Below, piece after piece: positions 1 to 38,120 of a DNA stretch of 38,120 bases. Below the pieces are notes generated by a model. The model worked only from the letters and a program-made list of their open reading frames with translations. It made no database searches and was not told where the DNA came from. How positions within the stretch are numbered: position 1 is the stretch's first letter; each line of letters opens with the position of its first letter. The stretch is from Candidatus Kerfeldbacteria bacterium (GTDB taxonomy: Bacteria > Patescibacteriota > Patescibacteriia > SBBC01). Location: contig JACQPY010000018.1 in the NCBI GenBank assembly GCA_016207275.1, forward strand, positions 87,960 to 126,079, written 5' to 3'. Made by a program: the position numbers and the translations under genes.

Positions 1-58
1 CACCAACAACCTTGATCTTGGCAAAAGTTTCGATCTGGGGTTTTACCTCGGTGGGCAT
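1..58 (-). CDS. ftsZ: Cell division protein FtsZ, N-terminal 19 residues only (runs off window start)
   Basis: Minus strand reads ATG CCC ACC GAG... = MPTEVKPQIETFAKIKVVG, typical FtsZ N-terminus; next to ftsA. Confidence 0.75.
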   Translation of the reverse strand, partial: MPTEVKPQIETFAKIKVVG

Positions 59-178
59 GATGTGCGTAATCTTTACGTCTACCCTGAGCTTGTGGATAGA
101 CACGTGCTTACATTGTAGGTGTTCATCAAATTAGTGTCAAAGCGAGCTAAAAAAGGCGGGTCGTGCAACCAACCATAC

Positions 179-208
179 GAAAAAGGGCTTACCTGAGCCA
201 CCTTTTTC
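179..208 (-). terminator. Rho-independent-type hairpin downstream of the 255..1304 gene
   Basis: Minus strand GAAAAAGGTGGCTcaggtaAGCCCTTTTTC: stem followed by a T run. Confidence 0.55.
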
Positions 209-254
209 ACCAATGAACACCTTAACTGCTCAGGCCACGCATTCGGTTTGACGG

Positions 255-1304
255 TTAGGACCCAAACTGGAAGCTCTTGAGCATCGCTGCGAACGTATCT
301 TCTTCGGCCACATCACCCGTGGTCACCAGGGTCAATCCAACTGCTTGGTCTCCGTGCGTAAAACTGACGAACAACATTCGCTCCGTCGACGAACCTCCCT
401 CGGGTAGGTACCGTTCTTCGGTCAGCGTTGCGCCGTTGACCTCGATTGGTTTCTCATTCAATTGCCGATACCCGACGGTCGAACCGCGCACTTCGTCAAC
501 CGAGCGTCCCGAGCGAACCTCTAACCGAGCGCCGGCGCCAAAGGTAACGCTCAGTTCGGCTGGTGACGAGGCCTGGTAGGGAGTGCTGACCGACGGATAG
601 TCGAACCGCCAACCAGCGGGACTGACGAACGTCTTCCAGGGCGAGGTCGTGACCGTCCGCTCGGACGGACGCGCAAAGCTGATCGCCTGAAGGTACGATT
701 CGACCACGTCATCGGTCTGAACTTCAACGCCATGGTCTCGCAACGGAACATCGCGCCGGAACAGAATCGCCATCGTTCGTGAGGTGCCGTCGCGGACCTG
801 CTTGTCTCGCACGACCGCGGCGGTGACCGTAGCTGACAGCACGCGGTAGCGGATGCTAGTCAAATCACCGTCGAGCGCGATGCCGCTCCCTGCAAGGCTG
901 GGGCGTCCGGCTTCGCGAAGTTCCTGGCCGAAGGCGTCGTCAAAAACGGCGGTCAATTCGAGCGCATCCCACGAGTCCTGTCGCCGAACCACGATCGCAT
1001 CGGTCGCCTCGTCTTCACAAGCCGCCGTCCGAACGCTGAGTTGCGCTGACCCTTGCTGGCAGACGGTCATACCGGTCGGTAAGGGAAGGCTAACCGAAAA
1101 AAGCGGATAATGGACCAGGGGCCAGCTCAGCCGCTGTTCCGATGACGTCGTGGCCGGCGCCGGGGCTGATGTCCGGCGGCTAACCACGAGCGCCACCAGC
1201 GCCAAAACGACCAGCAAGCCGACGAGGGCGGTCACCGCCGCCGTGCGCGCTTGGCCGCTGAGCCACCCTCCCCCCGACTTCATCGGAGCATGTTTTTGAA
1301 CCAC
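255..1304 (-). CDS. Hypothetical single-pass membrane protein encoded between ftsA and ftsZ (start may be the MKSGGGW codon at about 1283)
   Basis: ORF 349 aa; N-terminal TM segment (TAAVTALVGLLVVLALVALVV); no family recognised. Confidence 0.7.
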   Translation of the reverse strand: MVQKHAPMKSGGGWLSGQARTAAVTALVGLLVVLALVALVVSRRTSAPAPATTSSEQRLSWPLVHYPLFSVSLPLPTGMTVCQQGSAQLSVRTAACEDEATDAIVVRRQDSWDALELTAVFDDAFGQELREAGRPSLAGSGIALDGDLTSIRYRVLSATVTAAVVRDKQVRDGTSRTMAILFRRDVPLRDHGVEVQTDDVVESYLQAISFARPSERTVTTSPWKTFVSPAGWRFDYPSVSTPYQASSPAELSVTFGAGARLEVRSGRSVDEVRGSTVGYRQLNEKPIEVNGATLTEERYLPEGGSSTERMLFVSFTHGDQAVGLTLVTTGDVAEEDTFAAMLKSFQFGS

Positions 1305-2524
1305 TGGCGCATCCGATCCGTTACCACGTTGACCGACGGCAGGCTGCTGATCTTGCCGAGCAAGCCACCGTGTTCCGGTGCGCCGGCGCCCCAGGCAATC
1401 AGTCCCACGGCCGTGGTAAAGGCCGGACTGTTAACCTTATCAATGGCCGTGACGATCCCCTGGGGCAGGCCGATTGAGGCCGGCAGACGAAACACCTTCT
1501 TGGCCACGTCCATGATCCCGTTGAGCTGCGCCCCGCCGCCGGTCAGCACGACCCCGGCCGGCAGCATGCCGGCGCGGCCGACCGACTGTAATTCTTTATC
1601 GGCCATCCGGAAAATTTCCTCCAGACGAGCTTCAATGATCTCGGCCAGGTGCTTGCGGCTGACGACCGCCGACTCGCCGTCCTCGAACTCGGCCAAGTTA
1701 ACTTCCTCGCGCTTTCCGACCGCTTCGGGGGCGGCCGTACCGGCGGCCAATTTTACCTGTTCGGCCAGTTCAATCGAGGTTCGTAAACCAATGGCAATGT
1801 CGTTGGTAATGTGACCGGCGCCAACCGGCAAAACTTTGACGTGCAAAACATCACCTTCTTCAAAGACCACCACGCTGGTCGTCGCTCCGCCGATGTTGAG
1901 CAGACACACCCCCAGCTCTTTTTGTCGCTTCGTCAACGCTGACTCCCCCGCTGCTAGCGAGCCGAGGACCAGGTCGTCGATCGATAGGCCGGTCCGAAAA
2001 ACTGCTTTCGTGATACTCTTAATCTGGCCCGATAGTCCCTGAATAATTTGAGCATCGACTTCGAGCCGCATACCGGTCATGCCGACGGGATCCTTAATGC
2101 CGCGCTGGTTGTCCACGGTAAACGTTCGGGGGATGACGTGCAGAATCTCATAGTTGGGCGGCGTGGCGACGGTCTGCGCCGCCTCGACGACCCGTTCGAC
2201 GTCATCTTCTCGAATCTCTCCGTTCGGTCGAGAGACGGCCACTACCCCGTGACTCTCCAGTGAGGTTACGTGCGTGCCGCCGATGCCGACGAAAGCGTGT
2301 TCCGTGGGAATACCAGTCATCCGCTCAACCGTTTCCAGCGCGCTCGAGACGGCGCTAACCGCGTCCTCGATGCTGGTGATTGAACCCTTGGAAATGCCGT
2401 GGGCTTCCTGCTCCGCTGCACCGACCAGGTGAATGGTTGGACTGTCTGGTTGAACCTGGCCGACGGCGACCCGAATGGTGGCGGAACCGATGTCGAGGCC
2501 GATGATGAAACTTTCTTTTGCCAT
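1280..2524 (-). CDS. ftsA: Cell division protein FtsA
   Basis: MAKESFIIGLDIGSATIRVAVGQV..., VVLTGGGAQLNGIMDVAKKVF: actin-like ATPase motifs of FtsA. Confidence 0.93.
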   Translation of the reverse strand: MAKESFIIGLDIGSATIRVAVGQVQPDSPTIHLVGAAEQEAHGISKGSITSIEDAVSAVSSALETVERMTGIPTEHAFVGIGGTHVTSLESHGVVAVSRPNGEIREDDVERVVEAAQTVATPPNYEILHVIPRTFTVDNQRGIKDPVGMTGMRLEVDAQIIQGLSGQIKSITKAVFRTGLSIDDLVLGSLAAGESALTKRQKELGVCLLNIGGATTSVVVFEEGDVLHVKVLPVGAGHITNDIAIGLRTSIELAEQVKLAAGTAAPEAVGKREEVNLAEFEDGESAVVSRKHLAEIIEARLEEIFRMADKELQSVGRAGMLPAGVVLTGGGAQLNGIMDVAKKVFRLPASIGLPQGIVTAIDKVNSPAFTTAVGLIAWGAGAPEHGGLLGKISSLPSVNVVTDRMRQWFKNMLR

Positions 2525-2527
2525 GGC

Positions 2528-2884
2528 TTAGAAAAAGCGTGTGGTAATAAGTGGAATGAAGACGAGCGCGCCGACGATAACGGCCGAGAGTGACGCGATC
2601 AGAACGGCGGCAGCCACCAGGTCCTTAATCGCGCCCGCGTAGTGGTGGACGCGTGGATGGATCATGTCGACCACTTTCTCAAACACCGTGTTGACAACTT
2701 CGATGACCAAGACCGAAGCGATGGCGGTCGACAGAAATAGCCACTGCACCCGACTCGCCCCCAGCCCCCAACCGAGGATGATCGCGACCGCACCGATGAC
2801 CAGGTGGATCCGGAAATTGCGCTCATGGGCATAGACGTAACGGAGACCATTGAGGGCGAAGCTGAGGCTGCGACGAAAGCTCAT
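2528..2884 (-). CDS. Diacylglycerol kinase family (DgkA-like) membrane protein
   Basis: SFRRSLSFALNGLRYVYAHERNFRIHL...EVVNTVFEKVVDMIHPRVHHYAGAIKDLVAAAVL motif. Confidence 0.88.
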   Translation of the reverse strand: MSFRRSLSFALNGLRYVYAHERNFRIHLVIGAVAIILGWGLGASRVQWLFLSTAIASVLVIEVVNTVFEKVVDMIHPRVHHYAGAIKDLVAAAVLIASLSAVIVGALVFIPLITTRFF

Positions 2885-3321
2885 GACCGCCGGCGTGAAC
2901 GATTGATCAGTGCTTGTCCCACCAGCCGTTGCTCGGCGGCTTGCATCCGCTGCCGGTCGCGGGCGCGGTGGTGATCGTATCCGGCCAGGTGGAGCAACCC
3001 GTGGACAGACAGGAGCAGCAGTTCCCGGCTCACGGCGGTGCCGTACCGACGCGCTTGCCGCCGCGCCTGTGGTACCGAAACGACGATCTCGCCAAGCTCC
3101 GGGCGGCGACCAGGAAAAGAGAGGACGTCCGTGGTCCCCGGCTGACGACGGTAGTGTTGGTTCAGGCGGCGCATGGCGGTGTCGCCGACGAAAGCCAGCG
3201 AAACGGTAACCGTCTTCGGGTTGTAGTGGAGCATTCGGAGGGCGCGGTCAAGACGGCGGCGGAAGAAGGTTCGGGTCACCGGGAGTCGGACGACGGCTGC
3301 GACTTCGCACCCCATCGCCAC
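2881..3321 (-). CDS. ybeY: Endoribonuclease YbeY (rRNA maturation factor)
   Basis: TDVLSFPGR...GEIVVSVPQARRQA...HGLLHLAGYDHHRARDRQRM: YbeY HGxLHLxGYDH metal-binding motif. Confidence 0.92.
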   Translation of the reverse strand: MAMGCEVAAVVRLPVTRTFFRRRLDRALRMLHYNPKTVTVSLAFVGDTAMRRLNQHYRRQPGTTDVLSFPGRRPELGEIVVSVPQARRQARRYGTAVSRELLLLSVHGLLHLAGYDHHRARDRQRMQAAEQRLVGQALINRSRRRS

Positions 3322-3324
3322 TGC

Positions 3325-4509
3325 TCAGTAGTTCAACGGTGCGTTGGTCGTACCGGCCGCTCCGTTGGTATTGGCTGAGGTAGTGGTATTGCTGTTGGCC
3401 GCGCTATTACTATTGCTACTGGCATTGGTGTTCACATTCGTGTTCGTGTTCGTCGCCGTCGGCGCCACCAGGTGGAAGCTGCGGTACAGCGCCGTAAAAG
3501 TGGTGCGCAGATTTGCCTTATTCAGGGCGTTTGTGTTGTAGCTGACAATGTAGATCTTCGTGCCCTTAACGAAGTAGACGGTGCTTTCGTCGAGCGATAG
3601 CACGCCGTCCAGCCCGTTAACGGTGGCGTCCTTCAGCTTCGATGGATCAATGCCGGGGTTGAGGCTGACGTAGTAATTCTTGGCCGTCACCTGGGTTGGG
3701 TTGTCCAGAATCGACACCTGAAAAAATTCGGTGGTGGCGATGTCCGGCGTGACGATCACCGTCTTCTGGTCCGTGCTGGTCGGCTGCGCCAGCCAATTCT
3801 TCGGCACCCACAGGGCATAGTTGAAGGTGGTGTTGGTGTAGGTCCGCATCAGGCCGCAGGCTTCGTCGTCGAGTTGGACGCTACCGGTCTTCGTCGGGCA
3901 AAAACCGAAGTAGACCTCGCCTTCAATTTTGCCGTTGGCTAACGTTCGAAGGCCGTCGATAAAACCATCGCCGTCGGTATCGTTGCTGTTAGCCTGAGTG
4001 CTGTAGACCGCTTCCTCAATATCAGTTAAGCCGTCGCTATCGGTATCCGTCGCGGTCGGCAACGGCGAACCAGTGGTGCTGGTGTTGGTATTCGTGTTGG
4101 TATTGGCGTTAGCATTGACGTTGATATTCAGATTCGCATTCGCGTTCACATTAGCATTAGCATTCGCGTTGGTGTTCAGGTTGGCGTTTAAGTTCCGGTT
4201 GAGGTTGACGTTCCGGTTAACGTTCGCGTAGGTGGTGCTGTTGCCGTTCGCCACCGTGGTTGACGACAGTCGGGTGAAGTAGTACCACGCGCCGGCCCCC
4301 AAGCCGCCGAGCACAACCGCGCTAATCGCGGCAATTAAAATTTTCTTGCCACGACTACCTCCGGGAGCAGGCGTGGTCGGACCACCGCCCCCGCCAGCAT
4401 CCATAAACCGCTCAGGCATGGTATGAATGTCCGGCGGCGGCATCGACGACGCTGCTGGTGATGGTGCTACCGGCGTTGGGGTCGGGGTGGTTGGCTCGTT
4501 TTCGAACAT
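3325..4509 (-). CDS. Membrane-anchored surface protein with Asn-alternating linker and thrombospondin type 3-like Ca-binding repeats
   Basis: TM segment (KILIAAISAVVLGGLGAGAWYYF); NANANVNANANLNINVNANANTNTNT linker; DTDSDGLTDIEEAVYSTQANSNDTDGDGFIDG repeat. Confidence 0.85.
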   Translation of the reverse strand: MFENEPTTPTPTPVAPSPAASSMPPPDIHTMPERFMDAGGGGGPTTPAPGGSRGKKILIAAISAVVLGGLGAGAWYYFTRLSSTTVANGNSTTYANVNRNVNLNRNLNANLNTNANANANVNANANLNINVNANANTNTNTNTSTTGSPLPTATDTDSDGLTDIEEAVYSTQANSNDTDGDGFIDGLRTLANGKIEGEVYFGFCPTKTGSVQLDDEACGLMRTYTNTTFNYALWVPKNWLAQPTSTDQKTVIVTPDIATTEFFQVSILDNPTQVTAKNYYVSLNPGIDPSKLKDATVNGLDGVLSLDESTVYFVKGTKIYIVSYNTNALNKANLRTTFTALYRSFHLVAPTATNTNTNVNTNASSNSNSAANSNTTTSANTNGAAGTTNAPLNY

Positions 4510-4555
4510 AGTCGGCCTCCTTGAAAGTTGGTAAGGTTACGCGCGGTGTGGGTGC

Positions 4556-5011
4556 CTACGACGGCGTGGCCGCAGGCGGAACGGTTTCGAAGAGTTTGCC
4601 TGGACCGGTCGGGCTGAATCGCTGTCGGACTTCTTCACCGTCACTGTGTCCGTCACCGTCGCTATCGGCCTTATTCGGATCAGATTGATAGAGCTTGACT
4701 TCGTCGAAATCAGAGATTTCATCGCGGTCAGAGTCGGCCTGAGTCGGGTTGGTCCCGAGACGCACCTCTTCGTCGTTAGTTAAACCGTCCTGATCGCCAT
4801 CCTCTCGAGTAATCCCCTGGCGGGTGTCAAGGTTGACCGGCACTGGGGAACGATTCGTGGACGAAGTGTTAACGTTCGTACCTGACGGTGCTCGACGGCG
4901 GAGAAAAAGGGCGAGGACGACGATAATGGCCAGCACGACAACCACCGCTAGTATACGAAAAATCAGGGTTTGACGCAATGGCTGACGGGTTTCGCCCTGG
5001 TCACCGTTCAT
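4556..5011 (-). CDS. Membrane protein with thrombospondin type 3-like repeats
   Basis: TM segment then DGDQDGLTNDEEVRLGTNPTQADSDRDEISDFDEVKLYQSDPNKADSDGDGHSDGEEV. Confidence 0.85.
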   Translation of the reverse strand: MNGDQGETRQPLRQTLIFRILAVVVVLAIIVVLALFLRRRAPSGTNVNTSSTNRSPVPVNLDTRQGITREDGDQDGLTNDEEVRLGTNPTQADSDRDEISDFDEVKLYQSDPNKADSDGDGHSDGEEVRQRFSPTGPGKLFETVPPAATPS

Positions 5012-5017
5012 GGTTAA

Positions 5018-8000
5018 TCATGGTCCAAAAGCGTAGTTGAAGCATTGGCACGACGACGGCGCCGCGCAGACTGTTTCTGACGGGTTATTGATCCAGGCGC
5101 CGGTTCCGGTGTACTCGAGGTTGGCGTACAGCCTGGCCGTCGTCCCGTCCTTCGTCCCCTGGTATCCTAGTATACGCGACCCGCTCGGGCAAATGAACTT
5201 TTTCTGCGTTTCGTTCCAGCACGCGCCGTCGATCGACTGGCCTGATGGGCAGTTGACGATCTCATTTTTCGGGTCGATCGGCAGGGTTTGCTTCAGGTCG
5301 CCGCCCAACGTTTGCTGCCATGACGGCCAGACTGAAAACGATAGCTGCGGCAGGAACGATCCTGCTTCCAGCTTCGGGTAGAAACCGTGATCGGTCCGGT
5401 AGCCGCGGAGGTACTGAACGACGTCGCTGATGGCGGCCACTCGCTTTAGGTCACGCTGGGCGCAGAGCTTATCGTTGTCGTTGTTAACATTGCAAATGGC
5501 GCCGAGTTGCGGGTTGTTGTTGAAGAACCAACTATCCAGCATCTGGTTGTAGATGCTGACCATCTTCTGGTCGGCCCCTTGGTTGTAAGAAATCAGGTAG
5601 ATCTTGGGATTGAACCGGCCGCCGTCGAAATCGCTGGCCGCCACGTAGACCGTGGTGCCGTCGCGGACGGCGTCGTACCCGTCGACGCTGAGCGTTGCGG
5701 TTTGTCCCGGCTGGGGCGCGTACTTTTTGTACCATTCGGCCGCCGACAAGCCCTCAGTGTTGTCGTAAATCCTGATGCCCACGGCGTCGCGCGTTTCGGC
5801 GTTGAGTTCTTTAAATAAAAACTCTTTGAGGAGTGCTGGACCAGACGTCGTCCCCGATGAAGCGTACTCGGTGACCGTTGGTCGAATTGACGATCCATCG
5901 AAGCTGAGGTTCGGCAGTCCGCCGTCCAGACAGTAGTTGAGATCGAAGTGAAAGTCCGTGCACGATGCGCCGGGATTGACGATCGTGCAGTTGGCGTTGC
6001 TGTCGCGGAAGACCCAAGGATTTTCACAGGCGGTGACCGTAATGGTCGCTGAACCCGCCACCTCGCGGGTCAAGCCTCGGGCCGGATTAGTCGGCTTGGC
6101 GCGGACAATCACCCGCGTCTGTCCTTTGACCGGCTTGGCCTCGACCGTGGCGGCGTCGCTGTCGCCCGGATCATTCGGTGGGTCGGGGATGAAGTGCGCG
6201 ATGGTACCGCCGTCGGCAAACTCCCAATCCCAGTCCCAATCGTAGACGTTTGGTACTTCGGTGATTTCCAAGTTGGCATCGGACAGGGCCCGGGCGGTGA
6301 ATAACTGACTCGCGTCAGGGTCGCCGGGCGTGGCCTTCGGGAATATCCAGGTTGGCGGCAGCACTTCAATGCGGCTGACCGCACACGGCCCTTCGCTGTC
6401 GGCGGTGGTGAACTCCCAGCTGTACTCAGCCAACGGCGCTCCGTCGCGGCTACGGATGATGCCGCCACGACTGAGCACGACTTGGTAGCGGTTATTCCGA
6501 TTGAGCAGGCTGGGTGGCGTAATGCTCACGCGCCGCGCCGCGGCATCGTAGCGAACTGTAATTCCCGCCACCTCAGCAAAACCGAATCCGAATCCGCCAG
6601 GAATTGCGACGCGACCCCACTGCTGGAGATGGACTGAACCGGTATTGACGGTGCTGCTGTCCAGGTCGCGATCAAAGGTGGCGGCGACCACCACGTTACG
6701 GCAGACGTTCGTCCGGCCATCAGTCGGATCGACGCCGGTGACCGTTGGCATGATGGCGCAGCAACCGTTGTAGCCGCAACCCGACCCCACACTGCATTGG
6801 TTGTCATTGGCACAAACTTGGCAGCCCGGCGGCGTGACGTTGAAGTTTGCGATCTTACTCCACTGCCCATTCTGCTTGACTCCAACTTCGTTCCGCTGCC
6901 AGGGGACGCCCTCAAACGAGTAGAGATCATCGGTGTTGTTCTCTATGCCGTTCGGCGCTCGCCCAACGATCTGGCTAGCAGTCCACGAATCGTAGGTAGC
7001 GACGTCTTTCTCCTTGTAGAAAGTCGCGCGACCAGTACCCTGGTTGTCCTCGAAGTTTTGACCGGAGATGGTTACGGTGGTGCCGTCGCTACCGCTTCCC
7101 GGCGTGACCCGGCAGATGCCCGGCACAATAACCGCTGGATCGACGGTAAAATCCAGCGACCGATTCGAGCGTTTACCGTCCCAACGCTGAACTACGATTG
7201 GTCCGTCGCTGGCGCTCAAATCCGCAGCGTCGCGGTCTGGTACTTCACTCGTAATGTTGGTCGAAGACCACTGCGTCGCCGGTGCTCCGCACAACGGTGG
7301 ATTGGGCCAGCGGCCGCGCTGGTTGTTGGTGTAGATGACCGCGCTGCCGCCAGCGCAGTTCTGACTGTCGCAGTCCGGGTTCACGTCGCAGGCCGCGCCA
7401 GCGTTGCTGCCGCCTTGGCAGGTGCCCCGGGCGTAGTTTCCGAAGTAACAGCCGGCAACGCCCAGCCACGTTCCAATCGCCCCGTTCGTCCGGGAAAGGC
7501 TCTTGAGCAGCGGCGAGCAACGACGGGTGGCTTGATCGCAGGTACTACCGGTGCAGAGGCCGCCGGCTTCGCAGTCAGTGTCGTCTTCGCAGAACGAAAA
7601 GTCGATGGTCAACACGCCAGTACCGACTTTAGATACGCTGAGCGTGTCAGTCCCGGTCGCCTTGATATCGGTCGTCCCCGGGACTGTTTCCGCCACCGCC
7701 GTGACCACCGCATTCCACGGCTTGACGACCGGTTGGACCGTGGCATAGGCCGGATTTGACGACCACGCCCAGTTCAAGCTCTGAGGATTGAGCAGTTGAC
7801 CAGTCGCCGAGCAGCTATTCGGTTCAGTGTATCCTTCGGCATAGTACGGCTTCGTTTCGCCGGCCTGCCGCATCGTGGCCGTGCGCGGATTGGCCACCAC
7901 CCGGTCGAACCGGCAGCCGCCGGCACCCGACTGGGTCTTAAACGTCCAAGAAAACGCATCCGGCGAACCGTTACCGTCTTCGTCGTAATTCAATCCGCCG

Positions 8001-10690
8001 AGCGTACTGTCAGCCGGCGCGGTCGAACCTTTAATGGTGTCCTTCAGGATGACCCGGTACCACTTGTCCGGCACTAAGGTTACCGACAGCTGGAAGTGAG
8101 CCTTGAAATCGGGCGGGCCGTCGTACACGACCGAGACCGTGATTGGCCCGCCGCTGAACGAGCTGCAATCCTGATCGTTGCACTGCCGGAGAATGACCGT
8201 ACCCGGGGCGGTTAGCGAAGCCACGTCAACGTCAACGCTGAATCGCGCGCCGACGTCAGCATTGACGCACGAGGTACTGCAGCTCGGCCAACGGTCGACC
8301 ACGATCGGTTGGTCGGGCGGGATGGGATTGATCGTGTACGGCAAAGGGTTCGAGGTGCCCTGGTCGTTTTGGACTGTCACGTCGACCACGCTGGGGTTTA
8401 GATTCGGCACGGTCGTATCTACTCGGCGGTCTTCCCACCGCGTCCAGGTGCTGGCAATCGCATTAAAGAGTATGTCCTTAAGGTTCGAATTCTGATCAAA
8501 GCGAACGCCCGTGGCCGTCACCCCGCTGCCAGCAAATCCGGCGTTAGGGTTGAGTGCGGCCAAGCACGGGCCAGTCGAGGCCGGGCCGGCGATTTTGTCC
8601 CACGGGAAATCATTGCTATCAAGAACGCCGAACGGCGGCGGCAGCTCAGTCTTGACCTTGAACGGAAAGGCACCAGTCGCACCAGCCGGGACTTCGGCTG
8701 GAATGGCTGTGTCTGTCCACCCCAACACCTGTTCATTTGGTTGCCCCATTCGCACGAGCGGGGTTCCCGCGTAGAGGAGTTCATCAGACGATCCATAGCC
8801 AGGCTGCTGGTCAAAATTGAAGCCCCGCACGGTCACGCACTGTCCGTCCGTGCCCTGCGGCGGCTGAACCGAGGTAATCACCGGCCGGTTAGCGCACTGA
8901 CCAGCCGGTTTGACGTCGAAGTGCCACTGCCCGCGCGAGGGTGGACCAGGGGGCAGGCCTTCGCCAAAACGCAGCGTGTCGCCGCTGTCGTTGATGACGA
9001 ACCGGTTATCGACGCCGATCCGGTAGGTCTGGTTGACTGACAAGACCGAGTCTGGCGGGAACGGCGGGGGCGGCATGAAAGCGTACACCTTGCAGTAGTT
9101 CTGCGGATTGAGACAGCCGCCGGGGCACGGATCTTGAACATTGAACGTTTTCGTACCGGTCGCTGGATTGGGGCTCATGTAGCCGGCCGTGACGTACCCG
9201 CCGTTGCCGGCCGCGCTGACGCTGCAGGAGCTGGTCAGCGAGTCGTACATCGAGACCGTGTAGCGGATAAACACCGGCGTGTCTTCGCAGGCATCAGCCG
9301 TATTGTTACGCGGGTAGTGGTCGGCAATCCCCGGCACCACGTCATTCGTTTCAAAGACCCATTCGAATGGCTCCGGGTCTTGGGCGTTACTGCACAGATC
9401 GTTGACACCGGCGACCTTGGCTTTGTACCAGGTAAACCTGTCGAGCGGCGTTGTCGATTTGACCTGAATGACCGCGCCACGACCATCGTCGGTTGGCACG
9501 ACCGTGTAGTTGGCTGGGTTAACTGCCGCTCCCAGCGTCCCACCCAGGCCCGTCGCCGGATCCGGGGGGGCGTTAGCATCAAAGGCGATCAGCTCAACTT
9601 GCGTCGGCGGCAGGACGGCCTGGTCGTAACGAATTGAAATGATTGGCGTCCGGACGACGTTGCGGTCCGGGTCAAACGCTGGCTGCGTCAGGTACCTGAT
9701 ATCGGGATAGGCGGTGGACACTCGGGGGGCGGTGGTATCAACCCGCGTGCCGGTCTGGAAGCGCCACTCGTAGTGCGTGCCTTTATTTTGACAATCATCA
9801 ATACCGTCAAGATCGGCCAGGTTCTCCCGGCAACCGCTGAGGGTATTGCCCTGAACGTCACCGATCGTCTTCGGGATCGTCATCCGGTACCAGGTGTCGG
9901 CTTCGAAATTCTGCTGAACGTGAAAGAAAGTCAGATTCTTTCCGGGATTGTTAGGATCGAGCCGGGCCACCCATTCAGCCTGCGTTCTCGACGGCGTCGC
10001 ATCGGTAAAGACTTGGTTAGCAATCGGGCCGGATGGTGGATCTTCGACCGAGTCACACGGATCACTGTCGTCGTCGAGACATTTCTCAATCTTCAACTTG
10101 ACCGCTGGTGGCGAAGCCTCGACCGCCGACTTGACTGAGCTGCCATTGAGCAGGTGGTTGAAGACAACGTTGACCGCGCTACACAAGAAAACGTCGTGGC
10201 GGAAGTCTGGCGGATTACCGCAGTCAGTGGTAATCGAACGGATCTCCAACCCAACATCCGGCGGCGGACAGATCGGCGGACAGGTAATGGGCGTTCCATC
10301 CCCGTCGTCGCCGGACGACCCCTGAATGGCCCGGACCACAAACGACACGATCGCAAAGGCCAGGAGCACGATCACGAGTCCGATGACAGCGTTGATAATT
10401 ATCCGCTTGGCTTTTTGAATCCGCTCCGGATTGCCGGCCGCGGTCAGCCAGATAAAGCCGCCGTAGATAATGTAGCTGACCGCCACCAAGGCCAGGATCC
10501 CGAGGACCCACCGAATGACATTAAAGACGACGTTGCGGAGGTCGGCCGTACCTAAACCAACTGAGCCACCGATGTCTGCGACCGAAAACGGCGTGATCGC
10601 CGTTGCCTGGAGCGCTACCCCAAACGCGGCGACGCCGAGGAGAACGCCGATCAGCACCGCCCCACTACTCCAGTTTCGCTTTCGCTCCAT
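5018..10690 (-). CDS. Giant surface protein: N-terminal VirB2/TrbC-like two-TM segment, many Ig/SbsA/IPT-like modules, C-terminal pseudopilin-like region
   Basis: ORF 1890 aa; N-term VVFNVIRWVLGILALVAVSYIIYGGFIWLTAAGNPERIQKAKRIIINAVIGLVIVLLAFAIVSFV; repeated Ig-like segments (e.g. PGICRVTPGSGSDGTTVTISGQNFEDNQGTGRATFY); C-term KRVAAISDVVQYLRGYRTDHGFYP. Confidence 0.85.
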   Translation of the reverse strand: MERKRNWSSGAVLIGVLLGVAAFGVALQATAITPFSVADIGGSVGLGTADLRNVVFNVIRWVLGILALVAVSYIIYGGFIWLTAAGNPERIQKAKRIIINAVIGLVIVLLAFAIVSFVVRAIQGSSGDDGDGTPITCPPICPPPDVGLEIRSITTDCGNPPDFRHDVFLCSAVNVVFNHLLNGSSVKSAVEASPPAVKLKIEKCLDDDSDPCDSVEDPPSGPIANQVFTDATPSRTQAEWVARLDPNNPGKNLTFFHVQQNFEADTWYRMTIPKTIGDVQGNTLSGCRENLADLDGIDDCQNKGTHYEWRFQTGTRVDTTAPRVSTAYPDIRYLTQPAFDPDRNVVRTPIISIRYDQAVLPPTQVELIAFDANAPPDPATGLGGTLGAAVNPANYTVVPTDDGRGAVIQVKSTTPLDRFTWYKAKVAGVNDLCSNAQDPEPFEWVFETNDVVPGIADHYPRNNTADACEDTPVFIRYTVSMYDSLTSSCSVSAAGNGGYVTAGYMSPNPATGTKTFNVQDPCPGGCLNPQNYCKVYAFMPPPPFPPDSVLSVNQTYRIGVDNRFVINDSGDTLRFGEGLPPGPPSRGQWHFDVKPAGQCANRPVITSVQPPQGTDGQCVTVRGFNFDQQPGYGSSDELLYAGTPLVRMGQPNEQVLGWTDTAIPAEVPAGATGAFPFKVKTELPPPFGVLDSNDFPWDKIAGPASTGPCLAALNPNAGFAGSGVTATGVRFDQNSNLKDILFNAIASTWTRWEDRRVDTTVPNLNPSVVDVTVQNDQGTSNPLPYTINPIPPDQPIVVDRWPSCSTSCVNADVGARFSVDVDVASLTAPGTVILRQCNDQDCSSFSGGPITVSVVYDGPPDFKAHFQLSVTLVPDKWYRVILKDTIKGSTAPADSTLGGLNYDEDGNGSPDAFSWTFKTQSGAGGCRFDRVVANPRTATMRQAGETKPYYAEGYTEPNSCSATGQLLNPQSLNWAWSSNPAYATVQPVVKPWNAVVTAVAETVPGTTDIKATGTDTLSVSKVGTGVLTIDFSFCEDDTDCEAGGLCTGSTCDQATRRCSPLLKSLSRTNGAIGTWLGVAGCYFGNYARGTCQGGSNAGAACDVNPDCDSQNCAGGSAVIYTNNQRGRWPNPPLCGAPATQWSSTNITSEVPDRDAADLSASDGPIVVQRWDGKRSNRSLDFTVDPAVIVPGICRVTPGSGSDGTTVTISGQNFEDNQGTGRATFYKEKDVATYDSWTASQIVGRAPNGIENNTDDLYSFEGVPWQRNEVGVKQNGQWSKIANFNVTPPGCQVCANDNQCSVGSGCGYNGCCAIMPTVTGVDPTDGRTNVCRNVVVAATFDRDLDSSTVNTGSVHLQQWGRVAIPGGFGFGFAEVAGITVRYDAAARRVSITPPSLLNRNNRYQVVLSRGGIIRSRDGAPLAEYSWEFTTADSEGPCAVSRIEVLPPTWIFPKATPGDPDASQLFTARALSDANLEITEVPNVYDWDWDWEFADGGTIAHFIPDPPNDPGDSDAATVEAKPVKGQTRVIVRAKPTNPARGLTREVAGSATITVTACENPWVFRDSNANCTIVNPGASCTDFHFDLNYCLDGGLPNLSFDGSSIRPTVTEYASSGTTSGPALLKEFLFKELNAETRDAVGIRIYDNTEGLSAAEWYKKYAPQPGQTATLSVDGYDAVRDGTTVYVAASDFDGGRFNPKIYLISYNQGADQKMVSIYNQMLDSWFFNNNPQLGAICNVNNDNDKLCAQRDLKRVAAISDVVQYLRGYRTDHGFYPKLEAGSFLPQLSFSVWPSWQQTLGGDLKQTLPIDPKNEIVNCPSGQSIDGACWNETQKKFICPSGSRILGYQGTKDGTTARLYANLEYTGTGAWINNPSETVCAAPSSCQCFNYAFGP

Positions 10691-10711
10691 CTTTGTTACG
10701 GTGGCGCAGAC

Positions 10712-11158
10712 TTACGCTCCGAGCGCCCGGCGGACGGCCGCCCGAACGGCGGTGCCATCAGCCCGGCCCTTAACCTTAGCCATAACCGCGCCCATGAGCT
10801 TGCCGAGATCACTCGGGCTGGTGGCGCCGACCGCGGCCACGGTCTCTTTGATGATGGCCAGCAACTCCGTTTCGCTCAGCTGGGCCGGCCGGTACCGACC
10901 GTAAACGTTGATGTCGGTCTGTTCGTGGGCCGCGAGGTCGGCCCGTCCGCCAGCCTGGTACTGCGTTACTGCTTCTCGTCGACGCTTGGTCTCCCGGCTC
11001 ACTACCTCGACTGTTTCCTCGTCGGTCAATTCTCGACCAACATCGATCTCACGATTCTTGATGGCCGATTTGAGCATGCGCAGAGCCGATACGACCGCTC
11101 GGTCGTTCGCTTTGAACGCCTGCTTGTAGTCGCGCTCGATGGTTTGCTGCAGACTCAT
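10712..11158 (-). CDS. GatB/YqeY domain-containing protein
   Basis: MSLQQTIERDYKQAFKANDRAVVSALRMLKSAIKNREI...DLGKLMGAVMAKVKGRADGTAVRAAVRRAL. Confidence 0.92.
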   Translation of the reverse strand: MSLQQTIERDYKQAFKANDRAVVSALRMLKSAIKNREIDVGRELTDEETVEVVSRETKRRREAVTQYQAGGRADLAAHEQTDINVYGRYRPAQLSETELLAIIKETVAAVGATSPSDLGKLMGAVMAKVKGRADGTAVRAAVRRALGA

Positions 11159-11427
11159 GACCGCGTGGGGATACGCGGCAACGGGCGTCGTCGTCCGGTC
11201 CGACCGGTCAGGTCCTCAAGTTTTCCAATCTTGCGGAGGTACTCTTTGCGCTGCCGAATCTCGCGGCGACGAATCGCGTCCTCGCGGACCTCACGCTTTG
11301 TCTTTGGCGGCTCGTAGAACCGCGCTCGCTTGGCCCGCAGCAGTACGCCACTCTGCTGGACCCGTTTCGTGAACCGTCGGAGCAAGCTTTCAACTGATTC
11401 GCCCTCTTTACGTCGAACTTCAACCAC
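11155..11427 (-). CDS. rpsU: 30S ribosomal protein S21 (start taken as GTG after the SD; the track extends to an ATG at 11448)
   Basis: VVEVRRKEGESVESLLRRFTKRVQQSGVLLRAKRARFYEPPKTKREVREDAIRR; SD AAGGAGGTGAT just upstream of the GTG. Confidence 0.88.
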   Translation of the reverse strand: MVEVRRKEGESVESLLRRFTKRVQQSGVLLRAKRARFYEPPKTKREVREDAIRRREIRQRKEYLRKIGKLEDLTGRTGRRRPLPRIPTRS

Positions 11428-11496
11428 GCGTATCACCTCCTTGAGCATGCTGGACTGTCACTCGTGACATTGGTGTCAGGTAAAAAATGTGTGGTG

Positions 11497-11525
11497 AGTA
11501 TACCACACGAACGCCCCCACGTCAA
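11497..11525 (-). promoter_or_regulatory. Sigma70-type promoter for the rpsU operon
   Basis: Minus strand TTGACG-17 nt-TATACT. Confidence 0.7.
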
Positions 11526-11551
11526 AATCGAATCCGTCACGTCCGCAGCGC

Positions 11552-11625
11552 CGACCCCCCCTATGCCTGTCGGCATTTCCCCTCCTCAATTGAGGAGGGG
11601 AAACCGCGAAGCGGAGGGGTGGTCG
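11552..11625. repeat. REP/MITE-like palindromic element with a 28-bp perfect palindrome
   Basis: TTTCCCCTCCTCAA|TTGAGGAGGGGAAA (11576..11603), outer arms CGACCCCCCCT / AGGGGTGGTCG with one mismatch. Confidence 0.7.
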
Positions 11626-11644
11626 GGTTTTCCCGCCGAGGTTC

Positions 11645-11989
11645 TCAGGCCATCCGACCTAATGCTTGGCCGCCGATCAGATGCAAGTGTATGTGGTCGA
11701 CGACTTGCCCCGCATGTTTTCGAACATTGAACACCAGGCGGTACCCGCGATCGGCAATCCCTAGTTCCTCCGCTAGCTGCTGGGCTCGCCGAATCATCTC
11801 TCCGACCAACAACGTGTCACCGGGCGCCAGTTCGGCAACTGAAGGGGCGTGCTTCCGCGGCACAATCAACACATGCACCGGCGCCACCGGCTTGATGTCT
11901 TTGAAGGCCACCATCGCGTCGTCCTCATAGACCACGGTTGCCGGCAGCTCCTTGGCCGCGATTTTGCAGAACAGACAATCAGGATTCAT
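11645..11989 (-). CDS. HIT family (histidine triad) protein
   Basis: CLFCKIAAKELPATVVYEDDAMVAFKDIKPVAPVHVLIVPRKH...GQVVDHIHLHLIGG: HIT motif. Confidence 0.95.
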   Translation of the reverse strand: MNPDCLFCKIAAKELPATVVYEDDAMVAFKDIKPVAPVHVLIVPRKHAPSVAELAPGDTLLVGEMIRRAQQLAEELGIADRGYRLVFNVRKHAGQVVDHIHLHLIGGQALGRMA

Positions 11990-12074
11990 CCCGTCAGAAA
12001 GTCAGTGAGTAGCGTTTCGGAAGTTGAGAGAGGGACTTGAATTATCGTTCCGCATACGTTCTAACGGGATTCAT
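11984..12074. repeat. 79-bp terminal-inverted-repeat element (11990..12068) flanked by a 6-bp direct repeat ATTCAT
   Basis: ATTCAT|CCCGTCAGAA...TTCTAACGGG|ATTCAT; fills the hisS-HIT spacer. Confidence 0.65.
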
Positions 12075-13453
12075 GGCCCGGGCGCGGGTGTTGGCTGACC
12101 ATTGGTGGTCGACTTGGCGAGGCGCTTTTGAACCTCCGGGACGACTTTTTTGAAATCGACCACCTCCTGAATCCCATTCTCCATATCGCGGATCAGGACC
12201 GTATCGTCCATGATTTCCTTCTGTCCGATAATCAGGGCGTACTTGACACCCAACCGATTGGCTACCTCGAGTTGCGGCTTCAAGCCGTCTTTGGAGAAGG
12301 CTTCCACCACTTTGACACCCATCGACCGGAGGACGTCATAGAGCTTAAGACACTTCTTCCGGCCCGGCTCGCCCAGCTGGGCCAAAAACAAATCAGGTGA
12401 CACGACCGTGGGGGCGAACTGCCGCTCGTGCATCTTGATGATGAGGCGCTCGACGCCGCCGGCCAACCCGGCCGCCGGCACCTGACGGCTACCGAGTTGT
12501 TCCAGTAGGTCGTCATATCGCCCGCCACCGCACAGCGCCGATTGGGTCGAGGCCTCACTCCCACCCTCCTCAACGATCTCAAAAACGGTCCGGGTGTAGT
12601 AATCTAATCCCCGCACAATCCGCGGGTTGAGCGTATACGACACCTCCAGTTCACCGAGGTATTCCAATGTATGGACGAAGTGGTCCTTACAGGCTTCACA
12701 CAGATGGTCGACGATCTGCGGCGCATCTTGACTAATCGTATAGCAATCCGTGACCTTGCAATCAAAAATGCGCAGCGGGTTGCGCTGCAGCCGACGCTTG
12801 CAGTCTTCGCACAGCTGATGCTTACGCGTTTTGAAGTAGTCGGTCAACTGCCGGACGTAGCCTGGTCGGCAGGCGCGGTCGCCGAGGCTGTTTATCTGGA
12901 CCTCAACGGGGACGTTCAGCGTCCGGTAGATCGAGACCGCCAGATAAATCAGCATGGCGTCGATCACCGGATGTCCATCGCCGAGTACCTCCAAACCAAA
13001 CTGCCAAAACTGACGGAAGCGACCAGCCTGCGGGCGATCGTGTCGAAAAAACGGACCCAGGTACCAGAGCTTGACCGGTTGCGGCCAACTAATCATGCCG
13101 TGCTCAAGGTAGGCCCGAGCGGCGGCGGCGGTTAGCTCAGGACGTAGGGCGACGCGATCCCCGCTCTTGTCGACAAAAACGTACATCTCCTTCTCGACGA
13201 TGTCGGTTTCTTGCCCGACCGAGCGCGTGAACAACGAGGCGGCTTCGAGCACCGGCGTTTCGATCCGCGCAAAACCAGCGCCGGTCGCGGTTTTGTCCAC
13301 GATGCTCGCCACCGCGTCCCAGTACGGCTGGTCGGCCGGCAGGATGTCTTTCATCCCGCGGAGCAGCTGCGGCTGTCCTTTGATTTTTTCCGATGGCGCG
13401 TCGGCGGTCGGTGGCAGTGTCGGTTCTGGTTTCTGGTTCGGCATACGGCTCAA
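12071..13453 (-). CDS. hisS: Histidine--tRNA ligase
   Basis: LLRGMKDILPADQPYW..., RPELTAAAARAYLEHG, GGGRYDDLLEQLG, VRGLDYYTRTVFEI motifs. Confidence 0.95.
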   Translation of the reverse strand: MSRMPNQKPEPTLPPTADAPSEKIKGQPQLLRGMKDILPADQPYWDAVASIVDKTATGAGFARIETPVLEAASLFTRSVGQETDIVEKEMYVFVDKSGDRVALRPELTAAAARAYLEHGMISWPQPVKLWYLGPFFRHDRPQAGRFRQFWQFGLEVLGDGHPVIDAMLIYLAVSIYRTLNVPVEVQINSLGDRACRPGYVRQLTDYFKTRKHQLCEDCKRRLQRNPLRIFDCKVTDCYTISQDAPQIVDHLCEACKDHFVHTLEYLGELEVSYTLNPRIVRGLDYYTRTVFEIVEEGGSEASTQSALCGGGRYDDLLEQLGSRQVPAAGLAGGVERLIIKMHERQFAPTVVSPDLFLAQLGEPGRKKCLKLYDVLRSMGVKVVEAFSKDGLKPQLEVANRLGVKYALIIGQKEIMDDTVLIRDMENGIQEVVDFKKVVPEVQKRLAKSTTNGQPTPAPGP

Positions 13454-14103
13454 CCCTCGACCTCAGTTTGGTAGGCCGGCCGCCGGAAGACCTGCAGACG
13501 ATTGACCGGCCAAGCTCGAATCCACGTCTTGCCGACAATTTCGCGGCGCACGACAGAGCCGAAAAAGCGTGAGTCGAGACTCGACTCGCGGTTGTCACCC
13601 AGGACAAAGTACTCAGCTGCTCCTAATGCCTGGTCGACCGTCCCGGACGTCCGGGTACCGGGTGGTAAGTACGCTGATTCGGCCAGCGTAAATCCATTCA
13701 GGTCAGCTCGGTTGTAGATATTCACCTCGCCGTTGATGATCTCCACGCGCTCACCCGGCAAGCCAATAATTCGTTTAATAAAAAAGTCAGATTCGTGACG
13801 TGGGTTGCGGAGGACGACGACGTCGCCGCGCTTCGGTTCACTGAAACGGTAGGAAATTTCATCGACGACTAAGTACTCGTTGTCGTAGAAGTTGGGTTCC
13901 ATCGAGGCGCCCTTGACGTAGAACGGTTGGATTAGAAAGTAACGGACCGGGATAATAATGGCCAGCGAAATAACCACCACTTTCGCGACCTCGACGATGA
14001 ACGAAGCGGCTGATTCAGAAAAACTGGGCACCACCGACCGCCGCCCAAGCGGCGGACCGGGACGAGACGGCGTCGTTCGATTGTTCGATTTGCTTGGTTC
14101 CAT
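13450..14103 (-). CDS. lepB: Signal peptidase I
   Basis: FYVKGASMEPNFYDNEYLVVDE...KRGDVVVLRNP...FFIKRIIGLPGERVEI...YFVLGDNRESSLDSRFFG: S26 catalytic boxes. Confidence 0.95.
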   Translation of the reverse strand: MEPSKSNNRTTPSRPGPPLGRRSVVPSFSESAASFIVEVAKVVVISLAIIIPVRYFLIQPFYVKGASMEPNFYDNEYLVVDEISYRFSEPKRGDVVVLRNPRHESDFFIKRIIGLPGERVEIINGEVNIYNRADLNGFTLAESAYLPPGTRTSGTVDQALGAAEYFVLGDNRESSLDSRFFGSVVRREIVGKTWIRAWPVNRLQVFRRPAYQTEVEG

Positions 14104-14182
14104 GAAAACTACTGCTGGTGGTTTTGGTTCCCTCGCCGAGTCTGGTCCGGGGAGACCTGATGAACCCGCCTGCCCAAGGGAC

Positions 14183-14259
14183 TGGTGGTCGCACCTGGAC
14201 TTGAACCAGGGACCTTACGGATGTGAACCGTACGCTCTAACCAACTGAGCTATGCGACC
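14183..14259 (-). tRNA. tRNA-Val (anticodon CAC), CCA encoded
   Basis: GGTCGCATAGCTCAGTTGGTTAGAGCGTACGGTTCACATCCGTAAGGTCCCTGGTTCAAGTCCAGGTGCGACCACCA; full cloverleaf by eye. Confidence 0.95.
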
Positions 14260-14297
14260 ATGCCGGCTGGTTCGACAGTGCCCCTGCCTAGCGCTTT

Positions 14298-14394
14298 ACC
14301 CAGCCCCACGGTGTTAACCCGTCGAGGAAGCGGAGAAGTAAATCCCGAAGGGCAACCACCCTGAGGCCACGGCAGTAAAGCCGTGGAGCTGGGT
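14298..14394 (-). other. Structured element: 14-bp closing stem plus internal hairpins; possible small RNA or IS200/IS605-end relic
   Basis: Arms 14298..14311 and 14381..14394 pair over 14 bp on the minus strand (one G-U; C-A mismatch on plus); internal CCACGGCtttactGCCGTGG and CCC-TTCG-GG hairpins. Confidence 0.4.
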
Positions 14395-14512
14395 TCACTT
14401 ATGATTGGCTAACCTTAGCGTAAAGTAGGAAAAGTGTATCACGATTTTTTAGGAAAATCAAATCTCAACCGTCAAATAAGGCCGCGGGCGAAAAAACAAA
14501 TGATTGGAGTAG

Positions 14513-16048
14513 TTGACGGTTCTGACGACCAGCCGCTATACTGGCGAGGACGGCACGAAACACATGCCGATTCAGAGTTTGCACGCTCCCCAGGAACGAC
14601 ACCCTGAGCCGGCGTCGGCGCAGTTAACGCCACGGCGGAGGTCTTGGTTTTGGTGGAAAATTGGCGGCGCCGTCGTCCTCGTCCTGCTGGTCTTTATTGG
14701 CCTGGTCGGCTATCGCCTCCTGGCCGCGGTCAACACCACCGTCGACGGTAACCGGCGGGTGTCGGTTTTAGAACAGCTCGGCCACATCGTCGCCAAACGG
14801 GACGCCCAGCTTAAAGGTGAAGGCGAGGATCGCATCAACGTCCTGCTTCTCGGTATCGGCGGACCAGGCCACGAAGGTCCGCTCCTGACTGACACTATTA
14901 TCGTCGCCAGCTTCAAACCTTCGTCCGGGCAGGTGACCTTGATTTCAATTCCGCGTGACCTGGCGGTCGAAATTCCCCGGTATGGCATCCGCAAAATCAA
15001 CAACGCCAATGCCTTCGGCCAGGAGCTGAGCTACCCGGGTGGCGGTGAACAACTGACCGCTGATATCGTCGCCCGCGTGACCGGCCTAACGATGCACTAC
15101 TTTGGACGAATCGACTTCGCCGGTTTTACCAAGATCGTCGATGACCTCGGCGGCGTGACGCTCACCGTGGAACGGAATTTTGCTGACCGCGAGTACCCGA
15201 CTGAGGATTTCGGCTACCAAACCATCAGCTTCAGGGCCGGCCAGCAAATGATGGATGGTGACACCGCCCTCAAGTTCGTTCGGTCACGCCACGGCAGCAA
15301 CGGCGAGGGCTCAGACTTCGCCCGCAGCCGCCGGCAGCAGCTCGTTCTGCAAGCGCTCCGGGAAGAAATCTTTTCACTCGGCACCATCATCAACCCGGTC
15401 AGAATCGGCAACATCCTCAGTTCACTCGGCATCCACACCCGGACGAATATGGAGATTTGGGAACTTTTGCGCCTCGCCAAGCTCTTACGCGAATCGCCGA
15501 CGAACTCAGTTACCAGCCACGTCATCGACAGCAGCCCGAACGGACTACTCAATGTTGCGACCGGCCAGGATGGGGCCTTCTTGTTGGTTCCCCGAGACGG
15601 AACATTCGCCGCGGTTCGAGCCTTCTGCGCCAACATCTTTGTCGTCGCTCGCTACCGCGAGGAACAGGCCCGAATCTTGGTTCGAGACGGCAGCGGTCGA
15701 AACGGCACCGCAAAAACAGTCGCCACCAATCTTACCTCGCTCGGTTTTTCCAATGTGACGGTTGATCAGCACCGCTCGAATGAACGAATGGCGAACAGCC
15801 AGCTGATTGATTATACCAATGGCCGTAAACCGTACACACTCAGCGGTCTAGCCTCATACCTTGGCCTGGCTGGCACCGGCACTGGTTCGCCCCTACTCAA
15901 CCCCGGTCTGGTACCAACCATTCTCAACGGCAACGACAACGTCAACCGAGCCGTCCTCCCGGCCCAACCGCCGGACACCGACATCCTGTTCGTCATTGGC
16001 ACCGACTACCAGCCGGCCCTAACCGCCAAACGAACTTCGTCGACATGA
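14513..16048 (+). CDS. LCP (LytR-CpsA-Psr) family protein with C-terminal LytR_C-like domain (true start may be about 14564)
   Basis: RINVLLLGIGGPGHEGPLLTDTIIVASFKPSSGQVTLISIPRDLAVEI...FAGFTKIVDDLGGVTL...ALKFVRSRHGSNGEGSDFARSRRQQLVLQAL; C-term RILVRDGSGRNGTAKTVATNLTSLGFSNV. Confidence 0.93.
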   Translation: MTVLTTSRYTGEDGTKHMPIQSLHAPQERHPEPASAQLTPRRRSWFWWKIGGAVVLVLLVFIGLVGYRLLAAVNTTVDGNRRVSVLEQLGHIVAKRDAQLKGEGEDRINVLLLGIGGPGHEGPLLTDTIIVASFKPSSGQVTLISIPRDLAVEIPRYGIRKINNANAFGQELSYPGGGEQLTADIVARVTGLTMHYFGRIDFAGFTKIVDDLGGVTLTVERNFADREYPTEDFGYQTISFRAGQQMMDGDTALKFVRSRHGSNGEGSDFARSRRQQLVLQALREEIFSLGTIINPVRIGNILSSLGIHTRTNMEIWELLRLAKLLRESPTNSVTSHVIDSSPNGLLNVATGQDGAFLLVPRDGTFAAVRAFCANIFVVARYREEQARILVRDGSGRNGTAKTVATNLTSLGFSNVTVDQHRSNERMANSQLIDYTNGRKPYTLSGLASYLGLAGTGTGSPLLNPGLVPTILNGNDNVNRAVLPAQPPDTDILFVIGTDYQPALTAKRTSST

Positions 16049-16596
16049 ATTCGCGTCTCGTCGTCGGCCTCGGCAATCCCGGGCAGCAGTATGAACGCAC
16101 GCGGCACAACCTTGGCTGGCGGGTGGTCAACGCGGTTCGAGACCAGCTTGCCGGCGCGATCGACTGGCGCGGTGAGGGGAATTCGCAGGTCGCTCACACC
16201 GCTGGTCAGCCCCGCATCTTCTTGCTCAAGCCGCAAACGTTCATGAACGAAAGTGGTCAGCCGGTCGCTCGCTTCGTCAACTTCTACAAAATTCCTTTTG
16301 ACCGTCTCTGGGTCATCCACGATGACGTCGACCTCCCCTTTGGAGAACTCCGACCCGCTCTTGACCGCGGCGCCGCCGGCCACCAGGGCGTCGAATCAGT
16401 CATTCAAGCACTCGGTTCAAAAGCCTTTCACCGGCTGCGCCTCGGCGTCGGCAGCAACCGCAACCATAACCTGGCGGCTGAGGACTATGTGCTGCAAAAC
16501 TTCACGGCCGAGGAAGAGGCGGCCTTGGCCGGGCCAACCGGGATCATCAGCCAAGCGGCTGACCATATCCTGGCCGAACTTAAAGCAACTTCTTAA
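16045..16596 (+). CDS. pth: Peptidyl-tRNA hydrolase
   Basis: RLVVGLGNPGQQYERTRHNLGWRVV...LLKPQTFMNESGQPV...WVIHDDVDLPFGELR...GAAGHQGVESVIQALGS; ATGA overlap with upstream gene. Confidence 0.96.
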   Translation: MNSRLVVGLGNPGQQYERTRHNLGWRVVNAVRDQLAGAIDWRGEGNSQVAHTAGQPRIFLLKPQTFMNESGQPVARFVNFYKIPFDRLWVIHDDVDLPFGELRPALDRGAAGHQGVESVIQALGSKAFHRLRLGVGSNRNHNLAAEDYVLQNFTAEEEAALAGPTGIISQAADHILAELKATS

Positions 16597-16637
16597 CAAA
16601 AAAGTGGGCGCGCCGTGCGAACCAGTGATGCGCGCCC
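16595..16637 (-). terminator. Rho-independent-type terminator of the candidate ncRNA
   Basis: Minus strand GGGCGCG catcactggttcgcacgg CGCGCCC ACTTTTTTGTT. Confidence 0.6.
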
Positions 16638-17019
16638 CGTCAGTCTGCCACATGGCTCATGCCGCCATGCCAGACTGGGGAATAGATCAGGGGAACCCGA
16701 TACTTGCAGGAGTCGCCTTAGCCACAGCCCGCGGAGCCTACTCAGACGGCACTCTCCCAGCCGTGTCGGGCTCCCAACCAACAGGACCAGTAACTGTTAA
16801 CGTGTGATCTTCTGTTCCAGTTGGTCAAACGTCAAATGTCACCAGTCAAACTTCTCTGCCACCCACGGATCTACTTACAAGCGTAAGATGTCTGCCGAAA
16901 ACGACACACACCTTAACTTGTGGCTACTGGGAAAGCTTAGGAGGGGTCGCCCTCTGTTCGCCGCTTGCAAGTAGGACGGTGGGTACCAAAGATTGCCGCG
17001 AAACGAGCGCTTAAAGCCA
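16597..17019 (-). ncRNA. Candidate unassigned structured noncoding RNA of about 0.42 kb
   Basis: No credible CDS; minus-strand promoter-like pair, multiple hairpins with minus-strand-specific G-U pairing, terminal GC hairpin plus ACTTTTTTGTT. Confidence 0.5.
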
Positions 17020-17026
17020 AGATGAC

Positions 17027-17055
17027 ACCTTAGCAAAGACCGACAAGCCTGTCAA
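17027..17055 (-). promoter_or_regulatory. Sigma70-like promoter driving the candidate ncRNA
   Basis: Minus strand TTGACA (17055..17050)-17 nt-TAAGGT (17032..17027). Confidence 0.5.
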
Positions 17056-17092
17056 GCCCCGCCACCCTACCAGCCAGCAACCTTCTCAAAAA

Positions 17093-20000
17093 ATGGCGCA
17101 ATCGAGTAAACGAGTTACGAAAAATCCGCCCGCCCGGGCCATGAAAACCACCGATTTATTCGCCGATCGGTCACACCAGCCGGCCTTTTTAACTGCCGAG
17201 CTCAGTGGCCAGCGACGACTTACCGGCGTGGGACCGCTGGCAGCCAAAACTTTCCTGATCTCCCGCTGGCGGAACAACGATCGGCTGCGACAGCGAGTCT
17301 GGCTAACAGCTGACGACGCTGAGGCTGAGGTGGTCATCGAGCAGCTCCGTTTCTGGAGCGGCGGCGAGCTGCAGCCCCTGCTGCTGGACGGCCCGAACCT
17401 CCCCCGACTCCTGCGACGATTGGTCGTCGGCGCGCCGGTGCTGGTGGTGGCGAGCGTCAGCTCATTCGAGCGTTCAATTCTCCCGCGGCCGGCCTTTAGG
17501 GACTTAATCCTGACGCTGCGGGTCGGGGAAACCCGCCGGCCGGCCGAACTCAGTCAAGCATTGACTCGGGTTGGGTACTCATTCGAGACGGCGGTCGACG
17601 GCGAGGGGTCGTTCGCCCGCCGCGGTGGCATCGTCGACGTCTTCCCGGTTGACGCGGCTCGTCCAGTCCGTCTCGAATTCGAGGGAAATACACTGGTCAC
17701 CATCTCACCGCTCAACGGTCCGAAGCCAATCACGGCCGTTACCGAGCTAACTGTCACACCGGCGACATTTCCGACCACTTCCGGCGCGACCCTGTTCTCG
17801 TATCTCAACGGCGAGCAGGTACTGTTCGTGCTGTCCGATCCTGACCAGCTGGCGACGGTGGCGCCGCGGTGGGAACAGTGGTCAACCGTCCTCGCTCCCT
17901 ACCAGGCGATCATCTTCGAAACCTTCAGTGACGAAACTACCCAACAGCTCGATTTTCACCACGCCCCCTTCTACCACCGTGATTTTGAAGCCTTGGCTCA
18001 GGACCTGACGCACTACCGCAACGAGGGCTGGGATGTGGCGATCGCGACCGAACAATCGAACGAACTCAGTCAGCTGTTTGAGCACCTGCGCCTCGCGCCG
18101 CCGCCAACCGTGCCGGTCAAAAATGCAAACAACATACTGAGTGGTTTTAGCGCTCCCCGGTACAAGTTCCTGTTTTTGACCGACCAAGAGATTTTTGGTC
18201 GCCGAGAAACACGCGGCCAAGCGACCGGCAAACGTAAAGTCGACCTGGCCTTCTTAGCCGAGCTCAAAGCCGGCGATTACATCACCCACCTTGACCATGG
18301 CATCGGTCGTTTCTTGGGCATGACCAAGCAGCAGGTCGACGGCCACGAGCGCGAATACTTTACCCTTGAGTACGCCGGCGGCGATAAGCTATTCGTCCCG
18401 GTCGAAGCAGCTGACAAGGTTTCGAAGTACATCGGCGTGGCCAACCCCAAGCTCCACCGGTTGTCCGGCTCGAACTGGTACCAGCTCACCCGCAAAATCA
18501 AAGAAGAAACCATGGCCTTGGCCCAGGAACTGCTCAAACTCTACGCCAAACGGGCCACGGCCAAAGCCATTCCCTTCGGTGGAACAACGGACGAAGACCG
18601 GCAACTGGCCGTTTCTTTTCCCTACGAGGAAACCAAAGACCAGCGGGTGGCCATCGAGGAGGTCTTCAACGACTTAGCGAAAAACACGCCGATGGACCGG
18701 CTCGTCTGCGGTGATGTTGGCTTCGGTAAAACCGAGGTCGCCATCCGCGCCGCGGTTCGCACCGCGGTTCGCGGTGCCCAGGTGGCCATCCTGTCGCCAA
18801 CGACCATCCTGACCCAGCAGCACTACGATACGTTTGTCAACCGCTTGCACGGCTTGTCGCTCAACGTTGAGTTGCTGTCGCGTTTCAAGAGCGAGAAAGA
18901 GCAGCGCGCGACCATCGCTCGGTTAGCCGCTGGTGGCGTTGACATCGTCGTCGGTACCCACCGCCTCCTCTCCAAAGACATTACCTTCAAGAACCTCGGT
19001 CTGATCATTATTGACGAAGAGCAGCGCTTTGGCGTCAAGGACAAAGAAAAACTCAAGGAGCTGCGGCAGCAAGCCCACGTCCTGACCTTAACCGCCACCC
19101 CGATCCCGCGGACGCTCAACCTGGCCCTGTCCGGTATTCGCGATGTCTCGATCATAGAAACGCCGCCCGAGGGCCGCTTGCCCATCGAGACCATTATTCA
19201 GCCGTATGCTGAGGACGTAATCAGCACCGCGATCCGCAAAGAAATTAGCCGTGGCGGCCAAATCTACTACGTCTACAACAACGTGGAAACTATCGAGCTG
19301 ACGCTCCAGCGGTTACAAAAGTTAGTCCCTGAGGCGAGCTACGCCGTGGCCCACGGCCAAATGGACGAACACGAGTTGTCGAGGGTGATGGCTGACTTCG
19401 ACACCGGTAAGATCCAAGTGCTGGTCTGCTCGACCATCATCGAGAACGGTCTCGACCTGCCGAACGTCAACACCTTGATCGTCGAGAATGCCGGTCGCTT
19501 CGGCCTGGCCCAACTCTACCAGCTCCGCGGCCGAATCGGCCGCGGTTCGCGGCAGGCCTACGCCTACTTTCTCTACCAGTCAACCAAGCTGACCGGCGGT
19601 CCGAAGAAACGACTCCAGGCCTTGCACGAGGCCCGCGACCTCGGCGCCGGTTTCCAGCTGGCCCTCCGCGACCTGGAAATCCGCGGCACCGGCAACATTC
19701 TCGGCAAGGAACAACACGGCCAGGTCGCCGCCATTGGTCTCAACCTCTATACCCGGCTACTGTCCCAAGCGATTGAAGAACTCAAGACTGGCATCAAGCA
19801 AGAAGCACTGCGCGATATCATCATCGACTTGCCGCTCGACATTGGTATCCCCAAGACGCTGGTGTCGGCTGAACCGAAGCGGCTCAAGCTCTACCAGGAG
19901 ATGGCGAACGTCATCAGCATTGACGAGCTGCGCGAGTTTAAAAAGAAAACTTTTGGCGAAAAAGACATCCCGCAGTCCTTACACAACCTGTTCGATTTAC

Positions 20001-20308
20001 TGGAAATCCGTTTGCTCGCTCAAAAAACGGCCATCACCAGCATCACCGTAACCAAGGCGACGGTCGAGGGTGTCACGAACCAGAAACTAGCGATTGAGTT
20101 TTTCGACATGATCACGCCGAAAATGATTGAACGGCTGATTACTAAAAATCCGAAGTGGGACTTCACCACCAAGCTGGTCAAGATCGATTTTGCCGAACTT
20201 GGGCCGCGGTGGTTGCCGCAACTCAAGGCCTATGTTAGGCTGTTCACGCGGGAACCAGATCGACTAAAAGCTGAGGAAACAACCGAAGTTGCCGCACCGG
20301 CAACGTAG
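17093..20308 (+). CDS. mfd: Transcription-repair coupling factor Mfd
   Basis: 1071 aa; CarD-like LKAGDYITHLDHGIGRFLGM, helicase motifs VCGDVGFGKTEVAIRAA, LSPTTILTQQHY, IIDEEQRFGVKDKEKLKEL, LTLTATPIPRTLNLALSGIRDVS. Confidence 0.97.
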   Translation: MAQSSKRVTKNPPARAMKTTDLFADRSHQPAFLTAELSGQRRLTGVGPLAAKTFLISRWRNNDRLRQRVWLTADDAEAEVVIEQLRFWSGGELQPLLLDGPNLPRLLRRLVVGAPVLVVASVSSFERSILPRPAFRDLILTLRVGETRRPAELSQALTRVGYSFETAVDGEGSFARRGGIVDVFPVDAARPVRLEFEGNTLVTISPLNGPKPITAVTELTVTPATFPTTSGATLFSYLNGEQVLFVLSDPDQLATVAPRWEQWSTVLAPYQAIIFETFSDETTQQLDFHHAPFYHRDFEALAQDLTHYRNEGWDVAIATEQSNELSQLFEHLRLAPPPTVPVKNANNILSGFSAPRYKFLFLTDQEIFGRRETRGQATGKRKVDLAFLAELKAGDYITHLDHGIGRFLGMTKQQVDGHEREYFTLEYAGGDKLFVPVEAADKVSKYIGVANPKLHRLSGSNWYQLTRKIKEETMALAQELLKLYAKRATAKAIPFGGTTDEDRQLAVSFPYEETKDQRVAIEEVFNDLAKNTPMDRLVCGDVGFGKTEVAIRAAVRTAVRGAQVAILSPTTILTQQHYDTFVNRLHGLSLNVELLSRFKSEKEQRATIARLAAGGVDIVVGTHRLLSKDITFKNLGLIIIDEEQRFGVKDKEKLKELRQQAHVLTLTATPIPRTLNLALSGIRDVSIIETPPEGRLPIETIIQPYAEDVISTAIRKEISRGGQIYYVYNNVETIELTLQRLQKLVPEASYAVAHGQMDEHELSRVMADFDTGKIQVLVCSTIIENGLDLPNVNTLIVENAGRFGLAQLYQLRGRIGRGSRQAYAYFLYQSTKLTGGPKKRLQALHEARDLGAGFQLALRDLEIRGTGNILGKEQHGQVAAIGLNLYTRLLSQAIEELKTGIKQEALRDIIIDLPLDIGIPKTLVSAEPKRLKLYQEMANVISIDELREFKKKTFGEKDIPQSLHNLFDLLEIRLLAQKTAITSITVTKATVEGVTNQKLAIEFFDMITPKMIERLITKNPKWDFTTKLVKIDFAELGPRWLPQLKAYVRLFTREPDRLKAEETTEVAAPAT

Positions 20309-20310
20309 CT

Positions 20311-20372
20311 AAAAGGTGGCGCCGTCACGTTCGAGAGCTCATCTCTCGACCTGACCCGTCGCCCTTTTTACT
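20311..20372 (+). terminator. Likely mfd terminator (stem with internal hairpin, then T run)
   Basis: AAAAGGTGGCG...TTCGAGAGctcatCTCTCGA...CGCCCTTTTT. Confidence 0.4.
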
Positions 20373-20377
20373 TCCGA

Positions 20378-20417
20378 AAAAGGAAAGCCGGCCATCACCT
20401 AGTATGATGTCCGGCTT
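20378..20417 (-). terminator. Terminator downstream of the 20445..20852 gene
   Basis: Minus strand AGCCGGacATCAtactaggTGATggCCGGCT followed by TTCCTTTTT. Confidence 0.65.
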
Positions 20418-20444
20418 GTCCCTCCAGGTAACGAGCCGTTCGGC

Positions 20445-20852
20445 TCAACTGTCCCCGAGCTTCAGCTCGGTCTGCCGGCTTGGCACGACGTAGCCGCAGG
20501 CAGCCGCGATCTCCAGGAACAGCCGAGGGCACTGACCGTTCCGGAGCTGGACGTACATCGCCAGCACGTCTGGTCGTCTGATCGTGGCCCGACTACGGCG
20601 CGGCGGCTTGCCCCAGACCATTCGCTCGGTCCGGTGTCCGATGATCGCCGGAACCGTGATGCGGCGCAGACCGGCGTCGTGACACATGGTCACGATGTAA
20701 TGGGCCAGGTCACCCTTCGGCGCAAACGGACCGTGACAGTTGGGAAACGGTTGCCCCAACAATTTTGGACCTGTTGGATCTGGTAGGAACGTTGGATCCA
20801 GCTTGGCCGGATCAAGCGTTTCGACCTCTTGAACCAGCGCTCGCTGCGCCAT
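20445..20852 (-). CDS. Hypothetical protein, about 135 aa (start MAQRALVQEVETL; the track extends to 20927)
   Basis: ORF with upstream GAGGGTTTCGGTCATG and downstream terminator; no recognised family. Confidence 0.6.
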   Translation of the reverse strand: MAQRALVQEVETLDPAKLDPTFLPDPTGPKLLGQPFPNCHGPFAPKGDLAHYIVTMCHDAGLRRITVPAIIGHRTERMVWGKPPRRSRATIRRPDVLAMYVQLRNGQCPRLFLEIAAACGYVVPSRQTELKLGDS

Positions 20853-20960
20853 GACCGAAACCCTCCCTAGGGTTGAGGTGGAGGTGATATTCCGAATGTA
20901 GTACGAACAAACAACCCAAACTAACAAACAAACGTACAGCTGTCAAGACCTCACGCGCGT

Positions 20961-22037
20961 ATGAACAACGTCAAGTATTGGGCGACCTTCTCACAGCTCG
21001 GCCTCGGGTACCGCACGGTTAAACAACTCCTGACCGCGCTCGGTAGCTTAGAAGCGATCTGGCAGGCCGACCGTCAGCAGCTCCTGGCCGCGGGCGCCTC
21101 AGCGGCGTTAGCCGATAAACTCGAAGTCGGTCGGCAACGATTACGGTCCGGCCAGTACCATGAGCGGGTTGACGGTCGGTTCGAGATTGTTTCGATCGAA
21201 GATAGTCGTTACCCGACGCTGCTGCGCGAAATCCACAGTCCGCCGCTGGTTCTCTACGTCCGTGGCGACCTGACGGCGCTGGCCAACCGCTGTCTGACCG
21301 TCGTCGGCACGCGAATACCGTCGCCCTACGGCTTGCGAGCTACCCACACCATCACCCAGCCAATTGCGGCTGAAGGCGTAACCATTGTTTCCGGACTGGC
21401 CTTCGGCATTGACGCCGCCGCCCATCAAGCCGCGCTGGCTGCCAAAGGTACGACCGTGGCCGTCCTCGGCAGCGGCGTCGATCTAATCACGCCGTTCGGC
21501 AATGCTGACCTTGGTCGGCGTATACTCGAAGCGAGCGGCACCATCATCAGTGAGTACCCGCCGGGCACTAAGCCGGAGCGCCACCACTTTCCGCAGCGCA
21601 ACCGAATCATTGCCGGCCTATCGCGGGCCACGGTCATTGTTGAGGCAGGCGTAAAATCAGGCGCCCTGTTGACGGCGCGGTTTGCGCTCGAGGAGAACCG
21701 CGATTTGTTCGCCGTTCCCGGGCCGATCGACGCCCCGACCTCGGCCGGCCCCAACAATCTGCTGAAACTCGGCGCCTCGCCGGTCACCGGCGCCGATGAC
21801 CTGCGCGAGGTGCTGGGACTTGACAGGCATGCGCCGCTGCCCAACACTATCGAACTACGTGCGGACAACGCCGCCGAAGCAACGCTCCTCAGGCTCCTGG
21901 CTGAACCGCGACACATTGACGAACTCGTCGCCATCAGTACACTGGAAACCAGTGTCGTCAATGCGACACTCAGCCTGCTGGAAATGAAAGGACGCGTTCG
22001 ACATCTCGGCGGTATGAACTATACCCGAGTCAGCTAA
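20961..22037 (+). CDS. dprA: DNA processing protein DprA/Smf
   Basis: YPTLLREIHSPPLVLYVRGDL...TVVGTRIPSPYGLRAT...IVSGLAFGIDAAAHQAAL...TVAVLGSGVDLITPFGN...ISEYPPGTKPERHHFPQRNRIIAGLS. Confidence 0.96.
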   Translation: MNNVKYWATFSQLGLGYRTVKQLLTALGSLEAIWQADRQQLLAAGASAALADKLEVGRQRLRSGQYHERVDGRFEIVSIEDSRYPTLLREIHSPPLVLYVRGDLTALANRCLTVVGTRIPSPYGLRATHTITQPIAAEGVTIVSGLAFGIDAAAHQAALAAKGTTVAVLGSGVDLITPFGNADLGRRILEASGTIISEYPPGTKPERHHFPQRNRIIAGLSRATVIVEAGVKSGALLTARFALEENRDLFAVPGPIDAPTSAGPNNLLKLGASPVTGADDLREVLGLDRHAPLPNTIELRADNAAEATLLRLLAEPRHIDELVAISTLETSVVNATLSLLEMKGRVRHLGGMNYTRVS

Positions 22038-22087
22038 CCGCAACGCAGGCTTAGGCCTGCGCTTGACCGCCAAGCCGCCAAACCGCT

Positions 22088-24337
22088 ATGCCAAAAGATC
22101 TCATCATCGTCGAATCACCGACCAAGGCCAAAACCATCGCCCGCTTCCTGGCCGACGGCTACCGCATTGAATCAAGCTACGGCCACGTCCGCGATTTACC
22201 AAAGTCCAAGCTCGGCGTCGACGTCGAAGGCGATTTTACGCCGCAGTACGTCGTACCGACTGGCTCGCGCAAGGTCGTTACCGCCCTCAAGAAGGCGGCC
22301 ACCGCCGCTCACCACGTCTACTTCGCTACCGACGAAGACCGCGAAGGTGAGGCGATTTCCTGGCACCTCGCCGAGTTGTTAGCGCAACCGGCTGACAAGC
22401 TCAAGCGGATTGCCTTCCACGAGATTACCGAGGAAGCGGTTCGAGAGGCACTGGCCCACCCGCGCCAGCTTGATCTCCGGATGGTTAACGCCCAGCAAGC
22501 CCGACGGATCCTCGACCGACTGGTCGGCTATGAACTCTCGCCGCTGCTCTGGAAAAAGGTCGCCAAAGGGTTGTCCGCGGGCCGCGTTCAGTCCGTGGCC
22601 GTGCGACTGATCGTCGAGCGCGAACGGGAAATCCAAGCCTTCAAGCCGCAAGAGTATTGGTCAGTTGAGGCGGCTTTCACCACCAAAGCCAATCAAGACT
22701 TCACTGCTAAGTTGGCCAAACGTAACGGTACTTCGCTCGACCGCCTCGCCATCAAATCAAAAGTCGAAGCTGATCAAATCCTCGCCGACCTCAATGAGGC
22801 CAGCTACCGCGTCGCTGACGTTCAGCGCAAAGAGGTCCGGAAGAACCCGCTGGCGCCGTACACCACCTCGACCCTGCAACAAGATGCTAACCGTAAGCTC
22901 GGCTTTTCCAGCAAGCAGACCATGCTGTTAGCACAACAGCTCTACGAAGGGGTCGAACTCGGGCCCCACGGACCGACCGGTCTGATCACCTACATGCGCA
23001 CGGATTCGGTCAACCTAGCCGAGAAGTTCATTCGTGAGGCTGGTCAGTTGATCGGGCGAGACTTCGGTCAACCGTACCACGCCCCCCGCCGCTTCCAGAC
23101 CAAAAGCAAGGGTGCCCAGGAAGCTCACGAGGCCATTCGGCCGACCAACCCGACGTTAACCGTCGAACAGGTCAAGCCGCACCTGGACGAACGGCAGCTC
23201 AAGCTCTACGACCTGATCTGGCGGCGGGCCGTCGCCTCGCAGATGAGTGCCGCGGTCATGGACGCGACCACTGTTGATGTGGTCAATGATCGTGGGCCGC
23301 ATACCTACACCTTCCGGGCCACCGGCCAGGTCACGAAGTTTCCCGGCTACCTCAAAGTCGCCGCCGAGAACGTTAAAGAAACCGAGCTGCCAGCGGTGCA
23401 CGCTGACGAAGCCGTCAGGCTCAAAGAACTTAAGCCGGAGCAGCACTTCACCGAGCCGCCGGCACGATATTCCGAAGCCGGGCTGGTCAAGAAGCTCGAG
23501 GAATACGGCATTGGTCGGCCGAGTACCTACGCCCCGACTATTGCCACCATCATCGAGCGCGGCTACGTCGAACGGGTCGAGAAACGCCTCAAGCCGACTG
23601 ACATCGCCGCCATTGTCAACGACCTGCTGGTCGAGCACTTCCCGGAAATCGTTGACTACCAGTTCACTGCCAAAATGGAACAGGAGTTGGACGAGATCGC
23701 CGAAGGGGTAAAGGACTGGATCCCGGTCATTCGCCAGTTCTACGGCCCGTTCAAGCAGCACCTGACCACCAAGGAGGAAACCTTATCCAAGAAAGAGCTG
23801 ACCGAGCAGGCGACCGAGTACATCTGCGAAAAGTCCGGCCACCCGATGGTCGTCAAGTACGGCCGCTACGGCAAGTTCCTGGCCTGCACCGGCTACCCGG
23901 AGTGCAAGAATACCAAAGAGCTCAACGACGACAACACGATCCGCGAGACCCCGGCGGTCGATGGTACGGGCGATACTTGTCCGCAGTGCGGGCAAGGTCA
24001 GCTGGTTATGAAGCGCGGCCGTTTCGGACCGTTCCTCGGCTGCAACCGCTACCCCGACTGCAAGTACATCAAGAACATCCAGAAGGGCACGGGTGTGGCC
24101 TGTCCGCAGTGCGGCAAGGGCGAGATTATTGAAAAACGCTCGCGCTACGGTAAAACCTTCTACTCCTGCAACCGCTACCCGGACTGCAAGTTCGCCCTGT
24201 GGAGCAAGCCGACCGGCGAGAAGTGTCCAGAGACCGGCGATCTGCTCGTCTACGGCGCGAAAGGCATGCTCCGCTGTTCGAGCAAGACGTGCAAGTACGT
24301 CAAGCAAGCTGAGCCAGAACCGCAACCAACGTCGTAA
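22088..24337 (+). CDS. topA: DNA topoisomerase I with C-terminal zinc-finger repeats
   Basis: DLIIVESPTKAKTIARFL...YFATDEDREGEAISWHLAELL...GLITYMRTDSVNLA; CxxCG...CNRYPDCKY zinc-ribbon repeats. Confidence 0.97.
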   Translation: MPKDLIIVESPTKAKTIARFLADGYRIESSYGHVRDLPKSKLGVDVEGDFTPQYVVPTGSRKVVTALKKAATAAHHVYFATDEDREGEAISWHLAELLAQPADKLKRIAFHEITEEAVREALAHPRQLDLRMVNAQQARRILDRLVGYELSPLLWKKVAKGLSAGRVQSVAVRLIVEREREIQAFKPQEYWSVEAAFTTKANQDFTAKLAKRNGTSLDRLAIKSKVEADQILADLNEASYRVADVQRKEVRKNPLAPYTTSTLQQDANRKLGFSSKQTMLLAQQLYEGVELGPHGPTGLITYMRTDSVNLAEKFIREAGQLIGRDFGQPYHAPRRFQTKSKGAQEAHEAIRPTNPTLTVEQVKPHLDERQLKLYDLIWRRAVASQMSAAVMDATTVDVVNDRGPHTYTFRATGQVTKFPGYLKVAAENVKETELPAVHADEAVRLKELKPEQHFTEPPARYSEAGLVKKLEEYGIGRPSTYAPTIATIIERGYVERVEKRLKPTDIAAIVNDLLVEHFPEIVDYQFTAKMEQELDEIAEGVKDWIPVIRQFYGPFKQHLTTKEETLSKKELTEQATEYICEKSGHPMVVKYGRYGKFLACTGYPECKNTKELNDDNTIRETPAVDGTGDTCPQCGQGQLVMKRGRFGPFLGCNRYPDCKYIKNIQKGTGVACPQCGKGEIIEKRSRYGKTFYSCNRYPDCKFALWSKPTGEKCPETGDLLVYGAKGMLRCSSKTCKYVKQAEPEPQPTS

Positions 24338-24345
24338 AACAAGTG

Positions 24346-24405
24346 ACTTGTGACATGTAACAATTACTAAGGGCGTATACTCGTCACCAGTCACACGTCA
24401 CAAGT
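24346..24405. repeat. Imperfect inverted repeat (16-bp arms, 2 differences)
   Basis: ACTTGTGACATGTAAC (24346..24361) versus GTCACACGTCACAAGT (24390..24405). Confidence 0.5.
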
Positions 24406-24425
24406 TAAATGTTAGCTATCCTAAC

Positions 24426-24776
24426 ATGCTTCTCCGCTGGCTCCTCAACTCGCTGCTCATCCTGGTGCTACCGTACATTGTGCCAGGCATCTCAGTCGCC
24501 AACTTTTGGACCGCACTCTTAGTCGCGCTGGTCTTTGGCATTCTCAATGCCCTGGTCAAACCCATCCTCATCATCCTGACCTTGCCGGTCACCATTCTTT
24601 CGCTTGGTTTGTTCGTCTTCATCCTCAACGCCATTTTACTTTGGTTCACCAGCACCATTGTTAAGGGGTTCGAAATTCGAAATTTCTCGGCGGCTGTCTT
24701 GGCAGCGCTGGTGCTCTGGGTCGGCAGCATGCTGGTCAACCTGCTGACCAAACAGAAAACGCCGCGGACTTTCTAG
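24426..24776 (+). CDS. Phage holin family (4-TMS, superfamily IV-like) membrane protein
   Basis: LNSLLILVLPYIVPGISVANFWTALLVALVFGILNALVKPILIILTLPVTILSLGLFVFILNAILLWF. Confidence 0.88.
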   Translation: MLLRWLLNSLLILVLPYIVPGISVANFWTALLVALVFGILNALVKPILIILTLPVTILSLGLFVFILNAILLWFTSTIVKGFEIRNFSAAVLAALVLWVGSMLVNLLTKQKTPRTF

Positions 24777-24799
24777 TCCGTGGTCGCTGGTCAACTCCA

Positions 24800-24820
24800 G
24801 CGCAGGCTCCGAGCCTGCGC
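24800..24820 (+). terminator. GC-rich hairpin downstream of the holin-family gene
   Basis: GCGCAGGCTCCGAGCCTGCGC then ATTTTCG. Confidence 0.5.
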
Positions 24821-24840
24821 ATTTTCGAACACCGACCAAA

Positions 24841-24886
24841 AAGAAAGCACCACCAGGTTGGCGAACCCAATGGTGCTCGCTTTTCT
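24841..24886 (-). terminator. Possibly bidirectional terminator between convergent genes
   Basis: AGCACCAccaGGTTggcgAACCcaaTGGTGCT; A/T-rich tracts on both sides. Confidence 0.5.
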
Positions 24887-24914
24887 TATGGAACATCCTC
24901 CAAGAACATGTCTT

Positions 24915-25139
24915 TCAGTACGGCGCCATCGAACGGATCCTCGACGGCTCGTTGGCGGCCTGCTCCTTGACGTACTGCCTGAACAGCACCAGGTCGATGA
25001 GCAGCAGTCCGACCATGGAGAGGACGAACACGCTGTCAGGGTGACGCAGCCCACGCTGGAATACACGGGCCCCCTCCCGCATCTCGCGCAGCGCCTGACG
25101 CCTTGTCTCATTCCAGAACGGTTGTCGCATCTGTGTCAC
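24915..25139 (-). CDS. Hypothetical small membrane protein
   Basis: 74-aa ORF with one TM segment (SVFVLSMVGLLLIDLVLF); GAGGTGACACAGATG start context. Confidence 0.6.
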   Translation of the reverse strand: MTQMRQPFWNETRRQALREMREGARVFQRGLRHPDSVFVLSMVGLLLIDLVLFRQYVKEQAANEPSRIRSMAPY

Positions 25140-25143
25140 CTCC

Positions 25144-25800
25144 CTACTTGTGGTGCGAGTCCGGAGCGATGTGAATGCCCCAGACCACCGTGTTGACCAC
25201 GCCCAGCCCGACGGCCAGCCGGTTCTGCCACTTCATCGAACCTACCCGTCGATCGAGATCGCTTCGCAAGGCGTCGAATCCACCGTGCAGCTGGGCCGCC
25301 GAACGCTGCGCTTCATCGGCTTTCGTTGACGCGGCCTCGGCGACCGCCAGCGTCGAATCGATCCGGCCAGACACGACCTTGAAATCGTGGTTCATCAATT
25401 CGCCAAGCTTATTGAGGTCAGCGGCTGCCATCATCACCGCACTGTCGAGCCGATCAGCCCGCACTTCGATGGCGTACTGCCGACTGGCCAGCTCGAGCAT
25501 CTTGACGTTGACAGCCAGCACTCGCTGCCGCATCATCGCCTCAGCCGTGACCGCCGAGTCGGCCCGAGCCATTGCCTTGGCGGCCAGATCATGGGCCTGC
25601 TGGGCCGACGTAGCTGCCGCTTGCGCTTGCTGCTCGGCCTGCCGGCTCTTGTCGACCGCGTACGAGCTGATCCGAAATGCGAAGATCAACGCGATAACTG
25701 CCCCGACCAGCAGCACGGTCAGTGTCCAGAACCAACCGCGGTTCGAGCGCTTCTTCTCTTCCAGCCCTCTGCTGCTCTGTTCCTCCCAACGACGTGCCAT
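25144..25800 (-). CDS. Hypothetical membrane-anchored coiled-coil protein (start MARRWEEQ; the track extends to 25875)
   Basis: TM segment WFWTLTVLLVGAVIALIFAFRI, then Ala/Gln-rich heptad-like region; SD GAGGAGGAAGCAGTCATG. Confidence 0.7.
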   Translation of the reverse strand: MARRWEEQSSRGLEEKKRSNRGWFWTLTVLLVGAVIALIFAFRISSYAVDKSRQAEQQAQAAATSAQQAHDLAAKAMARADSAVTAEAMMRQRVLAVNVKMLELASRQYAIEVRADRLDSAVMMAAADLNKLGELMNHDFKVVSGRIDSTLAVAEAASTKADEAQRSAAQLHGGFDALRSDLDRRVGSMKWQNRLAVGLGVVNTVVWGIHIAPDSHHK

Positions 25801-25920
25801 GACTGCTTCCTCCTCTTCGAATTGTCCGCCCCCGCAGCAAAAACAGAGGGCACGAACAGCACCCTCCGTCCTCAAATCACAAGCGGCCGTATCTTGGCAC
25901 AGCGACCACGCCGCGTCAAG

Positions 25921-26040
25921 CGCGCCCCGCGCCCTGCCCCTAAAGTGTCATTCCGAACTTGTTTCGGAATCTACGTAGTAACAAGCAAGACTCTGAAACG
26001 AGTTCAGAGTGACAGCCGGAGACGGCGGGCGCGGGGCGCG
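25921..26040. repeat. Composite palindromic element: 14-bp perfect outer arms around two divergent REP-like hairpins
   Basis: CGCGCCCCGCGCCC / GGGCGCGGGGCGCG; inner ATTCCGAacttgttTCGGAAT and ACTCTGAaacgagtTCAGAGT. Confidence 0.75.
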
Positions 26041-26041
26041 G

Positions 26042-28309
26042 CTATTGCTTCGGCAGACTTTCCAGTTTCTTCCCGACCTCGGTATTCGTCGGATCAAGCT
26101 GTTGGACCAGCGCAAACTCCCGCCGGGCCGTGGCCGTATCTTTTTCTTGCTCTGCCAGTAGGCCAAGCTGCCAGTGGGCTTGGGCCAATGAGGAATCGAC
26201 AGCCACCGCGCTGCCAAAAGCTTCTTTGGCTTTGGCTGTATCTTTCCGCTCGACGTAGCGCAAGCCGAGTTCGTACCACAGCGCGGCTGACTGCGGGTTG
26301 GCCTGGGCCAGCTGCTCGAGGGTGGTGAAGGCGCGATCTTTTTCCCCGGCCAACTCATCGACGAGGACCAGGCCGAACACAGCATCGACGTAGGTCGGCA
26401 CGACCCGTTGTGCTTCTTCAAGAGCGGCCCGCGCCTTGACGATCCGGCTGGTGACGTCGTTCTCATCGGCGCCTTCCTGACCTTTCCGCGCGGAAGCCGT
26501 CAGGTAGTACGCTTGACCGAGACTGACGAGCAGCTGGGGGTTGGTTGGTTCGAGCGCGACTGCTCGTTCGTAGGCACCGATGACCTGCTCGCCGGTGTTG
26601 CCGGTGACCGAGCCGAGGTTCTTGTACAGCTGCGCCACTGACTCGAGGACCGCGGGGTTGCGGGGATCACGGGCGACGGCCGTTTCCGCGTCGGCGGCAA
26701 TGGCGTTGACCAGCGACTGGACGCGCGCTCGATCGGCCGGTTGTCCCGCCTGCAGGAGCAGCTGCAGTTCGACCAGCTCAGCCTGGGCTCGCAGCACGTA
26801 GGGTATCGGCGTGCTCGGATTCGCGTGCACGGTTCGATCGATCAGCCGGCGAACTGTGCTCAAGTCTTCGGCGCGCTGAATGGCCTGCGCAACTTTAACC
26901 AGGCCCCGGTCGGCCACTAACGCTCGACCGGACCAGACTAACGTTACCACGACGATGGTGAGGAAAACCAACGAGCTCATCATCGCTGCCAACCGCCCAA
27001 TCGGGGGACGGATCACGACCATGGTAGTATTGGTCCGCACGGTAACCAGCAGCAAACCTAAGCAAATCCAAAAAAATCCGAACGTGACGAAGGTGGTCGG
27101 CGCGAACAAGAAGGCAGCGGTCAAACCGGTCCAGGCGCCGATCAAGGCGGCCGGCGCGGCCCAGGCCTCACGAAGCTTGCGGGCCAGCGATTCACTGGCG
27201 CTGACGACCCCCGCCAACGTCCGAACGACGACCGCTGCCACCGCCAGCAGGCCGAGGCTGCCGATGGTGGTCAGGAGCTGCAGCACTTCGTCCGACGATT
27301 TGACAAACCGCAGACCGCCGAGCAGATTGGCGTAAAACGACTCCGGCCGGAACGAGACGAAATCATAGTAGAACGTACCCGGGCCTGAGCCGATGATCGG
27401 GAACGTGGCCAGGGTCTTGGTGGTGATCGACCAACCCGTACCTGCATCGAGGCGTAAATCCGGCGTGACCGTGGTGCCGAGCAAACTGCTGGTGTTCAGC
27501 AGCAGGCCGAAGACGCCGATGGCCATGACGAACCCAACCGTCAGGAAGCGAACGCGCGGCAGCTGACGAATGCTGACGAAGGCGAGGCTGACCACCGCGC
27601 TGACGATCAGCGCGATCCAGCCGGCCGCCGCGTCAATGGCCAGCAGCACCAGGACGGCGCTGATAGCGGCCGCGCCGATCAGCAGCAGCCAGGCCAGGCC
27701 CCGCGGGCGGCGGACAAAAATAAGGCCGGCCGGCAAGAAAGCCCCAGCCAGCACCGCTAAGGTGGTGGCCGAGTTGCCGGTGATGAGAAATGCTCGACCG
27801 CGTAGTTCGGTCCAAGGAAACGGCGAAATACCGGCGAGCTGGAGCAAGCCGAGTAACGTTCCCAAGCCAATGGCCGTTAACGTGATGGACAATAGCGCTG
27901 GCAGGTCGCGATCTGAGTCGAACACTTGGACCGCCAGCCAGACAAAGACAATAAACGACAAGAGTGCTGGTAAGGCGTGGTGAACGTAGCCGGCGCTCCC
28001 CAACAGCGACGTTACGCGGTTGGTCGAAAAGATGGTCGACAATATCAGGACCAGCGCCAACCCTGCCAGCCACCACTGGCCCGGGACTGGTCGCACTCGT
28101 ACTTCATCCCGTAGCATTAACGCCACCACGAACGTGAGAGCCGCGGCCGCCACCAACACCACAAACACCACGCCCTTCGGCAGCTCGACCGGATCGTTTA
28201 AACCAGGCACAAAGAACAGCGGGGTCAGGAACACGGCCAAGGCCAGGAGAAACCGAGTGGTTCCTTCTAACGCTCGCGGCAGGCGCGACTGGTTCTTGAA
28301 TCGTAACAC
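26042..28309 (-). CDS. O-antigen ligase-like polytopic membrane protein with C-terminal TPR repeats
   Basis: N-terminal about 12 TM segments; C-term ALEPTNPQLLVSLGQAYYLTA... KEAFGSAVAVDSSLAQAHWQLGLLAEQEKDTATARREFALVQQLDPTN TPRs. Confidence 0.85.
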   Translation of the reverse strand: MLRFKNQSRLPRALEGTTRFLLALAVFLTPLFFVPGLNDPVELPKGVVFVVLVAAAALTFVVALMLRDEVRVRPVPGQWWLAGLALVLILSTIFSTNRVTSLLGSAGYVHHALPALLSFIVFVWLAVQVFDSDRDLPALLSITLTAIGLGTLLGLLQLAGISPFPWTELRGRAFLITGNSATTLAVLAGAFLPAGLIFVRRPRGLAWLLLIGAAAISAVLVLLAIDAAAGWIALIVSAVVSLAFVSIRQLPRVRFLTVGFVMAIGVFGLLLNTSSLLGTTVTPDLRLDAGTGWSITTKTLATFPIIGSGPGTFYYDFVSFRPESFYANLLGGLRFVKSSDEVLQLLTTIGSLGLLAVAAVVVRTLAGVVSASESLARKLREAWAAPAALIGAWTGLTAAFLFAPTTFVTFGFFWICLGLLLVTVRTNTTMVVIRPPIGRLAAMMSSLVFLTIVVVTLVWSGRALVADRGLVKVAQAIQRAEDLSTVRRLIDRTVHANPSTPIPYVLRAQAELVELQLLLQAGQPADRARVQSLVNAIAADAETAVARDPRNPAVLESVAQLYKNLGSVTGNTGEQVIGAYERAVALEPTNPQLLVSLGQAYYLTASARKGQEGADENDVTSRIVKARAALEEAQRVVPTYVDAVFGLVLVDELAGEKDRAFTTLEQLAQANPQSAALWYELGLRYVERKDTAKAKEAFGSAVAVDSSLAQAHWQLGLLAEQEKDTATARREFALVQQLDPTNTEVGKKLESLPKQ

Positions 28310-28332
28310 GCGTGAGTCGTGAATCGGGTACG

Positions 28333-29178
28333 TTAGGAACGGCGGAGACGTTCGAGCAGCGTCCGGAACTCTTCCGCCGAATAAAACTCTATGGTAATGG
28401 TACCAGCCTTACCGCGCCTGTCAATTCGCACGCGCGTTCCAAAAATATTACGGAGCTCATCTTCGGCCGCCACGAAATCAGGATTAGCTGGTCGTGATCG
28501 CTTGGTTTGCGCCACGCCCTTGGCCAGGGTGGCGCCGCCGCGGACGGTTAGGTTATGCTCGAGAATGTCTTTCAGCAGCTGGAGTTGTTCTTTCGAACTT
28601 GGTGCGCTGGCAATGACCTTAGCATGACCCTCGGTGATCTTGCCGTCGCTAATGGCCTGCTGGACTTCCGCTGGTAAATCCAGTAACCGCAGGGTGTTGG
28701 CCACCGTGACCCGCGACTTGCCGACGCGCTTGGCCACCTGGTCTTGGGTCAACCCGAACTCGTCGATCAGCTTCTGGTAAGCGTTAGCCCGTTCCATCGG
28801 GTTCAAGTCTTTCCGTTGAACATTCTCAACGATCGCCAATTCGAGCTGTTGTTGGGTGGTCGCATCTCGGACGACCACGGGCACTGTCTTTAATCCCAAA
28901 ATCTGGGCTGAGCGCAACCGCCGCTCCCCGGCAATCAGCTGGTAGCCCGAAGCCTTTTTGGTGACGACCAGCGGCTGGACAATGCCGTGTTCGCGGATCG
29001 AGTTGATTAAATCTTCAAGCGCAGCGTGATCGATAGTCTTGCGCGGCTGATGCGGGTTGGTCACGATCTGCGCGGGAGAAACCTGCAGGACTCGTTCGCC
29101 CGCTTCCATGGTCCCCTGGCGGCGCGGTGCGGCACCGGGAATCAGTGAACCAAGTCCGCGGCCTAAGCTGCCGTTCAT
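28333..29178 (-). CDS. parB: Chromosome partitioning protein ParB
   Basis: GRGLGSLIP...NPHQPRKTID...GIVQPLVV...YQLIAGERRLRSAQILGLKTVPVVVRD...ENVQRKDLNPMERANAYQKLIDEFGLTQDQVAKRVGKSRVTVANTLRLL. Confidence 0.96.
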   Translation of the reverse strand: MNGSLGRGLGSLIPGAAPRRQGTMEAGERVLQVSPAQIVTNPHQPRKTIDHAALEDLINSIREHGIVQPLVVTKKASGYQLIAGERRLRSAQILGLKTVPVVVRDATTQQQLELAIVENVQRKDLNPMERANAYQKLIDEFGLTQDQVAKRVGKSRVTVANTLRLLDLPAEVQQAISDGKITEGHAKVIASAPSSKEQLQLLKDILEHNLTVRGGATLAKGVAQTKRSRPANPDFVAAEDELRNIFGTRVRIDRRGKAGTITIEFYSAEEFRTLLERLRRS

Positions 29179-29422
29179 CCCGTTAGAAAGTTAGTCCGGT
29201 TAGAGGGTAGTGTATAAAATATCCGAAGATCAGCAAACTTGTGTGCTTGCTTGAGGCCCCATCTAACGGGATTGGCATGTAAAGTGTTCATAAGGATTTT
29301 TCTGGCAACGAGTAAATGGCGATCTTTCTAACGGGATCATCCCGTTAGAAATCCCCATGACAGTCCTTATCAATGACAAGTCCGTCTCGAGGTAGGGCGG
29401 AGGAATTTCTAACGGGGTTCAT
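29173..29422. repeat. CCCGTTAGAAA terminal-inverted-repeat element(s) filling the parA-parB spacer, flanked by direct repeat GTTCAT
   Basis: GTTCAT|CCCGTTAGAAA...TTTCTAACGGG|GTTCAT; internal copies at 29273..29280 and 29325..29351. Confidence 0.65.
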
Positions 29423-30189
29423 GCCGCCTCCTTGGTCAAGCGGATTTCATGCGCCAATCGCCGGTAGGCGCGGGCGCCGCTCGAGTCACGGCTGTGCTCA
29501 AAAATCGACCGGCCAAAGCTCGGCGCCTCGGCCAACTTGACGTTCCGCGGCACGACCGTCCGAAACACGCGGTGCGGGAAGTGCTGGTAGATTTCATGAA
29601 ACACGGCTTGCGCCAGCTGGTTCTCGTCTTCGTACATCGTCATCACCAGCCCGAGCACTGACAGATTAGGTTTCAGGTTCTGCTTGACCAACTCGATCGT
29701 TTCGAGCAGCTGACTCAAGCCCTCGAGCGAATAGTACTCGCACTGTACTGGAATAAGTATCTCGTCAGAGGCAGTCAAGGCATTGATCGTCAGCAGTCCC
29801 AAGCTCGGTGGACAATCAATCAGCACGTAGTCATACCGCTCGGCCACTGGTCCCAAGGCGTCGGCTAATCGCCACTCGCGCCGCTCAACCGTCACCAGCT
29901 CGACCGTGGCGCCGGCCAAGTTGGGCGTCGACGGCAGCACGTGCACGCCCGGCCGCCCGGTGGCGCGAATGGTGTCAACCGTCGGCACTGAGCCGGCCAG
30001 CGCCTCGTAGACGCCGTGCGGAATCTGCCGGTAGTCAATGCCGAAACCGCTGGTGGCGTTGGCTTGCGGGTCGAGGTCGACGATCAGCACCTGGTGACCG
30101 TGATTGGCCAAGGCCGCGCCGACGTTAATGGCCGTGGTCGTTTTCCCGACGCCGCCTTTCTGGTTGACGATGGAGATTTTTCTGGCCAT
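29419..30189 (-). CDS. parA: Chromosome partitioning ATPase ParA (Soj)
   Basis: KISIVNQKGGVGKTTTAINVGAALANHGHQVLIVDLDPQANATSGFG; YDYVLIDCPPSLGLLTINALTA. Confidence 0.97.
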   Translation of the reverse strand: MARKISIVNQKGGVGKTTTAINVGAALANHGHQVLIVDLDPQANATSGFGIDYRQIPHGVYEALAGSVPTVDTIRATGRPGVHVLPSTPNLAGATVELVTVERREWRLADALGPVAERYDYVLIDCPPSLGLLTINALTASDEILIPVQCEYYSLEGLSQLLETIELVKQNLKPNLSVLGLVMTMYEDENQLAQAVFHEIYQHFPHRVFRTVVPRNVKLAEAPSFGRSIFEHSRDSSGARAYRRLAHEIRLTKEAA

Positions 30190-30246
30190 GGCAAAATTGA
30201 TTACGCCAATAGTATACTGGAGCTAGCTGAAATCCTCAATGATTCA

Positions 30247-30275
30247 TTGACTTTTTTCTGCCGGCTGCCTAGACT
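30247..30275 (+). promoter_or_regulatory. Promoter for tRNA-Leu
   Basis: TTGACT-17 nt-TAGACT, ending about 10 nt before the tRNA. Confidence 0.7.
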
Positions 30276-30285
30276 AAACCATTGC

Positions 30286-30372
30286 GCCGCGGTGGCGGAA
30301 TTGGCAGACGCACAGGACTCAAAATCCTGCGATCGCAAGGTCATGAGAGTTCGATTCTCTCCCGCGGCACCA
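30286..30372 (+). tRNA. tRNA-Leu (anticodon CAA), CCA encoded
   Basis: GCCGCGG...CAGGACTCAAAATCCTG...GAGAGTTCGATTCTCTCCCGCGGCACCA, long variable arm. Confidence 0.95.
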
Positions 30373-30386
30373 AACTTTCTAACACT

Positions 30387-30857
30387 ATGAACACTGAAGA
30401 AAATCGGCCGTCTGAAAAAGAAATGAACGAATTCGGTCGGCGGTTCATGACTGATGACCAAAAGTTGATGAGTTCTGAAAGAGAACAAAATTACCATGAG
30501 TACCGAACAGAACAACTCCGTGCGATATGTGAAAAAGCTCTGATAGCGTTTTATGATGCCTTCGATGAATACCTTCAAATACACAAACCAGGACAAAAGA
30601 CCGATCGGCACGGATTACATGAACAAAATATTGTTGGGTTAGCGAAAGGTATTCCTTTACGACTAGGTGCGCCTGGCTGGGGGCAGGCGAAACTGATGAT
30701 GCTTCAACCTCCGCTCGACAGCCAGGATTCTATTGATAACTATTCGTTTCACATGTTTCCTAATGGAAAGGAAGATGAAGAGATGAAAGCCTGGGAATCA
30801 TTTTTGGCCACAAAGTTCCAGGAACGAGGATTAAAGTACACGCCATACACTTATTAA
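30387..30857 (+). CDS. Hypothetical protein, 156 aa (track starts earlier at 30282, inside the tRNA)
   Basis: MNTEENRPSEKEMNEFGRRFMTDDQ...; lower GC than surroundings; no recognised family. Confidence 0.6.
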   Translation: MNTEENRPSEKEMNEFGRRFMTDDQKLMSSEREQNYHEYRTEQLRAICEKALIAFYDAFDEYLQIHKPGQKTDRHGLHEQNIVGLAKGIPLRLGAPGWGQAKLMMLQPPLDSQDSIDNYSFHMFPNGKEDEEMKAWESFLATKFQERGLKYTPYTY

Positions 30858-30893
30858 TCCCCCTAACCTACTTCGATTGTCTCGTTTTGCCCC

Positions 30894-31445
30894 ATGAAAA
30901 CCACCACCATCAAACAAGGCTGTATGCTCCCCGGCACCCCGCACCAGGTGTACGAACTGCTGATGGACGAAAAGCAACACGCCAGTTTCTCCGGCGGCGA
31001 GGCTTCGATCAGCCAGAAGGTCGGGGGTGCTTTTTCAACGTTCGACGGCTGGGCCTCGGGCAAAAACGTTGAACTCATACCTGACAAAAAAATCGTCCAA
31101 ACCTGGCGCGCCGATGATTGGCCGGCTGGCCACTACTCAACGATCACCATTAAGCTGCTCAAGGCGCCTCGAGCGAAGTCGAGAACGCCGTTGCGATCGA
31201 TATCCGATACCGATGGTGATGATGAAGAAAGCTGGTACTCAATCCAACGCGGCCATCCGGCCAGTAGCTCCGGGTTAACCGGTATTGAGGTGCTTTTATT
31301 ATCCTCAAAGTACTCTGGGACTTGTTCTTCCGTGTCAACCAAAATGGTAAAAAAACAAATCTCGGATATCGGACTGAGTTATGGTTTGGACGATCTCATG
31401 CTGACCGCCGGGATCCAGTGCCGGAACCGTGCCGCTGAAAAGTAG
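30894..31445 (+). pseudogene. SRPBCC/AHSA1-like domain protein, apparently truncated after about residue 90
   Basis: MKTTTIKQGCMLPGTPHQVYELLMDEKQHASFSGGEASISQKVGGAFSTFDGWASGKNVELIPDKKIVQTWRADDWPAGHYSTITIKLL matches AHSA1 layout; the remainder does not, and the break coincides with CTCGAgcgaagTCGAG. Confidence 0.6.
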
Positions 31446-31745
31446 TAGCCCGTCGGCTGGGTCGCCTCGGTATATTCCATAGCGCGAAGATGTAGCCGGC
31501 CTGAGACCGGCGTTCACCACGCTAAACCGTAAATCCCCGATGTCTGCGTCCGGCATATGTGCAAACCCACTTCGGACTACCAGTTCGGCCAAAGGCGTCT
31601 CGAGCATGGTTTTCGCCGCAGCCAACATAGAGTGTGCGTCCAGCAAGCCGTAGGATTGGTAAACCTGACCATTTGAGCACTGGTCATCCTGGTAGCAGTC
31701 TTGTGCTGGTTCAAATCGACAACTCCGGTTGACGGTACATCGATC
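31335..31745 (-). pseudogene. Fragment of a secreted/Cys-containing protein (CARDB-like C-terminus)
   Basis: CRFEPAQDCYQDDQCSNGQVYQSYGLLDAHSML...DIGDLRFSVVNAGLRPATSSRYGIYRGDPADG...VPALDPGGQHEIVQTI; upstream part of the ORF looks like shadow sequence. Confidence 0.45.
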
Positions 31746-31812
31746 GGGCAAGTGCCGTCCGCTCGTGGAAACGATGTTTGATACCAGTTCGGGTGAAAAA
31801 TTCGGCGCGAGC

Positions 31813-32043
31813 GCGACGGACGGAACGTCCACGATGACGGAGGCCGAACTGGGCCGCCACCACCAGGATGTCCTGGCCCGGCTGTGCACGAACGAGCGCT
31901 GGCTCCAGGGCCTCGACGGCAACCACATGGTCGGTATGTCGGCGCTCGGCGCGCTGCGATCGGTCGTCAACCAAAACCTGACCTACGACGCGGTGCTGCG
32001 CTACTACTACACTGGCGTATCGCTCATTAGGGCGTACGAGTGA
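31813..32043 (+). pseudogene. C-terminal fragment of a SpoIID/LytB-like domain
   Basis: LQGLDGNHMVGMSALGALRSVVNQNLTYDAVLRYYYTGVSLIRAYE resembles the SpoIID C-terminal GxGVGMSQxGA...YxxILxxYYTG motif; no N-terminal portion. Confidence 0.5.
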
Positions 32044-32091
32044 ACCAAACAGCCAGGAAACTGCTTTACGAATCAACACCGTTGGTTGTTT

Positions 32092-32133
32092 AAGTAAAAG
32101 GCCCGGCTCAGAACTCCTTGTTCCGAACCGGGC
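32092..32133 (-). terminator. Strong rho-independent-type terminator
   Basis: Minus strand GCCCGGTTCGGAACaaggaGTTCTGAgCCGGGC followed by CTTTTACTT. Confidence 0.7.
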
Positions 32134-32379
32134 AGTGATTCTTGCTGCGCTGCTTCATGCAGCACATGCTTGTTACACGAACAGTCCTGGGTGATCGTCT
32201 CCGAACAACGAACTGCTGCTGAGCTGGCAGACGCTAGGCAGCGGACGCCGTCAGGATGTCGGCGACAGGTTGGTGATCGAGAGTCCTCACTCCGATGCCG
32301 CGCGAGGAAACTGATAAACTTGTGGGCCGGGCATTTCTGCTCATGGGTTCCGGTAGCGATGACCTTCAGACGGCCCCGG

Positions 32380-34479
32380 CTAACGAACGATCGCCAATCG
32401 CGCGACGGCAGTCCTCCCAGCCTGCCGGGCACGCACGAAGTAGATGCCTGGCGGCACCTCCCCGATAGCGGCCTGCATGCGCGTCTGCCCGGCGGCGACC
32501 ACGTCATCGAGCAGCACGCGCCGGCGCCGACCTGAAAGGTCGAACAGTACGAGTTCGGCCGGCCCGGACGTTGGCCAACAGACATCCAGCGTCAGGTCGC
32601 CACGCACCGGATTCTGCACCGGTGCCAGCCAGAGTCGGGCGGCCGATGAGGCTGGGTCGCCCACCCCGGTCGGAGCCGGACTCAGCGTCAACAGGCTGCC
32701 TCCGGCCAGGTAGACCGGCACGGCCGGAACCGTGATCAGGTTGAGGCTGTCAGGTACGACGTACCCCGTCTGCACGATGACGTTGTCGTTTGCACGGCGC
32801 ACTTCGTAAGCGTACACGCCGCCAGGGGTGATGGTGAACTGCTGCACGCGACGGGGCGTTACGTCAACAGTCAGAGATTCCGGGGCAGACAGGGGGCCCT
32901 GGCGGGTCGTGAGGTTGCGCAGGGTGAGATGAACCTGCCACTGGCTCGGAGTATCGGTCAGCAGCGTATCCCACTCCACGAAACCATTGATCACGCCGAC
33001 CGTATCGCCGGAAGCCATCGTGCCATCACCCGGGTCGTGATTCGCAGTGCAGTTGGAGATGGCTGGGAAGGTTCTATCACCCCGAAAACGGTACAGGTAG
33101 GCAAGTTGCATCATCGGTAACCAGGCTGAGGAGGCAGATGTGGAATGCTCCCGCTCGTCCCAGAACAGGATCCCGCCGTGACGATGACGATTCATGGCCT
33201 CATAGAAGGGCGGTTTCTCCGCCCAGCCGATGATCCCGTCCCGGCGACCGCTGAACGCGACGATCGGCGCAACCTGGTCCGGTTCACGCCAGGCCGCCAG
33301 AGACACACCGCTCAACCAATCGTACACGGGACGACCGTCGGATCCCGACAGATCGCTGGCCAGCGTTCCCCACAGCCGGTCGCAAACTACTCGCTGACTC
33401 ATCCCCAGATTAAACGTACAGACGTAAGGCCACTCCGAATAGGTGTTTGGATCGAACTCGTGGGCAAAGTCGACGCGCGGCACGTTGGCGAAGCTGGCGG
33501 CGACGAGGTCGGGACGCCAGAATGCAAACATCGCGGAACCGGTCCCCCCCATTGAGCTCCCCATGGCGTACACCCGGGTGCGGTCGACGGGAAAGTTGTC
33601 GAGCGCCCACTCCGTCGTGAAAGCAACCCGCTGGAGGGTGAAATCGTGGACGGTGCCGGCGGTCGGCGGTACCCCACCGCTCATCTCCGTATTGTAATCC
33701 TGATGGTAGCCGAACCACCAGGTGTTCCTATCAGCGGTGTTCCGAGTGAAGTCGTCAAGCGCTAGGCCCCATTCGCCGGGCATGTCGGTCCCTACGGAGG
33801 ACTGCGTGAAGTTTCCGTCCCGCCGATGGAATAGCAGGGCCAGCGCGTGCCAGCTGCCAGTGCCGCCGCTTCTCTGCCAAATGCCGCAGTCGTAGGCCAG
33901 CCCGTAGACGTTCGCCATCGCCGGGAAATCGGGTGTGGCCACGGGACTGGTCCAGAGCGTGAAGACCTGCAGCTGTGTGCTGCCCGTGGTGGCAGTCACA
34001 GTTCTCTGGTACACCAGTCTCGGCCGGGACGGGATCTCGGAGACCGGCATGGTCATCGAGTTCTGTCCGGGCGTCAGACTTTGATCTTGGGCTTGTTGGA
34101 AAGCCTGGGCCGTAACCGCGTAGTACCGGCTACCGCCGATCCCGGGCGTAACCACGAACAGCCCCCGGGTGGAATCGAGGAGCGTAGCCAGCGAGTCGAT
34201 GGCGTAGCCGAAGATGACACCATAAATCCGACTCAGCCGCCGGTCGCACCAGGTGGAATCGCCGACCGAGCCGACGAGTGTGGCCGCGTCGAGATCGCTG
34301 GTGCTGACGATCGGGGTGGGGGCCGTATACAGCCGATAGGTCCACCCCTGACCGGCCGGGCTCGTCCAGGTGATGAAGGTCTGTCCATGACGGTGCTCCG
34401 CGCCCAGGCCGGTCACCTGGTCAGCGGACAGTAGGCTGGGAACCAACAACAACGTAAACAACAGGGACACGATGCGCAT
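32380..34479 (-). CDS. Secreted alpha/beta-hydrolase (esterase/depolymerase-like) with C-terminal FlgD-like/T9SS-type domain
   Basis: Signal peptide MRIVSLLFTLLLVPSLLSA; GSSMGGTGSAMFAFWRP nucleophile elbow; C-term NPVRGDLTLDVCWPTSGPAELVLFDLSGRRRRVLLDDVVAAGQTRMQAAIGEVPPGIYFVRARQAGRTAVARLAIVR. Confidence 0.75.
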   Translation of the reverse strand: MRIVSLLFTLLLVPSLLSADQVTGLGAEHRHGQTFITWTSPAGQGWTYRLYTAPTPIVSTSDLDAATLVGSVGDSTWCDRRLSRIYGVIFGYAIDSLATLLDSTRGLFVVTPGIGGSRYYAVTAQAFQQAQDQSLTPGQNSMTMPVSEIPSRPRLVYQRTVTATTGSTQLQVFTLWTSPVATPDFPAMANVYGLAYDCGIWQRSGGTGSWHALALLFHRRDGNFTQSSVGTDMPGEWGLALDDFTRNTADRNTWWFGYHQDYNTEMSGGVPPTAGTVHDFTLQRVAFTTEWALDNFPVDRTRVYAMGSSMGGTGSAMFAFWRPDLVAASFANVPRVDFAHEFDPNTYSEWPYVCTFNLGMSQRVVCDRLWGTLASDLSGSDGRPVYDWLSGVSLAAWREPDQVAPIVAFSGRRDGIIGWAEKPPFYEAMNRHRHGGILFWDEREHSTSASSAWLPMMQLAYLYRFRGDRTFPAISNCTANHDPGDGTMASGDTVGVINGFVEWDTLLTDTPSQWQVHLTLRNLTTRQGPLSAPESLTVDVTPRRVQQFTITPGGVYAYEVRRANDNVIVQTGYVVPDSLNLITVPAVPVYLAGGSLLTLSPAPTGVGDPASSAARLWLAPVQNPVRGDLTLDVCWPTSGPAELVLFDLSGRRRRVLLDDVVAAGQTRMQAAIGEVPPGIYFVRARQAGRTAVARLAIVR

Positions 34480-34805
34480 CTGACTGCTCCTCCTCTGATT
34501 GGTGGCCCCGCACGTTTGCGACGTGCGAGGTTATTCGGTTGTCAAGCTGCTTTCCGGTGCTCTCCGGCGAGGGACGAACTACACTCTAGGGCCGGAGGAC
34601 GGCATCATCAGCTGACCCTTCGGATTTCCGGGGAAAGCTGGACGCCGTTCATGCTGCCAAACCCTAATGCAGGTCGGGGCAGGATGTCAAGCCGCGCCCA
34701 GCCGGTGATGCTCACGGCTCAAATGGCCCGTGCGACATCCGCCAGGCTGACCGCGGTGAGTCGACCACGACTAACCAAGCCGACACTGTCAACGACAACA
34801 AAGCA

Positions 34806-35890
34806 TGAATTCTAATCTGAAGTGCAACAAGGCCTCGTAGGTGGATAGAATAGCTAGGCGTTCCACCACCTGAGCATTCATATTCCCACTACGATGGCCT
34901 ACACCCACCTTACCAAAGACCAGCAGTACAAGATACAGTCCTGGCAAGAACTCGGAATGCCGCAGATCGAAATGGCCGATCGGCTGAACAAACACCGTTC
35001 CACGATTAGCCGCGAGCTGGCCCGCAACAGCTATCCGAATGGCCGCTACGCAGCTGGTCATGCGTATGCGTTGCAGCGGCAACGGAGAAAAGCCGGGAAA
35101 CGAACGACCAAGAAGCTGCTCCGTGATCCGGCCTTGTGGCGAGCGGTGCTGCGGGGGCTCAAGGAGAAAGATTCACCAGAGCAGATAGCCGGCCAGCGCC
35201 AGCGAGACCGGAAGCGTCGCGTGGCCCATGAAACGATCTACCGGTTCCTGTATACCGAACGACCATGGTTGGTTGGTCTGCTCCGTCAGAAAAAGGGAAA
35301 ATACCGGAGGCGGCACGGAACAAAGGCCAGAGAAAAACATCGAGAATTAGCCAAGAAAACATGGATTACCGAACGACCAGCGATCATCAATGAGCGTCAG
35401 GAGATGGGCCACTGGGAAGGTGATACCATCATTGGAAAAGAAAAAATCGTGGGGATTGCCACCCACGTGGAATGGGTGAGCGGCTACGGGTTTGCCGACA
35501 AGCTTGACCGAGTCACGGCCGAGGCAATGCATGCAGTCACGGTCCGACGATTCGCGATGCTCCCACCGGACAAACGTCTGAGTGAAGCGGATGACAATGG
35601 ACGAGAGTTTTCTGCCCATGAGGAAACGGCCGAAGCGCTGAACATGGTCAGGTACTTTGCCCTGCCGTATCACTCCTGGGAACGGGGAAGCAATGAAAAC
35701 TGGAATGGCCTTCTGCGGCAGTTCTTTCCCAAGGGTACTTCTTTTGCTACCATCACCCAACGAGACGTTGACGAGGCAGTACGAAACCTCAATCACCGTC
35801 CCAGGAAACGACTGAACTATCTCACACCGTACGAGGTCTTCGTACAGGGGAAGATCCCCTAGCACCTGTTGCACTTTGAGCTAGAATTCA
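34806..35890 (+). mobile_element. IS30-type insertion sequence with about 24-bp imperfect terminal inverted repeats
   Basis: Left TGAATTCTAATCTGAAGTGCAACA, right (revcomp) TGAATTCTAGCTCAAAGTGCAACA, around an intact transposase. Confidence 0.85.
34894..35862 (+). CDS. IS30 family transposase
   Basis: YTHLTKDQQYKIQSWQELGMPQIEMADRLNKHRSTISRELARN...HWEGDTIIGK...ADDNGREF...WERGSNENWNGLLRQFFPKGTSF: IS30 HTH and DDE signatures. Confidence 0.97.
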   Translation: MAYTHLTKDQQYKIQSWQELGMPQIEMADRLNKHRSTISRELARNSYPNGRYAAGHAYALQRQRRKAGKRTTKKLLRDPALWRAVLRGLKEKDSPEQIAGQRQRDRKRRVAHETIYRFLYTERPWLVGLLRQKKGKYRRRHGTKAREKHRELAKKTWITERPAIINERQEMGHWEGDTIIGKEKIVGIATHVEWVSGYGFADKLDRVTAEAMHAVTVRRFAMLPPDKRLSEADDNGREFSAHEETAEALNMVRYFALPYHSWERGSNENWNGLLRQFFPKGTSFATITQRDVDEAVRNLNHRPRKRLNYLTPYEVFVQGKIP

Positions 35891-35939
35891 GGTTACTTTT
35901 TTACAAACCTTAGTTAGAAGTAATTGCTAATTTTTTAAA

Positions 35940-35967
35940 TTGACCTGTAATGTCGTTAGTATATACT
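35940..35967 (+). promoter_or_regulatory. Promoter-like pair upstream of tRNA-Leu (second copy)
   Basis: TTGACC-16 nt-TATACT. Confidence 0.45.
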
Positions 35968-36181
35968 CGATTACCGAGTAGGGACTGCAGATCCCGCGAG
36001 CCGATCGAGACTTCCTAGAAGTGAGGCGCTGCTGTCATTGCTGCTTCGCATACGTGGTGGCGCTGTGGTATGGTGGAATCGCAGAATCAGTCCCCTTCGA
36101 CTCCCTCTCGACTCACTTTGTTCGCTCGAGGTCGCTCAGGGTCCGGTGCTGGGCAAGCTGGCAGACTTCTTTGCACAACGT

Positions 36182-36263
36182 GGGCGGGTGGTGGAACTGG
36201 CATACACGTACGACTCAAAATCGTATGCCGAAAGGCATGAGGGTTCGACTCCCTCCCCGCCCA
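36182..36263 (+). tRNA. tRNA-Leu (anticodon CAA), second gene, CCA not encoded
   Basis: GGGCGGGTGGTGGAACTGGCATACACGTACGACTCAAAATCGTATGCCGAAAGGCATGAGGGTTCGACTCCCTCCCCGCCCA. Confidence 0.93.
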
Positions 36264-36590
36264 CTAATCGGTTCGATTCCCTGCCCCGTACTTGCGCAGC
36301 GTATAGTACGGGGCGACCGGCGGCACCACTTGTGCGGGGTTCCCGTAAGGGATTAAGGGTTCGACCTGCCCCGAGCAGCGTCGAGAGGCTCCCTTCTCTG
36401 GCACCAGGAAGGTCCGGGACTCCGGCCCTCCAGAGGCGGGCAGGCCGGGCGCGCCCGCCGGCCGAAGCTTGCCACGAAGCTCCGCTCACGTGAACGCCCC
36501 GGGAGAGCACTCTCCCAGGGCAGTTGTTATTTCGCGGGCGGTGCGCAACCAGGACTCGCAAAATAGCAAAAGAAATGATAGGCTTGCTGT

Positions 36591-38120
36591 ATGAGGCACG
36601 GAATCCATAACCGAATCCAACGGTGGATTTCGGCCGGCATCGTGGCTGGCGCGGCAACTTGGCTTGGCTGGATTTTTGTCTCAGCCCAAACCGTCTGCAA
36701 CTTCACTATTACCTACCTCCCGATCTCCATCAGTAGCCAAGGAAGTACCTACTGCCTGGCAAGCACCATCACCGGTTCCGGTCAAATCAGCGTCCTCGCC
36801 GACGATATCACGCTGGACGGACAAAACCGCGCCAGCGTGGTGCCAGCCAACATCGTCAGCGGGAACGGTAAGAACCGGCTAACCATCAAGGACTTGAAGA
36901 TCAGCGGGGGTATTTCTCTGAATGAAGGCAACACCCACCAAATTATCAATACCACGACGGACGGTGTCACTCTTTATAACGTCAAAAACAATAACATTGT
37001 ACGGAGCAACACGATCAACGGCGCCTTCCAAATCTACGGCTTTTTCACCGGCCCCGGTCCATTATTCTCAGACAATAACGTCATCGAAAATAACACCCTA
37101 ACCTTCAACGGACTTCGCAGCGATGACAGCGGCCAACAGGCTCGCTTCTTTCGTCTCAGTTACGTCCGTTATTCCGATATACGGAACAATACGGTCACGC
37201 TGACGAACAGCCAGGGCATTAACCTCATACTCTACGACGTTCACTACAGCACCTTTGAGAATAATACGTTCACGATGACCTTTTGCCCCGGCTGCGGCGG
37301 CATGGGAACGAACATTCGCGATCGATCATCCTATAATACGTTCACCGGCAACACCTTTGATTCCGGGAACGGCGGCATCCAGATCAACCTCGGTTGTTGC
37401 GGCAGTCCGCTGCCGAACAACAACGTCTTCCGCAACAACAAAAGCTTTGCGCGCGCCACGGCGCTCTACCTCCACTCGAGCGGTCCGAATAACCAGTTTG
37501 ACCATAATCTTTTTTACGCCACGACTCAGGAGGCAGTGAATTTCTCGGGCATCGGCGGAGATTCCGGCAGTGGCAGCGCCATCTTCACGAACAACACCGT
37601 GGTCGCCGACAGCGGGGTCGCTCTTCGCAACGATAAGGCGGCGGCCAGTACACAGCAGGTCACGCTGAAAAACAACATCCTCTATAGCCGAGATAATTAC
37701 GCCTTCAGCACCAATACCGGCGGCGTGACGTATACGAGTAACTACAACGATTTTTACCGAACCGACGGCGGGTCACTCATCTCCTACGGCGCCGTGGCTC
37801 GAACGCTGAGCAGTTACCGACAAGCGTCGGGACAGGACGCCAACTCGATCTCGGCCAATCCCTTGTTCGTCAATTACGCCACCAAGGACTTCCGCTTAAA
37901 CACTGGTAGTCCCTGCCTCGGCGCTGGCGAGAACGGCGTTGACATCGGCGCTTTTACCTCCGCGGGGCTCGGCTGCAGCGAAAACTGGCAGTGCGGCGAC
38001 TGGAGTACCTGTACGAATAGCCAGCAGACCCGGACCTGCACCGACCAGAACAGCTGCGGCACCACGAATAGCCGGCCGCCGTTAACCCAGTCCTGCGACA
38101 GCACTGCACCCACGGTCAGC
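36591..38120 (+). CDS. Secreted right-handed parallel beta-helix protein with a Cys-rich TSP1-like module; incomplete at window end
   Basis: Open frame of 510 codons from ATG at 36591: MRHGIHNRIQRW...; NNVIENNTLTFNG, IRNNTVTLTNSQGI, STFENNTFTM, FTGNTFDSG repeats; CSENWQCGDWSTCTNSQQTRTCTDQNSCGT. Not in the ORF track, presumably because no stop is in the window. Confidence 0.85.
   Translation, partial: MRHGIHNRIQRWISAGIVAGAATWLGWIFVSAQTVCNFTITYLPISISSQGSTYCLASTITGSGQISVLADDITLDGQNRASVVPANIVSGNGKNRLTIKDLKISGGISLNEGNTHQIINTTTDGVTLYNVKNNNIVRSNTINGAFQIYGFFTGPGPLFSDNNVIENNTLTFNGLRSDDSGQQARFFRLSYVRYSDIRNNTVTLTNSQGINLILYDVHYSTFENNTFTMTFCPGCGGMGTNIRDRSSYNTFTGNTFDSGNGGIQINLGCCGSPLPNNNVFRNNKSFARATALYLHSSGPNNQFDHNLFYATTQEAVNFSGIGGDSGSGSAIFTNNTVVADSGVALRNDKAAASTQQVTLKNNILYSRDNYAFSTNTGGVTYTSNYNDFYRTDGGSLISYGAVARTLSSYRQASGQDANSISANPLFVNYATKDFRLNTGSPCLGAGENGVDIGAFTSAGLGCSENWQCGDWSTCTNSQQTRTCTDQNSCGTTNSRPPLTQSCDSTAPTVS

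Follow-up and report, generated by a model that had tools for sequence, protein, structure and literature searches.

The alpha-r14/cuckoo small RNAs (NfeR1) of Alphaproteobacteria carry an ultraconserved anti-Shine–Dalgarno (anti-SD) motif, CCUCCUCCC, in hairpin loops whose stems differ, and are predicted to pair with the ribosome-binding sites of mRNAs (PMC10746234). OLE RNA of Bacillota, which is ~600 nt long and highly structured, contains in its P6 region a mimic of the 16S rRNA 3' tail (5'-CCUCCU) and is linked to bS21 (PMC12054373). In Bacteroidota, an extended Shine–Dalgarno (SD) sequence of rpsU marks autoregulation of bS21 (PMC9976891). This circuit operates by anti-SD occlusion and involves protein and rRNA only; an RNA partner has not been described.

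Here we describe a new class of RNA, found in Patescibacteria and carrying an anti-SD loop, for which conservation, strand, secondary structure and invariance of the loop are shown. The novelty lies in the RNA family itself, its presumed mode of action having analogues. As in the alpha-r14/cuckoo RNAs, the anti-SD motif resides in an unpaired hairpin loop (102 of 102 sense matches). In contrast to the three simple CCUCCUCCC hairpins of those RNAs, a single anti-SD arm is attached to a three-way junction with an additional helix, P3; the flanks of the motif and the phylum are different, and there is no similarity at the level of Rfam. By analogy, we regard the alpha-r14/cuckoo RNAs as the nearest counterparts for the pairing mode. 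With OLE RNA the new class shares extensive structure, the CCUCCU mimic and links to bS21, but the mimic of OLE RNA is base-paired in a stem whereas that of the Patescibacteria RNA is in a loop. As in the Bacteroidota circuit (PMC9976891), rpsU of these genomes stands out by an exceptionally strong SD from genes whose SDs are weak. Patescibacteria form a vast radiation whose members are mostly uncultured and have very small genomes. The RNA class provides genome annotators with a searchable model, and its invariant loop is a testable handle on the control of translation initiation in minimal cells, a topic which is almost blank.

The window, i.e. the whole stretch of DNA that was analysed, comprises 38,120 nucleotides from a Candidatus Kerfeldbacteria genome of 0.95 Mb (~92% complete). 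The RNA gene occupies the gap between the end of pth (16596) and the start of mfd (17093), both assigned by Pfam and both on the plus strand. The features of the locus are:

16045..16596, plus strand: pth (Pfam PF01195, E 5e-52), convergent and conserved neighbour of the RNA gene
16597..16640, minus strand: terminator hairpin GGGCGCGC/GCGCGCCC with T-run (from the sequence; L002 has a comparable hairpin in this position)
16641..16859, minus strand: lineage-specific 3' part with GGAGCC/GGCTCC and CAGTCTG-CATGGC hairpins (by blastn)
16860..16988, minus strand: conserved core RNA of ~129 nt (blastn core and full-length covariance model matches in class and phylum)
16597..17020, minus strand: inferred full transcript of ~0.42 kb, core plus 3' part (promoter-to-terminator span, no transcript data)
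17027..17055, minus strand: promoter TTGACA-N17-TAAGGT with extended -10 (TTGC) (from the sequence and conservation in homologs)
17093..20308, plus strand: mfd (Pfam TRCF domains), divergent upstream neighbour, replaced by dprA in other lineages

A blastn comparison with the four relatives from the same family revealed a core of ~130 nt common to all of them and always located between pth and mfd; beyond it, no unique match was found among the family members. A first covariance model, built from five sequences, gave full-length matches in 84 of the 381 genomes of the class, and a second one, built from 50 sequences, matched 148 of 381. In a phylum-wide draw the second model was positive for 42 of 380 genomes, other classes included. 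These numbers are probably lower bounds as filter settings and E-values are rough. The RNA normally occurs once per genome, and many genomes of the class have no match to the models. Reading the pth surroundings of 19 genomes without a match or with a weak one (G009) uncovered divergent versions in G005, G034, G036 and G046.

The core pattern was also scanned over 84,980 species, which yielded 33 loci. Eighteen of these pass the covariance model and have titles of the Patescibacteria type or of unclassified bacteria, among them Kerfeldbacteria, Kuenenbacteria, Doudnabacteria and Parcubacteria. The remaining 15, mostly from Bacteroidota, fail the model and were rejected; those read in detail (Bacteroidota and one labelled Euryarchaeota) look like a coding segment of a MoxR-like ATPase, as judged from the translation. 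The RNA recurs over much of the Patescibacteria, in many families and several classes, and usually at the same gene junction. In 72 of 100 homologous loci, pth is located downstream on the opposite strand, and the divergent upstream gene is dprA in 50 and mfd in 22 of the 100 (neighbours were named by Pfam for the window and by protein clusters for the other loci). The RNA often overlaps or touches the 3' end of pth, and in the window its terminator abuts the pth stop codon; some loci are away from pth. A same-strand gene downstream of the RNA is mostly absent.

The elements of the core, all on the minus strand, are:

16963..16985, minus strand: 5' strand of helix P1, pairing with 16882-16860
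16860..16882, minus strand: 3' strand of P1, on the same basis
16960..16962, minus strand: 5' strand of P1c (GGC), pairing with 16924-16922 (GCC)
16922..16924, minus strand: 3' strand of P1c (GCC), on the same basis
16957..16959, minus strand: GAA side of a loop-E-like internal loop (GAA in 38 of 50 sequences)
16925..16928, minus strand: AGUA side of the same internal loop (AGUA in 35 of 50)
16949..16954, minus strand: 5' strand of P2 (GAGGGC), pairing with 16936-16931; the arms vary jointly across homologs
16931..16936, minus strand: 3' strand of P2 (GCUUUC), on the same basis
16939..16944, minus strand: CCUCCU anti-SD loop, within ACCCCUCCUAA (102 of 102 sense matches)
16902..16915, minus strand: 5' strand of helix P3, pairing with 16897-16884
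16884..16897, minus strand: 3' strand of P3, on the same basis

At a three-way junction, P1 meets P3 and an arm composed of P1c, the internal loop and P2. In the alignment of 50 sequences, 89.4% of the cells are paired and two-sided changes are seen in 44 of the 46 pairs. P1 (~22 bp) accounts for 22 column pairs, 20 of them with two-sided changes (94% paired), and in P3 all 14 pairs have such changes. P1c, which is 97% paired, alternates between GGC/GCC, GGU/ACC and GAC/GUC. The covariation score is 0.69 for the proposed structure compared with 0.27 in shuffles and 0.11–0.16 with the partners slid, and P1, P1c and P3 are recovered by RNAalifold without a supplied structure. GAA and AGUA occur together in exact form in 26 of 50 sequences. 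That this internal loop is loop-E-like is only a suggestion, since the three-dimensional motif has not been shown.

Folding energies relative to shuffled sequences favour the minus strand (z -4.35) over the plus strand (z -1.19). Among the strand-informative cells of the whole family, G-U outnumber A-C 310 to 38, which identifies the minus strand as the RNA strand. The original prediction had argued for this strand from a G-U pair opposed to an A-C mismatch in a single helix, and the argument thus holds family-wide. It had further proposed a 13-bp helix extended by CCCAC/GTGGG, which is confirmed by heavy covariation, and a hairpin GAGGG-CGAC-CCCTC, which is not. The latter helix, GAGGG/CCCTC, was also part of our first model (R1) and was dropped when the 50-sequence alignment gave another partner strand: the conserved hairpin is GAGGGC/GCUUUC and exposes CCCCUCCU. 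The anti-SD loop had been missed.

The loop of the P2 hairpin is CCCCUCCU, or (A)CCCCUCCU(A) when written with its flanks, and contains CCUCCU, the core of the 16S rRNA 3' tail (anti-SD). The hexamer was found in all 102 sense matches, with ~2.6 expected by shuffling; the single table entry lacking it is an antisense artefact. Across homologs, the P2 arms change freely and the loop stays constant. The 5' strand of P2, which the original prediction had paired with the segment of the loop, has as its conserved partner across homologs the strand that follows the loop. P2 has a mean helix length of 5.4 bp compared with 3.6 in shuffled sequences and 3.0 for the sequestering alternative; the exposed-loop helix is present in 31 of 50 sequences, and 7 of 50 have a sequestering helix with a length of at least 5. 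The mean predicted unpaired probability is 0.78 for the CCUCCU loop and 0.32 for the whole core, and it is 0.5 or less for the loop in 20 of 100 sequences. In terms of energy, sequestration of the loop has a slight edge when the sequence of the window itself is folded (-58.0 versus -56.3 kcal/mol).

Reduced versions of the RNA exist as well. Tandem second copies at L036:1503-1604, L046:1642-1743 and L068:2896-2990 (minus strand) have no P3 but retain both the stem and the CCUCCU loop, as do minimal P3-less versions beside pth in L177 (one) and L179 (two). The loop therefore looks like the functional end of the molecule.

Searches against known families did not identify the RNA. At the gathering threshold of Rfam 15, the only cmscan matches over the window plus 40 homologous loci were tRNAs, and no match up to E 10 was obtained in region 16500-17150. 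The OLE family model was not matched by the RNA. Both tmRNA and RNase P RNA are ruled out at this locus, the genome having them at G000:C16:36069-36482 and G000:C15:27952-28451, respectively. SRP RNA (RF00169) and 6S RNA (RF00013) gave no match anywhere in this ~92% complete genome. The original prediction had likewise noted no signatures of tmRNA, RNase P RNA or SRP RNA. Nor does the RNA have the consistent position upstream of co-directed genes that would be expected of a riboswitch or leader, pth being convergent in 72 of 100 loci and co-directed ORFs occurring in some lineages only. No description of this RNA was found in the literature searched, mostly outside subscription journals.

Discrete transcription of the RNA gene from its own promoter is inferred from sequence alone, transcript data being unavailable. 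In the window, the -10 box has only 3 of 6 consensus matches, because of which a simple promoter/terminator scanner run on the window did not list the promoter. Nevertheless, neither TTGACA (the -35 hexamer) nor the extended TTGCTA varies among the five family members, and the sigma-70 promoters of homologs elsewhere are near-perfect. A promoter with at most 2 mismatches to the 12-nt consensus precedes 61% of the cores; Markov controls reach 4% and the reverse strand 14%. The same scanner did not flag the GC hairpin and T-run at 16640-16597, owing to its long loop. In many loci, an intrinsic terminator was seen by eye directly after the core. The RNA gene is thus a stand-alone unit in most cases.

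The 3' part is not conserved. Past query position 200, blastn found no match in any relative except for a dispersed TTTGAC repeat, so that ~290 nt of the ~0.42-kb unit are lineage-specific and lie outside the ~130-nt core. The helices from ~16780 to 16600 belong to this part and are not conserved beyond close relatives; the CATGGC hairpin was seen by eye also in L002. As to the original prediction, its main claim, an undescribed structured non-coding RNA on the minus strand, is borne out by the lack of an Rfam match, the strong covariation, the phylum-wide recurrence and the conserved promoters. No credible CDS was found in the pth-mfd gap, as had been claimed. The promoter TTGACA-17 nt-TAAGGT at 17055..17027 is present as described, and the GC hairpin with T-run stands as a sequence feature. 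The proposed ~0.42-kb unit holds in part, only the three-way-junction core being conserved, and the GGAGCC/GGCTCC and CAGTCTG-CATGGC helices listed with it fall into the lineage-specific 3' part. Short TTTGAC-rich repeats, often in inverted pairs (GTTTGAC...GTCAAAC), are dispersed in the source genome and in G003; one is inside the 3' part (window ~16855-16820, minus strand), others are in L006-L010.

We propose that the RNA is a trans-acting anti-SD mimic which acts at SD-dependent initiation. In this view, a stand-alone gene with its own promoter would make a stable RNA, the CCUCCU of the P2 loop would pair in trans with AGGAGG SD sequences, and the RNA would compete with the ribosome and lower initiation on SD-bearing mRNAs. 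This mechanism is inferred, without transcript or interaction data, and may as easily prove wrong as right. Hfq is absent from all 95 relatives searched, and the rigid scaffold would therefore have to act without this chaperone. Extra copies of the RNA fit a dose effect in trans. In these loci, AGGAGG is found 67 times at 4–9 nt before ATG and 18–20 times before other triplets (~3.5-fold), and AGGAGGG/AGGAGGGG is hardly enriched before ATG. The limitation of the pairing to 6 bp counts against the mechanism, as do the energetically favoured sequestration of the loop in the window, its low unpaired probability in 20 of 100 sequences and the many genomes of the class without a match. The conserved loop flanks (CC before, A after) add no pairing with the rpsU SD.

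The gene for bS21, with its exceptionally long SD, would be a candidate target:

11263..11427, minus strand: rpsU (bS21; PF01165), member of the same-strand block

In the window, rpsU has a GTG start and a perfect SD of 11 nt, AAGGAGGTGAT, at 11442..11432. Comparing the window and loci L189-L228, we found an rpsU SD run of 9–11 nt in 14 of 21 RNA-positive genomes, neighbouring genes averaging ~4; the start codon is GTG or TTG in most of the RNA-positive genomes. Runs of at least 9 nt also occur in 6 of 20 RNA-negative Patescibacteria, and runs of at least 8 nt in 11 of 20. SD strength is thus not supported as a marker specific for RNA-positive genomes, and provides context for the link to rpsU rather than proof. 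In 28 of the 34 genomes with RNA and rpsU on one contig, rpsU is on the same strand 5–16 kb downstream of the RNA (counted within 20 kb). A perfect palindrome, TTTCCCCTCCTCAATTGAGGAGGGGAAA, was noticed upstream of rpsU (window 11576-11603); it holds CCCCTCCT, which is also in the RNA loop, plus the complement.

The main rival explanation, possible but less likely, is a protein decoy. By mimicking the 16S 3' tail, the loop would bind bS21 or further factors of the 30S platform or 16S end, and would tune ribosome composition or sense free bS21, in line with the proposal made for P6 of OLE RNA. It ranks first because the CCUCCU mimic region of OLE, where 5'-CCUCCU is paired to an SD-like strand, binds bS21 (PMC12054373). 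The P2 5' strand of Kerfeldbacteria can likewise pair with CCUCC, 28 of 34 genomes have rpsU downstream in the same orientation, and the arm, being structured and loop-E-like, would be well suited to binding a protein. Against this, the SD–anti-SD-like duplex is not conserved (sequestering helix in 7 of 50 sequences, exposed in 31), bS21 is also present in RNA-negative genomes, and the synteny of RNA and rpsU may reflect block inheritance. Moreover, OLE mutants with altered mimic but retained pairing still bound bS21 (PMC12054373).

A cis-acting leader, in which P1 and P3 would be the sensor and the loop would mask a downstream gene's SD, is unlikely. In its favour, nine loci (L052, L058, L073, L082, L084, L088, L090, L097 and L100) have a small ORF that starts 23–49 nt past the core and is preceded by an AGGAG(G) SD. 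However, the next downstream gene is the convergent pth in most loci, including the window, with a terminator or gap in between, and the downstream ORFs of the various lineages are not one family. Separately, we note that the post-core ORFs of L082, L088, L090, L097 and L100 are small probable lipoprotein genes, some of them mutually similar.

There is very little to support a divergent SRP RNA or 6S RNA. The lack of RF00169 and RF00013 matches in the ~92% complete genome, the single copy and the strong promoter would fit, but there is no Rfam match up to E 10, the sequence has no loop of the SRP GGAAGCAGC type, and the three-way junction with its invariant CCUCCU loop is not the open bubble of 6S RNA; for a divergent housekeeping RNA in general, tmRNA and RNase P RNA have been located elsewhere in the genome. 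A role at the DNA or terminator level, as bidirectional terminator or antisense element for the pth 3' end, could draw on convergence with pth in 72 of 100 loci, often with overlapping or touching 3' ends, but is highly improbable in view of the 310 to 38 asymmetry of G-U and A-C, the RNA's own promoters, its invariant loop and the loci away from pth.

If the trans-acting anti-SD mimic is the correct reading, the RNA probably tunes the start of protein synthesis in minimal cells. Alongside OLE RNA and the cuckoo sRNAs, it would then be a further and independent example of a non-coding RNA that borrows the mRNA-binding sequence of the ribosome. A bolder version, which we put forward tentatively, is that the RNA would be ancient within the Patescibacteria radiation and near-housekeeping in status, would mimic the 16S 3' tail in trans and, together with the extended-SD rpsU of the same block, might form a circuit controlling bS21 content and the use of the ribosomal anti-SD.

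Elsewhere in the window, two tRNA-Leu genes, both with CAA anticodon, are less than 6 kb apart (30286-30372 and 36182-36264).
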